A stretch of 64,000 nucleotides of DNA, from NCBI GenBank assembly GCA_944376335.1, contig CALWCH010000004.1, positions 42,487 to 106,486 of the forward strand. The letters are read 5' to 3'. Source of the DNA: an uncultured Clostridia bacterium. GTDB taxonomy: Bacteria > Bacillota > Clostridia > Christensenellales > Borkfalkiaceae. Position numbers and translations under genes: made by a program. The notes below the pieces were generated by a model. The model did no database searches and was not told the DNA's origin. It was given only the letters and a program-made list of their open reading frames with translations. Positions 1 through 64,000 of the stretch are shown here, piece after piece; the stretch's first letter is position 1; every line of letters begins with the position of its first letter.

Positions 1-503
1 ACGTCATAGCCGAGCTTTGCAAGGTCGCCCGCGCAGGTGAGGCCCGCGGGCCCCGAGCCGACGATGGCCACTTTGTGCCCGTTGGGAGCGGGCTTTTGGG
101 GCGCCTCCGTGGAATGAGAGTTGTGCCAATCTGCCACAAAGCGCTCGAGGCGGCCGATGCCGACGGGCTCGCCCTTGATGCCGCGCGTGCACTTGCCTTC
201 GCACTGCGTCTCCTGCGGGCAAACTCTGCCGCAGACGGCGGGGAGCGACGACGTGCGCGCGATCACCTGGTACGCCTCTTCAAACTTGCCCTCCGCAACG
301 AGCTGAATAAATTCGGGAATGGCAACGTTGACGGGGCAGCCTGCAACGCACGGCTTATTCTTGCAGTTTAAGCACCGCTTTGCCTCTTCCACGGCGGTCT
401 CCGCGCTGTAGCCGAGCGCCACTTCCTTAAAGTTCTTGTTTCTCACGAGGGGATCCTGCGAGGGCATGGGGTGCTTCTTGGGATCCATATTGAATTTTGC
501 CAT
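1..503 (-). CDS. nfnB: NfnB / glutamate-synthase-like flavoprotein, 3' end cut by window
   Basis: This is the large subunit of the NADH-dependent reduced ferredoxin:NADP+ oxidoreductase, which bifurcates electrons in the cytoplasm and is related to the glutamate synthase small subunit. About 167 residues are visible. The N-terminal region carries the cysteines of two 4Fe-4S clusters (RCLNCKNKPC, then CPVN, CGRVCP and CEGKC), followed by the FAD-binding VAIVGSGPAGL loop just before the window edge. The ATG at 501-503 follows a GGAGG site and lies one base after the nfnA stop, so the two are translated together. A stand-alone NADPH glutamate synthase small subunit is the alternative, but the adjacent NfnA favours NfnB. 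Confidence 0.88.
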   Translation of the reverse strand, partial: MAKFNMDPKKHPMPSQDPLVRNKNFKEVALGYSAETAVEEAKRCLNCKNKPCVAGCPVNVAIPEFIQLVAEGKFEEAYQVIARTSSLPAVCGRVCPQETQCEGKCTRGIKGEPVGIGRLERFVADWHNSHSTEAPQKPAPNGHKVAIVGSGPAGLTCAGDLAKLGYD

Positions 504-504
504 C

Positions 505-1347
505 TCAGCGGACCTCCTTCTTGAAGAGATTGCAGTGCTTTTCGCGCGCCTTTGCCTCAAATTCCTGATAGGTGCGCGCGCGCTTCATCGCCTCGTCGTA
601 GTCGATGAGGTGGGCGTCGAAGTCGGGGCCGTCCACACAGGCGAACTTGGTCTCGCCGCCGACGGTGAGGCGGCAGCCGCCGCACATACCCGTGCCGTCG
701 ATCATGATGGGGTTCATCGACGCGATGGTGGGGATATTGTATTCCTTGGTTGCAAGGGCCACAAATTTCATCATGACGAGCGGGCCGATGGTGATGACTT
801 TATCAAATTTCTCGCCCGCCTCGAGCATCGCCTTGAGCGGCACCGTCACATTGCCTTTCTCACCGTAGCTGCCGTCGTCCGTCATCACCACGAACTTGTC
901 GGAAGCCGCCTTGAATTCGTCCTCCAAAATGACGAGATCCTTATTTCTAAAGCCGACGATGGACGTGACTTCACAGCCCATCTCATGCAGCTCTCTCACG
1001 ACGGGGAGCGCGATGGCACAGCCCACGCCGCCGCCCACGACGCACGCCTTCTTGATGCCCTCCACTTCGGTGGGGTTGCCCAAGGGGCCCACAAAGTCGG
1101 CAATATAGTCGCCCTCATTTAAGGCGTTCAAGGTCATCGTCGCGCCGCCCACGACCTGGAAGATGATGGTCACGGCGCCTGTCTCCTTGTTGGTCCCCGC
1201 CACGGTGAGGGGAATGCGCTCCCCCCGCTCGTCGGCGCGGAGAATGATGAACTGCCCCGCGCGCGCCTTTCTCGCCACGAAGGGCGCCTCGATCTCCATC
1301 AGCGTCACGGTGGGGTTGAGGCACTGCTTTTTCAAAATGCGGTACAT
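505..1347 (-). CDS. nfnA: NfnA, ferredoxin:NADP+ oxidoreductase small subunit (FAD, 2Fe-2S)
   Basis: This 280-residue protein is the small subunit that pairs with NfnB to couple NADH and reduced ferredoxin to NADP+ reduction. The N-terminal ferredoxin-reductase FAD barrel contains RIPLTVAG. A nucleotide-binding loop (VVGGGVGCAIALPV) lies near residues 105-118. The 2Fe-2S site near the C-terminus is in DGTGMCGGCRLTV, with a further Cys in FACVDGP. Length and motifs match the dihydroorotate dehydrogenase electron-transfer subunit family, but the downstream nfnB makes Nfn the better call than PyrK. A GGGAGG site precedes the ATG, and a strong promoter lies about 70 bp upstream. Confidence 0.9.
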   Translation of the reverse strand: MYRILKKQCLNPTVTLMEIEAPFVARKARAGQFIILRADERGERIPLTVAGTNKETGAVTIIFQVVGGATMTLNALNEGDYIADFVGPLGNPTEVEGIKKACVVGGGVGCAIALPVVRELHEMGCEVTSIVGFRNKDLVILEDEFKAASDKFVVMTDDGSYGEKGNVTVPLKAMLEAGEKFDKVITIGPLVMMKFVALATKEYNIPTIASMNPIMIDGTGMCGGCRLTVGGETKFACVDGPDFDAHLIDYDEAMKRARTYQEFEAKAREKHCNLFKKEVR

Positions 1348-1380
1348 AATTCCTCCCTGCTATCATTGGGTCTCGGGGGC

Positions 1381-1399
1381 AAAAAGCGGCAAAAACCGC
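1381..1399 (-). terminator. short hairpin plus U-run in nfnAB leader (possible attenuator)
   Basis: Read on the minus strand, GCGG and CCGC flank a TTTTTG loop and are followed directly by TTTTT. It lies between the nfnAB promoter and the start codon. The stem is only four base pairs, so attenuation is a weak inference. Confidence 0.28.
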
Positions 1400-1415
1400 C
1401 TCGCCCGCACCCATT

Positions 1416-1444
1416 ATTATAGAACGCAGACGGCAAATTGTCAA
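1416..1444 (-). promoter_or_regulatory. sigma-A promoter of nfnAB
   Basis: On the minus strand TTGACA (1439-1444) and TATAAT (1416-1421) are 17 bp apart. Both hexamers are perfect consensus. The promoter is back to back with that of degV. Confidence 0.88.
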
Positions 1445-1487
1445 GTTTCTTTTTTTATTTTTTCACTCATAAAGTATGTGCGTTTGG

Positions 1488-1516
1488 TTGACAATCGGGG
1501 GCAAACCCTCTATAAT
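1488..1516 (+). promoter_or_regulatory. sigma-A promoter of degV
   Basis: TTGACA (1488-1493) and TATAAT (1511-1516) are 17 bp apart. The -35 boxes of this promoter and the divergent nfnAB promoter are about 44 bp apart, so one regulator could cover both. Confidence 0.9.
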
Positions 1517-1562
1517 AAAAAAGTCACGAAGTGAACAAAAACAAAGAATTGGAGAAACGATC

Positions 1563-2432
1563 ATGGCAATGGTAAAGATCGTCACCGATTCCAACAGCGG
1601 CATCTCGCAGGCCGAGGCGGAGAGACTGGGAATCTCCGTCATCCCCATGCCGTTTGTCATCGATGGCGAACAGTATTTCGAGGATATCGACCTCACACAG
1701 GCACAGTTCTATGAACACTTGGCGCACGATGCGAACGTCTCCACCTCGCAGCCCTCTTCGGTGAGCGTCACCGAGGCGTGGGAGGCCCTCATCAACGAAG
1801 GCTACGACGTCGTGCACATCCCCATGTCGAGCGCCCTCTCCGAGTCCTGCCACACCGCGCAGAACCTCGCAAAGGAGTATGGCGGCAAGGTGCAAGTGGT
1901 GGACAACCGCCGCATCTCCATTACGCTCAAGCAGAGCGTCTACGACGCGCTCTCCATGGCACAGCGCGGCATGTCGGCAAAGGAGATCGCAAAAAAGCTC
2001 GAGCAGACCTCGGAGGACAGCAGCATCTACCTCACGCTCGAGACCTTGAAGTACTTGAAGAAGGGCGGCCGTCTCACGCCCGCGGCGGCGCTTATCGGCA
2101 CCATCTTGCGCGTCAAGCCCGTCCTTCAGATCCAGGGCGGCAAGCTCGACGCCTTCAAGAAGGTGCAAACGGTCAAGCAGGCAAAGCAGGTGATGATCGA
2201 CGCGCTCAAGAGCGACCTTGCGACCCGCTTTGCAGACTACGTCGCGGCAGGGGAGATGCGCATCTTCCTCGCCCACACCGAGCGCGAGAAGGAGATCAAG
2301 GAATTCGCCGACGAACTCGCAGCTGCCTTCCCCAACATTCCCATCAGCTTCTGCGATCCGCTGCCTTTGAGCATCGCCTGCCACGTCGGCCCCGGCGTCA
2401 TCGCCTGCTCGGCGACGCGCTGCCTCAACTAA
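1563..2432 (+). CDS. DegV family fatty-acid-binding protein
   Basis: This 289-residue DegV-family protein binds an acyl chain; in Gram-positive bacteria such proteins (FakB) hand fatty acids to the kinase FakA for phosphorylation. The start VKIVTDSNSG, the TSQPSS loop near residues 60-65, the segment around VHIPMSSALSES that places ligand-contacting serines, and the C-terminal HVGPGVIA motif are all typical. The ATG at 1563 follows GGAGA with good spacing; the upstream in-frame ATG at 1476 lies before the promoter and is rejected. The gene is monocistronic between its own promoter and a bidirectional terminator. No fakA is visible here. Confidence 0.9.
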   Translation: MAMVKIVTDSNSGISQAEAERLGISVIPMPFVIDGEQYFEDIDLTQAQFYEHLAHDANVSTSQPSSVSVTEAWEALINEGYDVVHIPMSSALSESCHTAQNLAKEYGGKVQVVDNRRISITLKQSVYDALSMAQRGMSAKEIAKKLEQTSEDSSIYLTLETLKYLKKGGRLTPAAALIGTILRVKPVLQIQGGKLDAFKKVQTVKQAKQVMIDALKSDLATRFADYVAAGEMRIFLAHTEREKEIKEFADELAAAFPNIPISFCDPLPLSIACHVGPGVIACSATRCLN

Positions 2433-2444
2433 GCAAACAAAAAC

Positions 2445-2475
2445 GCCCCGTGCTTTCAAGCACGGGGCATAATTT
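2445..2475. terminator. bidirectional terminator between degV and gltS
   Basis: GCCCCGTGCTT and AAGCACGGGGC form an 11-bp stem at 2445-2468, followed by ATAATTTTTG on the plus strand. It lies between the convergent ends of degV and gltS and can serve both. Confidence 0.8.
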
Positions 2476-2483
2476 TTGCCGTT

Positions 2484-3884
2484 TTATTCGAGCGGTGCGG
2501 CTGGCTTTTTGCGCCTGCGGAAGATTTGACTTCTGAAGAGAATGATGTTCATCACGATGAAGAATCCGACGAGGATCAAAAGCGTCCATTCGGGGTTTTC
2601 GGGCGCGAAGGTCGCGAGCAGCATCATCGGGAAGCCGAACACCATCGCGGGGAAGTTTTGATAGACCAAATTCTCCGCGGCGGGGGTCTTCAAATCGGGG
2701 TCGAGCTCGCGAAGGAGAATGACGCCCGTCGACGCCGTACCCGTCAGCATGCCGTACATCACGAGGAACTGCTCCTCGGAATAGGCGGGGAAGAGCTTTC
2801 TTGCGATCCAGATGTTGTAGAAGTAGGTGATAAACAGGCCGACGATGCCGAGGATGAGCAGGACGTGCCAGTACTGCTTGAGGGTATCCAGCTTGATGGC
2901 GGCAATGCCCGCAACGATCATGATGTCGAAGAAGAAGTTGCTGATGCGCGTGAGAAGAAAGTTGTTCGTATATTGCTTTTTGATGACGTTCTTCTTGCGG
3001 AAGAGATTGAGTATCGCCTTCACGATGACGGCCGCCAGCACGCCGAGGAAGAAGTTGAAGCCGTAGATGGTCGCCTGCATCGAGGGAAGCAGCAGCCCTA
3101 ACCCGTACATTAAGAAGTATGCCAAGACATACGAAAGGGCGATGAGCGCAATCTGAATGGTGATCTTATCGATGCCCTGGTTCATGGGGATATCCCCCTC
3201 GTTGTGCACTTCGCTGCTCGGGATAAAGTCCTTCTCGTTGCCCACGCGGCGCACTCTGCCTTTTTTCCTAATGATATTGAGGTGCACCACGCCGCCGATC
3301 GCCGCACTCAAAAAGCCCAACGCCGCCACGGAGAGCCCGAAGCTCTTGCCGCCCTCAAAGCCGTACTGCGTCTCGTAGATGTTGCCGTAGTTCATGGCCT
3401 GGCCCGAACCCTGCCCGTAGCCGAAGGGCAAAAGAATGCCCGCCGCCTTGAAGAATCCGGGGATGACGAACGCCGCCAAGATGGTGATGGCAAGCCCGAA
3501 GATGCCCTGTAAAAGATAGCTTGCGACCGTCGTCACGCCCGTGTTGAAGATCTCCACGCCGCGCTGTTTGTTCATCTTGCCGCCCGTGCTCTTGAGCGTC
3601 GAGGCAATAAAGCCGAGCGCCAGCGTGTGGTAAGTGAGGATCTCCAAAAACGCCATGCCGTTGCCGCCGAAGAACGTGGTATCAAAGAGGTACCCGTCCG
3701 TCACGGCCGTGTAGATGGACGAGATGATGAGCAGCATAAAGCCGCCCAAGACAGAGGTGGGAATGAGCGAATTGCCGAGGGGCTTAATGAGCCGCTTGAG
3801 CGCGTTGGCAACCAGCAGGCTGATGAGCAGAATGGCAATGACATTAAAGCTGCCCCACACATTAGAATCCCAAAAATTTCCCAT
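2484..3884 (-). CDS. gltS: sodium:glutamate symporter, GltS (ESS) family
   Basis: This 466-residue integral membrane protein should import glutamate with Na+ across the cytoplasmic membrane. It has about ten hydrophobic segments in two inverted halves. Each half carries a family signature loop: GYGQGSGQAMNYG near residue 155 and MLTGTASTGV near residue 388. A charged cytoplasmic loop (about 205-240) separates the halves. The ATG follows AAGGAGA and lies 23 bp inside the end of the upstream acyltransferase gene, so translation is probably coupled. It is the last gene of a three-gene minus-strand operon. Confidence 0.88.
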   Translation of the reverse strand: MGNFWDSNVWGSFNVIAILLISLLVANALKRLIKPLGNSLIPTSVLGGFMLLIISSIYTAVTDGYLFDTTFFGGNGMAFLEILTYHTLALGFIASTLKSTGGKMNKQRGVEIFNTGVTTVASYLLQGIFGLAITILAAFVIPGFFKAAGILLPFGYGQGSGQAMNYGNIYETQYGFEGGKSFGLSVAALGFLSAAIGGVVHLNIIRKKGRVRRVGNEKDFIPSSEVHNEGDIPMNQGIDKITIQIALIALSYVLAYFLMYGLGLLLPSMQATIYGFNFFLGVLAAVIVKAILNLFRKKNVIKKQYTNNFLLTRISNFFFDIMIVAGIAAIKLDTLKQYWHVLLILGIVGLFITYFYNIWIARKLFPAYSEEQFLVMYGMLTGTASTGVILLRELDPDLKTPAAENLVYQNFPAMVFGFPMMLLATFAPENPEWTLLILVGFFIVMNIILFRSQIFRRRKKPAAPLE

Positions 3885-5082
3885 ATTCGTCTCCTTTCAA
3901 AAGGTTTTGGAAGCGGTGATGAAGGTGCATGTATTTCACGGGGTTAAAGTGCCTGTCTCCCTTGAACTGAAAGACCTTGTCCCCGAAATACAGGTTGAGC
4001 TTGTTCCTTCCGAGCACGGTAAATGCCGTAATTTCGCGGAAGGGGTATACCCGCGTCTCGCTGCCGAAGGTCACTTCCAGCCGCCCGCCAAAGAGCTTCA
4101 AGTGCGCCTCTTCCGAAATCGGCTCCTTATTCTTATAGAGGATAACTTCCTTCATCGAGGCGGTGTCCTCAAATAAAAGCTCATCCTCGCGGGACAAGAG
4201 ATCTAAATTGTTGATGTAGCTCTCCTGATAGTCGTACCACTCGAGAGGGTTTTTGAACGGACCCCTGTCGAAGGTGCGGTCCTCCAAATACGTCCACGTT
4301 TGATGGCATTTGGTGCAGGTGAGCGTCTGTTTTTCGGCACGGAGCGTCGCAAGCCCGCAGTCGGGGCACACATGCAGGAATCTGTCCATAAACTCCGCGC
4401 GCGCCTTGCTCTTGTAGGTGCCGCCGAAGTCGAAGTCGTTGACGTAGAGCTCCTTTTTCACGATGTCCGCAACTTCGTCGTCCGTAAGGTTTTTGTATTC
4501 CTCGGGCTCCATGATGCGCGAAACATACACGCGCATCTTGCCCTTGCGTACGTTGTTCGCCCAGCGCGGCTGCACGCCGTAGCCGCCCTCAAAGCGGACG
4601 AACACCACGGGAAGGCGCAGAATCTTCACGAGCCCGCCGATCGCGGGGTTGATGTACATCGTCCTGCCGCTGTAGGTGCGGTTGCCCTCGGGCGCAATGG
4701 CGATCGTGCCGCCCTCTTTCGCGACCTTCACGCACGTCATCACGGCGCGCACGTCCGTCGTCTGCTTGCGGATGGGAATGGGCCGCACCGCCCACTCGAG
4801 CATGCGCGAGATAAACCCGTTGGAAAAGAGGTCCTCGCTCGCCACATAGTAGATGGGTCTTAAATAGAGCATGCCCACAAAGAATTGGTCAAAGGCGGTC
4901 TGATGGTTGGAGAGGATGAGATAAGGCCGCTTCCCGGGCCTCTTCATGCGCTCCACCTTCGCGCCGTACCATAACTTGACGAGCGGCGAAAAGGGCAGCA
5001 CGAGCGACTTCACAACACCGTGCCGGAAACGTCTCCAACGGTTTTTCTTTTTGTTCTTTTGTTTATTCTTATCGTTTGTCAT
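3862..5082 (-). CDS. PlsC-like acyltransferase with C-terminal zinc ribbon
   Basis: This 406-residue protein begins with a basic segment and a 1-acylglycerol-phosphate acyltransferase domain. The catalytic HX4D is NHQTAFD (His60, Asp65) and the substrate block is PEGNRT (131-136). Unlike a normal PlsC of about 240 residues, it continues into a zinc ribbon (Cys238, Cys241, Cys255, Cys258) and a beta-rich C-terminus that may be PH-like (inference). A paralogue with the same layout lies at 50990-52282. The start is two bases after the preceding stop and has no Shine-Dalgarno site, implying coupling. Phospholipid synthesis or remodelling at the membrane is the likely role; the substrate is unknown. 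Confidence 0.82.
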   Translation of the reverse strand: MTNDKNKQKNKKKNRWRRFRHGVVKSLVLPFSPLVKLWYGAKVERMKRPGKRPYLILSNHQTAFDQFFVGMLYLRPIYYVASEDLFSNGFISRMLEWAVRPIPIRKQTTDVRAVMTCVKVAKEGGTIAIAPEGNRTYSGRTMYINPAIGGLVKILRLPVVFVRFEGGYGVQPRWANNVRKGKMRVYVSRIMEPEEYKNLTDDEVADIVKKELYVNDFDFGGTYKSKARAEFMDRFLHVCPDCGLATLRAEKQTLTCTKCHQTWTYLEDRTFDRGPFKNPLEWYDYQESYINNLDLLSREDELLFEDTASMKEVILYKNKEPISEEAHLKLFGGRLEVTFGSETRVYPFREITAFTVLGRNKLNLYFGDKVFQFKGDRHFNPVKYMHLHHRFQNLLKGDEYGKFLGF

Positions 5083-5084
5083 CG

Positions 5085-5756
5085 TCAGAAGAGAATGGGG
5101 GAGAGGAGCAGCTCCTCATAGGACGTGATAAAGAGGTCGGCAGTCGTTTTCAGCGCCTCTTCGTCACGGCGGGAGCCCTCGTCAAACACGGCGGCGGTAT
5201 AAAACCCGCCCGCCTTCGCGGCCCTCACGGCGGGGAGGATGTCCTCAAACACCGCACACGTTTGCGGTTCTGCTCCGATGCGCCGCGCCGCTTCCAAATA
5301 GACGTCGGGGTGCTCCTTGCCGCGCTCCACCTCGCACACCGTCACGGCGGCGGAAAAGAGCGTATCGATTTGATTATATCTGAGCGCAGGCAGGAAGATC
5401 TGTTTGTCCGAAGAGGTCGCAATGGCAAGCTTGACGCCCGCCGCATGCAGTATTTTTAGGTATTCCTTCGCATACGGCTTCAAGGGCATGCTCGCGTACG
5501 CGGCGCGGATGTAGGCGAGCCACTCCGCCATGATGTCCTCGGGGCTTTCGCCGAGCGAATAGCGCGCCTTTGTGTAGAGGGCGGCCTCTTCGAGGTGCAT
5601 GAGCTTGACGGCCTCGGTATAATCGGGCGTGAGGGGGATGCCTCTTCGGGTGAGAAAGGCGCGGTCGGCGTCATCCCAAACGCCGAGGGAATCAAAGAGG
5701 GTGCCGTCGAGGTCAAACACTGCCGCCTGCATATGATATTGCGTGCTTCGCTGCAT
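5085..5756 (-). CDS. HAD family phosphatase (subfamily IA, phosphoglucomutase-like)
   Basis: This HAD hydrolase of about 223 residues has the nucleophile motif FDLDGTL near residue 14, motif II IATSSD, a lysine in ERGKEHPDVY, and the acidic motif VFEDILPAV. Phosphorylated small molecules are the expected substrates; the exact one cannot be read from sequence. The ATG at 5754-5756 is chosen because GGAGG lies just upstream; a longer reading frame from 5789 lacks such a site. It is the first gene of the operon with the acyltransferase and gltS. Confidence 0.85.
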   Translation of the reverse strand: MQRSTQYHMQAAVFDLDGTLFDSLGVWDDADRAFLTRRGIPLTPDYTEAVKLMHLEEAALYTKARYSLGESPEDIMAEWLAYIRAAYASMPLKPYAKEYLKILHAAGVKLAIATSSDKQIFLPALRYNQIDTLFSAAVTVCEVERGKEHPDVYLEAARRIGAEPQTCAVFEDILPAVRAAKAGGFYTAAVFDEGSRRDEEALKTTADLFITSYEELLLSPILF

Positions 5757-5801
5757 GCCGCCTCCTTCGGGCGATGCGCCCTTTCTCAAGCTCCACCCGA
5801 A

Positions 5802-5830
5802 ATTGTAACATAAATTGACAACAAAGTCAA
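5802..5830 (-). promoter_or_regulatory. promoter of the HAD-acyltransferase-gltS operon
   Basis: On the minus strand TTGACT (5825-5830) and TACAAT (5802-5807) are 17 bp apart. It lies about 50 bp before the HAD start codon. Confidence 0.78.
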
Positions 5831-5893
5831 CGAAGTTAAAAACGCCGAGCGCCGCCCGGGTGTAAAAAATTTGTATTCGCTTTTAAAAAACGC

Positions 5894-5921
5894 TTGCATT
5901 TTTCCCCGATTGTGGTATAAT
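5894..5921 (+). promoter_or_regulatory. promoter of tRNA-Ala, extended -10
   Basis: TTGCAT (5894-5899), a 16-bp spacer, and TGG-TATAAT (-10 at 5916-5921). The TG before the -10 makes it an extended -10 element, as at the rimP promoter. No gene lies between it and the tRNA. Confidence 0.72.
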
Positions 5922-5937
5922 CATGGTATCTTTTATG

Positions 5938-6006
5938 GCGAAGAGCGGTTTGCCCGAAGCAAGCACCCGCCTTAGGAGGCGCCCGCGAAGAGCAGTTTGC
6001 CCGAAG
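5938..6006 (+). repeat. 22-bp direct repeat in the tRNA-Ala leader
   Basis: Two copies (5938-5959 and 5985-6006) start with GCGAAGAGC and end with TTTGCCCGAAG, with one mismatch, 47 bp apart. They lie in the untranslated stretch between the promoter and the tRNA. Function unknown. Confidence 0.6.
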
Positions 6007-6064
6007 GGGCGCCCGCCGCGAGACTGTTCCTTCAGCAGCCCGCCGCCTTCAAACAATTTCACAT

Positions 6065-6140
6065 GGGGATATAGCACAGTTGGTAGCGCGATACGTTCGC
6101 AACGTATAGGTCAGGGGTTCGAATCCCCTTATCTCCACCA
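6065..6140 (+). tRNA. tRNA-Ala, anticodon CGC
   Basis: A complete 76-nt cloverleaf with encoded CCA. The acceptor stem GGGGATA/TATCTCC carries the alanine identity pair G3:U70. The anticodon arm is ATACG-TTCGCAA-CGTAT, giving anticodon CGC, which reads GCG. The T arm is AGGGG-TTCGAAT-CCCCT. Confidence 0.95.
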
Positions 6141-6149
6141 AGTCAAAAT

Positions 6150-6194
6150 AATCCGAACTTTTTGGCAACAGCCGATTGGTTCGGATTTGTCTTT
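6150..6194 (+). terminator. terminator after tRNA-Ala
   Basis: AATCCGAAC (6150-6158) pairs with GTTCGGATT (6179-6187) across a 20-nt loop and is followed by TGTCTTTT. The large loop makes it moderate. Confidence 0.5.
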
Positions 6195-6207
6195 TATCTG
6201 ACCGGAT

Positions 6208-6247
6208 AAAAAAACGAGGGGCTTGCGAAAATTCCGCAAGCCCCTCG
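6208..6247 (-). terminator. terminator of the decayed minus-strand gene
   Basis: CGAGGGGCTTGCG (6215-6227) pairs with CGCAAGCCCCTCG (6235-6247). Read on the minus strand the stem is followed by seven Ts (6208-6214). Confidence 0.72.
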
Positions 6248-6263
6248 TGCCGCCTCTCAAGGT

Positions 6264-6788
6264 TTATGATATTCGGCGCAGCCGCGGCGCACGAGCCCGC
6301 AGGGCGAAGTAGGCGCTTTGCGTCGCCATTACAAAGCGTGCTATGAAAATAGTAAAACCTGATTCCAGTACCTTGCTTCTTTTTTTGTAGTCCCGCACAA
6401 TATCAATGTTGTAGTCGTTGTAGTCTACGATGGTATAAGCCATGATGTCGTCTGCGCCCGTCAGCTTGTTCACGCGGTGTAACTCTATATATTGCGGCGC
6501 AGTTATGATTATCGGGCCGAAGCAGTCAATATAAAAGTAGTAGTCACCGAACTCTGCTGAAATTTCTACCGGAAGTTCAGGGTTATCCTCAAAAGCTTGC
6601 GTTTTTAAATTGAAGCAGCAGTTCTTATTGGTTACAAACTCGCCGTTCTCTTCGCCGCAGCCCCCGAAAATGATATAGTCGCCCCTTACCTCGAGCGTAT
6701 GATATGTCCAATCGACAGCATGATCATCAAAATCGCAAAAATAATGAAAGACATTATCTTTTATCAGGTAAAAGATGATCCGGGTAAT
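6264..6788 (-). pseudogene. 5'-truncated hypothetical gene
   Basis: An open frame of about 174 codons runs from just below the stop at 6789-6791 to the TAA at 6264-6266 and looks coding (for example DWTYHTLEVRGDYIIFGGCG and FEDNPELPVEIS). There is no ATG in its first two thirds; the first conventional start is a GTG at 6471-6473, well inside the conserved-looking part. A further coding-like stretch in another frame lies upstream (about 6790-6880), suggesting frameshifts. The composition is more AT-rich than the neighbours. The family is not recognised. It is most likely a decayed accessory gene. From 6890 to 7037 only a weak -10-like TATACT (6975-6980) is seen. Confidence 0.45.
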
Positions 6789-7037
6789 TCATAGTGTGAC
6801 AGGAAAGCTCATCCGTGCAATCTTCCTTATATTGTGATAAAGAATGTATTTCACGATTACTTCACCATGCTTGGCAAAATCATTTTTCTATTGAATCCTG
6901 CTTTGCGACAGTGTAGAATAGCCGATGCGTTTTGGGTAGTATGAATGAGGGTGTTTTCTTAAAAGATATGATATTATACTATCAATCTGTATTTTACGCG
7001 GCGGGGGATGTCCCTCGTCAAGGAGGAACGCGCTCTC

Positions 7038-7625
7038 ATGAACGTCGTAGAACTCACCTGCCCCGGCTGCGGGGAACGCCTGACGCTGGATATGAAGATC
7101 TGTCCGTCCTGTCACGGCCCCGTCACCATCACTTCCTTCGGCAGCCTTTCATCGATGTCGCCGATCGAGCTCAACAAGTATGCGAGCGCCTATCGGCGGG
7201 CACTCTCGGAGCATCCCGACGATCAACGGCTCAACTTCTCTGCGGCGATGTGCTATCTCAAGCTGGGCGTCTACGAGAAGGCCATGCCCGCGTTCGAGAA
7301 GGCGATCGAGGACAACTTCGACGACGCCGAGGCATACTTCTATGCCGCCGTGTGTCTCTTTCACGGAAAGAAGGCCTTTCTTCAGCCGCGGCCCGTCATC
7401 GACAGAGCGCTCGAGTATCTCTCCGCCGCCGCCATGATCGAGCCCAAGGGCATCTATTACTACTTCTCGGCATACATCAAATACGATTATTTTGCGAGAA
7501 AGGGCTATCTCACGTCACCCGACTTCAGAGAACTGCTCGCGCTGGCACATGAGGCGGGCGTCTCGGAGAGCGACGCGGCTCTTCTCTTTGAGCTTTTGCA
7601 TACGGAACGGCCGGATTGTCTCTGA
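7038..7625 (+). CDS. zinc-ribbon protein with TPR-like repeats
   Basis: This 195-residue protein starts with a two-CxxC zinc ribbon (CPGCGE near residues 8-13 and CPSCHG near 22-27). A helical region follows with TPR-like pairs, such as LNFSAAMCYLKLGVYEKAMP and AEAYFYAAVCLF. There is no signal peptide or membrane segment, so it is probably a cytoplasmic adaptor. The ATG at 7038 is chosen because AGGAGG (7021-7026) precedes it; the in-frame ATG at 7008 has a poorer site. It is the first gene of the five-gene SPFH cluster. Specific function unknown. Confidence 0.75.
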   Translation: MNVVELTCPGCGERLTLDMKICPSCHGPVTITSFGSLSSMSPIELNKYASAYRRALSEHPDDQRLNFSAAMCYLKLGVYEKAMPAFEKAIEDNFDDAEAYFYAAVCLFHGKKAFLQPRPVIDRALEYLSAAAMIEPKGIYYYFSAYIKYDYFARKGYLTSPDFRELLALAHEAGVSESDAALLFELLHTERPDCL

Positions 7626-7669
7626 GGCACGCTCTGCGGAAAGGGAAAAACAACGCATAAGGGGGTCAC

Positions 7670-8782
7670 ATGGCATTCTTCAAAAAAAATCCCAACGAAA
7701 CGGCATATCACGAGGGGAAGAAGCACTTTACAGACGTCATCAAGAACACGGGCGAGGGCGGACTTCTCATCTGGCGGCAGCCCGAGGAGGACTTCAATAC
7801 CAATTCAACGCTCATCGTCATGCCGGGCGAACAGGCACTGTTCATCAACGGCGGCACCATCGAGCAGATTTTCGGCGAGGGGACCTACCGCCTCACGACG
7901 GGCAACTATCCCTTCATCAGCAGGCTGAGGAACGTTCTCACGGGCGGCATCAGCGTGTTCCACTGCGTCGTCTATTTTGTGCGGACGGCGCACAGCGTCG
8001 AGATCCGTTGGGGAACAGATTCTCCCATCCAGGTGCGCGATAAGCTGCTCGGCATTGCGACCAAACTCCGTGCGCGGGGCTCCTATAAGGTCGCGATCGA
8101 AAACCCTGCGCTCTTTTTGCAGAAGTTGGTCGGCAGCAACATCCGTTTTCAGGAGCAGGAGGCGCTCAACGCCTATTTTGTCTCCGAATTTCAAAGCAAG
8201 ATAAAGTCGGTCATCGCAAGGGCGGTCAATGCATCGGACGCGGAGCTTCTCGGCATCGATGCGCGCCTCGATGAATTTTCCGATACCATTCAGCCGTACA
8301 TGCAGGAGATCTTGTCTCAATACGGGCTGCGCTGCGTGCGGTTTGCGGTGTCCGCCATCGACCTTGACGACAGTGAACTGCGCAGAAAGTACGACGAGAT
8401 CGGCATGCGGGCGCTCGAGGAGCGGCGCATGGCGGCGGCAAAGGCTGCGGGCCAGCGCGATACGATGGATATCCTCGGCGACGATTGGGGGAAGCAGCAG
8501 TCGGCAGATATTCTGCGCGACCTTGCCAACAACCAGAGCGCGGGCGCGTTGGGCGCCATGGGCGCGGGCGTCGGCATGGGGCTTACGGCGGGCACCGCGT
8601 TCGGTGAAATGGCGGGGCAGATACTCGAGCCGGTGCCATCTCCCCGCGGGAATGAGGCGAAGGCCGCGGCTGCGGAGGACCCCGTCGAAACGCTCACAAA
8701 GCTCAAGCGCATGCTGGATGCGGGGCTCATCGAAAAGAGCGAGTACGACGCCAAGAAGGCGGAGATCCTGCGCCGTATGTGA
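7670..8782 (+). CDS. SPFH-domain protein with C-terminal SHOCT motif (YdjI-like)
   Basis: This 370-residue protein has the SPFH (stomatin/flotillin-like) core typical of the YdjI or virion-core-like group, for example LIVMPGEQALFINGG and VYFVRTAHSVEIRWGT. A helical segment, a Gly/Ala-rich stretch (about 290-315) and a C-terminal SHOCT motif (LKRMLDAGLIEKSEYDAKKA) follow. In Bacillus, YdjI is encoded with membrane proteins and PspA in an envelope-stress operon (established knowledge). Here the neighbours are a zinc-ribbon/TPR protein and three membrane proteins, which suggests a similar membrane-scaffold role (inference). SD GGGGG precedes the ATG. Confidence 0.85.
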   Translation: MAFFKKNPNETAYHEGKKHFTDVIKNTGEGGLLIWRQPEEDFNTNSTLIVMPGEQALFINGGTIEQIFGEGTYRLTTGNYPFISRLRNVLTGGISVFHCVVYFVRTAHSVEIRWGTDSPIQVRDKLLGIATKLRARGSYKVAIENPALFLQKLVGSNIRFQEQEALNAYFVSEFQSKIKSVIARAVNASDAELLGIDARLDEFSDTIQPYMQEILSQYGLRCVRFAVSAIDLDDSELRRKYDEIGMRALEERRMAAAKAAGQRDTMDILGDDWGKQQSADILRDLANNQSAGALGAMGAGVGMGLTAGTAFGEMAGQILEPVPSPRGNEAKAAAAEDPVETLTKLKRMLDAGLIEKSEYDAKKAEILRRM

Positions 8783-8791
8783 GAGGGCGGT

Positions 8792-9478
8792 ATGAAACTC
8801 AAAGTCATCAAACTCGTCTTTTACGCCGTTTTCCCCGTGCTGTTCAACGTGTTGTTCTTCGTGCTCGGCGGAACGCAGCACCTCTCATCCGTTTGGCTCT
8901 CCTACGGGTGCATCCACTTCGCTTACCTCATCGCAGTCGTTGTCTCGGCGTTCGCGGGGAGGAAGCACCGCGCCGAAGTCCTCCGCTTCACGGCAGGGGA
9001 GATCGCATTTGCGTACTTTTGCGCCGAGCTCATCGCGGGCATCGTCTTTATCGTGCTCTCCCTGGAGGACATCACGGCGGCGCTCATCGTGCAGATCGTG
9101 TTGTTCTGCATCTTCCTTCTTGCATTTTCGTGGAACGCATGGCACGACGCGCGCACGGCGGCCGAGGAGGGCAGGCGGGCGGAAGAAGTCGGATTTATCA
9201 GAAGGGCCTCCCTTCGGGCAAAGCAGCTTTCAGTCGGCACGCGGGATGATGCCCTTCGCCGCAAGCTGGAAGCGATGTACGACGTCATCCGCTCCTCCCC
9301 GTCGCGTTCGCCGCAGTCCGCAAAGGGGCTTGAGGGGAAAGTGATGGAGATGCTCGACGCGCTCGCAGAGGCGCTCGAAAGCGGAGAACGGGAAGAGGCG
9401 GAAGCTCTGGCGGAGCGGATCGTGCTTGCCATGCAGGAGCGAAACGAAAAGGCCGCCGTTCTCAACGATAAACTGTAA
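8792..9478 (+). CDS. membrane protein with cytoplasmic helical tail
   Basis: A 228-residue protein of no recognised family. Four hydrophobic segments fill about residues 5-120, ending near LLAFSWNAWHDARTAAEEG. A charged, probably coiled-coil tail follows (about 121-228), rich in Arg, Glu and Ala. It starts 9 bp after the SPFH gene with AGAGGG as ribosome site, so the two are co-transcribed and may form a complex. Confidence 0.7.
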   Translation: MKLKVIKLVFYAVFPVLFNVLFFVLGGTQHLSSVWLSYGCIHFAYLIAVVVSAFAGRKHRAEVLRFTAGEIAFAYFCAELIAGIVFIVLSLEDITAALIVQIVLFCIFLLAFSWNAWHDARTAAEEGRRAEEVGFIRRASLRAKQLSVGTRDDALRRKLEAMYDVIRSSPSRSPQSAKGLEGKVMEMLDALAEALESGEREEAEALAERIVLAMQERNEKAAVLNDKL

Positions 9479-9499
9479 AATAAAAAAGGGAGATACAAT

Positions 9500-10324
9500 A
9501 TGAAAAAAAAGAGACCCATTTTGGACCCTGCAAAGCGCTATTTCCGCTATCAGGAAGACCGTCAGCCCGTCATCGAGCGGACGCCCGAGCAGAAGAAGAT
9601 CTTCGATGAATACTTCGTCATCGAAAACGAAGCTTACGGGAAGATGCCGCTGCTCATTGCAGGGCTCATCCTCCTTGTCGTCGGCATCATTCTGGCGCTT
9701 GCAGGCATGAAGACGATCGCGCTCATCATCAGCGGATGTGTCGCAGCGGTCGTCGGCATTGTCCTTCTCTATCTCTACAGGAAGCACAAGACATATAAAC
9801 CCAAGATGGTCATGACGGATATGGAGTTCGAGACGCTTGTAAAAAAGAAGATCGAAGAACTCAACGTTCCCAAGCTGGGCATGGAGCGCCTCGGGCTGGA
9901 TCCCGATGAAGTGCGCGAGATCGCACCCATCACGCTGCGCGATAAGGCGATCACAGATACTTCGCTCACCGTGTACGACTCCATCGAAGGGGTGATCCAT
10001 TCTTCAACGCAGTGGGTCGCCGTGCTGTACTTCACCGACCACCAGCTTCTTACCTACAAGCTGTAGTTCGATATGTGCTGCAACAAGCGGGATGAGTGGA
10101 CTTCGGAATTCTTCTACAACGATATCTGCGACGTCTCCACCAAGTCGGAGCGCAACATTCTCGCGCTCGGGAAAGACGATAAGAACAAGATCGAGTACGG
10201 CACCACCGCGGTCGATATCATTTCGACCAACTCTCAGATCGGCTTCGTATTCGATTCGAATAACCCCGCAGCTGCCTCCGTGCATGCGATGAAGCAGAAG
10301 ATCAAAGAGCGGAAACAGGCATAA
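9500..10324 (+). pseudogene. first of two tandem membrane paralogues, interrupted by in-frame TAG
   Basis: The frame from 9500 reads 188 codons, meets TAG at 10064-10066, and stays open in the same frame for 85 more codons to the TAA at 10322-10324. Both parts align with the intact paralogue that follows: YRYQPDRQPV/YFRYQEDRQPV near the start, LGLDPDEVREIAP in the middle, and FDMCCN...EWTS right after the stop. The paralogue has GAA (Glu) where this gene has TAG. Two transmembrane segments lie near residues 50-95. It may be a recent pseudogene, a two-piece protein, a readthrough product, or a sequencing error. SD AGGGAGA precedes the start. Confidence 0.72.
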
Positions 10325-10339
10325 GAGAGGGTGAGAGAT

Positions 10340-11338
10340 ATGCAAAATATGTTATTGTCGTTCTGGACATGGCTGGAGAACTTTCCGATGTGGGCGATCG
10401 TTCTCATCGTGGTCGTCGCAATCGTTGTAATATTCTTTGTCATTGTCTTTTTTGCGAGTCTCAAGGATATGATCACCATGAAGGTAAACCCGGATGAATT
10501 GGGCAAGGATGATCCCGATGCAGACGCCAAAGATCCGGGCATAGGATACTACCGCTATCAGCCCGACCGTCAGCCCGTTGTCAAACGGACGGAGCAACAG
10601 CATCGCATCTTCAGCGAGTACTTTGTCATCAAAAATTCGATCACCATGCATCCTGTCTTCTGCATTTTGGCAATTGTATTTATTCTTGCGGGCGCCTGCA
10701 TGGTAGGGTTTACGCTCAAAACGATCGGTGTGGTGTTCTGGGTGGGTCTCGGGCTCATCGCGCTCGGCGTCGTTGCTTTCGTCATCTTCGATAAAACCAA
10801 AAAATGCAAGCCCGAGAAGGTCATGTCGAGCAAGGAGTACGAGGAACTCGTTTCCAAAAAGATCGCTGCACTCAATGTGCCCGATCTGGGCATGAAGCGC
10901 CTCGGGCTGGACCCCGATGAAGTGCGTGAGATCGCACCCGTCATGCTCCGCGACAAGTCGTTTACAAAGACTTCGTTCAAGGTGTACGACCCGAGCGACG
11001 GCACGCTGCATTCCTCCACGCAGTGGGTCGCCATGCTTTACTTCACCGACGAACAGCTGCTTCTCTATAAAATAGAATTCGATATGTGCTGCAACGTGCA
11101 GACGGAGTGGACGTCGGTATTCTACTATAAGGACATCTGCGACGTCTCCACGCACTTCTCCGAAAACGTCATTGCACTGGGCAAGGAGAAGTTTGCGTAC
11201 CGTACGATGGACTTTGTGTTCATCACGACCAATTCCAAGATGGGCTTCTCCATGAGCGGAAAGAACCACGGGGCGGCATCCATCGCCTCCATGCGGCAGA
11301 AGATCCGCGAACGCAAACGCCCCCGCAGGCGCTATTAA
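10340..11338 (+). CDS. membrane protein, intact copy of the tandem paralogues
   Basis: A 332-residue protein of unknown family. It has an N-terminal hydrophobic anchor (about residues 15-42) that the first copy lacks, then a shared segment with PDRQPV, two transmembrane helices (about 105-155) and a soluble domain with LGLDPDEVREIAP, HSSTQWVAMLYFTD and FDMCCN...DICDVS. The soluble domain is beta-rich and could be PH-like (inference). The ATG at 10340 is preferred over the GTG at 10331 because GAGAGG lies at the right distance. It closes the five-gene SPFH cluster. Confidence 0.72.
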   Translation: MQNMLLSFWTWLENFPMWAIVLIVVVAIVVIFFVIVFFASLKDMITMKVNPDELGKDDPDADAKDPGIGYYRYQPDRQPVVKRTEQQHRIFSEYFVIKNSITMHPVFCILAIVFILAGACMVGFTLKTIGVVFWVGLGLIALGVVAFVIFDKTKKCKPEKVMSSKEYEELVSKKIAALNVPDLGMKRLGLDPDEVREIAPVMLRDKSFTKTSFKVYDPSDGTLHSSTQWVAMLYFTDEQLLLYKIEFDMCCNVQTEWTSVFYYKDICDVSTHFSENVIALGKEKFAYRTMDFVFITTNSKMGFSMSGKNHGAASIASMRQKIRERKRPRRRY

Positions 11339-11413
11339 AAGCTTCCGCAAAACGCCCTCATTGCCCTCGATGTGCCAACCTCGCGCGTTTACAGGGTTTA
11401 GTCTGAATGAGTA

Positions 11414-11442
11414 CCGCGGCGCCCCGATTCGGGGCGCCGCGG
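11414..11442 (+). terminator. GC-rich hairpin after the SPFH cluster
   Basis: CCGCGGCGCCCCGA and TCGGGGCGCCGCGG form a near-perfect 14-bp stem. The U-tract is poor (CGTCGTTTCG). The rest of 11339-11580 shows no gene. Confidence 0.5.
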
Positions 11443-11580
11443 CGTCGTTTCGTGCGATATCTCACACTTATTGTTCTTAGAATGGCAGAAAGGTGCGCGG
11501 GCGAAAATGTCGGGAGATGTCCCCTCTTCACCCCTCACGGCAAAGATTTTTGCTTTTGCAAAAAGATTTGCGTGAATCTC

Positions 11581-12588
11581 TCAGAGGAGGGGCACGTTTT
11601 TCTCCCTGCAAACAGCAAGGGTGTTCGCGTCCCAAAGGGAGGCCTGCACCTCGCCGATGTGCGCGCAGCCGATCATCAGCATGCAGATGCGCGACTGCCC
11701 GATGCCCCCGCCCACAGTCAAGGGCAGCTCGCCATTAAGCAGCATCTTGTGGAAGGGGAAGGCGCGGCGATAGTCGCACCCCGCGATCGAAAGCTGCTTA
11801 TCGAGCGACTTCTCGTCCACGCGGATGCCCATCGACGACACCTCGAGCGCGCATCCCAGCGCCTCGTGCCAGAAGAAGAGGTCGCCGTTGAGCTGCCAGT
11901 CGTCGTAGTCGGGCGCGCGGCAGCCGTGCGGTTTTCCCGATTTGAGCGCCCCGCCGATCTGCGTCACGAACGCCGTCTTGTGCTCTCTCACAAAGGCGAT
12001 CTCCCGCTCCTCGGGCGAGAGCGAGGGCCACCTGTCCTCCAGCTCCTGCGAGGAGACAAAGGCGATGTCGCGCGAAAGGGAGATAGAAATCTGCGGGAAT
12101 TCCCGCTTGAGCGCCTCGCTCACGTTGCACACGGCGTTGACGATGGAGCGCACCGTTTCGTATAAAAACTCCAAATTTCTGTCCTCGCGGGAGATGATTT
12201 TCTCCCAATCCCACTGGTCCACATAGACGGAGTGAAGATTGTCGAGCGCCTCGTCGCGGCGGACGGCGTTCATGTCGGCATAGAGGCCCTCGTGCATCTG
12301 AAAGCCGTAGCGCTTGAGCGCAAGCCGCTTCCACTTGGCGAGGGAGTGGACGATCTGCCCCTCCTTGCCGATGGCGGGAATGTCGAAGGCGACGGGCCGT
12401 TCTGTGCCGCTCAAGTCGTCGTTGAGGCCGGAATCGGCGGAGACGAAGAGGGGTGCGGAGACGCGCTTTAAGCGCAAAGAGCGCTCGAGTTCGGCCTGAA
12501 AGCCGTGTTTGATGTAGCCGATCGCGCACTGAAGGTCGTATCCCCCGAGCGCGGGCGTATAAGTTTCGGGAATGTAGATGCGGTTCAT
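11581..12588 (-). CDS. asnA: aspartate--ammonia ligase
   Basis: This 335-residue enzyme makes asparagine from aspartate, ammonia and ATP in the cytoplasm. It is a class II aminoacyl-tRNA-synthetase-like protein. Typical segments are YIPETYTPALGG at the start, VYVDQWDWEK, DYDDWQLNGDLFFW, SMGIRVDEKSL and the C-terminal GGGIGQSRICMLMI. The length matches the family. The ATG at 12586-12588 follows AGAGG; the longer frame has no ribosome site and crosses the promoter. It is monocistronic. Confidence 0.95.
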   Translation of the reverse strand: MNRIYIPETYTPALGGYDLQCAIGYIKHGFQAELERSLRLKRVSAPLFVSADSGLNDDLSGTERPVAFDIPAIGKEGQIVHSLAKWKRLALKRYGFQMHEGLYADMNAVRRDEALDNLHSVYVDQWDWEKIISREDRNLEFLYETVRSIVNAVCNVSEALKREFPQISISLSRDIAFVSSQELEDRWPSLSPEEREIAFVREHKTAFVTQIGGALKSGKPHGCRAPDYDDWQLNGDLFFWHEALGCALEVSSMGIRVDEKSLDKQLSIAGCDYRRAFPFHKMLLNGELPLTVGGGIGQSRICMLMIGCAHIGEVQASLWDANTLAVCREKNVPLL

Positions 12589-12608
12589 TGGAATACCTCT
12601 TTCAAAAC

Positions 12609-12638
12609 AGTATAGCACAACTTTGATTTTTCTGTCAA
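12609..12638 (-). promoter_or_regulatory. promoter of asnA
   Basis: On the minus strand TTGACA (12633-12638) and TATACT (12609-12614) are 18 bp apart, about 20 bp before the start codon. Confidence 0.82.
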
Positions 12639-12711
12639 ATGCGAGAGGGGCGGCGGCGCGAAAAATTGCGCTCTCGGGCAAAAAAACCGCTCATTTCGCC
12701 GCGGGAGGGGC

Positions 12712-13455
12712 TCAGCGTACGCCCGAAAGGTCCTTGATGGCTTCCCCCGCAAGGATGAGCCCCATCACCGAGGGCACAAAGGCGACGCTCCCCGGCACGG
12801 GTTTTGCGCCGCGTTCGCCCTCAAAAGAGCCGCCGAAGTCGGGCAGGTGCGGCTCTTCCTTGGAATAGATCGCCTTGACGCCCGTAATGCCGCGCTTTTT
12901 GAGCTCCCTTCGCATGACGCGCGCGAGGGGGCAGACGGACGTGTTTTCTACAAAGTCCACCTCAAAGCGGGTCGCATCCAGCTTGTTTCCCGCGCCCATC
13001 GCGCTGATCGAAGGAACGTGCGCCTGAAAGGCCCCCTCCAAGATGGCGAGTTTGCCGCTCACCGTATCGATGGCGTCCACCACATAGTCAAAGGCGGAAA
13101 AGTCAACTTCGCCGATGTTTTCGGGCATCACGAACATGTCATATGCCGTCACGCGGCAGTTGGGGGAGAGAAGGGCGATGCGCGCCTTCGCGGCTTCCAC
13201 CTTCCGCATGCCGAGCGTACGCTCGTCCGCAAAAATTTGGCGGTTCAAATTGGAGAGGGCGACGGCGTCGCCGTCGAATATGTCGAGCGCCCCCACCCCC
13301 GAGCGGGCGAGTGCCTCCGCGCAGTGTCCGCCCACCCCGCCGAGCCCGAACACCGCCACGCGGGCATTTGCGAGCTTTTGCATCGCCTCATCGCCGAGAA
13401 GCGCGCGCGTGCGGGAAAAGCGCTCCCTGTCTCTTTCGTTGTCGAAGATGTTCAT
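12712..13455 (-). CDS. tcdA: tRNA threonylcarbamoyladenosine dehydratase
   Basis: This 247-residue E1/ThiF-family enzyme uses ATP to cyclise the t6A37 modification of tRNA into ct6A. The nucleotide-binding loop VAVFGLGGVGGHCAEAL is near residue 33, followed by DIFDGDAVALSNLNRQ. The YgdL-type segment CPLARVMRRELKKRGI lies near residue 175. The length is normal. There is no ribosome site before the ATG; the -10 box lies only six bases upstream, so the mRNA is probably leaderless. Confidence 0.92.
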   Translation of the reverse strand: MNIFDNERDRERFSRTRALLGDEAMQKLANARVAVFGLGGVGGHCAEALARSGVGALDIFDGDAVALSNLNRQIFADERTLGMRKVEAAKARIALLSPNCRVTAYDMFVMPENIGEVDFSAFDYVVDAIDTVSGKLAILEGAFQAHVPSISAMGAGNKLDATRFEVDFVENTSVCPLARVMRRELKKRGITGVKAIYSKEEPHLPDFGGSFEGERGAKPVPGSVAFVPSVMGLILAGEAIKDLSGVR

Positions 13456-13461
13456 ATAAAA

Positions 13462-13490
13462 ATACTACCATGTTTTGGGGCGGCTGTCAA
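13462..13490 (-). promoter_or_regulatory. promoter of tcdA, predicted leaderless transcript
   Basis: On the minus strand TTGACA (13485-13490) and TAGTAT (13462-13467) are 17 bp apart. The usual start point, seven bases after the -10, is exactly the A of the ATG at 13455. Confidence 0.78.
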
Positions 13491-13570
13491 CTTTGATGGC
13501 GTCGCTTCCCGAAATACGGAGAAATCGCCCGAAGGTGCGCCTCGCGTTTTTGAGAAAATGGCGCAAACCC

Positions 13571-13599
13571 TTTACAAAACCAATAAATCGTGTTATAAT
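13571..13599 (+). promoter_or_regulatory. promoter of nrdR-ispG-polC-like operon
   Basis: TTTACA (13571-13576) and TATAAT (13594-13599) are 17 bp apart, about 66 bp before nrdR. Confidence 0.83.
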
Positions 13600-13665
13600 G
13601 CCATATGGATATATAGTGCCCCCGCAAGAGGACGTACGCAAAATAAGGGGGAAAGGGAGACATAT

Positions 13666-14160
13666 ATGCGCTGTTTATACTGCAACTGCACGGAGAGCAA
13701 GGTCATCGATTCCCGCTCGGCGGACGACGACCGCACCATTCGCCGCCGCCGCGAGTGCATGGGCTGCGGCAGACGCTTTACGACGTACGAGACCATCGAG
13801 GTCCAGCCCATCCTCGTCGTCAAGAACGACGGTACCCGTCAGGCGTTCGACGTGAGCAAGATCAAGCGCGGCATCATCAAGGCGTGCGAGAAGCGCCCCG
13901 TTCCCATCGAGAAGATCGATGCCCTCGCCGACGACATCGCAAAGAAGCTGTATAATTCGATGGCGCAGGAAGTCTCCTCCAAGCAGATCGGCGAGATGGT
14001 CATGGAGGGGCTCAAGGAGCTCGACGAAGTCGCCTATGTGCGCTATGCCTCCGTCTACCGCTCCTTCAAGGACATCTCCTCCTTCATGCGCGAACTGCAG
14101 CAGATGATGGAGTACAAGGCCGAAGAACAGAAGGCGGAAAAGCACGCCGAAAAGGACTGA
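13666..14160 (+). CDS. nrdR: transcriptional repressor NrdR
   Basis: This 164-residue repressor of ribonucleotide reductase genes senses ATP/dATP. The N-terminal zinc ribbon (cysteines in MRCLYCNC and RECMGCGRRF) is followed by RFTTYE and an ATP-cone domain (about residues 45-135). The C-terminus is a charged tail typical of the family. The ATG follows a purine-rich GGGGGAAAGGGAGA site. It is first in an operon with ispG, one base apart, and the polC-like gene. No NrdR box or nrd gene was seen in the window. Confidence 0.94.
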   Translation: MRCLYCNCTESKVIDSRSADDDRTIRRRRECMGCGRRFTTYETIEVQPILVVKNDGTRQAFDVSKIKRGIIKACEKRPVPIEKIDALADDIAKKLYNSMAQEVSSKQIGEMVMEGLKELDEVAYVRYASVYRSFKDISSFMRELQQMMEYKAEEQKAEKHAEKD

Positions 14161-14161
14161 T

Positions 14162-15211
14162 ATGACGAAACAAGTCATGGTGGGGGGCGTTCGCGTCGGC
14201 GGCGGTGCGCCCGTTTCCGTACAGAGCATGACCACGAAAAAGACGGGCGGCGTAGAGGAGTGCGTCGCCCAAGTTTTGCGCCTCGAAGAGGCGGGGTGCG
14301 ACATCGTGCGCGTCGCCGTTTCCGACGAAGCGGATGCGAAGGCTTTGCCCCTCGTCAAGGCAAGGGTGCATGTGCCCATTGTCGCCGACATCCACTTTTC
14401 CCCGCGGCTTGCCGTGATGGCGGTCGAGGGGGGAGCAGATAAATTGCGCATCAACCCGGGGAACATCGGCGGGGAGAGGGAAATCGCCCTCGTTGCGGAC
14501 TGCGTCAAGGCGCACCATATCCCCGTGCGCGTGGGGGCGAACACGGGCAGCATCGAGCCGCACTTTTTAAGGGAGTACGGAAGATGTGCCCGCGCCCTCG
14601 TCGAAAGCGCCCTCTATAACGTCAACATTTTGGAAAAGCACGGCGTTTGTGACATCGTCATCTCCGTCAAGGCGAGCGATGTGCCCCTCACCGTGGAGGC
14701 ATATGAGCTTTTAGCAAAGTGCACGGACTATCCCCTGCATGTCGGCGTGACGGAGGCGGGCACCGAGCGCGCGGGGCTCATCAAGAGCAGCTGCGGAATA
14801 GGGGCGCTGCTCCTTCGCGGCATCGGCGATACCATCCGCGTCTCGCTCACCGCCGACCCCGTCAAAGAAGTCTATGCAGGCCACGATATTCTGCGCGCCT
14901 GCGGGCTGGAAACGCAGTTCGTCGAAGTCGTCTCCTGCCCCACTTGCGGGCGGTGCCGCTACGACTGCATGGCGCTTGCCGACAAGGTCGCTTCGCGCGT
15001 CCATGCCGTGAGAAAGAAGCTCAAAGTCGCCGTGATGGGCTGTGTTGTCAACGGCCCGGGCGAGGCGAAGGAGTGCGACTTGGGCATTGCGGGCGGGAGT
15101 GAGTACTGCGTCATTTTCGAGAAGGGCAAAGAGAACGTGCGCGTTCCCGCAGGCGAGGCGGAAGGGGCGTTCTTTGCCCGCCTCGAACAGCTTTTGAAGG
15201 AGACAACATGA
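14162..15211 (+). CDS. ispG: 4-hydroxy-3-methylbut-2-enyl diphosphate synthase
   Basis: This 349-residue 4Fe-4S enzyme converts MEcPP to HMBPP in the non-mevalonate isoprenoid pathway. The N-terminal TIM-barrel domain shows VSVQSMTTKKT, VADIHFSPRLA and KLRINPGNIG. The C-terminal cluster domain has CPTCGRC and GCVVNGPGEA, which supply the three cluster cysteines. Length and order are normal. It overlaps the next gene by four bases (ATGA). Confidence 0.96.
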   Translation: MTKQVMVGGVRVGGGAPVSVQSMTTKKTGGVEECVAQVLRLEEAGCDIVRVAVSDEADAKALPLVKARVHVPIVADIHFSPRLAVMAVEGGADKLRINPGNIGGEREIALVADCVKAHHIPVRVGANTGSIEPHFLREYGRCARALVESALYNVNILEKHGVCDIVISVKASDVPLTVEAYELLAKCTDYPLHVGVTEAGTERAGLIKSSCGIGALLLRGIGDTIRVSLTADPVKEVYAGHDILRACGLETQFVEVVSCPTCGRCRYDCMALADKVASRVHAVRKKLKVAVMGCVVNGPGEAKECDLGIAGGSEYCVIFEKGKENVRVPAGEAEGAFFARLEQLLKETT

Positions 15212-16725
15212 GGCAGAAGGAATACTTAGAGCGCATCCGCGAGATCCCCGCGCTCTCCCGCGCCGTCTTAAAGAAGCTCATTGTCGAGGGCGGGAGCGTG
15301 TGTTTTCACCTCGTCACCGACCTCACCTATCACGACGAGGACGTCTCTGCCGCCCGCGCCGTGTCGCAGCAATTTGTGCCCGAGGGCTGCAGAGCCGAGG
15401 TGCGCGTCGTCAAGTCCGTGCCGAGCGCCGAGGGCGTCAGGGCGCACATTGCCGATTACTTGCGGCGGGAATTTCCCTCGTCGGCGGCGTTCATCTCCCC
15501 CGACGACATCGCCGTGGAAATGGACGCGGCGGGCGGGCGGTTTTTGATCGGTGTGGCGGACTCAGAGCGCACGCGCATGGTGCGGGGGAACGTTTTAGAC
15601 GCCGTCGCTTCGGAGCTTTGCCGCACCTTTCCGGGCGCATGGACGGGCGACTGCCGCTCCGTCCAGAAGGTGATGGAGGCTCCCCCCGAGGAGGAGCTTC
15701 CCCCGCCCGAGATCATCGTCGCGCCCCGCGTCTTTCCCATCGAAAACTACGCGCCCATCGACGGCGCCAAGCCCAAACTCGCCGTGTATATCGCAGACCT
15801 TGCGGCAGGGCAGACGAACGTCTCCGTCTGCGGCACCATCACCTTTATGGAAGAGCGCATGACGAAAAAGGAAAAGCCCTTCTTCTCCTTTACCATATCG
15901 GACGGCAGCGGGCAGCTGCGCCTTTCGTATTTCACGCGGAAGGCGACGCTCGAGAAGGTCCGTTCCTTAAAGCAGGGCGACAGCGTGTGCTTCACGGGGG
16001 AGATGGAGCTCTTCAACGGCACCCTCTCCTTCCGCCCCAAGGCGGTGGACTACGGCATGCCGCCCAAGGATTACGTGTTCGAGGCGCGCCCCTCCCGCCC
16101 CGCGCCCGCGCGCTATACGGCGGTCATCCCCGAGCCGTGCGAGGACCTCGTGCAGGGCAAACTCTTCGGCGAGACGTCGCTGCCCGCAGGCTTTGAGAGG
16201 GAGAAGTTCGTCGTCTTCGACTTAGAGACGACCGGCCTCAACAACAACCCCGTCGCAGGGCCGATGGACCGCATCATCGAGGTGGGCGCCGTCAAAATAG
16301 AAGGGGGGAAAATTTGCGAGAAGTTCTCTTCCTTCGTCGCCTGCCCCGTGCGGCTTCCCGAGGAGATCATTCAGATCACGGGCATCACCGACGACATGCT
16401 CGTCGGCGCCCCCGATATCAAGGACGTCATCGCGGACTTCTATAAGTTTTGTGAGGGCTGCGCGCTCGTCGGGCACAACGTGCAGTTCGACTACAAGTTC
16501 ATCCACTACTACGGCGAGGAAGAGGGCTATCTCTTCGACGCGAAGACGTACGATACCGTTTCCCTCTCCCAGCAGCTCTTGCGCCTTTCCAACTACAAGC
16601 TCAACACCGTTGCCGACTACTTCGGCTTCACCTTCCGCCACCATCGGGCGTTCGACGACGCATTCGTCACCGCCAAAATTTTTCTGGAGCTTGTAAAGCG
16701 CAATGGCGGCGTTCCCAAGGCATAG
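15208..16725 (+). CDS. PolC-like N-terminal, OB and exonuclease protein without polymerase
   Basis: This 505-residue protein resembles only the front of PolC. Residues about 1-170 match the PolC N-terminal region, about 200-290 an OB-fold (VSVCGTITFMEE...FSFTISDGSGQLRLSYF), and about 330-500 a DEDDh 3'-5' exonuclease (FDLETTG, GHNVQFDYKF, HHRAFDDAFVTAK). The PHP and polymerase domains of the roughly 1,430-residue PolC are absent. The gene ends in TAG and is followed directly by the rimP promoter. It lies between ispG and rimP, where many Clostridia keep polC. It could proofread in trans or act as a repair exonuclease. Confidence 0.88.
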   Translation: MRQKEYLERIREIPALSRAVLKKLIVEGGSVCFHLVTDLTYHDEDVSAARAVSQQFVPEGCRAEVRVVKSVPSAEGVRAHIADYLRREFPSSAAFISPDDIAVEMDAAGGRFLIGVADSERTRMVRGNVLDAVASELCRTFPGAWTGDCRSVQKVMEAPPEEELPPPEIIVAPRVFPIENYAPIDGAKPKLAVYIADLAAGQTNVSVCGTITFMEERMTKKEKPFFSFTISDGSGQLRLSYFTRKATLEKVRSLKQGDSVCFTGEMELFNGTLSFRPKAVDYGMPPKDYVFEARPSRPAPARYTAVIPEPCEDLVQGKLFGETSLPAGFEREKFVVFDLETTGLNNNPVAGPMDRIIEVGAVKIEGGKICEKFSSFVACPVRLPEEIIQITGITDDMLVGAPDIKDVIADFYKFCEGCALVGHNVQFDYKFIHYYGEEEGYLFDAKTYDTVSLSQQLLRLSNYKLNTVADYFGFTFRHHRAFDDAFVTAKIFLELVKRNGGVPKA

Positions 16726-16769
16726 CGGGGCATTTGCATGGAAAAAAGCAAAGAAGTGCAAAAAAACGC

Positions 16770-16798
16770 TTGCAATTTGTTTTCGGGCGTGGTATAAT
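16770..16798 (+). promoter_or_regulatory. promoter of the rimP-nusA-infB operon, extended -10
   Basis: TTGCAA (16770-16775), 17-bp spacer, TATAAT (16793-16798), with TGG before the -10. It resembles the tRNA-Ala promoter at 5894. Confidence 0.83.
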
Positions 16799-16827
16799 CA
16801 AAACGCTTAATCGAGGAAACGGAGATT

Positions 16828-16847
16828 GAGAGCGGGCAGCCGCTCTC
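16828..16847 (+). promoter_or_regulatory. leader hairpin upstream of rimP
   Basis: GAGAGCGG (16828-16835), GCAG loop, CCGCTCTC (16840-16847), followed by ATCTTTCTTATT. An 8-bp stem with a U-rich tail in the untranslated leader could be a weak attenuator of the nusA operon (inference). Confidence 0.4.
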
Positions 16848-16880
16848 ATCTTTCTTATTCGGAGTATTTTGGAGGCGTAA

Positions 16881-17336
16881 ATGAAAGTCAAACCCATCGC
16901 CGAAGTCGTCGCCTTTCTCGCCCCCGCGGCCGAGGAGGCGGGCGTGGAGCTCGTCGACGGCGCGTGGAACATGCGCGAAAAGTCCCTCACCCTCTATATC
17001 GATGCCGAGGGCGGCGTGGACCTCAATTTGTGCGAGCGCTTCCATCACGCGGCGGACGCGCTCTTAGATGAGCTCGACCCCACCTACGGCGTGCCCTATA
17101 CGCTCAACTGCTCGTCTTTGGGGCTGGATTGGCCGATAAAAACAGACCGCGACTTTCAGCGCAGGCTGCACGAGAAGGTGGAAGTCAAACTCTTTGCCCC
17201 GCAGGACGGGAAGAAGGAATACGTCGGCGAGCTTACAGCTTTCGATGAGAACACCTTCACCATTTTCACGGAGAAGGGCGAAGTCACCTTCGAGCGGGCA
17301 AAGGCAGCAAAAGTTACCCTCTACATCGAGGTCTAA
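16881..17336 (+). CDS. rimP: ribosome maturation factor RimP
   Basis: This 151-residue factor helps assemble the 30S subunit. The N-terminal alpha/beta domain includes LYIDAEGGVDLNLCERFH, and the C-terminal SH3-like barrel ends in VTLYIEV. LGLDWPIKTDRDF replaces the usual SPGLDRPL segment between the domains. It heads the long operon with nusA; a GGAGG site precedes the ATG. Confidence 0.93.
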   Translation: MKVKPIAEVVAFLAPAAEEAGVELVDGAWNMREKSLTLYIDAEGGVDLNLCERFHHAADALLDELDPTYGVPYTLNCSSLGLDWPIKTDRDFQRRLHEKVEVKLFAPQDGKKEYVGELTAFDENTFTIFTEKGEVTFERAKAAKVTLYIEV

Positions 17337-17372
17337 CCAATACGATAAGGTCATTTCGGAAGGAGTAAAACT

Positions 17373-18578
17373 ATGGTCAATAAAGATTTCTTTGCGGCGC
17401 TTGCCGATCTGGAGCGCGAGAAGGGCATCAGCGAACAGGTGTTTTTGGATGCGCTCTCTTCGGCGCTCGCCTCTGCCTACAAGAAGCAGTTCGAGGGCGA
17501 AACGGGCACCGTGGAGGTGCGCGCGGACGAGGAAAAGGGCACTCTCCGCTTCTTTTTGACGCACGTCGTCGTCGACAGTGAGGAGGCGCAGGAGGGGGAG
17601 ATCACCCTCGAGGACGCCCTTCTCATCAAAAAGACCGCCAAGGTGGGCGACGTCCTTTCCGAGGAATTTGTGCCCAAGGACTTCACGCGCATCGCCGCGC
17701 AGACCGCAAAGCAGGTCATTCTGCAGAAGATCCACGAGACGGAGCGCGACAACACGCTCTCCGAATTTTCCGATAAAGAGGGCGAGCTCATGAGCGGGCT
17801 CGTCCGCAAGATCGATATGAAGAACGTCTATGTCGAGCTCGGCAAGGGGCAGATCGAGGGGCTCATGCTTCCGCAGGATCAAGTTCCCGGCGAGCGGTAC
17901 GAGGCGGGCGACCGCATCAAGGTGTACGTCAAGCGCGTGAGAAGCGGCAGCCGCAACGCGCAGGTGCTCGTCTCCCGCACCGCCCCGGGGCTTGTAAAGC
18001 GCCTCTTTGAGGAGGAAGTGCCCGAAATAAAGCAGGGCACCGTGCTCGTCAAGTCCATCTCCCGCGAGGCGGGGCATAGAACCAAGATGGCAATCGCCTC
18101 CGAGGACCCCCGCGTCGACGCCGTCGGTGCGTGCGTGGGCAACAAGGGCGCGCGCGTCAACGCCGTCGTGCAGGAGCTGGGCGGCGAGAAGGTGGATATC
18201 ATCCTCTGGAGCGAAAATCCCCTCGAATTCATCGCCAAAGCGCTCTCCCCCGCGACCGTCGTTTCGGTGACGCAGACGGGCGAAAAGTCGGCGATCGCCG
18301 TCGTGCCCGACGATAAGCTCTCCCTCGCCATCGGCCGCGACGGGCAGAACGCCCGCCTGGCTGCGCGCCTCACGGGCTGGAAGATCGACGTCAAGAGCGA
18401 GTCTGTCGCCGCCAAGCTGGAGCAGCAGGCGAAGGAAGCGCAGGAAGCGCTCTCCGCGGCGCTCGAAAGCATGCCCGCGGCAGACGAAGCGCCCGCCGCC
18501 GGGGAAGGCGAGACGATCGAGCCCGCCGTTCCTGCGGAAGCGGCTGCCGAAGCTCCCGCAGAGGGGACGGAGGAATAA
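17373..18578 (+). CDS. nusA: transcription termination/antitermination factor NusA
   Basis: This 401-residue RNA polymerase-binding factor modulates pausing, termination and antitermination. The N-terminal RNAP-binding domain covers about residues 1-130, then S1 (about 135-200), KH1 with VGACVGNKGARVNAV and KH2 with LAIGRDGQNARLAARL. A variable acidic Ala/Glu/Pro tail (about 350-401) replaces the acidic repeats of proteobacterial NusA. SD GGAAGGAG precedes the ATG. It directly abuts ylxR. Confidence 0.96.
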   Translation: MVNKDFFAALADLEREKGISEQVFLDALSSALASAYKKQFEGETGTVEVRADEEKGTLRFFLTHVVVDSEEAQEGEITLEDALLIKKTAKVGDVLSEEFVPKDFTRIAAQTAKQVILQKIHETERDNTLSEFSDKEGELMSGLVRKIDMKNVYVELGKGQIEGLMLPQDQVPGERYEAGDRIKVYVKRVRSGSRNAQVLVSRTAPGLVKRLFEEEVPEIKQGTVLVKSISREAGHRTKMAIASEDPRVDAVGACVGNKGARVNAVVQELGGEKVDIILWSENPLEFIAKALSPATVVSVTQTGEKSAIAVVPDDKLSLAIGRDGQNARLAARLTGWKIDVKSESVAAKLEQQAKEAQEALSAALESMPAADEAPAAGEGETIEPAVPAEAAAEAPAEGTEE

Positions 18579-18851
18579 ATGCCCGCGCAAAAGAAGATCC
18601 CCATGCGCACCTGCATCGCCTGCCGCGAGGAAAAGCCCAAGAAGGAGATGCTGCGCATCGTGCGCAACGCGGCGGGGGAGATCAGGCTCGATCTTTCGGG
18701 CAAGCTCCCGGGGCGCGGGGCATATATCTGCAACAACGCGGCGTGCATCGCCCGCCTCAGAAAGCAGAAACTGCTGCACAAGACGTTCTCGTGCGAGGTG
18801 CCCGAGGCGGTGTATGCGGGCATCGAAGAGGAGTTCAGCCGTGCGCAGTAA
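18579..18851 (+). CDS. ylxR: YlxR (RnpM) RNA-binding protein
   Basis: A 90-residue protein of the YlxR family, recently tied to RNase P modulation in Bacillus (established knowledge). Family marks are PMRTCIACRE near the start and LPGRGAYICNN near residue 45. It starts right after the nusA stop and overlaps the next gene by 11 bp, as in many Bacillota. Confidence 0.93.
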   Translation: MPAQKKIPMRTCIACREEKPKKEMLRIVRNAAGEIRLDLSGKLPGRGAYICNNAACIARLRKQKLLHKTFSCEVPEAVYAGIEEEFSRAQ

Positions 18852-19134
18852 GATCGCAAGCTATCTGGGCTTTGCAAGGCGCGCGGGGAAACTGACGCTC
18901 GGCATCAACGGTACGGCGGCTTCGAGGAAGGTGTTCCTGCTCGTCGCGGACGTGACCGCATCCGAAAATTCCAAAAAAGAGATACAAAAGCTCAAAGAGC
19001 GCTTCTCCTGCCCCTTGATATGGGCGGAGGAGCTGGGCGCGATGACGGGCAAGGAGGGCTGCAAGCTCGCTGCCGTCCGCGACAGGGCTTTGGCGGACGC
19101 TATTTTGCGGGAAAGTCCCGAAGCGCCGCAATAA
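18841..19134 (+). CDS. ylxQ: YlxQ, L7Ae-like ribosomal protein family
   Basis: A 97-residue L7Ae/L30e-type RNA-binding protein. Typical features are SYLGFARRAGKLTLG near the start and VFLLVADVTASENSKK. The GTG at 18841 is chosen because GAGGAG lies seven bases upstream and the reading frame then overlaps ylxR in the usual way; an ATG at 18814 would give extra residues without homology. A GCCCC-TTCG-GGGGC hairpin (19142-19155) follows before infB. Confidence 0.85.
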   Translation: MRSKIASYLGFARRAGKLTLGINGTAASRKVFLLVADVTASENSKKEIQKLKERFSCPLIWAEELGAMTGKEGCKLAAVRDRALADAILRESPEAPQ

Positions 19135-19211
19135 AAAGAGCGCCCCTTCGGGGGCAAAACGAAGAAAGTTTAAGTCAGGCGGAGCGTTCCGCAAGAGGGT
19201 ATGGAGGATCC

Positions 19212-21872
19212 ATGGCATACGAGAATATCGAAAAATTGAGCTCCCTTCTGGGGGATAACGAGATCAAGGCGCTCATGAAGGCGGTTCAGGGCAGCGAGAA
19301 GAAGCTTTCCGAGGTCTCGAGAAAACTCAGCGAGTGGGAGGCTGTCATCGGCCGCCGCAAGGCGGAAGAGGAGGCGCGCCGCAAGGAAGAAGAGGCGCGC
19401 ATGGCCGAGGCAGAAGCGGTGCACGAAGCACCAGCACCCGAAAAGGAGCCTATAAAGCAGTCTGTGCAGTCTGTAAAGGAGACGGAAGCTCCCGCGGCGC
19501 CCGTTGCGGAAGTGCAGGCAGCGCCCGCGCCCGTACAGCCTGAAGCCGCCGCAGAGGCGCCCAAGGCCCCCGCAGGGGAGGAGCGCCCCGCCGAGCCCGC
19601 CCGTCCCGCACAGCCCGCGCAGAACGCGCAGCAGCGCCCCCTTCGCGACCGCCCGCGCGAGAACGCTCAAAGGACGGACCGCCCCGCCGCAAGGGACGGC
19701 CGCCCCACCTATCGGCCCGACCGTCCCGACCGCCCGCAGGGGCAGAGCACGCGCCCGCAGCAGGGTCAGCGTCCGCAGGGGCAGGGCTATCAGCAGCGCC
19801 CGCAGGGGCAGGGCATGCGCCCGCAGCAGGGTCAGGGCGTAAGAGGCCCCCGTCCGCAGGGCACGGGCACGGCGGGTGCCCCCCGCTTCGTGCGCCCCGC
19901 AGCCCCCGCACCCGCACCGCAGGCGCCGAGAAGGGAATTCTCCGCACCCAAGAAATTTGAAAAGACGTACGTCGAAAAGCACCCCGTCAACAAGCGCGCG
20001 CTGCAGCGTCAGCAGGGCATGAACGTGGGCGACTTCGACGAAGATAAGAGCGGCTACCGTAAGGCGCGCTTTTCCAAGAAGGGCGTTAAGCGGGAGGCAA
20101 GCGCCATCAAGATCGACCACGCCGTCGTCACCAGCCGCGAGATCCCCATCAAGACGCTCTCGGAAAAGCTGGGCATCTCCGCCGTCGAGATCACCAAGCG
20201 CCTCTTCCGCGAGGGCGTGATGAAGACGGTCAACGAGTCTGTCGACTACGACAACGCGGCGTATATCGCCCTCGAGCTCGGCATCGACCTCGAATATAAA
20301 CCCCCCAAGACGGCGGAGGACGCTCTTTTGGAGCAGTACGACAGCGCGGACGAAGCGGAAGTGCGCGTTCCCCGCGCGCCCGTCGTCACCGTCATGGGCC
20401 ACGTCGACCACGGCAAGACGTCCCTCCTTGACGCCATCCGCAAGACCAACGTCACGGAGGGCGAGGCAGGCGGCATCACGCAGAGCATCGGCGCGTACAC
20501 CGTCTCCTTCGGCGAGGGCAAGAAAGTTACCTTTATCGATACCCCCGGCCATGCGGCGTTCACCGCCATGCGTGCGCGCGGCGCGTCCGTCACGGATATC
20601 GTCGTGCTCGTCGTTGCGGCGGACGACGGCATCATGCCGCAGACGGTGGAGGCCATCAACCACGCAAAGGCGGCCGATGTGCCCATCATCGTCGCGATGA
20701 ACAAGATGGATAAGCAGCAGGCCGACCCCGACAAGGTCAAGCAGGGCCTCATGAAGTACGACCTCGTGCCCGAGGAATGGGGCGGCGATGTCATCATCGT
20801 GCCCGTCTCCGCCAAGACGGGGCAGGGCATCGACGATCTTCTCGAAAACATTTGGCTGGTCGCCGAGATGCAGGAGCTCACCGCCAATCCCGACAGAAAG
20901 GCGAAGGGCGTCATCATCGAGGCCAAGCTCGACAAGGGCAAGGGCCCCATGGCGAGCGTGCTCGTCCAGAACGGTACGCTGCACACGGGCGACAACCTCA
21001 TTTCGGGCACCACGATGGGCCGCGTCCGCGCGATGATCGACGACAAGGGCAGGACGGTCAAGGAGGCAGGGCCTTCGACTGCCGTCTCCGTGCTCGGCCT
21101 CGAGGACGTGCCCAACGCGGGCGATACCATCTTCGCCGTCGAGCAGTCCCTCATGAAGCAGGTGCAGGAGGAGCGCAAGAATAAGCAGCGCGAATCCATG
21201 ATCAAGGAGACGCAGAAAGTCACCCTCGACGACGTGTTCGCACAGGTCGCGGAGGGCAAGATGAAGGAGCTCAAGCTCATCGTCAAGGCCGATGTGCAGG
21301 GCTCGGTGGAGGCGGTGAGAAGCTCGCTCGAAAAGCTCGAAAACGAGGAAGTGCGCGTGCACGTCATCCACGCGGCCGCGGGCGCCATCACGGAGAGCGA
21401 CGTCATGCTCGCCTCGAGCGCCAACGCCGTCATCATCGGCTTCAACGTCCGCCCCGACACCAAGGCCAAGCAGCTTGCAGAGCGCAGCAAGGTGGACGTG
21501 CGGCTCTATCGCATCATCTACGAGCTTCTCGACGACATGGAAGCCGCGCTCAAGGGCATGCTCTCGCCCAAGTATCAGGAAATTTACATGGGCAAGGCGG
21601 AAGTCAAGCAGACCTTCAACATCACGGGCGTCGGCACGGTCGCGGGCTGCTATGTCACGGAGGGCAAGCTCGTCCGCGGCGGCAAGCTGAGAATTTACCG
21701 CGACAACGTGATGATCGTCGAGGGCAACGTCAAGCAGCTCAAGCGCTTTAAAGACGACGCCAAGGAAGTCTCGGGCGGCTTTGAGTGCGGCTGCGCCATC
21801 GAGGGCTTCAACGAGATCCGCGTGGGCGACTTCATCGAATGTTATCTCATCGAGGAGATCAAGCCGGTATGA
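19212..21872 (+). CDS. infB: translation initiation factor IF-2
   Basis: This 886-residue GTPase brings fMet-tRNA to the 30S subunit. The first 270 residues or so are unusual: a helical start, an Ala/Glu/Pro-rich stretch and Arg/Pro/Gln/Gly-rich repeats. The conserved IF2_N-like segment ([17 protein letters not shown]) comes next, then the G domain with [17 protein letters not shown] and NKMDK, and domains II-IV. The ATG at 19212 follows GGAGG. It overlaps rbfA by four bases. Confidence 0.97.
19733..19865 (+). repeat. imperfect tandem repeat within infB (Pro-Gln-Gly-Gln)
   Basis: The unit CGCCCGCAGGGGCAGGGC and variants recur about six times, coding for RPQGQG/RPQQGQ repeats in the disordered N-terminal region of IF-2. 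Copy number may vary by slippage. Confidence 0.75.
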
Positions 21873-22225
21873 AAGGTCAGCGCTCCCAACGGGTGAACAG
21901 CGAGATGCAGAAGGAGCTTGCCGCCATCATCGCAGGCCCGCTCAAAAATAAGGAACCCGAACTCAAGGGGCTCATCTCCGTGACGGGTGCGGACGTCGCG
22001 CCCGATCTTAAGACCGCCAAAATCTATGTGAGCGTGCTTGCAAAGAACGCGGAAGAGACGAAAGAGACCTTCCGTATCCTCCGCGAGAACGCGGGGTTCT
22101 TGCGGCACGAGCTCGCCCGCGTCATGCGCATGCGCACGGTCCCCGAACTTTCCATCATCGAGGACGGCAGCATGGCATACGGCGCGCATATGGATAAGCT
22201 CCTTGAAGAGCTCGAACAAAAATGA
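21869..22225 (+). CDS. rbfA: ribosome-binding factor A
   Basis: This 118-residue KH-type protein matures the 30S subunit and 16S rRNA 5' end. Recognisable parts are QRSQRVNSEMQKELA at the start, ISVTGADVAPDLKTAKIYVS, and LARVMRMRTVPELSIIED near the end. The ATG overlaps the infB stop (ATGA). Confidence 0.95.
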   Translation: MKGQRSQRVNSEMQKELAAIIAGPLKNKEPELKGLISVTGADVAPDLKTAKIYVSVLAKNAEETKETFRILRENAGFLRHELARVMRMRTVPELSIIEDGSMAYGAHMDKLLEELEQK

Positions 22226-22233
22226 TGTGGTCC

Positions 22234-22267
22234 GAGGGGACGCTTCGGCGTCTCCTTTGGTTTTATC
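22234..22267 (+). terminator. possible terminator between rbfA and nrnA
   Basis: GAGGGGACGC (22234-22243), TTCG tetraloop, GCGTCTCCTT (22248-22257), then TGGTTTTATCTT. A second inverted repeat, TTCCCAAAA/TTTTGGGAA (22268-22295), follows just before the nrnA ribosome site. It may partly terminate or process the operon mRNA. Confidence 0.5.
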
Positions 22268-22309
22268 TTCCCAAAACGCCGCTGCATTTTGGGAACTTCG
22301 GAGGAACAT

Positions 22310-23281
22310 ATGAACACCATTTCCGAGATCGCCGAACTCATCCGCTCTTTCAAGTCCGCGGTCATCTTCACGCATATGCGCCCGGACGGCGACACCATCG
22401 GCTGCGGCATCGCGCTCTCGCACGCGCTCGATCGCATGGGCATCAAGAACCAGCTCGTCAACGAGGGGGAGATCCCGCAAAAGTTTTCCTACCTTCGGGG
22501 CGTGGAGAAGTTCCGCACCTTCCCCACCCTCGATGCGGAAATGTACATCTGCGTCGATGCGAGCGACGAGCGCCGTCTCGGCGAGCTTGCAAAGACCTTT
22601 ATAAAGGGCGTAAACAGGGGCAAAGTGACGGTGAACATCGACCATCATATCTCCAACACGCGCTTCTCTCAATACAATTTCGTGCGCGAGAGGTCGAGCA
22701 ACTGCGAGAACATCGCAGAGCTTTTAGAGGCCCTCGGCGTGCCCTTCGACGAAGTGATCTCAAACGCCCTTATGACGGGCATCATCACCGACTCGGGCAG
22801 CTTTGCCCACTCCGACGTCAACGGCGATACCTTCCGCGCTGCTGCCAAGGCGGCGGATGGCGGCGCAAAGGTGGACATCATCACCAACGAGCTCTACCGC
22901 CGTCAGAGTAAGGCGCGGAGCGAGCTGTATATCGGTGTGCTTTCCCGCCTTCGCTATCTCTTGGACGACAAGCTCACCATCGCCGTCGTCACGCAGGAAG
23001 CGCTTTCAAGGGGCGATCTCTCCCAGTCCGATACCGAGGGCATCGTCGACTACGGCCTCACCGTCGCCCCCGTCGAGGTCAGCATCTGCCTCATGGAAGT
23101 CAAAAGGGGGCAGTATAAGGCGTCCTTCCGTTCCAAGGGCAAGGTCAACGTCAACGAAATTGCGGCGCTGTTCGGCGGCGGCGGGCACGTCCTCGCCTCG
23201 GGCTGCATGGTGTTCGGCGAGCTCGAGGAGGTCATCGACCGCTTAAGGTACGCCGTCTTCAGCCACATGGGGGAGCTATGA
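22310..23281 (+). CDS. nrnA: DHH/DHHA1 phosphoesterase, NrnA-like nanoRNase
   Basis: This 323-residue protein belongs to the bifunctional oligoribonuclease and pAp phosphatase family. The DHH domain shows THMRPDGDTIGCGIAL, CVDASDE and NIDHHISN. The C-terminal DHHA1 domain ends with GGGGHVLASGCMV. It should degrade 2-5 nt RNA and/or pAp or cyclic dinucleotides in the cytoplasm. The ATG at 22310 follows GGAGG and overlaps truB by four bases. Confidence 0.9.
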   Translation: MNTISEIAELIRSFKSAVIFTHMRPDGDTIGCGIALSHALDRMGIKNQLVNEGEIPQKFSYLRGVEKFRTFPTLDAEMYICVDASDERRLGELAKTFIKGVNRGKVTVNIDHHISNTRFSQYNFVRERSSNCENIAELLEALGVPFDEVISNALMTGIITDSGSFAHSDVNGDTFRAAAKAADGGAKVDIITNELYRRQSKARSELYIGVLSRLRYLLDDKLTIAVVTQEALSRGDLSQSDTEGIVDYGLTVAPVEVSICLMEVKRGQYKASFRSKGKVNVNEIAALFGGGGHVLASGCMVFGELEEVIDRLRYAVFSHMGEL

Positions 23282-24111
23282 CGGGCTTTCTCAACATCTG
23301 GAAGGAGGAGCGCGACACCTCGGCATATGCCGTCTCGCGCGTGAGAAAACTTTTAAAGACCCCCTGCGGGCATCTGGGAACACTCGACCCGCTCGCCTCG
23401 GGCGTTCTGCCCGTCGCCGTCGGCAATGCCTCGCGGCTCTTCGACTTCTTTTTGGATAAGGAGAAGGTGTACTTGGCCCGCTTCCGCTTCGGCGTGACGA
23501 CGGATACCCTCGATGCAGAGGGGGCCGTCCGCCCCGCGGGGCGCGTGCCCGCAAGGGGGGAATTGGAGGCGGTACTTCCGCAGTTTTTGGGGGAGATCGA
23601 CCAGCTCCCGCCCAAATACAGCGCCAAAAACGTGGGCGGCAGGCGCAGCTACGAGCTCGCGCGGGCGGGCAAAGAGGTGGAGCTTGCCCCCAAGCGCGTG
23701 CGCATCGACGGTATTGAACTGTTAGAGGCGACCGGCCCCGACGAATTTTCCTTCCGCATCACCTGCGGCGGGGGCACCTACATCCGCGCGCTGGCGCGCG
23801 ACATCGCCGCTGCCGTCGGCACCGAGGCGTACATGAGCGGGCTCGTCCGCGAGCAAAGCGGCCCCTTTACCAAGGAGACCGCCGTGCGCCTTCGGGAGCT
23901 CACCCCCGAGAACGTCCTCGATTATTTGATCCCGACGGACAGCGTGCTCCTTTACCCTTCCCTCAACGTCACCGATGCGCGCTACTTTCAGGGCGTCTAC
24001 ATTCCCGTCGAACACGACGACGGGCTCTATAAAATTTACGCTCAAGAGGGCTTCTACGGCCTCGGGCGCGTGGAGGGCGGGCTGCTCCGCCCCGAGAAAA
24101 AGCTATGTTAA
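23278..24111 (+). CDS. truB: tRNA pseudouridine(55) synthase TruB
   Basis: This 277-residue enzyme makes pseudouridine 55 in the T loop of tRNAs. The catalytic motif is GHLGTLDPLASGVLPV (Asp near residue 38). Also seen are PPKYSAKNVGGRRSYELAR and the C-terminal CGGGTYIRALARD. TruB usually has GHTGTLDPxA, so LG for TG is a small variation. It overlaps both neighbours. Confidence 0.95.
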   Translation: MTGFLNIWKEERDTSAYAVSRVRKLLKTPCGHLGTLDPLASGVLPVAVGNASRLFDFFLDKEKVYLARFRFGVTTDTLDAEGAVRPAGRVPARGELEAVLPQFLGEIDQLPPKYSAKNVGGRRSYELARAGKEVELAPKRVRIDGIELLEATGPDEFSFRITCGGGTYIRALARDIAAAVGTEAYMSGLVREQSGPFTKETAVRLRELTPENVLDYLIPTDSVLLYPSLNVTDARYFQGVYIPVEHDDGLYKIYAQEGFYGLGRVEGGLLRPEKKLC

Positions 24112-24980
24112 AGTACTTCAAAGAGGGCACAAAGGGCCCCTTCGCGCTGCTTTTAGGCGGGTTCGACGGCTTCCATAAGGGCCACGGCGAACTCTTGAAG
24201 GCGGCGAAGGAGACGGGCCTTCCCGTCGGGCTCACGGCGCTTTCGGGCGGCAAGGGGGGAGAGCTCTTCCCGCTCTCCGAAAGAGAAGAAATTTTCCGCG
24301 CCCTCGGCTTCTGCTTTGCCGATGAGCACGTCCTCACCGAGGAATTTAAGAATACTTCCCCCGAGGACTTTTTGCGCGATCTCTTCGCCCGTATTCCCGT
24401 TTCGGCCGTCTTTTGCGGCGAGGACTTCCGCTTCGGGAAGAACGCTTCGGGCACGCCCGAACTTTTGAAAGCGCTCGCCCCCTGCCCCGTCCATATCTTG
24501 CCCCTGAAAGCAGAGCACGGGGAAAAGATCGCCGTCTCGCGCATCAAAGGGTACCTCTCGGCGGGGGAAGTCGAGAAGGCGAACGAGCTGCTCCTATACC
24601 CCTATTTTGTGGAGAGCAGCGCCGAACACGGCAGGGCGGTGGGGCGCACCTACGGCTTCCCGACCGCCAATTTAACGCTCCCCAAGGGCAAATTTCCCCT
24701 AAAAGAGGGCGTGTATGCGGCGCGGGCGCGCGTCAAGGGCGGTGAATGGCCTTCTATCGTCAACTTCGGCCCCTGCCCCACGTTTGGGGTGGAGGATAGA
24801 AAGACGGAGGCGCACCTCATCGGCTTTCAAGGCAACTTATACGGCGAAAAGGTCACGCTCTTCCCCGTCAAATTTTTGCGCCCCATTCAAAAGTTCGACG
24901 GGAAGGACGCGCTCGAGAGCCAGCTCGAACGCGACCGCGCGGCGGCACTTCAGCTCATTCCCAACACCAAGGAGAAATAA
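24105..24980 (+). CDS. ribF: bifunctional riboflavin kinase/FAD synthetase
   Basis: This 291-residue enzyme makes FMN and FAD from riboflavin. The N-terminal FAD synthetase half has GGFDGFHKGHGELL, FCGEDFRFG and AVSRIKGYL. The C-terminal kinase half begins with GRTYGFPTANL and contains GVYAARARV and NFGPCPTFG. It overlaps the truB end by seven bases, continuing the operon. Confidence 0.94.
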   Translation: MLKYFKEGTKGPFALLLGGFDGFHKGHGELLKAAKETGLPVGLTALSGGKGGELFPLSEREEIFRALGFCFADEHVLTEEFKNTSPEDFLRDLFARIPVSAVFCGEDFRFGKNASGTPELLKALAPCPVHILPLKAEHGEKIAVSRIKGYLSAGEVEKANELLLYPYFVESSAEHGRAVGRTYGFPTANLTLPKGKFPLKEGVYAARARVKGGEWPSIVNFGPCPTFGVEDRKTEAHLIGFQGNLYGEKVTLFPVKFLRPIQKFDGKDALESQLERDRAAALQLIPNTKEK

Positions 24981-24981
24981 A

Positions 24982-25836
24982 ATGATCAAATTCGGCCCCA
25001 GCGGCAATTCCGAAAGCTTCTATGCGGAAGGCTATGAACACACCGAGGACGCGGCGCACTATGTCAAGGAGCGCGGGCTCGACTGCTTCGAATACTCCTT
25101 CGGGCGCGGCGTGCGCATGGGGGAGGACAAGGCGCGTTCGATCGGCGCGGCGTTTCAAAAGGAGGGCGTGGAGATCTCCGTGCATGCGCCGTATTTTATC
25201 AACTTTGCCAACCCCGACGACGAGATGGCGCAAAAGTCCTTCGGCTATGTTTTGGACAGCGCCAAAATGGCGCGCCTCATGGGCGGCAAGCGCATCGTCT
25301 TCCACCCCGCGGCGCAAGGTAAGGTTGAACGCTCCGTCGCCGTCATGAAGACCTCTGACCGCCTCAAGGTGCTCCGCGATTACATCTACTTGAACAACTT
25401 GCAGGACCTCATGTTCTGCCCCGAGACGATGGGAAAGCTCGCCCAGATCGGCACCCCCGAGGAAATTGCAGCGTTCTCTTCCATCGACCCTGTCTTTACC
25501 CCCTGCATCGACTTCGGGCACGTCAACGCGCGCACGCAGGGCTCTTTAAAAACGGAGGAGGACTATACCCGCCTCTTAGAGGGCTTTTTGGACGTCTTGG
25601 GCTACGAGCGCATGAAGCACTTCCATGTGCATTTTTCCAAAATTATGTACGGCGCGAAGGGGGAGATCAAGCACCTCACCTTCGCGGACGACGTCTACGG
25701 CCCCGAATTCGAACCGCTCGCGAACGTGCTTTTAAAGCTCAAGCTGGAGCCCTACATCGTCAGCGAGTCGGACGGCACGCAGGCGGAGGACGCCGCCGCC
25801 ATGAAGCGCATGTATCTTGCAGCGCTAGGCGCATAA
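24982..25836 (+). CDS. AP endonuclease family 2 (deoxyribonuclease IV-like)
   Basis: This 284-residue TIM-barrel protein resembles Nfo endonuclease IV, which cuts DNA at abasic sites. Metal-ligand segments can be seen in order: VHAPYF, VFHPAA, CPETMG, CIDFGHVNA, HFHVHFS and the final VSESDGT. It starts two bases after ribF with AGGAGA. Some family members may act on sugars, so repair activity is inferred. A loop-out GGCGCG/CGCGC hairpin follows at 25868-25884. Confidence 0.83.
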   Translation: MIKFGPSGNSESFYAEGYEHTEDAAHYVKERGLDCFEYSFGRGVRMGEDKARSIGAAFQKEGVEISVHAPYFINFANPDDEMAQKSFGYVLDSAKMARLMGGKRIVFHPAAQGKVERSVAVMKTSDRLKVLRDYIYLNNLQDLMFCPETMGKLAQIGTPEEIAAFSSIDPVFTPCIDFGHVNARTQGSLKTEEDYTRLLEGFLDVLGYERMKHFHVHFSKIMYGAKGEIKHLTFADDVYGPEFEPLANVLLKLKLEPYIVSESDGTQAEDAAAMKRMYLAALGA

Positions 25837-25921
25837 CGGCGGTTTTTTGGCGGTTTCGGTGCGACTTGGCGCGTTTTTTCGCGCAACTTCGTGCGAGCGC
25901 ACAACAAAATAAAAAAAATCA

Positions 25922-25950
25922 TTGACTTTGCGCCCTTGCTTTGTTATAAT
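25922..25950 (+). promoter_or_regulatory. promoter of M24 peptidase-efp operon, predicted leaderless transcript
   Basis: TTGACT (25922-25927) and TATAAT (25945-25950) are 17 bp apart. The expected start point, seven bases after the -10, is the A of the ATG at 25957. Confidence 0.82.
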
Positions 25951-25956
25951 AAAACC

Positions 25957-27012
25957 ATGTCGGAAGAGAAATTACAGCACATTTTCGAGGCGGCAGGCGT
26001 CGACGCGCTCTTTATCGAGGCAGACTTCCTGCGCAGGTACCTCACGGGTTTTTATTCGACGGACGGCTACGTCATTCTCGACGGAAAGGGCTGCCGCTAT
26101 GTCGCCGACCTTCGCTACTTCGAGGCGGCGGAAAAGGCTCTCGCGGGCTCGCCCGTCGAGGTCATCGAGGGCTCGTACAAAGAGGCAATGGCGCTGCTTG
26201 CGCCCTACAAGACGCTCGGCGTGCCCTATCCTTATACCGACCTTGCATCGGCGGAAGCGCTCAAAAATAAGGGCTTTGCCTTAAAGGACTGCATGCCCGC
26301 CTTAAAAGATGCGATGATCGTCAAGTCCGAGAAGGAGCTTTCCCTCATTCAAACGGCTTGCACCATCGCCGAGGACGGCTTCCTCGCGCTGCTCCCCGAC
26401 ATCAAAGAGGGCATGACGGAGGCGGAAGTCGCCGCCCTTCTCGAATACAACATGAGAAAGTTCGGCGCGAGCGGCACCTCGTTTGAGACCATCGTTGCGT
26501 TCGGCGCGGGCGCCAGCGTGCCCCATCACGAGACGGGGAACACGAAGTTAAAGTTCGGCGATCCCATCCTCATCGACTTCGGCTGCAAGGCAGAGGGGTA
26601 CTGTTCGGACATCACCCGCACCTTCCTCTTCGGCGACGACAAGAAACACGAGGACTTCAAGAAGGCGTATGGCGAAGTTTTGAAGGCGCACGAGCTCGTC
26701 AAGGAAAAGCTCACCTCGGGCATGACGGGGAAAGAGGCGGACGAGATCGCGCGCGGCTCCCTTCGCGCTGCGGGGCTTGAAAAGCTGTTCACGCACTCTT
26801 TGGGCCACGGCGTGGGGCTTTTGATTCACGAATATCCCCGCCTTGCCCCCGCAAGTTCCGACGTACTTCAAGACGGCATGGTGTTTTCGGACGAACCGGG
26901 CGTCTACGAAGCGGGCAAGTTCGGTATCCGCATCGAAGATACCGTCTGCCTCAAGGGCGGCAGGGTACATTCCTTTATGAGCAAGACGCAGCGCGAACTT
27001 CTCATTCTTTAA
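25957..27012 (+). CDS. Xaa-Pro aminopeptidase (M24 family)
   Basis: This 351-residue cytoplasmic dinuclear metallopeptidase removes N-terminal residues before proline. A creatinase-like N-terminal domain covers about residues 1-120. The M24 domain follows with VPHHETG, the metal Asp residues in LIDFGCKAEGYCSDITRTF, the metal His in HSLGHGVGLLIHE, and Glu residues in DEPGVYE and GIRIEDT. No ribosome site precedes the ATG, fitting a leaderless mRNA. It lies upstream of efp, a common pairing in Bacillota. Confidence 0.93.
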   Translation: MSEEKLQHIFEAAGVDALFIEADFLRRYLTGFYSTDGYVILDGKGCRYVADLRYFEAAEKALAGSPVEVIEGSYKEAMALLAPYKTLGVPYPYTDLASAEALKNKGFALKDCMPALKDAMIVKSEKELSLIQTACTIAEDGFLALLPDIKEGMTEAEVAALLEYNMRKFGASGTSFETIVAFGAGASVPHHETGNTKLKFGDPILIDFGCKAEGYCSDITRTFLFGDDKKHEDFKKAYGEVLKAHELVKEKLTSGMTGKEADEIARGSLRAAGLEKLFTHSLGHGVGLLIHEYPRLAPASSDVLQDGMVFSDEPGVYEAGKFGIRIEDTVCLKGGRVHSFMSKTQRELLIL

Positions 27013-27054
27013 TTTTCGGCAATCATTGAATTCAGATAACAAGGAGAACGAATT

Positions 27055-27618
27055 ATGGCACAGATCATGGCAGGCGACATCAGAAAGGGCGTTACCTTCG
27101 AATACAAGAGCGGCGTTTACACCGTGACGGAATTCCAGCACGTCAAGCCCGGCAAGGGCGCGGCGTTCGTCCGCTGCACGCTCAAGAACGTGGTGACGGG
27201 GCAGGTGCTCTCCGACGAGACCTTCAACCCCACCGCGAAGCTCGAGACGGCGCAGGTCGAGACCAAGAAGATGACCTATTCCTACACGGACGGCGAGTTC
27301 TACTACTTCATGGACGAAGAGTTCAACATGACCCCTCTCAACTTCTCCCAGGTCGAGGACGCGCTCCGCTATATCCGTGAAAACGACACCGTCACGGTGA
27401 AATTCCTCTACGGCAGCGCCTTCTCCGTCGAGCCCGAGAACTTCGTCGAGCTCAAGGTCATCGAGGCAGAGCCCGGCGTGCGCGGCAACACCGCCACCAA
27501 CGTCACCAAGGCCGCAAAGGTCGAGACGGGCGCAACCTTCCAGGTCCCCATGTTCGTCAACGAGGGCGACACCATCCGCATCGATACCCGCACGGGCGAG
27601 TACATGGGCAGAGTCTGA
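27055..27618 (+). CDS. efp: elongation factor P
   Basis: This 187-residue tRNA-shaped factor rescues ribosomes stalled at polyproline. Three OB/KOW domains are present. The tip loop [10 protein letters not shown] carries the lysine that is modified in some species; no modification enzyme is visible nearby. The C-terminal TGEYMGRV is typical. A normal AAGGAG site precedes the ATG, unlike the leaderless gene upstream. It abuts dtd (ATG within the TGATG junction). Confidence 0.96.
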
Positions 27619-28055
27619 TGATATTTGTGGCACAGCGCGTCGCAAAGGCCGCATTGTGTGTGAGCGGGGAGCTCGTGTCCGAAATAGGGCGCGGGCTCGT
27701 CGTCTTTCTCGGGGTCAAAGTCGGCGATACGGAGCGGCAGGCGGAAAAGGCGATGGAAAAGGTCGCCTCTCTCCGCATCTTCGAAGACGACGCGGGCAAG
27801 ATGAACAGAAGCGTCCGCGATGTTGCGGGCGAGGTGCTGCTCGTCTCGCAGTTTACCCTCTTGGGCGATGCAAGAAAGGGCAATCGGCCCTCCTTCACCG
27901 ATGCCGAGCGCCCCGAACGGGCAGATGCGCTCTACAAATACGCCGCCGAATACCTGCGCTCTTTGGGCGTGCCGGTAAAACTTGGCGTGTTTGGCGCGGA
28001 CATGCAGATCACGCAACAAAACGACGGGCCCGTTACTATCATCTACGAATGTTAA
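27618..28055 (+). CDS. dtd: D-aminoacyl-tRNA deacylase
   Basis: This 145-residue enzyme hydrolyses D-aminoacyl-tRNAs and glycyl-tRNA-Ala as proofreading. The catalytic SQFTLLGDARKGNRPSF segment and the C-terminal NDGPVT motif (cross-subunit Gly-cisPro) are both present. It immediately follows efp. The structured element at 28058 follows its stop. Confidence 0.95.
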   Translation: MIFVAQRVAKAALCVSGELVSEIGRGLVVFLGVKVGDTERQAEKAMEKVASLRIFEDDAGKMNRSVRDVAGEVLLVSQFTLLGDARKGNRPSFTDAERPERADALYKYAAEYLRSLGVPVKLGVFGADMQITQQNDGPVTIIYEC

Positions 28056-28057
28056 GG

Positions 28058-28210
28058 CGCAAGGAAGATTAAAAATTGTTGGGACACGGACAAGGAAAAG
28101 TTCCGAGCAAGACAAGGAGCGCGAGGAAAACCCGAAGGAGTTTACTAAGGGGTAAATGACTGAGGGTTGCCGCAGCGCGACACAGTATTGCGACGGAAAT
28201 CTTCCTTGCG
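28058..28210. repeat. 153-nt hairpin-forming intergenic element
   Basis: CGCAAGGAAGATT (28058-28070) is the perfect complement of AATCTTCCTTGCG (28198-28210). Within it is a nested hairpin: TTCCG/CGGAA (28101-28105/28194-28198), GCAA/TTGC (28107-28110/28188-28191), GCGC/GCGC (28119-28122/28175-28178), AACCC/GGGTT (28129-28133/28164-28168) and TTTAC/GTAAA (28141-28145/28152-28156). A second left arm, CAAGGAAAAG (28091-28100), competes for the same right arm. It may be a palindromic dispersed repeat or a structured RNA. No Rfam-type family was recognised. Confidence 0.65.
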
Positions 28211-28220
28211 TAATTATACT

Positions 28221-29060
28221 ATGAACATACTTTTTTTAGGAACGGGCGCAGCCGAAGGCATCCCCGCGCTCTTCTGCAACTGTGAATACTGTAAAACCGT
28301 GCGCGCCCTCGGGGGAAAAGCGGTGCGTTCGCGCGCACAGGTGATTGTGGATAGAGAGCTTTCCATCGACTTCTCGCCCGACGTCTTTTCCCACGGCGCG
28401 CGGGCGGGCGTCGACCTCTCGGCCATCAAATACCTTCTCGTCACGCACTCCCACTGCGACCACTTCTACGCGCACGATTTCGTCCTCCGCGGCTATAAAT
28501 ATGCGAAGGATATGACCTCGCCCGCCCTCACCATCTTGGGCAGCGGCGAAGTGTTAGAGGTATTTTTGGAGAGCGTCCGCCGTGAAATGCGCCCCGACGT
28601 CGCCGATACCATTGCCTTAAAGCGCCTCTCGGCGTTCGAGCCCGTCTCCTTCGGCGATTGGACGGCGCACCCCTTAAAAGCCCGCCACTCCTCGCAGGAG
28701 CCCTTCGTCTACCTCCTGGAGGGCAAGGGCAAGCGCATCTTGCACCTCACCGACACGGGCCTTCTCCCCGACGAGGACTACGATTATCTCAAACACTTGG
28801 GCGGCAGGGCATATGATCTCGTGACGCTCGACTGCACCTTCCTCTACGACGAAAAGCCGCACTCCGACCGCCACATGGGCGTCAAGGAGAATGCCGCCGT
28901 CCTTTCCCGCCTCGCCGATAAAGGCCTTGTCGACGGGCACACGAAGATCGTCATCACGCACTTCTCGCACAACAGCGAGCCCGACGAGGAAAAGCTTGCG
29001 CGCGCCGAGAAGGAACTTTCCGCCATCGCCGCCTACGACGGCATGCAGCTTGAGATCTGA
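28221..29060 (+). CDS. MBL-fold metallohydrolase (PhnP-like)
   Basis: This 279-residue metallo-beta-lactamase-fold protein begins with ILFLGTGAAEGIPALFC, typical of PhnP-like phosphodiesterases, and has CNCEYC as a possible extra zinc site. The metal motif is THSHCDHFYAHD near residue 76, with later ligands in HLTDTG and THFSHNS. A cyclic phosphodiester is a likely substrate (inference); no phn genes are nearby. The ATG at 28221 lacks a ribosome site and follows TAATTATACT directly after the hairpin element. It overlaps the next gene by one base. Confidence 0.82.
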   Translation: MNILFLGTGAAEGIPALFCNCEYCKTVRALGGKAVRSRAQVIVDRELSIDFSPDVFSHGARAGVDLSAIKYLLVTHSHCDHFYAHDFVLRGYKYAKDMTSPALTILGSGEVLEVFLESVRREMRPDVADTIALKRLSAFEPVSFGDWTAHPLKARHSSQEPFVYLLEGKGKRILHLTDTGLLPDEDYDYLKHLGGRAYDLVTLDCTFLYDEKPHSDRHMGVKENAAVLSRLADKGLVDGHTKIVITHFSHNSEPDEEKLARAEKELSAIAAYDGMQLEI

Positions 29061-29896
29061 TGAGAACGCTCTATCTTGCCGACCTCGACGGCACGCTCTT
29101 AAACCCCGATCAGCGGGTGAGCGAGCCTTCCGCGCGGCTCTTAAACGCGCTCATCGGGCGGGGCTGCCTTTTGTCCTACGCCACGGCGCGCTCCCTTGAA
29201 ACTTCCCGCGCGGTCACGGCGTCGATCCGCTTTCAAAGCCCCGTCATCGTCCACAACGGCGCGGTGACGGCAGACCCCGTCCTCATGCGCCCGCTCACCG
29301 TCGAGCGCTTTTCGGAAGGGGAGAAAGGGGAGCTTTTGAGCGCCTTTTTGGGGCGCGGCCTCGTGCCTATCACCTATTCCTTCATCGAGGCTAAGAACCG
29401 CTTCTCGTACATTTGGGAGCGTTCGGGCGCGGTGCAGCGATCGTTCATTCTCACGCGCACGGGCAGCGCGGCGGGGAGCGAGCGCGCCCGCAAAGTATAT
29501 TCGCCGAAGGAGCTTCTCTCGGGCGACGTCTTCTACTTCGCCTGCCTCGGCGAAAAGGAGGCGCTTGCGCCCGTCTACGAGGCGCTGCAAGCAAAGTACC
29601 GCTGCTTCTTCGCGCCCGATATCTACTTAAAGGCGCAGTGGCTGGAGATCGTAAAGAGGGGCGTGAGCAAGGCAGGGGCGGCGCTCGCGTTAAAAGAGCG
29701 GCTGGGGGCGGAAAGGCTCGTCGTGTTCGGCGATGCGGAGAACGACATCCCCCTCTTTGAAATTGCCGACGAGCGCTATGCCGTCCAAAACGCCGTGCCC
29801 GCATTAAAGCAAATGGCGACCCAAGTCATCGGCAGCAATTCAACGGACGCCGTCGCCCGAACGATTCAGCACTTATTCGAAGGGGAACAGGCATAA
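29060..29896 (+). CDS. Cof-type HAD-IIB phosphatase
   Basis: This 278-residue phosphatase has motif I LADLDGTLLNPD, motif II ATARS, a conserved Lys in KRGVSKAGAALAL, and motif IV VVFGDAENDIPLFE. The C2 cap and overall length fit the Cof family, which acts on sugar phosphates and flavin or pyridoxal phosphates. It starts within the stop of the MBL gene (TGATG), so the two are co-translated. Confidence 0.9.
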   Translation: MRTLYLADLDGTLLNPDQRVSEPSARLLNALIGRGCLLSYATARSLETSRAVTASIRFQSPVIVHNGAVTADPVLMRPLTVERFSEGEKGELLSAFLGRGLVPITYSFIEAKNRFSYIWERSGAVQRSFILTRTGSAAGSERARKVYSPKELLSGDVFYFACLGEKEALAPVYEALQAKYRCFFAPDIYLKAQWLEIVKRGVSKAGAALALKERLGAERLVVFGDAENDIPLFEIADERYAVQNAVPALKQMATQVIGSNSTDAVARTIQHLFEGEQA

Positions 29897-29901
29897 ACTT
29901 C

Positions 29902-29952
29902 CCGCGAACGGGCAGCGCCCCAAAGATTTGCAAAGAATCGCGCTCGTTCGGG
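29902..29952 (+). other. long stacked hairpin downstream of the HAD gene
   Basis: CGAACG (29905-29910), AGCGC (29914-29918) and GATT (29925-29928) pair with AATC, GCGCT and CGTTCG, which form an unbroken right arm (29936-29950). It lies just upstream of the terminator. It could be a 3' stabilising structure or part of a small RNA. Confidence 0.45.
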
Positions 29953-29975
29953 AGTGATCCCGCCTGTCCGTAACG

Positions 29976-30009
29976 CACCCGCTTCTCTGCCGCGGGTGTT
30001 TGTTTTTTT
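29976..30009 (+). terminator. intrinsic terminator after the HAD gene
   Basis: CACCCGC (29976-29982) and GCGGGTG (29992-29998) are followed by TTTGTTTTTTT. Confidence 0.82.
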
Positions 30010-30036
30010 CACCGCTCGGCAGCCCTTCAAGAATCG

Positions 30037-30065
30037 TTGACTTTCTCATTGCATTTCATTATACT
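30037..30065 (+). promoter_or_regulatory. promoter of the MATE transporter gene
   Basis: TTGACT (30037-30042) and TATACT (30060-30065) are 17 bp apart. Confidence 0.8.
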
Positions 30066-30113
30066 GTCATTTCGGTCGGCAGATACGCCGCCCGCACGCA
30101 AAGAAGGCCGCCT

Positions 30114-31514
30114 ATGCAAAAGACACACGCCCGCCACAAGGCGCGCAGCCTTTCCATGACGAAGGGCTCGCTTTTCAAAAACATCTTTCTCTTCAGCCTG
30201 CCGCTCATGCTCTCCAACGTGCTGCAGGTGCTCTTCAATATGTCCGACGTCGCCGTCGTGGGCCGCTTCGGTCCGGACAGCGCGTTGGGTGCCGTCGGCT
30301 CTACGACGACCTACGTCGCCCTCTTCACGGGCCTTCTCATCGGCCTCGGTGCCGGCATCAACGCCGTCGTTGCACAGCGCATCGGCGCCAACGACGAGGA
30401 ATACACCTCCCGCGCCTCGCACACCGCCTTTTTGGTCGCCGCCGTATTCGGCGTCGTCGTCGCCGCACTTGCGATGGGCCTCGCCCGCCCCGTCCTCATC
30501 CTCATGAAGACCAAGGAGGAATTTTTAGACGGCGCGCTCCTATACATCTACATCTACTTTACGGGCGCCGTGGGCACCGCCATCTATAACTTCGGCAACG
30601 GCGTGTTCTCTGCCGACGGCGATACGAAAAAGCCGCTCATCTTCCTCAGCATCTCGGGCGTCACCAACATCCTTTTAAATCTCTTCTTCGTCATCGTCTG
30701 CGATCTGTCCGTCGCGGGCGTCGCGCTTGCAAGCTCCATCTCGCAGTGGCTGTCGGCGGCGCTCATCCTCATCGCCCTGCATAGGACTTCCCGCCCCTAC
30801 AAGCTGCAATTTTCCAAATTGAGGCCGGACGGCCGCATCGTCAAGCTCGTGCTCATGCTCGGCGTCCCCGCAGGCATCCAGAACGCCATCTTCCAGCTCG
30901 CCAACCTCTTCATCCAGGCGGGCGTCAACACCTTCCCGCCCACCGTGGTCGAGGGCAACACCGCAGCGCTCAATGCCGACACCCTCGTCTTCGAGCTCAT
31001 GGCGGCCTTCTACACGGGCTGCACCAGCTTCATCGGCCAGAACTACGGCGCGGGGCAGGGAGACCGCATCTTAAAGAGCTACTTCATAAGCCTTGCCTAC
31101 TCCTTCGGCTTTGGGCTCATCTTGGGGCTATTGCTTTTCGCCTTCGCCGATGTCTTCCTCGGGATCTTCACGAACGACGCCGCCATCATTTCGGCGGGCA
31201 AAGACAGGCTCCGTGTCATGTGCTTCTCCTATGCCGTCTCGGCATTCATGGACTGCACCATCGCCGCCTCGCGCGGGCTCAACCGCACGGTGTGGCCGAC
31301 GGTCATGGTCATCCTCGGCTCGTGCGTGTTCCGCGTCTTTTGGGTGTATGTCATCTTCCCGCTGCAGGGCACCACGACGCTGCTTTATCTTCTCTATCCC
31401 GTCTCGTGGGCGCTGACGGCGGTGTGCGAGATCGCCTACTTCGTCTATGCCTACAAAAAGACCCGCCGTAAAATGGACGCGGCAATTTTGGCCCGCGCGC
31501 AAAAAAACGCATAA
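30114..31514 (+). CDS. MATE family efflux transporter
   Basis: This 466-residue membrane protein has about twelve transmembrane helices and should export organic cations or drugs using a Na+ or H+ gradient. The start MTKGSLFKNIFLFSLPLM and the loop FNMSDVAVVGRFGPDSALGAVGS are typical of the DinF/NorM group in Clostridia. FIGQNYGAGQGDR in the second half is also characteristic. The ATG at 30114 follows AGAAGG; an ATG at 30156 is a possible alternative. It is flanked by a terminator and its own promoter. No regulator is adjacent. Confidence 0.9.
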   Translation: MQKTHARHKARSLSMTKGSLFKNIFLFSLPLMLSNVLQVLFNMSDVAVVGRFGPDSALGAVGSTTTYVALFTGLLIGLGAGINAVVAQRIGANDEEYTSRASHTAFLVAAVFGVVVAALAMGLARPVLILMKTKEEFLDGALLYIYIYFTGAVGTAIYNFGNGVFSADGDTKKPLIFLSISGVTNILLNLFFVIVCDLSVAGVALASSISQWLSAALILIALHRTSRPYKLQFSKLRPDGRIVKLVLMLGVPAGIQNAIFQLANLFIQAGVNTFPPTVVEGNTAALNADTLVFELMAAFYTGCTSFIGQNYGAGQGDRILKSYFISLAYSFGFGLILGLLLFAFADVFLGIFTNDAAIISAGKDRLRVMCFSYAVSAFMDCTIAASRGLNRTVWPTVMVILGSCVFRVFWVYVIFPLQGTTTLLYLLYPVSWALTAVCEIAYFVYAYKKTRRKMDAAILARAQKNA

Positions 31515-31531
31515 AACCTTCGTTCAAACGC

Positions 31532-31560
31532 TTGACTTATCGGGAAGCGTTTGATAAGAT
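31532..31560 (+). promoter_or_regulatory. promoter of pnuC
   Basis: TTGACT (31532-31537) and TAAGAT (31555-31560) are 17 bp apart; start point near 31567. Confidence 0.78.
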
Positions 31561-31566
31561 AGAGAA

Positions 31567-31661
31567 AATTCAAAAAACACCTGCCACCGGGTAGGGAATG
31601 CAAGGGCATTCGTTGCGGCATCGTTAGGTCTTGGAAGATGCGGCTGCGGATGTCCTTTTTT
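31567..31661 (+). promoter_or_regulatory. structured 5' leader of pnuC, candidate riboswitch
   Basis: Three hairpins follow the start point: CTGCC-ACCG-GGTAG (31581-31594), GAATGC-AAGG-GCATTC (31596-31611), and GTTGCGGCATC/GATGCGGCTGC (31612-31622/31637-31647, two mismatches). Six Ts follow (31656-31661), just before the GTGAGG ribosome site. The layout resembles an attenuator leader. It does not match the TPP, cobalamin or FMN riboswitch cores I know, so the ligand is unknown; nicotinamide riboside, NAD+ or a precursor would fit the gene. Confidence 0.5.
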
Positions 31662-31673
31662 GTGAGGTAAACT

Positions 31674-32411
31674 ATGCAGGCAGTCAAAAAGTTCATCCGC
31701 TCCTTCACGAAGGCAGAGATCGCGCTCTACTTCTCGTCCGTCCTTCTCATCCTTCTCTCCTTCTTCATCTTCGACCGCACCAACTGGCTCACCCTCATCG
31801 CCTCGCTCGTGGGGGCAACGTCGCTCATCTTCTGCGCCAAGGGCAACCCCGTCGGGCAGGTCCTTATGCTCGTCTTCAGCGTACTATACGGCATCATCTC
31901 CTGGACGTTTTCTTACTACGGGGAGATGATCACCTACCTCGGCATGACCGCCCCGATGGCGGTCGTCGCGCTCGTCTCCTGGCTGAAGAACCCCTTCAAC
32001 GGCAACAAGAGCGAAGTCAAGGTCAACCGCTTAAAGGCGAAGGAAGCCCTTTTTGCCTTCGCCCTCACCGCCGCCGTCACAGCCGCCTTCTTCTTCATCC
32101 TCCGCGCGCTGAATACGTCCAACCTCATCCCGAGCACGGTCTCCGTCGCAACCAGCTTCATCGCCGTCTATCTCACCTTCCGCCGCAGCCCCTACTACGC
32201 CCTTGCCTACGCCGCCAACGACGTCGTCCTCATCGTCTTATGGGTGCTCGCCGCCACCGAGGACATCGCATACCTTTCCGTCATCATCTGTTTCGTGATG
32301 TTCCTTGTAAACGACCTCTACGGCTTCATCAATTGGAAGCGCATGGAAAAGCGGCAGAAGGCGACGGAAGGGGAGACCCCCCAACCCGCGCCCGACACGG
32401 CTTCCAAGTGA
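31674..32411 (+). CDS. pnuC: PnuC-type nicotinamide mononucleoside transporter
   Basis: This 245-residue membrane protein has about seven helices and matches PnuC transporters, which let nicotinamide riboside enter by facilitated diffusion for NAD+ salvage. Family marks are TNWLTLIASLVGATS, a glycine-rich first half, and NDLYGFINWKRME at the C-terminus, which contains the expected WxxW-like aromatic ligand region only partly. No nadR kinase is adjacent. GTGAGG serves as ribosome site and lies right after the U-tract of the leader. Confidence 0.88.
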   Translation: MQAVKKFIRSFTKAEIALYFSSVLLILLSFFIFDRTNWLTLIASLVGATSLIFCAKGNPVGQVLMLVFSVLYGIISWTFSYYGEMITYLGMTAPMAVVALVSWLKNPFNGNKSEVKVNRLKAKEALFAFALTAAVTAAFFFILRALNTSNLIPSTVSVATSFIAVYLTFRRSPYYALAYAANDVVLIVLWVLAATEDIAYLSVIICFVMFLVNDLYGFINWKRMEKRQKATEGETPQPAPDTASK

Positions 32412-32438
32412 AAGTTTGGTGAGTTCTTTGTGAAGTGC

Positions 32439-32467
32439 TTGACGTGACGGCGGGGCGGGGCTATAAT
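32439..32467 (+). promoter_or_regulatory. promoter of small membrane protein gene
   Basis: TTGACG (32439-32444) and TATAAT (32462-32467) are 17 bp apart. Confidence 0.82.
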
Positions 32468-32496
32468 AGAGGCACCAAGCGCAAGGAGGTGCTTTT

Positions 32497-32823
32497 ATGG
32501 GTAAAAATTGGAAGAATACGCTCTCGAAGGTGTTCGACATCCTCGGCGAGATCCTCGCCGTCGTGTATGTGGTCGTGTTCGCGCTGCTGCTCATCGACGC
32601 GCAGTGGTCGTTTATCAGCAACGTCGACTGGCTGTACGCCATCTTTAAGGGCATCTGGTTCTACGGCGCGTTCGTCATCGCGGCGATCGTGGGGCTGGAG
32701 GCGATGGTCAAACGCAATTTCCTCTTCTTCATCATCTTTTTGGCGCTGCTTGCGATCTGCGTCATCTTCATCTTCTTCCCCGGAACATACGAAAATCTTT
32801 TAAGCTTTATCCCTTCCAACTAA
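32497..32823 (+). CDS. small membrane protein of unknown function
   Basis: A 108-residue protein with three hydrophobic segments (about residues 16-36, 50-70 and 73-95) and short charged ends. It has a strong promoter, an AGGAGG site and its own terminator, so it is clearly a real, independently expressed gene. No family is recognised. Confidence 0.7.
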   Translation: MGKNWKNTLSKVFDILGEILAVVYVVVFALLLIDAQWSFISNVDWLYAIFKGIWFYGAFVIAAIVGLEAMVKRNFLFFIIFLALLAICVIFIFFPGTYENLLSFIPSN

Positions 32824-32831
32824 ATGACGAG

Positions 32832-32867
32832 GGGGCGCGCCCGCCAAATGGCGGGCGCGCCCCTTTT
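32832..32867 (+). terminator. GC-rich terminator
   Basis: GGGGCGCGCCCGCC and its complement (32850-32863) form a 14-bp stem with an AAAT loop, followed by TTTTG. Confidence 0.75.
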
Positions 32868-32894
32868 GCGCTCCATGAGCGCAAAATTGGCCGA

Positions 32895-32916
32895 GGGGCG
32901 CCCGAATGGGCGCCCC
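32895..32916 (-). terminator. GC-rich hairpin after htrA-like gene
   Basis: GGGGCGCCC (32895-32903), GAAT, GGGCGCCCC (32908-32916). It lies downstream of the minus-strand protease gene. There is no clear U-run on the minus strand. Confidence 0.4.
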
Positions 32917-32951
32917 GCGGCGTTCAAGTTATGATGGAAGAAGAAGTATGG

Positions 32952-34427
32952 TCATTCAATGGGGCCGAGGTCCGCGGTAGAGACAAGATAGCTGTCCGAC
33001 ACCTGCAGTGCGCCTTCGCGCTCATAGCGGATGCGGATGCTGTCTCCCGAACGGACATTGAGAAGGATATCGTAGATATGGAAGGTGCGCGAGATCTCGT
33101 ATTCCGTGCCGTTTACAAGGAAGGCGTCGATGCGGTCGCCCGTCTCCAGCCCCAGCGCCCCCGCAATGCCGCGCGAGGAAACGGAAGAGACGGTAACTTC
33201 CTCTTCGATATGTCCGTAGCCCGAGGCGGCGTCATACACATAGCGTGAGCTGTCCGCCATCACGGAGAGGTCGAGGGTGATGCGATAGGCGCCGTTCGTC
33301 GAAGAGTCTCCGTCGTTTGCATAGTAAAGGATATTGTCGGCAACGCCCTGTACAAGGTCGAAGGGGATCGCATAGTTGATGTTCTCGTCATCCATGCTGC
33401 CCGCATTGGTGATGCCGATGAGCTCGCCCGAAAGGTTGAACAGCCCGCCGCCCGAGTTGCCTTGGTAGAGGGGCGTATCGATGCGGAGCGTGCGATAGGT
33501 GCGATACTCGCCGCCGAGTTCGATCGTGATCTCCTCATTTTCGGTGCTGATGATGCCCTGCGTCACGCTCAGGCCCTCGCCCTCGGGGTTGCCGACGGCA
33601 ATGGCCGTCTCGCCCACATAGTAATCATCGGCAAGCGTCACCGCCTTCACGTCGGGGTTGAGGGCGCGGAGCGCCGAGAGCGAACCCTTCAGGACGGCGA
33701 TGTCGTTCTCCACAGAGCCGCCCACATATTCAAAGGCAATGGCGCTCTCGCCGTAGGCATACTCCGTATAGCCGTCCTCGTCGGTGTCGGCGCGGCCGTC
33801 GTTGTCCTCGTCGATGGGGGAGGGCTCGTTCTCACTGCCGTAAAGGTAGCCATGGATCGCCCGTGCGATATACCCGCCGTTCTTGTTCGTATCCGCATCC
33901 TCGTTGTAAACGACGTGATAGTTGGTCACAAGGTACGCGGTATCGTTCGCTTCGTCGATGCGGTAGATGACGGCGGAGCCCGTCGAAATGGAAACATCGG
34001 TGACGGTAGTCGTTCCCCAGAAGGGGTTGTAGGAGCTCTCGGTAACGACGCTCTCCGCATAGATCTTCAACGTCGAATTGAGGCACGCCGCCACCGCCTG
34101 CGCGTTGGAGTCGTCCTCCGCCGTGAGGTATTTTTCGAGGAATTCCGAATAGGTGATATCATCCCCTGTCTCCGCGAGGTACGCCTCATACGCGTCCTTG
34201 GCAACGTTGGGGATCTCTTGGGATGCGGCTGCGCCCGCGAGCACCGTCGACGTACCGTCCGAGTAGAATACCGTGTATTGGAGCGAGCCGTCCGCCGCCG
34301 TCGACTGAGAGATGGACGTCACATACACACTCTCCGTCTTTTGCCAGAAGGTACAGCCCGTAAGCGCCAGCCCCAGCGTTAAAATTCCCGCCGCCGCGCA
34401 TACCGCGGCCGTCTTTGCATGTTTCAT
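32952..34427 (-). CDS. HtrA-like trypsin-fold protease, lipoprotein
   Basis: This 491-residue protein has a signal peptide ending in the lipobox LALTGC (Cys25), so it is anchored outside the cytoplasmic membrane. The protease domain shows His171 (TNYHVV), Asp242 (ENDIAVL) and Ser325 (YQGNSGGGL). Between His and Asp it has an acidic insertion (DEDNDGRADTDEDG, about 206-219) that looks like a calcium-binding loop. A PDZ-like domain covers about 395-485. Extracellular protein quality control is the expected role. The N-terminal 30-110 segment before the protease is of unknown fold. Confidence 0.88.
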   Translation of the reverse strand: MKHAKTAAVCAAAGILTLGLALTGCTFWQKTESVYVTSISQSTAADGSLQYTVFYSDGTSTVLAGAAASQEIPNVAKDAYEAYLAETGDDITYSEFLEKYLTAEDDSNAQAVAACLNSTLKIYAESVVTESSYNPFWGTTTVTDVSISTGSAVIYRIDEANDTAYLVTNYHVVYNEDADTNKNGGYIARAIHGYLYGSENEPSPIDEDNDGRADTDEDGYTEYAYGESAIAFEYVGGSVENDIAVLKGSLSALRALNPDVKAVTLADDYYVGETAIAVGNPEGEGLSVTQGIISTENEEITIELGGEYRTYRTLRIDTPLYQGNSGGGLFNLSGELIGITNAGSMDDENINYAIPFDLVQGVADNILYYANDGDSSTNGAYRITLDLSVMADSSRYVYDAASGYGHIEEEVTVSSVSSRGIAGALGLETGDRIDAFLVNGTEYEISRTFHIYDILLNVRSGDSIRIRYEREGALQVSDSYLVSTADLGPIE

Positions 34428-34575
34428 ATCTTCCTCCCGCGAGGGCGCATTCCTATGCGTTCCCCGCCCGCTTGTTCGTAAGTATTATACCCAAGCTTTG
34501 AAAGAGCCGCGTTACAGAAGTATGTGTTTTTTGTTAAATTTTTGCGAAGAGGGGAGTGGGGGAGCGGGGAGAAAC

Positions 34576-34615
34576 GCACGCCGCCGCGCGGACGAAAGTC
34601 CGCGCGGCGGCGTGC
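34576..34615 (-). terminator. 18-bp GC-rich hairpin after the orphan 340-residue gene
   Basis: GCACGCCGCCGCGCGGAC (34576-34593), GAAA tetraloop, and its perfect complement (34598-34615). It lies five bases after the stop of the minus-strand gene; GTTTCTC follows on that strand. Confidence 0.62.
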
Positions 34616-34619
34616 AATG

Positions 34620-35642
34620 TCATACTTCTTCCACAAAGCCCTCGAATACGGGCTTCAATTCCTCTGCAACGTCGAAATACCCCTCGTGCGTGAGGCAGCT
34701 CAAAAGCGTCTTTCCGTCCTTCAAAAACCGTATATCGCCGAAACTCACATAGGGGGCGTACCGCTCATAGGCGTCATAATGATAGCGATTGAACCGCTTG
34801 AAGGAGAGAAGGTATTCTTTGAGCTTTAACGTCGGCTTTAATGAAACGCACAGCACGTTCATTCCGTAATTTTCCGTCCGTTCCGTCCTCACGGCTCCGT
34901 CCAGAATTTCGGCGAAGCGCTCGTCGCTCTCGTCGCCGAGGCGCACGTTCTCCTCCGCGTAGAAGCATACCTCGTCGCACTCCGAAAAGAGATAGTCAAG
35001 CTGCAATGCGGAGAGCTTTTTGGCGCATTCGTCCTCTTCGACGGCCTTATGATAGTCGTCGAGATAGCCGCTTTCTACATAGTCTTCCCAAATTTCGATT
35101 TGGTCGTAGATGCAGTCGGAGGGCATCTCAAAATAAATTTCCTCCGTCTCCTCGCCCCTGAGCGTCTCGGCAAGGTCTACAAACGGCATACTCTCGGGCG
35201 AAGTCCTTTTCAGGTTATAGAGGGTAGACTCGTCCATCATCTGATTGTTCTGAATGAATGCACCGTACTCGCCAATAGCTTTTTGGTACGCCTCGCCGCT
35301 CTCCGCCTGTCTGTGCATTTCCACTATTTTGCCGTAAACTTCATCCTGCATCTTCCGTCCCTTTTCTTCATCGGAGAGGGACGGGTCTTCCATGATCTTT
35401 TGCGTCATTTCCTCTTCCCATTCCCTGATATGCTCGGTATAGCGGTCAATTTCGGCAAACAGTCTCTCCCGCTCCTCCTCGAATGTTTTTCGCTTTTCGG
35501 CATAGCCTTCCGACTCCATCAGCTCCTTTATGGCGGTAAGGTGCGCGAGCTTCTTTACACCTGCCTCGCGGAATGTTTCGGCGGTGTACGGCTTTTCCCT
35601 GTCGATTTCGTTTACAGTTGTTATAGGTATCAGCTTTTCCAT
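34620..35642 (-). CDS. hypothetical acidic protein
   Basis: A 340-residue soluble protein with no recognised family. Residues about 40-130 are highly charged and probably coiled-coil (EEERERLFAEIDRYTEHI). The C-terminal part is richer in aromatic residues (FKRFNRYHYDAYERYAPYV). There is no signal peptide. It lies in an accessory stretch with lower GC. A 55-codon gene precedes it in the same direction and may be co-transcribed. Confidence 0.65.
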   Translation of the reverse strand: MEKLIPITTVNEIDREKPYTAETFREAGVKKLAHLTAIKELMESEGYAEKRKTFEEERERLFAEIDRYTEHIREWEEEMTQKIMEDPSLSDEEKGRKMQDEVYGKIVEMHRQAESGEAYQKAIGEYGAFIQNNQMMDESTLYNLKRTSPESMPFVDLAETLRGEETEEIYFEMPSDCIYDQIEIWEDYVESGYLDDYHKAVEEDECAKKLSALQLDYLFSECDEVCFYAEENVRLGDESDERFAEILDGAVRTERTENYGMNVLCVSLKPTLKLKEYLLSFKRFNRYHYDAYERYAPYVSFGDIRFLKDGKTLLSCLTHEGYFDVAEELKPVFEGFVEEV

Positions 35643-35679
35643 AATTCTTTATGTTCCTTTTTCTGTTGATTCTTTCATA

Positions 35680-35847
35680 TTATCTGCCCGCGTTTCCAAT
35701 CGTTTCAAAACGGTTTGCGCAATTTGCGGTAAAATTATATGAAAAATAAATTTTATATCCTCTATAACCGTCCTCAGGGGCGTTATGAAAACAGATCGCC
35801 CCATAGGTTTCGGTTATAAATTTTTCTAAATATTCGAGATTTGTCAT
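35680..35847 (-). CDS. small hypothetical protein, 55 residues
   Basis: A short ATG-to-TAA frame, beginning MTNLEYLEKFITE and ending ANRFETIGNAGR, read on the minus strand upstream of the 340-residue gene. It has a plausible residue mix and a GGTAAG site before the ATG. It is AT-rich compared with the core genes. It may instead be a remnant of a longer protein. Confidence 0.4.
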   Translation of the reverse strand: MTNLEYLEKFITETYGAICFHNAPEDGYRGYKIYFSYNFTANCANRFETIGNAGR

Positions 35848-35907
35848 CTTACCATAACCATTTCAATGTTGTAATTCAATTTTCTTCCTTTAACCCGCAA
35901 GAACCCG

Positions 35908-36114
35908 CTATATGCATATCGGCATATAGAACGACTCTATCCCCACATTGCCTTCATCGTCCGTATCATTTGCGCACCAGTAGAAAGCCATTCGGTAGAT
36001 TGCTACATCTGTTGTGACGTCGTATGCCATATTGTACCATTTTCTTTCTATACCGCCGTCCTTGTCCTCTTCAACTGTTTTTATCGGTGATAATGCCGTG
36101 CTGCAATCGAAAAA
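35908..36114 (-). pseudogene. coding remnant without start
   Basis: A 68-codon open stretch bounded by TAA (36115-36117) and TAG (35908-35910). It reads convincingly (for example ERKWYNMAYDVTTDVAIYRM and WCANDTDDEG), but no start codon lies at its beginning; an internal ATG would leave about 40 residues. It is probably debris of an accessory gene, perhaps once joined to its neighbour at 36133. The rest of 35643-36132 shows no other gene. Confidence 0.35.
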
Positions 36115-36132
36115 TTACCGCCGATGACGGCA

Positions 36133-36630
36133 TTACTGCGGCAATGGCGGGAGCGGCCATGCGGGAAATGCGTCATAGCCGACCTCCTGCATGGAGCGCA
36201 GTCGGCAGACTGCCGCCTCATAGCGGCACAGAAAGTGGTGGTATTCCCCTGTGCGGTAGATGCTCACGGGCACGATGAGCTCGCTGCCGTCCTCGGAAAA
36301 GGACGGATAGCCGTCGATGCTCTCATAGCCGCGGGGCAGCGTAACGCGCCTTATAAGCGTAAGATCTTCCAGCGAAAAGAGGTAAAAGTGCTTTCCGTTC
36401 TCCAGCGCCGCAAGCAGCCGCCCGTCGGGAGAGACGTCACCCGTATAGAGATAACGAAAGCCGTTCATCCGAAAGCGCAGCTCCTTCGTCTGTCCGTCAA
36501 AAATTCTTACGCTGCCGCCGTTGAGTACGATCCGAAAGCGGTCCGTCTCAATGGTAAAAAATGCGCGCCTGCCGAAATCAAAGTCGAACACGCGCCGCCA
36601 TTTGCCTTCGATCGCGATCTGTTTGTCCAT
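36133..36630 (-). CDS. hypothetical WD40/beta-propeller-like protein
   Basis: A 165-residue protein of beta-strand repeats, such as GDVSPDGRLLAALENGKHFY and DGYPSFSEDGSELIVPVSIY, which look like propeller blades. At 165 residues it is too short for a closed propeller, so it is either truncated at the C-terminus or a partial unit; the coding remnant at 35908-36114 may be its lost end (inference). The ATG at 36628-36630 has a distant GGGAG; a strong promoter lies about 65 bp upstream. Confidence 0.55.
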   Translation of the reverse strand: MDKQIAIEGKWRRVFDFDFGRRAFFTIETDRFRIVLNGGSVRIFDGQTKELRFRMNGFRYLYTGDVSPDGRLLAALENGKHFYLFSLEDLTLIRRVTLPRGYESIDGYPSFSEDGSELIVPVSIYRTGEYHHFLCRYEAAVCRLRSMQEVGYDAFPAWPLPPLPQ

Positions 36631-36693
36631 ACTGCTCTGCTCCCGTTGCCAAGCGGACGCGTTCGCCGCGCCGCCCGTGCAAATCTTATATAG

Positions 36694-36722
36694 AGTATAA
36701 CAAAAGAATGTAGTCTTGTCAA
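36694..36722 (-). promoter_or_regulatory. promoter of the propeller-like gene
   Basis: On the minus strand TTGACA (36717-36722) and TATACT (36694-36699) are 17 bp apart. Confidence 0.82.
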
Positions 36723-36744
36723 TGGGCGGGCAGTATTTCATGCC

Positions 36745-37150
36745 GATAGGGGCGCGAACAGCGCCACTCTCTCCCGGTAGGGGAGTATCGTCAAATAGAG
36801 CCCAACTCTCGCCGCGGTGGGGGAGAGTTCTGCCGCCCGTCCGACCCTTGCTCTGCTGCCTGCCCGCTCTGCCGCTCTCCGCGCCCGCTCGCCGTCCGTC
36901 TGCCCGACGCTTAACGATAGGGGAGCCCGCCGCCGCTCCCACCCCCATAGAGGATGATAGACGGCAGAAAACCCGCCTGCACGGCAAAAGCTCCGCTCGA
37001 TAGGGGAGCGCATAAACCTTGCCGCCCTGCTCCACGCAATGGGGCGCGCGCAAAACAAAGAGGAAACGGTGCATCGGGGAGCGGCAGCGCTTCCCGCGCG
37101 CCGGGGGGAGTATCGCCGAACCGAACTTGACTGCGCCTCAATAGGGGAGA
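36745..37150 (-). repeat. cluster of degenerate hairpin repeats
   Basis: The core CTCCCCTATCG (minus strand), or close variants, recurs about ten times at roughly 30-97 bp intervals (near 36745, 36776, 36817, 36914, 36945, 36998, 37036, 37071, 37100, 37139). Many copies sit in small palindromes such as GCTCCCCTATCGAGCGGAGC. Reading frames across it are short and inconsistent. It fills the gap between the terminator at 37165 and the promoter at 36694. Origin unknown. Confidence 0.5.
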
Positions 37151-37164
37151 GGCTCAACTTCCCC

Positions 37165-37207
37165 TCAAACACAAAAAGTAAGCGGTGCATCGGATGATGC
37201 ACCGCTT
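37165..37207 (-). terminator. terminator of the 37.9-kb promoter transcript
   Basis: AAGCGGTGCATC (37180-37191), GGAT loop, GATGCACCGCTT (37196-37207). On the minus strand ACTTTTTGTG follows the stem. Confidence 0.75.
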
Positions 37208-37931
37208 GTAGACGAATATGAAATTTATGGATCCGATCGCTGATTCTGAAAAGTATTTCTCATGGATCGAACTTACAGGCTTTTCCCTACTTTTCTCATT
37301 CGGTCAAAATCACGATCCGGAAAAATTTTTCTTTCCTTTTTACGATCTTCTTGCTCTTTTCTTCCCATCCATTCCGTGTTGTTTCTTAACTTTCAGGCCT
37401 CGAACTTTTTTCCTCTTCTCAACTTCCAAGTTTTCATCTCTTCCGTCTTGAAAATTCAAATTTGTTCTTTCCCGAAACCGTTCTTTGGCTCTTCATCAAG
37501 TTCTTCAAAAATTTCCTTTTGAAAAATTCCCGATTTTCCAAAGACTTTGTTCCCTCTGAATGCGATTTGAAGGGTTTCGAGCGATAAATTTGATATCCGC
37601 CCCAACAAATTGGTAACTTTCTCGGCTTGTTCCCGTTTTATTCCTGCGCTTGAAATAAACCGTCTGTGGAAGGAATGACTTCTTATTTTCTTTTGAGATA
37701 GTTCCAAATTTTTCTTTCCGATTTGGGGGAGGCATCTCTTACTTGTATTTCTTGTCTTTTTTAAGGTTCTTTGGTTTCGGTCTTATTTCAAAACCGTCCA
37801 CAGAGAAAACTTACGTTCCTTAAATCAAACAAGTCATCCGTTCGGAAACTGTCCTTTTTGTCGGGAAGCCAAACTTGGCTTTTCTTAAAATGTTTTAAGA
37901 AGGTTCGCCGTGTTGGTTACTTCCTTGTTGT
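37165..37931 (-). ncRNA. candidate large non-coding transcript, about 770 nt
   Basis: A near-consensus promoter (37938-37965) and a strong terminator (37165-37207) bracket a region with no convincing gene. The transcript strand is purine- and A-rich, unlike the core genome. Its 5' part has hairpins such as CTTAAAACATTTTAAG and AAGCCAAGTTTGGCTT. The only frames are 76 residues from ATG at 37735 and 83 residues from TTG at 37707, overlapping in different frames and rich in Lys/Glu as expected from composition. A decayed gene is the alternative. It matches no large RNA class that I can recall with confidence. Confidence 0.45.
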
Positions 37932-37937
37932 GCCTTC

Positions 37938-37965
37938 ATTATAGCACGCTTTTTGATTTTGTCAA
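37938..37965 (-). promoter_or_regulatory. strong promoter of the candidate ncRNA
   Basis: On the minus strand TTGACA (37960-37965) and TATAAT (37938-37943) are 16 bp apart; expected start near 37931. Confidence 0.82.
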
Positions 37966-38105
37966 GCGTTTCGGGAAAAATTTTTCCCGCTTTTTGCAAC
38001 TTTTTTTCGGAAATATTTTTTACCCTTTCAAATTATGAAAACAGGGCACATTTTTGCCCAAGAGAGCGCCCCCCCCGGCGCCCTTCTTTTTTTCCGAACT
38101 TGCCC

Positions 38106-38846
38106 TCAAAACGGCTTTGCGTTGTAGTTTTCAAGGAAGCGGTTGATGCGCGGGAAGTCGGAAGGGGTGATGATGGAGAGCGCCTTCTCGCCGAATACGC
38201 CGTGCTCCGTCACGATGACGGCCGTCAAATCCTTCTTCTCCTCAAAGGCGACGAACACGTCAAACACCGTCGCCTCCTGGCTCATGATGAGGTACCGCTT
38301 CATCTCCTCCTCGTCCACAAGCTCGCGGCAGGGCGTTTGCTTTAAGTAGTCCGTCACGCTCTTGCCCGACGCCGCAATTTGCAGAATTTTCGAATAGAGA
38401 AGGTAGGTATTCACCGCGCCGATCATCGTGCCGTGGTCATAGACGAGCAGCGTCTTCTGCCGGTAGGCGGCGAACGTCTCGATGGCAGACATGATGGGCT
38501 TGTCGGCAAACACCGAAGTCACCTTCTTCACCTTGATGGCGTCCATGAGCCGCGGCGGGTGGCATAGTAGCTTTTCGATGAACTCGATCTGGCGCACCAC
38601 CTCGTCGCAGGGCACGGCGATCACGGTCTCGCCCGCCCCGCCGTCCGTGCGGTGGACGATGGCGTTTCTCAGTTTCCCGTAGTCGATGAGCTCGGTCTCA
38701 TAGCGGCGCACGGTGATGTCGAGGTCGGCGCACCGCTTTACAAGGTCTGTAAAATTCTGCGTCGCCTTTGCGTTATAGACGAGCTTCAATTGCGCCTCGA
38801 TGCGGTTATAGCTGTTGATGAACCGCGATGCATTGGAGATATCCAT
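38106..38846 (-). CDS. HEPN-like domain fused to a CBS pair
   Basis: This 246-residue cytoplasmic protein has a helical N-terminal domain ending in YGKLRNAIVHR, where Arg60-Asn61 and His65 form the RX4H motif of HEPN ribonucleases. Two CBS domains follow (about 100-155 and 165-235), which in other proteins bind adenosine nucleotides or S-adenosylmethionine. A nucleotide-gated RNase is a fair hypothesis, but similar proteins in Clostridia are uncharacterised and the motif may be non-catalytic. It has its own promoter and a GGGAGG site. Confidence 0.72.
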   Translation of the reverse strand: MDISNASRFINSYNRIEAQLKLVYNAKATQNFTDLVKRCADLDITVRRYETELIDYGKLRNAIVHRTDGGAGETVIAVPCDEVVRQIEFIEKLLCHPPRLMDAIKVKKVTSVFADKPIMSAIETFAAYRQKTLLVYDHGTMIGAVNTYLLYSKILQIAASGKSVTDYLKQTPCRELVDEEEMKRYLIMSQEATVFDVFVAFEEKKDLTAVIVTEHGVFGEKALSIITPSDFPRINRFLENYNAKPF

Positions 38847-38874
38847 ACTGTCCTCCCTATATCTTCATATGCAC

Positions 38875-38903
38875 AGTATAGCATACTTTTCGTGCAAATT
38901 CAA
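38875..38903 (-). promoter_or_regulatory. promoter of the HEPN-CBS gene
   Basis: On the minus strand TTGAAT (38898-38903) and TATACT (38875-38880) are 17 bp apart. Confidence 0.72.
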
Positions 38904-38976
38904 GGGGGTATTTTTCGGGGGAGCGGGCAGCGCGCCCGTATGCAAAAGGCGCCCCCGCAGAAGGAGCGCCCGAATT

Positions 38977-39486
38977 TTATGCCCGTTTTTTGTTCTTTTT
39001 GAGCGTCTTGTCTCTCTCGAGGATGTTCGTGAGCACGCCGACGGCGTTTTCCGTGCGCATGTGCGCCTCCGAGAGCCGCCAGCTCTCATTCCCGCCGTTT
39101 AAGCGGAAGGCGGAAAGTTCCCCCCGCGCCTCTTCGAGCAGGGTGCATACCTTGTCCATGTCGCCGTCGCGCTCCTTCTGGGCGAGGGCGCTCGTTGAAT
39201 AGATGAGCTTGTCGCAGTCGGAGATGAGCTTGCCCGCGCGGTTGATGCGCTCCACAAGCCGTTCGGGGGCGCTTTTCTCCGTCTCCTTTAAGGCAACGGA
39301 GAAGGCAGCAACGCGCTCCTTCACGTCCGCGTGCGAGGGCAGGCGGGTCGCGCGCCGCAGGAACAGCAGCACGATAATGCCCACGGCGATGATGACAAAG
39401 TAGATGATATAGTCCAAGAGCAGCTTGCCGCCCGCGGCGTCCGCGGCGGTCCCGGCGGCGTCCGTCAAAAGAAGAAAGGTATTCAC
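38977..39486 (-). CDS. single-pass membrane protein of unknown function
   Basis: A 169-residue protein with one membrane helix near residues 24-43 (YIIYFVIIAVGIIVLLFL) and a long charged, helical cytoplasmic tail. It overlaps the end of mscS by four bases (ATGA), so it is made together with the channel and could be an accessory subunit (inference). No family is recognised. Confidence 0.65.
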   Translation of the reverse strand: MNTFLLLTDAAGTAADAAGGKLLLDYIIYFVIIAVGIIVLLFLRRATRLPSHADVKERVAAFSVALKETEKSAPERLVERINRAGKLISDCDKLIYSTSALAQKERDGDMDKVCTLLEEARGELSAFRLNGGNESWRLSEAHMRTENAVGVLTNILERDKTLKKNKKRA

Positions 39487-40337
39487 TTTTCGTCACCTCC
39501 GTAGGAAGCGTTGGGCCGCATCGTCACTTCGAGGCGGTTGTAGGGGATCTCGATGTTGTTCTCATTGAGGACCTTTAAAACGGTATCGCGCACGGCGGCG
39601 TGGGTATCCCAGTAAAATTCGTTGGGCGTCCAAAGGCGCACCGAATAGCCCACCGCGCTGTCCTCGTAATCGGTAATGACGCACGACGGCGCGGGCGGGT
39701 CTAAAACGTTGGGAATTGCCTTTACCCCGTCCAAAACGGCTTTTTTCACCTTCTCGGGGTCCTCCCCGTAGGCGGCGGTAAAGTTGAAGACGATGCGCCG
39801 TATCGGCATCGTGCTGTAGTTCACGAGGTCGCTCCCCAGCACTTCGCTGTTGGGAATGATGACGGTGTCGTTGTCCGCCGTCAAAAGTTTGGTGTTGAAG
39901 AGCCGTATCTCCTGCACCGTGCCCGTATAGCCGCTTATCTTGATGCTGTCGCCCTTCTTAAACGGCTTGGAGAAGATGATGATGACGCCGTTCGCAAGGC
40001 TGCCCAAGCTGTCTTTTAAGGCAAGCGCCACGGCGAGGGCGACGGCGGAGAACGCCGCGATGATGCTCGCCGTCGAAAAGCCCAAAGAGCTCACGATCAC
40101 GATGACGAGGGCGATGTAGAGCACCACCGAGAGGATAGAGAGCACGAACGAGGACGCCGCGCGGTCGAGTTTGTTGGTCTTGAGCGTCACCGAACGGGCG
40201 ATGATCTGCACGATGCGGATGACAACGAGCCCAAGTACGAGGAAGGCGAGCGTCCGCACGATGGTAAGGCCCGTGTTGTTCACGAACTCCTCCCAGAATG
40301 CCGCAAGACCCTCCCCAAGTCTTTCCCAAAAAGTCAT
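39483..40337 (-). CDS. mscS: small-conductance mechanosensitive channel, MscS family
   Basis: This 284-residue channel opens under membrane tension and releases solutes on osmotic downshock. Three transmembrane helices cover about residues 20-120; the pore helix TM3 contains AAFSAVALAVALALKDSLGS. The beta domain follows with FSKPFKKGDSIKI and NTKLLTADNDTVIIPNSEVL, then the alpha/beta cytoplasmic vestibule. It is the first gene of a two-gene operon with its own promoter. Confidence 0.93.
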   Translation of the reverse strand: MTFWERLGEGLAAFWEEFVNNTGLTIVRTLAFLVLGLVVIRIVQIIARSVTLKTNKLDRAASSFVLSILSVVLYIALVIVIVSSLGFSTASIIAAFSAVALAVALALKDSLGSLANGVIIIFSKPFKKGDSIKISGYTGTVQEIRLFNTKLLTADNDTVIIPNSEVLGSDLVNYSTMPIRRIVFNFTAAYGEDPEKVKKAVLDGVKAIPNVLDPPAPSCVITDYEDSAVGYSVRLWTPNEFYWDTHAAVRDTVLKVLNENNIEIPYNRLEVTMRPNASYGGDEK

Positions 40338-40381
40338 AACTTATCTCCTTTATGGTCATGGGCGCACATATGCCCATCACC

Positions 40382-40410
40382 ATTGTACCACGCCCGTATT
40401 GTATTGTCAA
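40382..40410 (-). promoter_or_regulatory. promoter of mscS
   Basis: On the minus strand TTGACA (40405-40410) and TACAAT (40382-40387) are 17 bp apart. Confidence 0.82.
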
Positions 40411-40433
40411 CCACTGAAATTTTTTTATGCACC

Positions 40434-40469
40434 CGCAAAAAAAGAGAGACGGCCCTTTCGAGCCGTCTC
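40434..40469 (-). terminator. terminator of nifJ
   Basis: GAGACGGC (40446-40453) and GCCGTCTC (40462-40469) form the stem; on the minus strand TCTTTTTTT follows. Confidence 0.82.
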
Positions 40470-40496
40470 CCTGAAGGTTGGGGTGCGTGTAAGCGA

Positions 40497-43400
40497 TTAT
40501 TCTCTGCCTGCGAGGTGCTTGTACCCTGCAAGGCGCTCTCTCGAAGCCTCTTCGGTCTCCTTGAAGAGCTCCTCTGCAACGGCGGGCTGCGTCTTCTTGA
40601 GGGAAGCGTAGCGCGTCTCGCCGAGGATGAACGCCTGGTAATCGCCCGTGGGATCCTTGGAATCGAGGACGAAGGGGTTTTTGCCTTCCTTGGCAAGTTC
40701 GGGGTTGTAGCGGAAGAGCTGCCAGTAACCGCAGTCGACTGCCGCCTTCTCCTCTGCCTGCGACTTCGTCATGTTGATGCCGTGGTTGATGCAGGGCGCG
40801 TAGCAGATGATGAGCGAAGGGCCGTGGTAAGCTTCTGCCTCTTTCAGAGCTTTAACAAGCTGTGCCTTATCCGAGCCCATCGCGCACTGTGCGACATACA
40901 CATAGCCGTAGGTCGCCGCGATCATGCCGAGGTCCTTCTTCTTCACGCGCTTGCCGCTCGAAGCGAACTTCGCGACCGCGCCGATGGGGGTGGACTTAGA
41001 AGCCTGACCGCCCGTGTTGGAGTAGACCTCGGTATCGAGGACGAGCACGTTGACGTCTTCGCCGGAGGCAAGGACGTGGTCGAGGCCGCCGTAACCGATA
41101 TCGTATGCCCAGCCGTCGCCGCCGATGATCCAGAAGGACTTCTTGACGAGGCAGTCCTTATCTGCGAGCACTTCCTTGACGAGCGCATCCGCTTCGCAGC
41201 CGCAGTCCTTGCAGCCTTCGCAAGCCTTGATAAGCGCCGCTGCCGCCTTCTTGCTGCCCTCGGCGTCGTTCATGTTCTCGATCCACGCCTCGCAGGCAGC
41301 CTTGCCCTCTTCATAGCCCGCCCAAGCTTCTGCAAGCTTTGCGACCTTATCCTTGAGGGTCTCTCTCCTTGCCTTGTAAGCGAGGTTCATGCCGTAGCCG
41401 AACTCTGCGTTGTCTTCGAAGAGGGAGTTTGCCCATGCGGGGCCGTGGCCCTGCTTGTTGACGGTGTAAGGGCAGGTAGGGGAGGAGCCGCCGTAGATGG
41501 ACGAGCAGCCCGTCGCGTTCGCGATGATCATCCTGTCGCCGAAGAGCTGGGTGACGACCTTGACGTAAGGTGTCTCTCCGCAGCCTGCGCACGCGCCGGA
41601 GAACTCGAAGAGCGAAGGGGTGAACTGGCTCTTCTTGACGTCTGCCATCTTAACTTCGGAGAGGTCGACTTCGGGCAGATCGACGGCATATTCCCAATTT
41701 GAGGCTTCCTTGACTTCGAGCTCTGCGAACGGGGTCATGACGAGCGCCTTGTTGCCCTTCATGCCGGGGCAGACCTCTGCGCACACGCCGCAGCCCATGC
41801 AGTCGAGCGGGGAGACCTGCATACGGAACTCATAGCCCTTGATGCCGGTCGCGGGCTTGGTGTCGAAGTCTGCGGGCTTCTCTGCGCCTTCCGCAACGAG
41901 GGCGGGACGGATGCAGGCGTGCGGGCAGACGAAGGAGCACTGGTTGCACTGCACGCAGTTTTCCTTCACCCACTTGGGCACCATGACGGCGACGCCGCGC
42001 TTTTCGAACTTGGTCGTGCCGGTGGGGACGGAACCGTCCGCATTGAAGGCGGAGGAAGGCAGCTTATCGCCTTCGAGCGCGAGGATGGGCGCGATGACGT
42101 TCTTGAAGTAGTCGTTGTCCGCGAGCTTGATCATCTCTGCGCCTTCCGTCGTCGTTGCCCACGATTCGGGGATGTCGATCTGGACGAGGTGCTCTTTTGC
42201 GGAGTCGATCGCGTTGTAGTTCATCTGCACGACGGCGTCGCCCTTTCTTGCGAAGGACTTGTACGCCATCTTCTTCATGAGGTCGACCGCCTCGGTGTAG
42301 GGCATGATCTGCTCGTTGATGAGGAAGAACGCCGACTGCAAAATGGTGTTCGTCCTGCCGCGGAGGCCGAGCTTCGCCGCAATGGAAATGGCGTCGATGA
42401 CATACAGCTTCGCGTGCTTCTTTGCGAGGGTGTTCTTGACCTTGGCAGGCAGGTTGACTTCGAGCTCTTCGATGCTCGTCCAGGGAGCGTTGAGGAGGAA
42501 GGAACCGCCGTCCTTCAAATCGCTGACCATGTCGTAGCGGATGATGTAGGAGGGGTTGTGGCAGGCGATGAAGTCCGCCGCGTCGATGAGGTACTCGCTC
42601 TGGATGGGCGTCTTGCCGAAACGGAGGTGGGAGACGGTGATGCCGCCCGACTTCTTGGAATCATAGAAGAAGTATGCCTGCGCGTACATATCGGTGTGGT
42701 CGCCGATGATCTTGATGGAGTTCTTGTTCGCGCCGACCGTGCCGTCCGAGCCGAGGCCGTAGAACTTGCACGAGGTGGAGCCTGCGGGCGCTGCGTCGAA
42801 TTTCTCGGAGAAGTCGAGCGAGGTGTTCGTCACATCCTCGTAGATACCGACGGTGAAGTGGTTCTTAGGCGTTTCCTTTTCGAGGTTCTTGTAGACGGAG
42901 AGCACCATCGAGGGGTTGAACTCCTTGGAGCCGAGGCCGTATCTGCCGCCGACGACGGTGATGTCCTTCATGCCGTGCTCGAGGAGCGCGGTGCAGACGT
43001 CGAGATAGAGGGGCTCGCCGAGGGAGCCGGGCTCCTTGGTGCGGTCGAGGACAGCCATCTTCTTGCAGCTTGCGGGGATGACCTTCACGAAGGCTTCGGA
43101 GACGAAGGGGCGGTACAGGCGGACCTTGATGAGGCCGTATTTCTTGCCCATCGCGTTGAGCTTGTTGATGGACTCTTCCACCGTCTCTGCGCCCGAACCC
43201 ATGATGACGATGACTTCTTCTGCATCGGGAGCGCCGACGTAGTCGAAGAGGTGGTAGCTCCTGCCCGTGAGTGCGGAAACCTCGTCCATCATCTCCTGCA
43301 CGATGGCGGGAGCGGCGAGATAGTAGCTGTTCGCGGTCTCGCGGTTCTGGAAGTAGGTGTCGCCGTTCTGCGCGGTACCCTTCTGGATGGGGTGCTCGGG

Positions 43401-44033
43401 GTTGAGCGCCCTTGCGCGGAAGTCGGCAATGTCCTTTTCAAGGCCCTTCTTGTCGACGATGGCCTTCATTTCCTCATAGGAGATGACGTCGATCTTGCTG
43501 ACCTCGTGGGAGGTGCGGAAGCCGTCGAAGAAGGAGATGAAGGGAACGCGCGCACGGAGGGTCGCAAGGTGTGCGACGAGGGCGAGGTCCATGACTTCCT
43601 GCACCGAGCAGGAGGAGATCATGGCAAAGCCCGTCTGGCGGCATGCCATGACGTCGGCATGGTCGCCGAAGATGTTCAGGGAATGTGCGGCGAGCGCACG
43701 CGCCGAAACGTGCATGACCATGGGCAGAAGTTCGCCCGAGATCTTGTACATATTGGGGATCATGAGAAGGAGCCCCTGAGAAGCGGTGTAAGTGGTCGTC
43801 AGCGCGCCTGCGGAGAGCGAGCCGTGCACGGCGCCCGCAGCGCCGCCCTCGGACTGCATCTCTGCGATGCGGAGCTTCTGTCCCCACATGTTCACTCTGC
43901 CCTGGGTGGCCCACTCATCCGCGGACTCCGCCATGGGCGAGGAAGGCGTGATGGGGTAGATGGCCGCTACTTCCGAGAAGGCGTAAGCGACGTGGGAGGC
44001 GGCGGTATTGCCGTCGATTGTCATTTTAGTCAT
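40497..44033 (-). CDS. nifJ: pyruvate:ferredoxin (flavodoxin) oxidoreductase
   Basis: This 1,178-residue homodimeric enzyme splits pyruvate to acetyl-CoA and CO2 and reduces ferredoxin, the central step of anaerobic pyruvate use. The order is standard: N-terminal domain with YPITPSSPM, domain II, the gamma domain, two 4Fe-4S clusters (CVQCNQCSFVCPHAC and CMGCGVCAEVCP), and the TPP domain with CAGCGETPY, GDGWAYDIGYGGLDHVL and NTGGQASKSTP. The ATG at 44033 follows GGAGG. With NfnAB in the same window it links ferredoxin and NADPH pools. Confidence 0.97.
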   Translation of the reverse strand: MTKMTIDGNTAASHVAYAFSEVAAIYPITPSSPMAESADEWATQGRVNMWGQKLRIAEMQSEGGAAGAVHGSLSAGALTTTYTASQGLLLMIPNMYKISGELLPMVMHVSARALAAHSLNIFGDHADVMACRQTGFAMISSCSVQEVMDLALVAHLATLRARVPFISFFDGFRTSHEVSKIDVISYEEMKAIVDKKGLEKDIADFRARALNPEHPIQKGTAQNGDTYFQNRETANSYYLAAPAIVQEMMDEVSALTGRSYHLFDYVGAPDAEEVIVIMGSGAETVEESINKLNAMGKKYGLIKVRLYRPFVSEAFVKVIPASCKKMAVLDRTKEPGSLGEPLYLDVCTALLEHGMKDITVVGGRYGLGSKEFNPSMVLSVYKNLEKETPKNHFTVGIYEDVTNTSLDFSEKFDAAPAGSTSCKFYGLGSDGTVGANKNSIKIIGDHTDMYAQAYFFYDSKKSGGITVSHLRFGKTPIQSEYLIDAADFIACHNPSYIIRYDMVSDLKDGGSFLLNAPWTSIEELEVNLPAKVKNTLAKKHAKLYVIDAISIAAKLGLRGRTNTILQSAFFLINEQIMPYTEAVDLMKKMAYKSFARKGDAVVQMNYNAIDSAKEHLVQIDIPESWATTTEGAEMIKLADNDYFKNVIAPILALEGDKLPSSAFNADGSVPTGTTKFEKRGVAVMVPKWVKENCVQCNQCSFVCPHACIRPALVAEGAEKPADFDTKPATGIKGYEFRMQVSPLDCMGCGVCAEVCPGMKGNKALVMTPFAELEVKEASNWEYAVDLPEVDLSEVKMADVKKSQFTPSLFEFSGACAGCGETPYVKVVTQLFGDRMIIANATGCSSIYGGSSPTCPYTVNKQGHGPAWANSLFEDNAEFGYGMNLAYKARRETLKDKVAKLAEAWAGYEEGKAACEAWIENMNDAEGSKKAAAALIKACEGCKDCGCEADALVKEVLADKDCLVKKSFWIIGGDGWAYDIGYGGLDHVLASGEDVNVLVLDTEVYSNTGGQASKSTPIGAVAKFASSGKRVKKKDLGMIAATYGYVYVAQCAMGSDKAQLVKALKEAEAYHGPSLIICYAPCINHGINMTKSQAEEKAAVDCGYWQLFRYNPELAKEGKNPFVLDSKDPTGDYQAFILGETRYASLKKTQPAVAEELFKETEEASRERLAGYKHLAGRE

Positions 44034-44111
44034 CCTAAAACCTCCATAAATATTAAAGAATTCAGCGATTTGGGCACGCGAAAAGCAAAGCGCCTTTTCG
44101 CCGCCGGCTTT

Positions 44112-44140
44112 ATTATACCTTCTTTCCCGCCCGAAGTCAA
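44112..44140 (-). promoter_or_regulatory. promoter of nifJ
   Basis: On the minus strand TTGACT (44135-44140) and TATAAT (44112-44117) are 17 bp apart. A hairpin GCGAAAAG/CTTTTCGC (44078-44101) lies in the 70-nt leader. Confidence 0.83.
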
Positions 44141-44231
44141 GGCACATTTTCAAAAAAACAACAGGAAAGTACAGATTTCTTTGTCCGCTCACGTCATTTG
44201 CCGCGAAATTTCATTTCCTCCGCGCTTTCGG

Positions 44232-44260
44232 TTGTAAAATTTTGCCCCGTTTGGTATAAT
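44232..44260 (+). promoter_or_regulatory. promoter of the ABC-F gene
   Basis: TTGTAA (44232-44237), 17-bp spacer, TATAAT (44255-44260) with TGG before the -10. Confidence 0.75.
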
Positions 44261-44289
44261 AGAAAAAAACTTCGGGCGAGAGGAACACT

Positions 44290-45867
44290 ATGTTACAGGT
44301 CACGGGCGTCAGCCTGCAATACGGCAGCAAAAAACTCTTCGAGGACGTCAACCTCAAATTTACTTCGGGCAACTGCTACGGCATCATCGGCGCGAACGGC
44401 GCGGGCAAAAGCACCTTTTTAAAGGTGCTCTCGGGCGAGATCGAACCCAACAAGGGCGAAGTGACCTTGGGCAAGAACGAGCGCATGAGCGTGCTCGCCC
44501 AAAACCAGAACAAATACGACTTCGAGACGGTCTTAAGAACGGTCATGCTCGGCCACAAGCGCCTCGTCGAAGTGATGGATGAGAAGGAAGCGCTCTACGC
44601 GCACGCCGAATTTACCGAGGAAGACGGCGTCCGCGCTGCAGAGCTCGAGAGCGAGTTTGCAGAGCTCGGCGGCTGGGAGGCCGAGAGCGAAGCGGAGACG
44701 CTTTTGAACGAGCTGGATATCCCTTCGGAGTATCACTATCTCCAGATGGGCGAGCTGGACGCCAAGCAGAAAGTCAAGGTGCTCCTCGCTCAGGCGCTCT
44801 TCGGCAACCCCGACGTGCTCCTTCTCGACGAGCCCACCAACAACCTCGACCTCAAAACGGTGCGCTGGCTCGAGAACTATCTTCTGGACTTTGAGAACAC
44901 CATCATCATCGTCTCGCACAACCGTCACTTCTTAAATAAGGTGTGCACGCACATCTGCGATGTGGACTACGGCAAGATCAACCTCTTTTTGGGCAACTAC
45001 GATTTCTGGTACCAGACCTCGCAGCTTCTCGCGCGCCAGCAGAAGGACGCCAACAAGAAGGCGGAGCAGCGCGCCGCCGAGCTCAAGGAATTCATCGCCC
45101 GCTTCGCGGCGAACGCGAGCAAGTCCCGCCAGGCGACCTCCCGCAAGAAGGAGCTCGAAAAGCTCACCATCTCCGACTTCAAGCCCTCCCTCCGCAAATA
45201 CCCCTTCATCGACTTCAAATACGAGCGCGAGATCGGCAACGACATCCTCACCGTCGAAGGCCTCACCAAGGAGGGGTATTTTAAGGACGTCTCCTTCACC
45301 GTGCAGCGGGGGGATAAGATCGGCATCCTCTCCGATAAGTCCACCTCCGTCACCATGCTCTACGACATCTTAACGGGCAAGGAGCAGCCCGACGAGGGCA
45401 CCGTCAAGTGGGGCAAGACCATCTCCTATTCCTACTTCCCCGAAAACAATTCCGAGTATTTCGACGGCTGCTCTTTAACGCTCGTGCAGTGGCTCTCGCA
45501 GTTCTCGAAGGACCACTACGAGGAATACCTCCGCGGCTGGCTGGGGCGCATGCTCTTCTCGGGCGAGGAGGCGCTCAAAGAGGCAAAAGTGCTCTCGGGC
45601 GGCGAAAAGGTGCGCTGCATGCTCGCCAAAATGATGCTCGAAGGGGGCAACTTCCTCATCTTCGACGAGCCCACCAACCACCTCGACCTCGAGTCCATCA
45701 CGTCACTCAACAACGGCCTCACGGCGTTCAAGGGCTGCATGCTCTTAACCTCGCACGACCAGGAACTCATGAACACCGTTGCAAACCGCATCATCGTCTT
45801 AGACGGCACCAAGGTCTACGATAAGAGTATCACCTTCGACGAGTATCTCGACAGCATCGAGGGCTGA
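44290..45867 (+). CDS. ABC-F ATPase, YbiT-like, with degenerate second Walker A
   Basis: This 525-residue protein has two ATPase domains and no membrane part, so it probably acts on ribosomes like other ABC-F factors. NBD1 has GANGAGKST and LLLDEPTNNLD but, as in YbiT, no LSGGQ (MGELDAKQKVKVLLAQ). The linker holds RFAANASKSRQATSR. NBD2 has LSGGEKVR and FDEPTNHLD, but its Walker A reads GILSDKSTSVTM, without the glycines and with the lysine displaced. Only one of the two composite ATP sites therefore looks intact. It is monocistronic between a promoter and a strong terminator. Confidence 0.92.
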   Translation: MLQVTGVSLQYGSKKLFEDVNLKFTSGNCYGIIGANGAGKSTFLKVLSGEIEPNKGEVTLGKNERMSVLAQNQNKYDFETVLRTVMLGHKRLVEVMDEKEALYAHAEFTEEDGVRAAELESEFAELGGWEAESEAETLLNELDIPSEYHYLQMGELDAKQKVKVLLAQALFGNPDVLLLDEPTNNLDLKTVRWLENYLLDFENTIIIVSHNRHFLNKVCTHICDVDYGKINLFLGNYDFWYQTSQLLARQQKDANKKAEQRAAELKEFIARFAANASKSRQATSRKKELEKLTISDFKPSLRKYPFIDFKYEREIGNDILTVEGLTKEGYFKDVSFTVQRGDKIGILSDKSTSVTMLYDILTGKEQPDEGTVKWGKTISYSYFPENNSEYFDGCSLTLVQWLSQFSKDHYEEYLRGWLGRMLFSGEEALKEAKVLSGGEKVRCMLAKMMLEGGNFLIFDEPTNHLDLESITSLNNGLTAFKGCMLLTSHDQELMNTVANRIIVLDGTKVYDKSITFDEYLDSIEG

Positions 45868-45885
45868 CATCAACAGAACTTTTCT

Positions 45886-45930
45886 GCGCCGCGCGGGGGG
45901 CACGAATGTGCCCCCCGCGCGGCGCTTTCC
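45886..45930 (+). terminator. terminator of the ABC-F gene
   Basis: GCGCCGCGCGGGGGGCAC (45886-45903), GAAT, and its perfect 18-nt complement (45908-45925), followed by TTTCC. Confidence 0.75.
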
Positions 45931-45991
45931 CTTTCCCGCCGAAGCCGACCATGAGAACGAAATCGGCATTATATGTCATATTCCATAACTA

Positions 45992-46020
45992 TTTTACACA
46001 AATCGACGATTTTTGTAAAA
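45992..46020 (+). promoter_or_regulatory. 29-bp near-perfect palindrome upstream of the Spo0A-like gene
   Basis: TTTTACACAAATCG (45992-46005), central A, CGATTTTTGTAAAA (46007-46020); one mismatch between arms. It lies 29 bp upstream of the -35 box. AT-rich arms ending in TTTTACA/TGTAAAA suggest a binding site for a dimeric regulator (inference). A further TTTTTTACA lies at 46032-46040. Confidence 0.6.
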
Positions 46021-46048
46021 AAACAAATGACTTTTTTACAAAAATAGC

Positions 46049-46077
46049 TTTACAACGGCAAAAAGTTAAATTATAAT
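46049..46077 (+). promoter_or_regulatory. promoter of the Spo0A-like gene
   Basis: TTTACA (46049-46054) and TATAAT (46072-46077) are 17 bp apart. Confidence 0.82.
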
Positions 46078-46106
46078 TGTGGTATCATCTCATCTGGGGG
46101 CAGAAT

Positions 46107-46862
46107 ATGAAGACGCAGCGGGTGTTGATCCTGGAAAGCAACGAAGTTTTTGCAAAGGAACTCAAGGAACAAATCGCCTCTCGCACGGGCTGGGAGGTAT
46201 GCGGCGTTTCCGCAAGCGGCGAGGAAGGCATCGCCCTTTTGAAGAGCGAAGAGCCCGACATCGTGATCTTAAGCCTCTTTTTGAAGGGGTTCGACGGCTT
46301 CACGGTGATGGAAGAGGCGCGCCGCTCGGAAAAGAAGTGCGCCTTCATCGTGATGGGCAACTTTTCCGACGACAAGATCATCAACCGCGCCATCGCGCTC
46401 GGGGCGCGGTACTACCTCATGAAGCCCGTCGAGGCGTCCGTCGTCGCGGAGCGGGCGGCGGAAGTCGCGGGCGAGCCCTTAAAGCGCGAGAGCCTCGAGC
46501 GCCGCCGCGCCAATACGCTGGATGAGCGCATCAGCAACATCTTCATCTCCATCGGCATCCCGCCCCACATCAAGGGGTATGCCTATCTTCGCGAGGGCAT
46601 CAAGATGGCGGTCGAGGACCCGCACGTCATCAACAACGTCACGAAGGGCCTCTATCCCGTCATCGGGGAGAAATTCCAAACGTCTGCAAGCAAGGTGGAG
46701 CGCGCCATCCGCCACGCCATCGAGGTCGCCTGGAACCGCGGCCGCATCGACGCCGTCAACGCCATCTTCGGCGCGCGCGTCTACATCGGTACCGAAAAGC
46801 CCACCAACAGCGAATTCATCGCGCTCGTCGCCGATAAGCTCATCCTCGAGAACATGGGCTGA
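46107..46862 (+). CDS. spo0A: Spo0A homologue with a degenerate receiver domain
   Basis: This 251-residue response-regulator-type protein has a C-terminal Spo0A DNA-binding domain that is clearly conserved (IGIPPHIKGYAYLREGI, SKVERAIRHAIEVAWNRG, KPTNSEFIALVADKL). The receiver domain aligns without gaps near the key sites to Bacillus Spo0A, but Asp10-Asp11 are Glu10-Ser11, the phosphoacceptor Asp56 is Ser56 (VILSLFLKG), and the Thr switch is Gly (VMGNF). Only the Lys in LMKPVE remains. It is therefore unlikely to be activated by phosphorelay. GGGGG precedes the ATG at 46107. It stands alone, not next to spoIVB. It could be a constitutive or ligand-controlled regulator. Confidence 0.9.
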   Translation: MKTQRVLILESNEVFAKELKEQIASRTGWEVCGVSASGEEGIALLKSEEPDIVILSLFLKGFDGFTVMEEARRSEKKCAFIVMGNFSDDKIINRAIALGARYYLMKPVEASVVAERAAEVAGEPLKRESLERRRANTLDERISNIFISIGIPPHIKGYAYLREGIKMAVEDPHVINNVTKGLYPVIGEKFQTSASKVERAIRHAIEVAWNRGRIDAVNAIFGARVYIGTEKPTNSEFIALVADKLILENMG

Positions 46863-46881
46863 AAGGTCAAAACAGGGGAGC

Positions 46882-46906
46882 GGCCGCCTCTTTTGGCGGC
46901 CTTTTT
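46882..46906 (+). terminator. terminator of the Spo0A-like gene
   Basis: GGCCGCC (46882-46888), TCTTTT, GGCGGCC (46895-46901), then TTTTT. Confidence 0.82.
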
Positions 46907-46994
46907 CATGCCCTCAGAAAAAGAGGGGAGGGGGCGCTTTTTCCGTGCATTTTCGGCAAAGTTGATTTATAACACAATTTTCATAAATCAGAGC

Positions 46995-47023
46995 TTGACA
47001 ATGCGCGCGCTCCCGCTTAAAAT
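46995..47023 (+). promoter_or_regulatory. promoter of trmL operon
   Basis: TTGACA (46995-47000) and TAAAAT (47018-47023) are 17 bp apart. Confidence 0.82.
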
Positions 47024-47049
47024 AATAAGATAGAAAAAGGAGGGCGCCA

Positions 47050-47541
47050 ATGTTCCACGTCGTGCTCGTCGAACCGGAGATCCCGCAGAACGCGGGCAAC
47101 ATCGCGCGCACCTGCGCCGCCACGGGGTGCACGCTGCACCTCGTGCGCCCGCTCGGCTTTGAAATTTCCGATAAATACTTAAAGCGCGCGGGGCTCGACT
47201 ATTGGCACCTCGTCAACGTCGTATTGCACGACAGCGTGGAAGAAGCCCTTCTCGGCGTTCCCGAGGAAAAACTGCACTTCTTCACCACCAAGTCCTCCCG
47301 CGTCTACGCGGACGCAAGCTATGGGGAGGGCGACTATCTCGTCTTCGGCAAGGAGACGAAGGGTCTTCCCAACGAGCTGCTTTTAGCCCATCCTGCGGCG
47401 TGCGTGCGCATCCCCATGCGGGAGGATGCCCGCTCGCTCAATCTTTCCAACTCCGTCGCCATCGCCGTGTACGAAGGGCTCAGGCAGAACGCCTTTTCCG
47501 CCCTCTCCACGTCGGACGCCGAGCACCGCCTCGATTTATGA
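47050..47541 (+). CDS. trmL: tRNA (cytidine/uridine-34 2'-O)-methyltransferase
   Basis: This 163-residue SPOUT methyltransferase modifies the wobble base of certain leucine tRNAs. Family marks are the start VLVEPEIPQNAGNIARTCA, DYWHLVNV, the knot segment LVFGKETKGLP, and RSLNLSNSVAIAVYE at the C-terminus. AGGAGGG precedes the ATG. It overlaps the next gene by four bases. Confidence 0.94.
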   Translation: MFHVVLVEPEIPQNAGNIARTCAATGCTLHLVRPLGFEISDKYLKRAGLDYWHLVNVVLHDSVEEALLGVPEEKLHFFTTKSSRVYADASYGEGDYLVFGKETKGLPNELLLAHPAACVRIPMREDARSLNLSNSVAIAVYEGLRQNAFSALSTSDAEHRLDL

Positions 47542-48224
47542 CGGGCAGGCGCAAAAACGCCCTCAAAACGGCGCTCATCCTCGCCGCGCTCCTGCTTATG
47601 GCGGGCATTGCGCTCATTGCGATGCTCCCCCGCCCCAAGGAGCTTGGGCGCGCCGAGACCTTCCTCTGCGGGTGGGAAGAGGATATCACGGAAGAGACGC
47701 TTTCCTCCGCCCTTCCCTGCCTCAAAGACGTGACATACGAGGGCGTCTTTTTGGAGCGCGACGGCGATACGGGCCTTGTGCCCGCAAGCGAAGCCCTTCA
47801 AACGGTCATTATGACGCTCGAGCACGGCACGCTCTTAGAACTTCTCACCCTCGACGGCAGCACGCTCACGCCCCTCGAATCGGTCGCCGTCGATACTTTC
47901 TATTCGGAGCGGGCATACTACGACGGCGAACCCTTCGCGTGGGACGGCACCCGCGTCTGGCGCACCGAGCGCGTACGCTTTTCGGAGGCCGTGCTGCTCT
48001 CGGACAGCTTTCAAGGCGACTTTCTCCTTTCTGCGGGCGTCGAGACCCTCTATTTAAGGGCGGCGGCGGACGTGGGGGAGAACGACTTTGCGGAGAGCAT
48101 TCTCACCCATATCGTCGCGGAGCCGCCCTACTTCTTCCGCATGGGGGAGCTCTGGGTGCGCGAGGATGGCGAGGAGCGCTTTGTCTCCGCTCTTCCCTCG
48201 GGCTGCACCTTTGAAAACGCTTGA
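47538..48224 (+). CDS. membrane-anchored hypothetical protein
   Basis: A 228-residue protein with a basic start and one hydrophobic segment (about residues 11-30, ALILAALLLMAGIALIAML), then a soluble extracellular-type domain rich in acidic and aromatic residues. It overlaps the trmL stop (ATGA). It may reside at the cell surface. No family is recognised. Confidence 0.68.
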   Translation: MTGRRKNALKTALILAALLLMAGIALIAMLPRPKELGRAETFLCGWEEDITEETLSSALPCLKDVTYEGVFLERDGDTGLVPASEALQTVIMTLEHGTLLELLTLDGSTLTPLESVAVDTFYSERAYYDGEPFAWDGTRVWRTERVRFSEAVLLSDSFQGDFLLSAGVETLYLRAAADVGENDFAESILTHIVAEPPYFFRMGELWVREDGEERFVSALPSGCTFENA

Positions 48225-48267
48225 ACCGCCCCCGTTCGGGGTATCATCTATATCGGAATCGGCACAT

Positions 48268-49848
48268 ATGAAGAGACGTTTAAGAATTTTACTCAGCCGC
48301 TTTACGTTGGTGGCGCTCACCATCCTTGCCCTGTTTTTGGCAGGGTTTTTGGCCGTGTCCGGCGTGTTCTATGTGCTCAAGCTGATCCTCGAAGCCGTCT
48401 TTACGGACGGCGGCTGGTGGATCGATCTCATCTCCGCCGTCATCCGCTGGCTGTTCGTCGTCGCCGTTGCCATCCACATCATCAACCGCAACATGATGCC
48501 CGAGGCAAAGGTTTTGTGGCTTCTGTGCATCGTCGCCTTCGACGTGTTCGGCGTCGCCATCTACGTCGTGTTCTCCTACAACCGCCCCTCCAAGCGGCAG
48601 CGGAAGAAGTTTTTGGCACTCAAGCAGGAGGCGGGCAAGCTCACGCGGCCCATGCTCTCCCCCGAGGAACTCAAAGCAAATATGGGGCGCTGGGCGGGGG
48701 TCTCGCGCGCGCTCTACACCAAGAACGAGCACGCCGTCGTCTATGCGAATACGGCAACGCGCTATTATCCCATGGGGGAGGACTTCTTCCGCCACTTCCT
48801 CTACGATCTGCACACCGCCAAGAAGTACATCTTCCTCGAATACTTCATCATCGAGTACGGGCAGATGTGGGGGAGCGTCCTCGAAATTTTAAAGACCAAG
48901 GTGGAAGAGGGCGTCGAAGTGCGCGTTTTATACGACGACATCGGCAGCATGGGCTATGTGCGCGCGGGGTACTATAAGTACCTGCGCAAGCTGGGCATCA
49001 AGTGCTATAAGTTCAACCCCTTCGTGCCCGTCGTCTCCAACTTCCACAACAACCGCGACCACCGCAAGATCGCCGTCATCGACGGCAAAGTCGCCTACAC
49101 GGGCGGCATCAATTTGGCGGACGAATACATCAACCTCAAACAGCCCTACGGCGTGTGGAAGGACACGGCGGTGCGGCTCGAGGGCGAGGGCGCAAAGAGC
49201 CTTCTCTTCATGTTCCTGCGCTTCTGGAACCTCTGCGCCGGCAAGACGGAGGACTTCTCGCGCTGGCTCCCCGAAGAGGAAGAGGGCGTCAAGGGCGAGG
49301 GCTTCGTGCAGCCGTACAGCGACGGCCCCATCCCCCTCTACGGGCGGCATTTGGGCGAGGACCTCTACATCAACATCCTAAGCGTCGCAGAAAAGTATGT
49401 GTGGATCATGACGCCCTATCTCATCCTCGACTATCGTATGCGCGAGGCGCTCGTCTCGGCGGCGGCGCGGGGGGTGGACGTGCGCATCGTCGTGCCGCAC
49501 ATCCCCGATAAAAAGACGGCGTTCGCGCTCACCCGCTCCAACTACATGGCGCTTATAAAAGGCGGCGTCAAAATTTACGAATATCTCCCCGGCTTCGTTC
49601 ACGCCAAGAGCTTTTTGGCAGACGACGAGGTGAGCGTCGTGGGCACCATCAACCTCGACTACCGCTCTCTCATGCACCACTACGAAAACGCCGTCTTCAT
49701 GTACCGCACGGCGGCAAACGAGGAACTCAAAGCCGACTACCTCGCAACGTTCGAAAAGAGCGCCCTGCAGACGGAAGAGGACGCGAAGAAGAGCGTCGTC
49801 TGGCGGGGCGTGTGCGAAATTTTAAAGGCGTTCGCGCCGCTCTTTTAA
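48268..49848 (+). CDS. cls: cardiolipin synthase (phospholipase D family)
   Basis: This 526-residue membrane enzyme joins two phosphatidylglycerols into cardiolipin. Two N-terminal hydrophobic segments (about 12-38 and 50-75, then 85-105) precede two catalytic HKD motifs: DHRKIAVIDGKVAYTGG near residue 265 and HAKSFLADDEVSVVGTINLD near 444. Length and layout fit bacterial ClsA-type enzymes. The ATG at 48268 has only a weak ribosome site (CGGAATCGG). Confidence 0.93.
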   Translation: MKRRLRILLSRFTLVALTILALFLAGFLAVSGVFYVLKLILEAVFTDGGWWIDLISAVIRWLFVVAVAIHIINRNMMPEAKVLWLLCIVAFDVFGVAIYVVFSYNRPSKRQRKKFLALKQEAGKLTRPMLSPEELKANMGRWAGVSRALYTKNEHAVVYANTATRYYPMGEDFFRHFLYDLHTAKKYIFLEYFIIEYGQMWGSVLEILKTKVEEGVEVRVLYDDIGSMGYVRAGYYKYLRKLGIKCYKFNPFVPVVSNFHNNRDHRKIAVIDGKVAYTGGINLADEYINLKQPYGVWKDTAVRLEGEGAKSLLFMFLRFWNLCAGKTEDFSRWLPEEEEGVKGEGFVQPYSDGPIPLYGRHLGEDLYINILSVAEKYVWIMTPYLILDYRMREALVSAAARGVDVRIVVPHIPDKKTAFALTRSNYMALIKGGVKIYEYLPGFVHAKSFLADDEVSVVGTINLDYRSLMHHYENAVFMYRTAANEELKADYLATFEKSALQTEEDAKKSVVWRGVCEILKAFAPLF

Positions 49849-49857
49849 GGAGGCAAT

Positions 49858-50100
49858 ATGATCCATTCGCTTGCAGGCGGCGTCCTCTCGGACGGACAAA
49901 TCTACACCTTTGCAAAAATCTCCTTCGGGGAGGAAACGGCGTGGTATATCGCGCCCGACCTCTTATTTTTAAAGGAGGGCGATAAAGTGCTGGTGGCCAA
50001 GGGGCATATGAGCATAGAGGGCACCGTCGTAAAATTGGAGCGCGGCACCAAGCAGACCGCGCCCGCCCCGCGCCTTTTGGAAGTGCTCGCAAAGGCATAA
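49858..50100 (+). CDS. small hypothetical protein, 80 residues
   Basis: An 80-residue, mainly beta-strand protein (for example TAWYIAPDLLFLKEGDKVLVA). A good AGGAGG site lies before the ATG, nine bases after cls, so it is co-transcribed with it. KEGDKVLVAKGH...GTVVKLERG looks like a small barrel-like domain. Function unknown. Confidence 0.62.
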   Translation: MIHSLAGGVLSDGQIYTFAKISFGEETAWYIAPDLLFLKEGDKVLVAKGHMSIEGTVVKLERGTKQTAPAPRLLEVLAKA

Positions 50101-50106
50101 AACAAG

Positions 50107-50135
50107 TTGACAAATCCCCGCTCCCCTGCTAAAAT
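50107..50135 (+). promoter_or_regulatory. promoter of the mntP riboswitch
   Basis: TTGACA (50107-50112) and TAAAAT (50130-50135) are 17 bp apart. Confidence 0.85.
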
Positions 50136-50141
50136 AAAGGG

Positions 50142-50280
50142 GCATGGGGGAGTAGAGGGCCTTAAAAGGCGGCTTCATCCACACATTGCGGCGATGCGCC
50201 GCGGGTGAATTCTGAAACATCGAGACCTGTGCACGGAACGTAAAGTCATTACGCGCGCCGTGCACGGGTCTTTTATTTTT
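50142..50280 (+). ncRNA. yybP-ykoY-type manganese riboswitch with terminator
   Basis: The leader contains GGGGGAGTAG near its 5' end and ACATCGAGACC before the expression platform, matching the yybP-ykoY pattern of two stacked helices joined by an Mn2+ site. A strong terminator follows: GACCTGTGCACGG pairs with CCGTGCACGGGTC, then TTTTATTTTT. The next gene is mntP, the expected partner. Mn2+ should favour antitermination and export (established knowledge). Confidence 0.82.
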
Positions 50281-50303
50281 CGAAGATCGGGACAACAGGA
50301 CAA

Positions 50304-50882
50304 ATGAGCATTTTCGACATCTTTCTCTTGGGCGCGGCGCTCTCCATGGACGCCGCCGCCGTCGGCATGGCAAACGGCATGGCAGAGCCAAAAATGGGCG
50401 TAAAAAAGACGCTTCTCATCGCCCTCTTCTTCGGCGTCTTTCAGGCGCTCATGCCCCTTATAGGGTACTGGGGGAGCAGCGTCTTTTCCGCCCTCGTCTC
50501 CCGCATCGCGCCCTATCTTTCCTTCATCTTGCTCGGCTTTTTGGGCGGGAAGATGCTCTTCGATGCCATGACGGAGGAGGGCAGCCGCTGCCTTCAAAAG
50601 CGGCGCAGCCTCGGCATCGGCACGCTCACGGCGCAGGCAGTCGCAACGAGTATCGACGCCCTCGCGGTCGGCGTCTCCCTGATGGCGCAGGAGGCGGCAG
50701 GCGCGCTCGCCCTCTCGGTGCCCCCTTGCACCCTCATCATCGGCTTAACGACGTTCGTCCTCTCCCTCGCCGCCGTGCAAGTGGGCAAGCTCGTGGGCGA
50801 TAAATTCTCGTGCGGGGCGCAAAAACTCGGGGGGCTCGTCCTCGTCCTCATCGGCATCAAGCTCCTGTTTGAAGCCTTTTGA
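50304..50882 (+). CDS. mntP: manganese efflux pump MntP
   Basis: This 192-residue membrane protein has six helices in two repeats of three. Each repeat carries an acidic helix motif: LSMDAAAVGMANG near residue 14 and TSIDALAVGVSLM near residue 117. These Asp residues are the metal sites of MntP. The upstream manganese riboswitch supports the call. A weak 5-bp hairpin followed by GTTTTT overlaps the stop (50874-50891). Confidence 0.94.
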   Translation: MSIFDIFLLGAALSMDAAAVGMANGMAEPKMGVKKTLLIALFFGVFQALMPLIGYWGSSVFSALVSRIAPYLSFILLGFLGGKMLFDAMTEEGSRCLQKRRSLGIGTLTAQAVATSIDALAVGVSLMAQEAAGALALSVPPCTLIIGLTTFVLSLAAVQVGKLVGDKFSCGAQKLGGLVLVLIGIKLLFEAF

Positions 50883-50902
50883 AGGCGTTTTTGCCGCATG
50901 TC

Positions 50903-50931
50903 TTGACAAAGTTGCCCCTCTCTGCTATACT
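50903..50931 (+). promoter_or_regulatory. promoter of the second acyltransferase gene
   Basis: TTGACA (50903-50908) and TATACT (50926-50931) are 17 bp apart. Confidence 0.83.
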
Positions 50932-50989
50932 TTAGGCAGGGAAATGCCGCCGCACGGCATTTTACCAAGGAGAAGAGAGGGAGAATACA

Positions 50990-52282
50990 ATGAAAGAAAA
51001 ACAGCCTGTGCGCTACGATTTTACGCGCAAACCCAAAAAACCAAGTAAGCTATGGATGTGGATCGCCAACAAATTCGCCATCGATCCGCGCTTAAAGGGC
51101 CGCCCGCTCACCGTGAATAAGGTGAATATGGAGGGCATCAAGCCGCCCTATCTACTCTTTGCAACGCACGCGAGCATGCTCGACTTCCCCGTCATGTATA
51201 AGGCAGTCGCGCCCTATTCTGCGAACAACGTCGTCGCCATCGACGCCATCCGCGACGTGGGCGACTGGCTCATGCGGCAGCTCGGCTGCATCTGCAAGCG
51301 CAAGTTTGTAAAGGACCTGCACCTCATCAAGAACATGAAGTACTGCACCGAGACTTTGGGCGACATCGTCTGCGTCTACCCCGAGGCGCGGTACTCCTTC
51401 GACGGCACCACGTCCTTTTTGCCCGATTCCTTGGGCAAAACGGGCAAGCTCTTAAAGGTCCCCGTCGTCGTTTTGCGCATGTACGGGCCCTTCATCTCCG
51501 CGCCGCAGTGGAACAAGGTGGAGCAGCACCTGCCGCTCCGCGCCGATTTAGTCTGCGTCGCCAACGCGGAGGAAGTCAAAGCGCTTCCCGCGGCGGAGCT
51601 CAACGCCCGCATCCATAAAGAACTGCAGCGCGACGAATACGCCTGGCAGAAGCAGGAGGGCATCCATAATACATACGAAAAGCGCGCCGAAGGGCTGCAC
51701 CACATCCTCTATCAGTGCCCGCACTGCAAGAAGGAGTTTGAGATGTACTCCAAGGGCACCCGCCTCTGGTGCAACGCCTGCAAGAAGGCGTGGGAAATGA
51801 GCGAGCTCGGCGAACTTTCCGCCGTCAATGGGGAGACGGAGTTTTCGCACATTCCCGACTGGATGGCGTGGGAGCGGCAAAACGTCCGCGAAGAGGTGGA
51901 GAGCGGCAATTACCGCTTCGACGACGACGTCACCGTCCACACCCTGCCCAACGCGAAAAGATTCTACGACCAGGGCATGGGGCACCTCACGCAGACCTTG
52001 GAGGGCACGCACCTCACCTGCACCGCCTATGGGGAGAAAGTCGACCTCTTCTGGACGGGCAACGAGCTCGAGAGCGTGCACATCGAATACGACTACCCCT
52101 TCCGCAAGGAGAAGTATAAAAAGAACATCTTCGGCGACTGCATCGACATCTCCGTGCACGACGACAGCTATTGGCTGCACCCCGTGGGCGGCCGCACGCA
52201 GCTCACCAAATTCTCTTTCGCGACGGAGGAGATCTTCCGCCTCGCGCAGGAGCGCGTCAAAAAAGAGCACGGCGCAAAGTAA
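50990..52282 (+). CDS. PlsC-like acyltransferase with zinc ribbon, second copy
   Basis: A 430-residue paralogue of the protein at 3862-5082. The acyltransferase HX4D is THASMLD (His60, Asp65, the same positions as in the first copy) and the substrate block is the variant YPEARYSFDG (131 onward). The zinc ribbon uses Cys243, Cys246, Cys261 and Cys264, and a beta-rich C-terminus follows. The low identity between copies suggests different acyl acceptors. It has its own promoter and an AAGGAGAAGAG site. Confidence 0.82.
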   Translation: MKEKQPVRYDFTRKPKKPSKLWMWIANKFAIDPRLKGRPLTVNKVNMEGIKPPYLLFATHASMLDFPVMYKAVAPYSANNVVAIDAIRDVGDWLMRQLGCICKRKFVKDLHLIKNMKYCTETLGDIVCVYPEARYSFDGTTSFLPDSLGKTGKLLKVPVVVLRMYGPFISAPQWNKVEQHLPLRADLVCVANAEEVKALPAAELNARIHKELQRDEYAWQKQEGIHNTYEKRAEGLHHILYQCPHCKKEFEMYSKGTRLWCNACKKAWEMSELGELSAVNGETEFSHIPDWMAWERQNVREEVESGNYRFDDDVTVHTLPNAKRFYDQGMGHLTQTLEGTHLTCTAYGEKVDLFWTGNELESVHIEYDYPFRKEKYKKNIFGDCIDISVHDDSYWLHPVGGRTQLTKFSFATEEIFRLAQERVKKEHGAK

Positions 52283-52325
52283 ACCCGCAAATATCTGCAA
52301 ACAAAGTCAGGCGCACAAAACGCGC

Positions 52326-52354
52326 TTGACTTTTCTTGTGTTTGTGGCTACAAT
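52326..52354 (+). promoter_or_regulatory. promoter of the ABC exporter operon
   Basis: TTGACT (52326-52331) and TACAAT (52349-52354) are 17 bp apart. Confidence 0.78.
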
Positions 52355-52406
52355 CTCAAAAAGGCACTTTGCCCGCACCATATGAAAAACAACAAGGAGC
52401 GTTCCC

Positions 52407-54131
52407 TTGAAACATCTCTTTTCCTGCCTCAAACGCTTTCGGCTCGACTGCATCCTCGCGCCCCTCTTCAAGCTCTTGGAGGCCAGCCTCGAACTCATCA
52501 CCCCGCTCATCGTCGCGCTCATCGTCGATGAAGGCATCGCCAAGGGCAACAAGACCTTCATCGTCCTCATGTGCCTCGTGCTCGTCGGCATGGCGCTCGT
52601 GGGGTGCGCCATTTCGGTGACGGGGCAGTTCTTTGCGGCGCGCGCCGCCGTGGGGTGCTCTGCAGAGCTGAGGACGCGCCTCTTCCAAAAATTGCAGTCC
52701 TTCTCCTTCTCGCAGATCGACGAGATGGGCACGTCCACGATGATCACCCGCATGACGAGCGACGTCAACCAGGTGCAGACGGGCGTCAACCAGACGCTCC
52801 GCCTCTTTCTGCGCTCGCCCTTCATCGTGTTCGGCGCGATGGCAATGGCGTTCACCGTGGACGCAAAGGTGGCGCTCGTCTTTGTCGCCGTCATTCCGCT
52901 CCTTGCCATCGCCGTCTATTCGGTGATGGGCGCGGGCATCCCGCTCTATAAAAAGGTGCAGGCCAAGCTCGATGCAGTCTTTCTCTCCGTCCGCGAAAAT
53001 CTGGCGGGCGTGCGCGTCATCCGCGCCTTCTCCCTCGAAAAGAAGGAGCGCGAGGGCTTCCAAAAGAACAACTCCGAGCTCGAGCGTGCGCAGCTCAGGG
53101 CGGGGCGCGTCTCCGCGCTCACCGGCCCTATCACCTACATCCTCGTCAACCTCGCCATCATCGGGCTTTTGTACTTAAGCGCCGGTCAAGTCGAGGACGG
53201 CATCCTCTTAAACGGCGACGTCATCGCGCTCTACAGCTATCTCGCGCAGATCTTGGTCGAGCTCGTCAAGCTCGCCAACCTCATCGTCACGATGACGAAA
53301 GCCGTCTCCTGCCAGCAGCGCCTCGGGAAGGTGCTGGATATGGAAGGGGAGCCCTCCGTCCTGGAGCCCACCCTCACGAACGGCCATGCGGACGGGGCGG
53401 CGGTCCGCTTCGAGCACGTCTCCTTCGCCTATGCGGGCGGCGGCAATGCGCTTTCGGATATCACCTTCATGGCGCGGCAGGGCGAGACGATCGGCATCAT
53501 CGGCGGCACGGGCGCGGGCAAATCGACGCTCGTCAGTCTCCTTCCCCGTTTCTATGCGGCAACGCAGGGGCGCGTGCTTCTAAAGGGGAGAGACGTGCGC
53601 GGCGTGCCATACGAAGAACTGCGCGCCAGAGTTGGCATCGTCCCGCAGAAGGCCGTCCTCTTCGAGGGCACCATCCGCAGCAACCTTTTATGGGGCAACG
53701 AGAACGCGACGGACGAGGAACTCATGGAGGCCGTCCGCCTCGCGCAGGCAGAGGATGTCGTTACTTCCAAGGGTGGGCTGGATGCCCCCGTCGAGCAGGA
53801 GGGCAAGAACCTCTCGGGCGGCCAGCGCCAGCGGCTCACCATCGCCCGCGCGCTCGTAAAGAAGCCCGAAATTCTCATCTTAGACGACTCCGCCTCGGCG
53901 CTCGACTACGCGACGGACGCCCGCCTCCGCGTCGCGCTCCGAACGTTAGACAGCACCGTCTTCATCGTCTCCCAGCGGGCAGCCTCCGTCATGCACTCCG
54001 ACCTCATCATCGTGCTCGAGGGCGGCAAGGCGGTCGCCATGGGCAGGCACGAGGAACTTTTAAAGTCCTGCAATATCTACCGCGAAATTTATGCGACGCA
54101 GTTCCGCGACGCAGAGGAGGAAAGGGCATGA
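52407..54131 (+). CDS. ABC exporter half with degenerate ATPase site
   Basis: This 574-residue half transporter has six transmembrane helices (about 1-310) and one ATPase domain. The Walker A is GGTGAGKST and the signature is LSGGQRQR, but the catalytic Glu after Walker B is Asp (ILILDDSAS) and the switch His is Gln (IVSQRAAS). This is the non-catalytic partner pattern of heterodimeric type IV exporters. It overlaps the next gene by four bases. The likely cargo is a drug or lipid; no regulator is nearby. Confidence 0.92.
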   Translation: MKHLFSCLKRFRLDCILAPLFKLLEASLELITPLIVALIVDEGIAKGNKTFIVLMCLVLVGMALVGCAISVTGQFFAARAAVGCSAELRTRLFQKLQSFSFSQIDEMGTSTMITRMTSDVNQVQTGVNQTLRLFLRSPFIVFGAMAMAFTVDAKVALVFVAVIPLLAIAVYSVMGAGIPLYKKVQAKLDAVFLSVRENLAGVRVIRAFSLEKKEREGFQKNNSELERAQLRAGRVSALTGPITYILVNLAIIGLLYLSAGQVEDGILLNGDVIALYSYLAQILVELVKLANLIVTMTKAVSCQQRLGKVLDMEGEPSVLEPTLTNGHADGAAVRFEHVSFAYAGGGNALSDITFMARQGETIGIIGGTGAGKSTLVSLLPRFYAATQGRVLLKGRDVRGVPYEELRARVGIVPQKAVLFEGTIRSNLLWGNENATDEELMEAVRLAQAEDVVTSKGGLDAPVEQEGKNLSGGQRQRLTIARALVKKPEILILDDSASALDYATDARLRVALRTLDSTVFIVSQRAASVMHSDLIIVLEGGKAVAMGRHEELLKSCNIYREIYATQFRDAEEERA

Positions 54132-55888
54132 AGCGCATCAAACGGCATCCCGAAGGCACCCTTCGCGGCATTTTCAACTATTTAAAGCCATATAGGCTGC
54201 ACATTGCCTGCACCGTCGTCTGTGCGGCGCTGTATGTGGCGGCAACGCTCGTCATTCCTTACCTTGCGGGCCTTGCCATCGACTGCATGATGGGAGTTGG
54301 GAACATCGACTATCCCCGCCTCTACGCCCTCTTCATTGCCATGGGCGCCTGCACCGCCCTCGCCGCCCTCTCCCAGTGGCTGATGAGTTTGAGCAACAAC
54401 TATATCGCCTACCGCGTCCTCGCCGATATCCGCCGCGACGCCTTCTTCAAGCTCGGCGTGCTGCCCTTAAAGTACCTCGACGGCCGCGCCTACGGCAAGA
54501 CGGCGAGCGTCATCATCACGGACGCCGAGCAGTTCTCCGACGGTCTTTTATTGGGCTTCACCCAGCTCTTTACGGGCTCGGCGACCATTTTGGGCGTGCT
54601 CATCATCCTCTTTGTCATGCGCTGGGAGATCGCGCTCTGCGTGCTCCTTTTAACGCCGCTCTCGCTGTTCGTGGCGCGGTTCATCTCTTCGCACACCTAT
54701 CCGCTCTTCAAAAAGCAGGCGGCGGCGCGCGCCGAACAGACGGGCTACATCGACGAGGCGATCGGCAATTTAAAGGTCGTCAAGGCCTTCTCGCACGAAG
54801 AAAAGAGCGAGGAGACCTTCCAAACGCTCAACGAAAACCTGCGCTCGGCGTCGCTCAGAGCCATCTTCTATTCCTCCATCACCAACCCCGCAACGCGCGT
54901 CGTCAACAACATCGTCTATGCCGTCGTCGCGCTCGTGGGCGCCTTCCTCGTGATTTCCACGGCGGGCGCGGCCCTTCCCTTCACGGTGGGCAATTTGAGC
55001 TCCGCGCTCTCCTATGCGACGCAGTACACCAAGCCCTTCAACGAAATTACCGAAGTCATCACGGAATTTCAAAACGCCCTTGCGTGCGCGGCGCGCTTAT
55101 TTTCGCTCATCGGCGAGGAGGAACAGCCCTCCGACGAGGGAAATATAGAGCTTGCAAACGTCAAAGGCGAAGTCAAGCTTGCGGACGTCAGCTTTTCCTA
55201 TGAGAAGGAGAAGCCGCTCATCGAGCACCTCAACGTGCTCGCGCCCGCGGGTAAGCGCGTTGCCATCGTCGGTCCCACAGGCTGCGGCAAGACGACGCTC
55301 ATCAACCTTTTGATGCGCTTTTATGATGTGGACGGCGGCTGTATCTCCGTGGACGGGAAGGACGTCCGCGACGTGACGCGCGCCTCCCTCCGCAAGCACT
55401 ACGGCATGGTATTGCAGGAGACGTGGCTGAAGAAGGCGACCGTGCGCGAGAACCTATTGATGGGCAATCCCTCCGCGACGGAGGAGGAGATGATCGCGGC
55501 CGCCCGCGCAGCGCACGCCCACGGGTTCATCTCCCGCCTCCCCGAGGGGTACGACACCGTCATCGGCGACGAGGGCGCGCTCTCGCAGGGGCAGCGGCAG
55601 CTTCTCTGCATTGCGCGCATCATGCTCTGCCGCCCGCCCATGCTCATCTTGGACGAGGCGACGAGCTCCATCGACACCCGCACCGAGATGCGCGTGCAGG
55701 ACGCCTTTTCAAAGCTCATGGAGGGCCGCACCTGCTTCGTCGTCGCGCACCGCCTCTCCACCATCGAGAATGCAGATATCATCCTCGTGATGAAGGCGGG
55801 CACCATCATCGAGCAGGGCACCCATAAGGAGCTTCTCGAAAAGAACGGCTTCTACGCCGAGCTCTACAAGGCGCAGTTCGTCGGCTGA
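54128..55888 (+). CDS. ABC exporter half with consensus Walker B and H-loop
   Basis: This 586-residue partner has six transmembrane helices (about 1-330) and an ATPase domain with GPTGCGKTT, the catalytic Glu in MLILDEATSSID, and the switch His in VVAHRLS. Its signature reads LSQGQRQ instead of LSGGQ. With the preceding gene it forms an asymmetric heterodimer in the membrane, similar in logic to BmrCD or TM287/288. Confidence 0.94.
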   Translation: MKRIKRHPEGTLRGIFNYLKPYRLHIACTVVCAALYVAATLVIPYLAGLAIDCMMGVGNIDYPRLYALFIAMGACTALAALSQWLMSLSNNYIAYRVLADIRRDAFFKLGVLPLKYLDGRAYGKTASVIITDAEQFSDGLLLGFTQLFTGSATILGVLIILFVMRWEIALCVLLLTPLSLFVARFISSHTYPLFKKQAAARAEQTGYIDEAIGNLKVVKAFSHEEKSEETFQTLNENLRSASLRAIFYSSITNPATRVVNNIVYAVVALVGAFLVISTAGAALPFTVGNLSSALSYATQYTKPFNEITEVITEFQNALACAARLFSLIGEEEQPSDEGNIELANVKGEVKLADVSFSYEKEKPLIEHLNVLAPAGKRVAIVGPTGCGKTTLINLLMRFYDVDGGCISVDGKDVRDVTRASLRKHYGMVLQETWLKKATVRENLLMGNPSATEEEMIAAARAAHAHGFISRLPEGYDTVIGDEGALSQGQRQLLCIARIMLCRPPMLILDEATSSIDTRTEMRVQDAFSKLMEGRTCFVVAHRLSTIENADIILVMKAGTIIEQGTHKELLEKNGFYAELYKAQFVG

Positions 55889-55909
55889 ATTGTTCGGCTT
55901 GATATGCAC

Positions 55910-55943
55910 GGCGCGCCCAAGAGAGGGCGCGCCTTTCATTTTT
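55910..55943 (+). terminator. terminator of the ABC exporter operon
   Basis: GGCGCGCCC (55910-55918), AAGAGA, GGGCGCGCC (55925-55933), then TTTCATTTTT. Confidence 0.78.
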
Positions 55944-55994
55944 CATGCAATGTTCACCCTGTGATTTTCTTTTTGACGATTTGCGCTTAACCTG

Positions 55995-56023
55995 TTGACA
56001 AAGCGCATAAATTATTGTATAAT
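55995..56023 (+). promoter_or_regulatory. promoter of rny
   Basis: TTGACA (55995-56000) and TATAAT (56018-56023) are 17 bp apart. A CCCCTT/AAGGGG hairpin lies in the 80-nt leader. Confidence 0.88.
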
Positions 56024-56109
56024 CATAAGGACAATGCCTGACTATACCCCTTCTTTCAAGGGGATACACCGGATAAATGTCAAATCCATACAAAGCAGGA
56101 GGCTGAAAA

Positions 56110-57726
56110 ATGACGATTTTAAGCAGCCTGCTCCTTGATGTATCGACAGGGCTCGCCGTGGCGCTCTTCATCGTACTTCCCATCTTAGGAATTGCGATCG
56201 GCGGCGGCGTTGCCTATGTGATTCTTCAAAAAATTGCCAAAAAGAAGTCGGAACAGAAGCTCGACGAAACCTCGCAGCAGGTCGAGAAGATGCTCGCAAG
56301 TGCGAAGGCGGAATGCAAGCAATTAAAAAAAGAAGCGGTCCTCGAGGCCAAGGAGCAGGAACTCAAGAGAAGAAACGAGTTTGAACAGGAGATGAAGGAG
56401 AAGCGCGCCGAGCAGCAACGCATCGAAGCGCGCCTCAACAAGCAGGAGGACGCCCTCGAGCGGAAAGACGCAGAACTAACGAAGAAGCTCGACAGCGTCG
56501 AACAGCAGAAGAACAACTTAAAAGAGCGCCTCGAAGAGGTGGAAAAGACGCGGGAGCAGGTCTCGCACCAGCATGAGCTGATGGTTGCCGAGCTCGAGCG
56601 CGTCGCCCAGCTCACCAAGGAAGAGGCAAAGGCGCAGCTCACCGACGAGATCTTGGACGAGACCCGCCGCGACTGCGCGGTGCAGGTCAGAAACCTCGAA
56701 CAGCAGGCAAAGGACGAGGCAGACCTCAACGCCAAGAACATCATCACGCTCGCCATTCAGCGCTGCGCATCCGACCACGCTTCGGAGACGACGGTCTCCG
56801 TCGTGCCGCTGCCCAACGACGACATGAAGGCGCGCATCATCGGCCGTGAGGGCCGCAACATTCGCGCCATCGAGAACGCGACGGGCATCGAGCTCATCAT
56901 CGACGATACGCCCGAAGTCGTCATCCTCTCGGGCTTCGACCCCGTGAGGCGCGAAATTGCCCGCCTCACCTTGGAGCGGCTCATCGCCGACGGCCGCATC
57001 CACCCCGCCCGCATCGAGGAGACGGTGGAAAAGGTCACGAAAGAGATCGACCAGCAAATTAAAGCCGCGGGCGAAAATGCCATGTTCGAAGTGGGCATCT
57101 TCGGGCTGCACCCCGAGCTCATCAAGCTCATCGGCCGCCTCAAATTCCGCACGAGCTACGGCCAGAACGTCTACCGCCACTCCATCGAAGTTGCCCAGCT
57201 CGCAGGGCTGATGGCGCAGGAATTGGGGCTCGACGTCAACTTTGCAAAGCGCGCAGGGCTCCTTCATGACATCGGCAAGGCCGTCGACAGGGAGCAGGAG
57301 GGCACGCACATTCAGATCGGCGCCGACCTTGCCAAGAAGTACAAGGAAAATGCGATGATCGTCAACGCCATCATGGCGCACCACGGCGACGTGGAGCCCA
57401 AGACCATCGAGGCGGTCCTCGTGCAGGCGGCGGATGCCATCTCGGGCGCACGCCCCGGCGCACGCAGGGAGACGGGCAGCAACTATGTCAAGCGCCTCGA
57501 AAAGCTCGAGGAGATCGCCGCGAGCTTCCACGGCGTCGAAAAGAGCTACGCCATCCAGGCGGGCAGAGAGGTGCGCGTCATCGTCAAGCCCGACCAGGTG
57601 GACGACGCCAAGGCCATCTTCCTTGCCAAGGACATCGCAAAAAAGATCGAGAACGAGCTCGAATACCCCGGGCAGATCAAGGTCAACGTCATCCGCGAAT
57701 TCCGAAGCGCCGAATACGCAAAATAA
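56110..57726 (+). CDS. rny: ribonuclease Y
   Basis: This 538-residue membrane-bound endoribonuclease starts mRNA decay. One N-terminal helix (about 14-40) is followed by a long coiled coil (about 45-220), a KH domain ([17 protein letters not shown]) and an HD domain ([30 protein letters not shown]). Length and order match the family. A GGAGG site precedes the ATG. It is monocistronic. Confidence 0.97.
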
Positions 57727-57740
57727 CGAAAAAACAGCAG

Positions 57741-57767
57741 CGCCGCTCCCTTTGGAGCGGCGTTTTT
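57741..57767 (+). terminator. terminator of rny
   Basis: CGCCGCTCC (57741-57749), CTTT, GGAGCGGCG (57754-57762), then TTTTT. Confidence 0.88.
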
Positions 57768-57818
57768 GCACGTTTTTGTGCCGACAGTGTGTCAGTTTTG
57801 GGAAAAGGGCAGCGCGCC

Positions 57819-58457
57819 TTAAATGCTCTTTGGAAGCTCTGTCACATCGCCCTCCAAAAAGGAGATATCGGCATAGGAGACGATCTCAAACGCGCCCCTT
57901 TGAAAGCGCACCTCGGAGAGCGAGGCGTTGGGCACAAAGGGGATGTGCTGCATCTCGGTGAGGGGGAGGCCGCGGAAGGCGCAGGTGAGCGCCCTGATCA
58001 TGGCGGCGTGCGTCGCGATGACGACGCACTTCCCGTCGTTCTCTCTCGCGATCCGAAGCACCGTTTGAAGGCCGCGGGTCTGCACTTCCTTAAAGCTCTC
58101 GCCGCCCGTGCAGCGCGCAAGCCCGATGTCGCTTTCCCACGTTTGAAAATCTTCGGGATAGCTCTTTGCAATGTCGGGGATATACATCCCTTCCCACTTG
58201 CCGCCGTCAATTTCACGGAGGCCCTTTTCAGGCAAAATGGGGAGGCCGAGCGCCTTTGCGGCGGGCGAGACCGTCTCCACGGCGCGAAGAAGATCGCTCG
58301 AACAGATGGCGTCAATGGGGAGCGTGCAGAGCTTCTTTGCGAGCAGCTTTGCCTGATGCTCCCCGCGCGGGGAGAGGGGCACGTCCGTCTGCCCCGTGAA
58401 TACCAAATCGACATTGGCGCGGCTCTCGCCGTGCCGAACAAAATACAGCGTTGTCAT
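57819..58457 (-). CDS. histidine phosphatase superfamily protein
   Basis: This 212-residue phosphatase has the RHG motif FVRHGES near residue 8 (phospho-accepting His), the second Arg/Glu region LREIDGGKWEG and the distal His in IATHAAMIRAL. It may dephosphorylate a sugar phosphate, phosphoglycerate or cobalamin precursor; the substrate cannot be told. No promoter of its own was found; it lies downstream of the AlbA_2 gene. Confidence 0.88.
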   Translation of the reverse strand: MTTLYFVRHGESRANVDLVFTGQTDVPLSPRGEHQAKLLAKKLCTLPIDAICSSDLLRAVETVSPAAKALGLPILPEKGLREIDGGKWEGMYIPDIAKSYPEDFQTWESDIGLARCTGGESFKEVQTRGLQTVLRIARENDGKCVVIATHAAMIRALTCAFRGLPLTEMQHIPFVPNASLSEVRFQRGAFEIVSYADISFLEGDVTELPKSI

Positions 58458-58520
58458 AGGTGAATTGCCCGAAATACGGGCGATATTTAAGGCGTTTTGC
58501 GTTCGGAAGCCTCTTGCGGC

Positions 58521-58994
58521 TCACTTTTTGCGCTTTTCGGCAGCTTTTGCCGAGGCGTACATCTCGTCCACTTCCTCTTTGGTGCACCGCCAGTCGCCCT
58601 CACCGCTCCGTTTATAGGTGCCCGAGTACGCATCCTGCCCGATGAATATTGGCCGCTTATCCTGCCGCGCGCGGGGCACGCGGATGACGACGATGCGCTC
58701 GCCGCCCGCCTCCTGCACGAACACGTCGTCATGGCTCAGAATGTTGGCGCTCACAAAGCGTTTATCGTTTAGGATGTTCCAAAATTCGCCGATGAGCTTC
58801 TCGGGCTCGGGCAGCTTCGCGGGGCGCAGGGAGTGGTCGGGGAGTTCCTCCACGCCGAGCAAAATCAGCCCGCCCTCGGTGTTCGCGAAGGCGGAGTACG
58901 TCTCCCATAAGCTCTCGGGGAGCCCCCCTTGGGCGAGTTTTGCCTCGAGGCGGCTGCTTTCGCGATAGCGTTCGAGGTGCTGAAAGTTGATCAT
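58521..58994 (-). CDS. AlbA_2 (Schlafen-like) putative DNA-binding protein
   Basis: A 157-residue protein resembling the AlbA_2 domain of Schlafen-like regulators: ESSRLEAKLA near residue 12, AFANTEGGLILLGVEE near 35-50, and a C-terminal GTYKRSGEGDWRCTKEEV. The usual family members of 400 residues or more carry further domains, but here only the N-terminal unit is present. It may bind nucleic acid; its role is unknown. It lies 30 bp downstream of bcp. Confidence 0.75.
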   Translation of the reverse strand: MINFQHLERYRESSRLEAKLAQGGLPESLWETYSAFANTEGGLILLGVEELPDHSLRPAKLPEPEKLIGEFWNILNDKRFVSANILSHDDVFVQEAGGERIVVIRVPRARQDKRPIFIGQDAYSGTYKRSGEGDWRCTKEEVDEMYASAKAAEKRKK

Positions 58995-59024
58995 AGGCTA
59001 AGGAAAGCGGGCGCGGCGGCGCGC

Positions 59025-59477
59025 TTACAGCAGTTTGAGCACGGACTGCGCGTTGGTGTCGGGCTTTACCTTCTCCATCACCTTCAAGATTTTGCCTTCC
59101 TCGTCGATGACAAAGGTCGTACGCACGACGCCCATCGAGGTCTTCCCGCAGTGCACCTTCTCCTGCCACACGCCGTAGGCCTGCAGCGTGGTGAGTTCGG
59201 TATCGGAGAGCAGCAGGAAGGGGAGTGCGTACTTCTCGGCAAACTTCTGGTGAGAGGCGGTACTGTCCTTGCTGACGCCGATGACGACGGCGTTTTTCGC
59301 TGTAAATTCGTCGTTTAAGGCGGCATACGCCTGCGCCTGACGGGTACAGCCGGGGGTGTTGTCCTTGGGGTAGAAGTAGAGCACGACCTTCTTCCCGCGG
59401 AAGGAAGAGAGCGTGACGGGGCTGCCGTCCTTGTCGGGGAGCGTAAAATCGGGTGCCAAAGTGCCTTCTTGCAGCAT
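59025..59477 (-). CDS. bcp: thioredoxin-dependent thiol peroxidase, Bcp-type
   Basis: This 150-residue peroxiredoxin reduces hydroperoxides. APDFTLPDKDG and YFYPKDNTPGCTRQA are typical, and the Cys in TPGC is the peroxidatic one. The resolving Cys found five residues later in many Bcp proteins is absent (QAQAY), so it is probably a 1-Cys type or uses another thiol. The ATG at 59475-59477 follows AGGAGG; a longer frame crosses the promoter. Confidence 0.92.
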   Translation of the reverse strand: MLQEGTLAPDFTLPDKDGSPVTLSSFRGKKVVLYFYPKDNTPGCTRQAQAYAALNDEFTAKNAVVIGVSKDSTASHQKFAEKYALPFLLLSDTELTTLQAYGVWQEKVHCGKTSMGVVRTTFVIDEEGKILKVMEKVKPDTNAQSVLKLL

Positions 59478-59508
59478 GAGTTGCCTCCTTTTTTTGTTCT
59501 TTGTCGCC

Positions 59509-59537
59509 ATTATAGCACATTTTAAGAGGAAAGGCAA
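59509..59537 (-). promoter_or_regulatory. promoter of bcp
   Basis: On the minus strand TTGCCT (59532-59537) and TATAAT (59509-59514) are 17 bp apart. Confidence 0.7.
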
Positions 59538-59597
59538 GGGGGAGAGAAGAGAGTTGAGAGTGGAGAGGGGGAGAGATGAATCAAGAGGGAATATGAA

Positions 59598-59630
59598 GCG
59601 GCGGCGGGCACGATTCGTGCCCGCCGCCGC
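59598..59630 (-). terminator. GC-rich hairpin ending the four-gene orphan operon
   Basis: GCGGCGGCGGGCACG (59598-59612), ATT, CGTGCCCGCCGCCGC (59616-59630). A 15-bp stem, 10 bp after the last stop; only a weak U-run on the minus strand. Confidence 0.6.
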
Positions 59631-59640
59631 AAGGTCATCC

Positions 59641-60084
59641 TTATTCATCCTTCAAAGCCGACATTGATCTGTCCGCAAACACATATGCGATCTTGGCGCA
59701 TTGTTCGATGGTGATATAATAATTGCCCTTCGAATTCCCGCAATCGAATAAGACGGCGCTGTTAAAGCGGCTGTACCAGACGTTATGCACCGACAGTTTC
59801 TCTTTCCCGGCAAGGGAGGCGATCTCTTCTGCATCCAAAAGCACTCTCCTGCTCTTTGCCGCAAAGGCAATGTCGATGAGGTCATATATATTCGCACAAA
59901 ACGCTTGATCGACGGTGATCGTCAGGTGGCATTGCCCTGTTAAAACCGTCTCTTTCCCGAACGCATTGAGTGCATATACTCCGTTCGGGAAGGTCAGGAC
60001 AAGTTGATTTTCTTTTACCTCGATGTTTTCGATCTTGGTATCGTGCAGCCCGTATTCGAATAATTGATCGACAATTTCGCTCAT
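59641..60084 (-). CDS. hypothetical protein, orphan operon gene 4
   Basis: A 147-residue soluble protein rich in beta strands (LVLTFPNGVYALNAF, HLTITVDQAFCANIYDLIDI). It overlaps the preceding gene by four bases. The pattern of strand and helix resembles some small bacterial immunity-type proteins, but no family can be named. Confidence 0.62.
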   Translation of the reverse strand: MSEIVDQLFEYGLHDTKIENIEVKENQLVLTFPNGVYALNAFGKETVLTGQCHLTITVDQAFCANIYDLIDIAFAAKSRRVLLDAEEIASLAGKEKLSVHNVWYSRFNSAVLFDCGNSKGNYYITIEQCAKIAYVFADRSMSALKDE

Positions 60085-60605
60085 GGAGCCTTCCCCTCAT
60101 CGCAGATTTGAAATCGGACCGATCGAAACGCATCGGCAAAGCGCTTTCTCTCGGGGTCATATACCGTCCGAAACAGGCATTTCATAAAATCTTCCGCCGT
60201 CGTTTGAATGAGTGAAAACTCGGAAACGCAGTCCTCGGACCCGTCCTCCGAAAGATACAGCTCAACGCAGGAGACCCGATGTCTGAAAATCAAAAAGAGC
60301 ATTTCTTCCATGAAATGATATCTTTCGCGGAATGCGTCGTAGGATCGCCGTTCGGTCTCCCGCTCCAATGCATACAGGGGCTCCTCTAAAAACTCACAGT
60401 TCTTATATAAAAAGCTGTCCGACAAGAGGAAATAGCTGCTCATCCCGGCTTCCCGGATGAGCTCATAGCCGTAGTCTCTTGCATTGAAAGAGACGCCCAG
60501 CCCCCTTTCTAAGGCAAAGGCGACCAGCTCATTTGCAAGACAATTCAGCTCGGAAAAGTCCAACCCGTGTTCTTTGAAATTTACAATACAGATCGCGCTC
60601 ATCAT
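60081..60605 (-). CDS. hypothetical protein, orphan operon gene 3
   Basis: A 174-residue soluble protein with no recognised family. It contains several aromatic- and Glu-rich helices (RERYHFMEEMLFLIF). The start is preceded by GGGTAATG; it overlaps the next gene (ATGA). Both proteins probably work together. Confidence 0.6.
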   Translation of the reverse strand: MMSAICIVNFKEHGLDFSELNCLANELVAFALERGLGVSFNARDYGYELIREAGMSSYFLLSDSFLYKNCEFLEEPLYALERETERRSYDAFRERYHFMEEMLFLIFRHRVSCVELYLSEDGSEDCVSEFSLIQTTAEDFMKCLFRTVYDPERKRFADAFRSVRFQICDEGKAP

Positions 60606-60691
60606 TACCCTCCCCTCGATGCCGTGTTTGCGCAGCCGTAAACAAAGATAACATGGATCTCCCCATGCTCCCCTTGGAATGGTACGTTCTC

Positions 60692-61231
60692 TTAACGTTC
60701 GGAATTTTTGAGAACGATGACTTGGTCATACTTGGGGGAATAGAGAATGTCGATCTCACGATCGCAATATTTCTTCCAGCCGGGGTAATACCCTTCGCGG
60801 GTATTCAGCCCGTTTCGTCCCGCCCCGCTGAATCGGGTGATCCTTCTTCCCTGATAGCGGAAGCGGACAACGATCCTGACGCCGGGCGAGGGGTGCTCCC
60901 AGCGATACTCTATCCCGTCCTCATCCACCTTTTCCGCAAAAACCGTATATGGAACGGCATCCTGCATCCATCGTCCGATCGCTTTCCGGTACCGATGATG
61001 TTTGATCAAATTCACGAGAGACCCGATCGCACATCCGACCATTGCAAGAGCCCCGATCGCAAACATAACGACCGCCGCCTCCATTTCCTCTTCCGTGAAT
61101 GCCAGCCACAAAAGGAATGCGGCAAAGAAAATAAAGCAAAAAATAGCCCCGACCTGCATTTTCAACTCCCACCCTTGGAGCAAAGGCCCGTATTCCAAAG
61201 TTCCGGCAACTCTTTTGAGCTTATCCTCCAT
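60692..61231 (-). CDS. hypothetical membrane protein, orphan operon gene 2
   Basis: A 179-residue protein with two transmembrane helices (about 28-46 and 53-73) and a C-terminal cytoplasmic domain of beta character (VDEDGIEYRWEHPSPGVRIV). It starts 12 bp after the first gene of the operon. No family is recognised. Confidence 0.62.
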   Translation of the reverse strand: MEDKLKRVAGTLEYGPLLQGWELKMQVGAIFCFIFFAAFLLWLAFTEEEMEAAVVMFAIGALAMVGCAIGSLVNLIKHHRYRKAIGRWMQDAVPYTVFAEKVDEDGIEYRWEHPSPGVRIVVRFRYQGRRITRFSGAGRNGLNTREGYYPGWKKYCDREIDILYSPKYDQVIVLKNSER

Positions 61232-61243
61232 CTGAAACCGCCT

Positions 61244-61717
61244 TTATTTGTGTTCCTCGATCTTTCCTTGGAAGAGGCGCTCGAACGCTTCAAGCGTTCC
61301 CGCCGTCATGCACGCGGCCTCGCAAAAGACGTCCCGGTATCGCGGCCTTCTAAAAACAATATAGCAGCAGCCGTCCATTTTTATAACTTTTTTAACGTCC
61401 GATACGGGCTTCTGCATTTCGCCGTCCTCCCACACGGCGGAAACAAAGCCGCCGTCTATCACAACTTTTTTCGGAAGGGAAACCCTCAGCGTCTTTTTTC
61501 GTTCGATATAAGGACCTGCTACAGTGAGAACGGCCGTTAAAACCACGGCAAGCTCAAAGATCATGATGATCCAAAGCTCCGTGAGGGCGCATATGAGGAC
61601 GACCGCCGCCGTGAAGATGACGAAGATGAGAAACGCCGGCAAAAGCATCATTTTAAATTGAATTTTTAACATGATCTTCTGCGCCCTTTCGGAGAATTCT
61701 CCGCCGAATGCGATCAT
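61244..61717 (-). CDS. hypothetical membrane protein, orphan operon gene 1
   Basis: A 157-residue protein with two adjacent transmembrane helices (about 24-70) and a cytoplasmic domain (RVSLPKKVVIDGGFVSAVWE) that resembles a YcxB-like C-terminal domain (inference). The ATG at 61717 follows GGGAGG. It heads the four-gene minus-strand operon. Confidence 0.64.
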   Translation of the reverse strand: MIAFGGEFSERAQKIMLKIQFKMMLLPAFLIFVIFTAAVVLICALTELWIIMIFELAVVLTAVLTVAGPYIERKKTLRVSLPKKVVIDGGFVSAVWEDGEMQKPVSDVKKVIKMDGCCYIVFRRPRYRDVFCEAACMTAGTLEAFERLFQGKIEEHK

Positions 61718-61786
61718 ATTGATTTCCTCCCTTTTTTGATGCCCCGATTTCGATCGGGAGAAGGTCATTCCTTTGTTCTTGCTGCC

Positions 61787-61815
61787 ATTATAGCACGTCT
61801 TTCGCTGAAATACAA
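61787..61815 (-). promoter_or_regulatory. promoter of the four-gene orphan operon
   Basis: On the minus strand TTGTAT (61810-61815) and TATAAT (61787-61792) are 17 bp apart. Confidence 0.72.
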
Positions 61816-61830
61816 GGGGGGGAATCAGAC

Positions 61831-61857
61831 GCGGCGGCGGGGGCAAGCCGCCGCCGC
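61831..61857 (-). terminator. GC-rich hairpin after the exonuclease gene
   Basis: GCGGCGGCGG (61831-61840) and CCGCCGCCGC (61848-61857); no clear U-run. Confidence 0.35.
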
Positions 61858-61896
61858 AAAAGGTCAGCGTATTGTATTTGAAAGCCGCAAATTTGC

Positions 61897-62448
61897 CTAT
61901 AACGGCTTGTAAGCCGTGGGCGGGTGGCCTAAAAGCGCCATGATGCGCAGCTCGTCCAAGGCGTCGAAGAGGGCGTTGTGCGTCTCGCGGTAGCCTGTAT
62001 CCCCCGACAGCAGCCTGAGGATGGGCTCTACGCCGTATCCCCGCTTGAGCCGCCCGGTCGAACAGAGGGGCGCCGTCTCAGGAATACGGGGGTTATGGGG
62101 GCGGTAGGCGGCGAGCGCCATGATGTCCTTCCAAAGGTAAGGTGCAAGTTCGGGCAGGTGGGCGCGGTCGAAACGCGCGTTGTAGGCGAACACCGTGTCG
62201 GTATGTTGGCGTGCGAGGCAGGCGGTGAGGTCGCGGATGGCGTCTTCGCGCGTGGTGAGGGCGTCCTCGTGCGCCTTCTCGAGGACGAGCGAGGAAGAAT
62301 ACATGCCGCCCTCGCGGTATTCGGGGTCGAGGATGTAGTATCTGGTCTCCACGGGCTGCATGGTGGCGCTGTCCGCAATGACCGCGCCGAGCGACATCAC
62401 CTTGTCGCGCCAGGTCGTCTCCGTGTCGATGACGGCAAACGTGGGCAT
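61897..62448 (-). CDS. DnaQ-like 3'-5' exonuclease
   Basis: This 183-residue protein belongs to the DEDD exonuclease superfamily. Motif I is FAVIDTETT, motif II AYNARFDRAHL and motif III HNALFDALDELRIM, giving DEDDh residues. It is a single-domain enzyme that may trim DNA or RNA. It has its own promoter. Compare the exonuclease domain of the PolC-like gene at 15208. Confidence 0.88.
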   Translation of the reverse strand: MPTFAVIDTETTWRDKVMSLGAVIADSATMQPVETRYYILDPEYREGGMYSSSLVLEKAHEDALTTREDAIRDLTACLARQHTDTVFAYNARFDRAHLPELAPYLWKDIMALAAYRPHNPRIPETAPLCSTGRLKRGYGVEPILRLLSGDTGYRETHNALFDALDELRIMALLGHPPTAYKPL

Positions 62449-62477
62449 GGCTGCTCCTTGTCTTGTGTGATGGGGAT

Positions 62478-62506
62478 ATTATAGCATAGTTTTGCAAATT
62501 GTGCAA
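62478..62506 (-). promoter_or_regulatory. promoter of the exonuclease gene
   Basis: On the minus strand TTGCAC (62501-62506) and TATAAT (62478-62483) are 17 bp apart. Confidence 0.72.
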
Positions 62507-62762
62507 ACGGTGCGGGCGGGGGTGCGTGGGTGTGCGTTTTTGGGGGGCAAGAGCTGCGTTGTTGTGCATTTGAGGGGCGGGCTGCTTTGTTGGCGGCGGG
62601 GGTGGATGGGCTGCGGCGGGGGCGGGAGGATGGGCGCGGCGGGCGAACAGTGGATTTTTGCGCGGTTGAGGCGGAATGGGTTTCGGCAGGGGTGGATGGG
62701 CTGCGGGGCATGGGGATCATTTGGATAAGGGTGCGGCGGCGGGGGCGGGTCGCCCCCGCCGC
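62507..62762 (+). other. strongly G-rich non-coding stretch
   Basis: Many runs of three or more G occur on the plus strand, with an 18-bp direct repeat (GGGGTGGATGGGCTGCGG at 62599-62616 and 62689-62706). It ends in a GCGGCGGGGGCG hairpin (62736-62762). Frames through it are low-complexity and not credible genes. Confidence 0.55.
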
Positions 62763-62862
62763 TAAAAAAGGGAGGTATCTTATTGTGCGAGCGGCTTCTC
62801 TCCCGATCGCGGCTGCAATCGTGGCTTTGCGGCGAGAGCGCTTTATCTCCCGTGCCGCCGAC

Positions 62863-63012
62863 GCCGAAGGGGTGGGTTGATTTAAGAGTGCGGGGTTTCG
62901 TCACCCATACCCCTCCTTCGCGACCGAAGGGGTGGGTTGATTTAAGAGTGCGGGGTTTCGTCACCCATACCCCTCCTTCGCGGCCGAAGGGGTGGGTTGA
63001 TTTAAGAGTGAG
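62863..63012 (+). repeat. 60-bp tandem repeat, 2.5 copies
   Basis: Units at 62863-62922 and 62923-62982 differ at one base (CGACCG/CGGCCG), and a half unit continues to about 63010. Each contains GAAGGGGTGGGT and ACCCATACCCCTCCTTC, which can pair into a hairpin. There are no unique spacers, so it is not CRISPR. It lies just before tRNA-Gln. Confidence 0.88.
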
Positions 63013-63052
63013 TGCCTCTCGGAAAAAATTTTCAAAAGCGGGGCAAAAACGC

Positions 63053-63081
63053 TTGCTAAATTCCGCGATGTTTGATAGAAT
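63053..63081 (+). promoter_or_regulatory. promoter of tRNA-Gln
   Basis: TTGCTA (63053-63058) and TAGAAT (63076-63081) are 17 bp apart. Confidence 0.65.
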
Positions 63082-63101
63082 ATGATTCGTCAATCGAACA
63101 T

Positions 63102-63176
63102 TGGGGTGTCGCCAAGCGGTAAGGCAACGGACTCTGACTCCGTCATTCGTTGGTTCGAATCCAGCTACCCCAGCCA
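63102..63176 (+). tRNA. tRNA-Gln, anticodon CTG
   Basis: A 75-nt cloverleaf with encoded CCA. The acceptor is TGGGGTG/TACCCCA with discriminator G; the anticodon arm ACGGA-CTCTGAC-TCCGT gives CTG, which reads CAG. The T loop is GGTTCGAATCC. Confidence 0.94.
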
Positions 63177-63181
63177 TGGAT

Positions 63182-63235
63182 ACCATATATTGTATAAGGA
63201 ATGCGCTTCCAAATACAATATATGGTTTTTGTTTT
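63182..63235 (+). terminator. terminator of tRNA-Gln
   Basis: ACCATATATTGTAT (63182-63195) and ATACAATATATGGT (63213-63226) form a perfect 14-bp stem, then TTTTTGTTTT. Confidence 0.86.
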
Positions 63236-63330
63236 ATATGGCTATTTTCACTCTTCCCCAAATTGGGGAAAGAATTGGGGAAACTTTTCGGATTAAATTT
63301 TGTTTTTCGCCCCGTTTTTTTGTCTGTTTT

Positions 63331-63352
63331 GCCCGCAATAGCGGGCTTTTTT
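63331..63352 (+). terminator. second plus-strand terminator before the integrase
   Basis: GCCCGC, AATA, GCGGGC (63331-63346), then TTTTTTG. It separates the tRNA region from the integrase end. Confidence 0.72.
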
Positions 63353-63397
63353 GTTATGTTTTCGCTTCTTCAAAAATGTGGTTTGGGGAAAGATTTG

Positions 63398-64000
63398 TCA
63401 GTAAACGACCTTCTCCGCCTCTTTGAGCTGAAATTCCTCCGAGTAGTGCGTGTAAACGGTGGAAGTGATCGTGCCGCTCAAACTGTGCCCCGCCCAGATG
63501 CTGACGACTTCGCTCAAAACGCCTGCCTCCTTGCAGCGGCTGATGAAGGTATGCCGCAGCTCATGCGGGTGGCGTTCGGGCAGCAGCCGCTTCATGCGCG
63601 TGGAGATGGTGTTGAGGTTGGTGTTTTTTGCCCGCTCGAAGTCGATATAGGGCAGTACTTTCTTCACCATCGGCGTGAAGGGGATCTTGCGAAGGACCAC
63701 GTTCTGTCCGAGTCGTTCTTTGCTCGTTTCGCATTGCAGCCACTTGCCGTCGACGATCTCGATACTTTTGAGCTCCGACTTGCGCAGCCCAAAGTAAAGT
63801 AAAACGAGCAGAGCGTCCGTGCCTTCCACATTCTTATGTGTTTTGCAGTAGTTGACGAGCCGCGCCTCTTCGTCCTTCGTGAGCGCCTGTCCGCGCCGCG
63901 TCTGATAGGCGGGCAGCACGACCTTCTTCATGGGGGAGGGAAGGTTGAAGTCCTCTGCCGCCATGTCGAAGATGCAGTTGAGCATGAGCGCCAGCTTTTC
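63398..64000 (-). CDS. tyrosine recombinase/integrase, 5' end cut by window
   Basis: At least 200 C-terminal residues of a phage-type integrase. The catalytic Arg is in [11 protein letters not shown], the HxxR box is [12 protein letters not shown], the next His is in WAGHSLSGT, and the nucleophile Tyr is in VYTHYSEEF. The frame stays open to the window edge (EKLAL...). It lies tail-first next to tRNA-Gln, the usual position for an element integrated at a tRNA 3' end. The rest of the element lies outside the window. Confidence 0.92.

Follow-up and report, generated by a model that had tools for sequence, protein, structure and literature searches.

The window, a 64,000-nucleotide stretch of a contig from an uncultured Clostridia bacterium, carries a spo0A-like gene, with the following features in and around it:

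45977..46048, plus strand, conserved operator-like array 5′ of the −35 element, with a degenerate 0A-like box (ATCGACG) and TTTGTA/TACAAA repeats
46049..46077, plus strand, sigma-A-type promoter of spo0A: −35 TTTACA (46049–46054), 17-bp spacer, −10 TATAAT (46072–46077)
46107..46862, plus strand, spo0A-like coding sequence, an intact 251-codon reading frame (251 amino acids)
46134..46139, plus strand, codons 10–11, GAA AGC (Glu-Ser), replacing the acidic metal-binding pair
46272..46274, plus strand, codon 56, AGC (Ser), the former phospho-acceptor site at the end of predicted strand β3
46356..46373, plus strand, codons 84–89 (G-N-F-S-D-D), with Gly (GGC, codon 84) at the Thr/Ser switch
46422..46424, plus strand, codon 106, AAG (Lys), the pocket lysine, kept
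46882..46906, plus strand, likely intrinsic terminator, GGCCGCC-TCTTTT-GGCGGCC-TTTTT, read by eye

As the terminator lies directly 3′ of spo0A, the gene looks monocistronic. Its product consists of a receiver (residues ~4–120), a linker (~121–135) and a Spo0A_C DNA-binding domain (142–245). It scores above the curated NCBIfam cut-off for TIGR02875 (spore_0_A; 240.7 bits against 200), matches the Pfam model for Spo0A_C in full (PF08769, positions 1–104 of 104, 134.4 bits) and passes the Pfam cut-off for a receiver (PF00072, 56.6 bits), which confirms an earlier note, made from the letters alone, that had identified a Spo0A homologue with a conserved DNA-binding domain. In the models studied, activation of Spo0A is phosphorylation. 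The note had also reported Ser at position 56, Glu-Ser at 10–11, Gly at the Thr switch and a retained Lys, and the codons (AGC, GAA-AGC, GGC and AAG) read exactly so; its summary that three of four catalytic features are lost is fair, with the caveat that Glu10 remains acidic. None of the marks of a canonical phospho-regulator (Asp56, an acidic pair at 10/11, a Thr/Ser switch) is present, and the protein has the defining property of an aspartate-less receiver (ALR), a receiver fold without the phospho-Asp. Codon 103 is TAC, so the window retains Tyr103, the aromatic partner of the Thr/Ser switch; most relatives have Tyr or Phe at this position, and four members of the genus g5 have Cys. The codons, as read, show that the residues for normal aspartyl phosphorylation are absent from this receiver.

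Among close pairs in the cluster of related loci, the receiver had a median dN/dS of 0.097 (122 pair values) and the DNA-binding domain one of 0.031 (125 pair values); these figures are descriptive, as the pairs share sequences and are not independent, and two were counted twice. Both domains are under purifying selection. A pseudogene was considered and rejected on the intact reading frame and a dN/dS of about 0.1. AlphaFold2, run with 74 aligned sequences, returned a regular (βα)5 receiver and a helical C-terminal domain with a mean pLDDT of 90, and the receiver fold is predicted to persist. Confidence in the linker is low and the pTM is 0.53, so the mutual placement of the two domains is not predicted. 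The first Foldseek match to the model was full-length DesR (4ldz), and the top ten also included the Spo0A C-domain (1fc3/1lq1) and the Spo0A receiver (1qmp/5wq0).

The genome to which the window belongs (1.75 Mb, 44 contigs, 86.4% complete) is placed by NCBI in Clostridia incertae sedis, and its GTDB family is Borkfalkiaceae; Borkfalkiaceae are tied to Christensenellales in the available text of PMC11536998. The genomes compared with it are mostly or wholly metagenome bins. Because the Spo0A proteins of Candidatus Gallimonas merdae, merdigallinarum, caecicola and faecavium, at 73–76% identity to that of the window, fall within the range of same-genus genomes (69–78%), with other genera at 63% or less among the matches listed, the genus is probably Candidatus Gallimonas.

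The earlier note had left two options, a lineage that runs Spo0A without phosphorylation or a second copy rewired to another role. For the latter, a canonical Spo0A would do the normal job elsewhere in the genome, and two facts lend it some room: this genome is just 86% complete, and single relatives with several copies exist (G145, G060, L090, G066 and G402). The search for a second spo0A nevertheless found none, the window's genome having one Spo0A_C match. Of 61 genus genomes, 54 have at least one match and 53 have exactly one, and a match is present in 34 of the 35 near-complete genomes (at least 90% complete, at most 5% contaminated). Moreover, all 25 genus sequences read, the best-scoring matches listed, have Ser56. 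These single-copy counts make a rewired second copy very improbable for the window, even though single relatives do carry extras.

Those extras take several forms. G402 has a second, weak Spo0A_C match (48.9 bits, G402:C2:121187-121480), G066 has three matches, G145 has two nearly equal ones on two contigs, and G060 also has more than one copy. In L090, two spo0A reading frames (near 5132 and 10000) lie about 5 kb apart, with Ser at residue 56 in one and Asn in the other. Conversely, G111, a genus member that is 96% complete, has SpoIVA, SpoIIE-like and sigF-type matches and no Spo0A_C match, either through an assembly gap or through real loss.

Ser56 was found in 100 of the 112 Spo0A reading frames from 111 loci (L001–L111, which include the window itself as L001 and L002 and list some contigs twice, under G and public names). 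On the earlier note's question of whether Ser56 is fixed, the answer is yes for the genus sample (25/25 sequences from 24 genomes, the window's included; best-scoring matches listed). Nor do close relatives have Asp, which the note had named as evidence against its claim: the four closest named relatives (L032–L035, 89–97% identical) all have Ser56. A more distant cluster member, L089 (74%), has Asp56, an apparent reversal in which the rest of the pocket is Glu-Ser-Gly. A sequencing, assembly or frame error has a negligible probability, given that the same residues recur in assemblies from several studies, and was rejected on the cluster and genus counts above.

Beyond the genus, the picture becomes more varied. 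Across the family, 150 sequences from 148 genomes and 16 genera (the best-scoring Spo0A_C matches listed, with genera g13 and g17 absent) have Gly (46), Ser (43), Asp (26), Glu (23), Asn (11) or Trp (1) at residue 56. The full triad of two acids and Asp at 10/11/56 was found in none of these 150 best-scoring sequences, of which four (two from g7, two from g16) stop short of residues 10/11 and have Glu or Gly at 56. In the 26 with Asp56, residues 10–11 are Q-D, Q-E, E-S, E-N, E-G, E-A, E-R, V-S or S-N. Other families of the order have Asp56 in 29/29 sequences and the full triad in 26/29, with pocket columns that are mostly Asp-Asp-Asp-Ser-Lys (30 loci were fetched; L181, truncated and lacking a receiver, was dropped). 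On a tree built by a quick method (179 rows, pocket columns left out, 67 weak forks), residue 56 changed at least 32 times, at least 8 of them between Asp and non-Asp. We read this turnover as a sign that the phospho-acceptor constraint has been lost in the family and that genera settle on pockets of their own. As far as these alignments go, loss of the phospho-site is old and family-wide, yet not uniform, as 26 of the 150 best-scoring sequences listed keep Asp56. With the phospho-residues lost, the role of on-switch would not fall to kinase-driven Spo0A~P in this lineage or in the greater part of the family.

A receiver without phospho-Asp may still be a switch. In this alternative the pocket is repurposed to sense a ligand or a different modification, for instance Ser56 phosphorylation by a Ser/Thr kinase or a small molecule bound by E10, S56, N85, D88/D89 and K106; ALRs that are constitutive, or responsive to ligands or other modifications, are described in the available text of PMC4395418. 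In the window and L032–L105, mean identity is 65% over the receiver and 90% over the DNA-binding domain, and receiver positions conserved at 95% or more include E10, S56, G84, N85, D88, D89, Y103 and K106, among others. All of these except Y103 belong to the proposed pocket, and conservation so far above the receiver mean looks as if a specific new pocket were under selection. However, different genera have G, S, E, N, D or W at residue 56 and L089 places Asp56 in a Glu-Ser-Gly pocket, so a family-wide role for Ser56 as an essential site of modification is improbable. Among the nine window neighbours tested, moreover, none was a constant neighbour of spo0A and thus a possible partner (within 3 kb of spo0A, an ABC-F gene occurs at 33 of 80 loci and TrmL at 4 of 80). 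We regard a repurposed pocket as possible, while leaning against it.

The 0A box has the consensus TGTCGAA (reverse, TTCGACA). We compared 79 stretches upstream of spo0A, each of 260 bp or less, from the window and named loci, a few of them from other genera. An exact box was present in 48 of them, against a base-shuffled mean of 2.6 and maximum of 7, and a −35/−10 pair like that of the window lies downstream of the box position in 73. Most control windows at the same loci gave 0–6 box matches; an adjoining window gave 10/77 and one overlapping the promoter 45/78. Many relatives have an exact TTCGACA in the array that matches 45977..46048, and the window and L032–L035 have no exact box upstream of spo0A. 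Strong conservation also marks the TTTGTA/TACAAA repeats of this array (45977–46048), which sit between the −35 and the site of the 0A box, some of them at 10-bp intervals; they might be degenerate 0A boxes or the sites of another regulator.

Upstream of spoIIE, an exact 0A box was found at 19 of 26 readable loci (30 were fetched; no placement was possible for L185, L190, L196 and L206). In 17 of the 19, it lies at −74 to −87 relative to the start codon. In the window's genome this box is at G000:C35:5797, 49 bp before a TATAAT. Control counts were 4/90 for windows in mid-locus and 76/1,245 for windows across whole loci, promoters included. No exact box was found upstream of spoIIA in six genomes (seven rows, with the window's genome twice). 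Because the DNA-binding domain and the 0A boxes are both conserved, Spo0A most likely still acts directly, as a transcription factor, on spo0A and spoIIE, and it appears to have kept its control of both genes despite the lost phospho-site.

An exact box also precedes 17 of 29 Asp56 spo0A genes of other families and, judged by this distribution, the spo0A box is ancestral. Its presence in Asp56 relatives makes it uninformative on phosphorylation. We considered whether dense autoregulatory boxes were a new gain compensating for the lost Asp, which the same 17/29 count does not support.

The kinase complement of the window's genome is small. It has four PF00072 receivers, of which three, in open frames of 218–238 amino acids, are beside a kinase on contigs C19, C1 and C3 (the first two pairs read directly, the third by coordinates) and the fourth is Spo0A. 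Spo0F, raised in the earlier note, was sought only indirectly, through receivers, and none of the four PF00072 matches of this 86%-complete genome is a stand-alone, Spo0F-like receiver. The orphan kinases that the note had also raised came down to one HisKA frame, C2:120905, with no receiver match on its contig; it looks truncated and seems to lack a normal N terminus. Of the 31 genus genomes, 11 have a single HisKA match and one lacks any (five and one, respectively, of the 19 near-complete genomes). Across the family, counts range from 0 to 7, with seven of the 201 genomes at zero. Three genomes combine a full-scoring Spo0A and SpoIVA with no HisKA match: G022 (96% complete), G052 (95%) and G178 (93%, 4% contaminated); residue 56 is Glu in G022 and G178. 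All of these counts cover HisKA-type kinases, and the C3 kinase of the window's genome indicates that kinases outside this type exist.

Both the phosphorelay and the direct-kinase form of the Spo0 pathway are treated in the available text of PMC6136694. The absence of a stand-alone Spo0F-like receiver from the window's genome is like the clostridial direct-kinase pathway, in which Spo0A would be the direct target of orphan histidine kinases. Unlike that pathway, the target Asp is missing here, and the one orphan kinase frame is truncated-looking. That frame, together with the retained Glu10 and Lys106, counts against a phosphorylation-independent Spo0A.

Genes of the sporulation programme are widespread. 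SpoIVA (TIGR02836) was matched in 190 of 201 family genomes, 162 of them above the cut-off, and in 29/29 of the genus sample. SpoIIE-type matches occur in all 31 genus genomes and are strong in 30, the match in G409 (E = 1e-4) being to the phosphatase domain only; the control search for SpoIIE also matched Thermotoga. SigF-type matches likewise occur in 31/31 and are strong in 30 (over 250 bits, sigF/sigG-like); the model also matches 11 of 14 controls, where it presumably detects other sigma factors. All SpoIIE and SigF/G matches are below the NCBIfam cut-offs. Read directly, the window's genome has spoIIAA-spoIIAB-sigF, a sigE-like gene, spoIIE and spoIVA, named by homology and by eye. No α/β-type SASP (PF00269) was matched in any of the 31 genus genomes, B. 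subtilis being the sole control to match; despite SpoIVA and the sigF-type genes, the SASPs are either diverged or the spore is unusual.

The absence of a SASP match and an interrupted sigG in the window's assembly leave sporulation itself uncertain. The pathway could be degenerate, forming no resistant spores, with Spo0A and the early genes serving another developmental or stationary-phase role, and the receiver would have changed once its trigger was unneeded. The small genomes (0.9–2.1 Mb in the genus samples) and the split sigG of G398 and G400 fit this as well, and SASPs went unmatched in all 31 genus genomes. The retention of SpoIVA and of strong SpoIIE-like and sigF/sigG-like matches in nearly every genus genome, the 0A boxes kept at spoIIE, a receiver dN/dS of 0.10, which is not free decay, and an uninterrupted sigG junction that is also in the window's sample all argue the other way. 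On this evidence we judge a degenerate pathway unlikely.

The reading that we favour, and hold to be probable, is that this is a true, single Spo0A orthologue whose phospho-residues are gone, and that it is phosphorylation-independent, wired to sporulation and gated by abundance, by a new input into the receiver, or by both. The receiver would be fixed in, or readily enter, a dimer-competent state, and unmodified Spo0A would bind its own boxes, probably as a dimer, without phosphorylation. Its activity would be set by abundance through the autoregulated, box-dense spo0A promoter, and the remodelled E10/S11/S56/G84/K106 pocket might receive a non-aspartyl input, be it from a partner protein, from a ligand or through Ser modification. 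The earlier note's interpretation is partly supported: its second-copy option is not, and its other option, that the lineage may run Spo0A without phosphorylation, is favoured by the family-wide site loss, the sporulation genes, the 0A boxes and the small kinase set. More tentatively, and with somewhat less than even confidence, we propose that the family has abandoned the phosphorylation switch, that Spo0A decides by autoregulated concentration or a ligand, in some members without HisKA kinases, and that the programme is of an endospore type lacking classical SASPs.

The protein resembles Bacillus and Clostridium Spo0A (TIGR02875; 1qmp, 1lq1) in its length, its receiver and Spo0A_C domains, its pocket lysine and aromatic Tyr103, and in the 0A boxes that precede spo0A and spoIIE in the cluster. 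It differs in lacking Asp56 and the 10/11 acidic pair, in its Gly switch and in having few or no candidate kinases. It may be compared with the ALR regulators RitR and ChxR, in that the receiver fold is kept, the phospho-Asp is replaced (by Glu, Asn, Ser or Gly) and activity is presumed to be constitutive or to follow an alternative input; unlike these, it would be a sporulation master regulator across a family in which residue 56 is still turning over. For Asp-to-Glu mutants, the sole context in which the available text of PMC4395418 mentions Spo0A (with reference to Green et al. 1991), it states that the change alone often fails to activate a receiver and that further mutations are needed. 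The open-licence literature, as far as its available text goes, yielded no earlier report of an aspartate-less Spo0A.

The finding is real and larger than first stated: the Spo0A proteins of a family are largely aspartate-less, maintained by selection and still connected to spo0A and spoIIE. Activation of Spo0A is presented as the universal decision point of endospore formation in the available text of PMC11115286, and in this Clostridia gut family the textbook on-switch seems to have been replaced. As the site is gone and the regulator, its boxes and the sporulation genes are kept, whether the decision runs on Spo0A concentration alone becomes testable. The presence of spo0A is the first criterion for the sporulation potential of bins, Borkfalkiaceae included, in the available text of PMC11536998; in metagenome bins, such presence is silent on how, or whether, the switch works.

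The interruption of sigG seems to lie in a conserved region around PMILGEIKRYL, dividing the gene in the window's assembly between C5:51762-52250 (L269) and C11:6-284 (L268), and the C-terminal half is preceded by a recombinase-like reading frame, identified by eye. On C11, the N-terminal half crosses the junction intact and has, at the contig end, a 77-bp exact overlap with the C5 half, consistent with the presence of both interrupted and uninterrupted forms in the sample. Elements are described in sigK, spsM, gerE and yabG, against none found within sigG in the literature as available. SpoIVA, which matches at E values of about 1e-150 to 1e-205 in most of the family, is weak (about 1e-60 to 1e-85) in g10 and some g8 genomes (for example, G010, G028, G056, G073 and G097), where the genes are possibly split or truncated.
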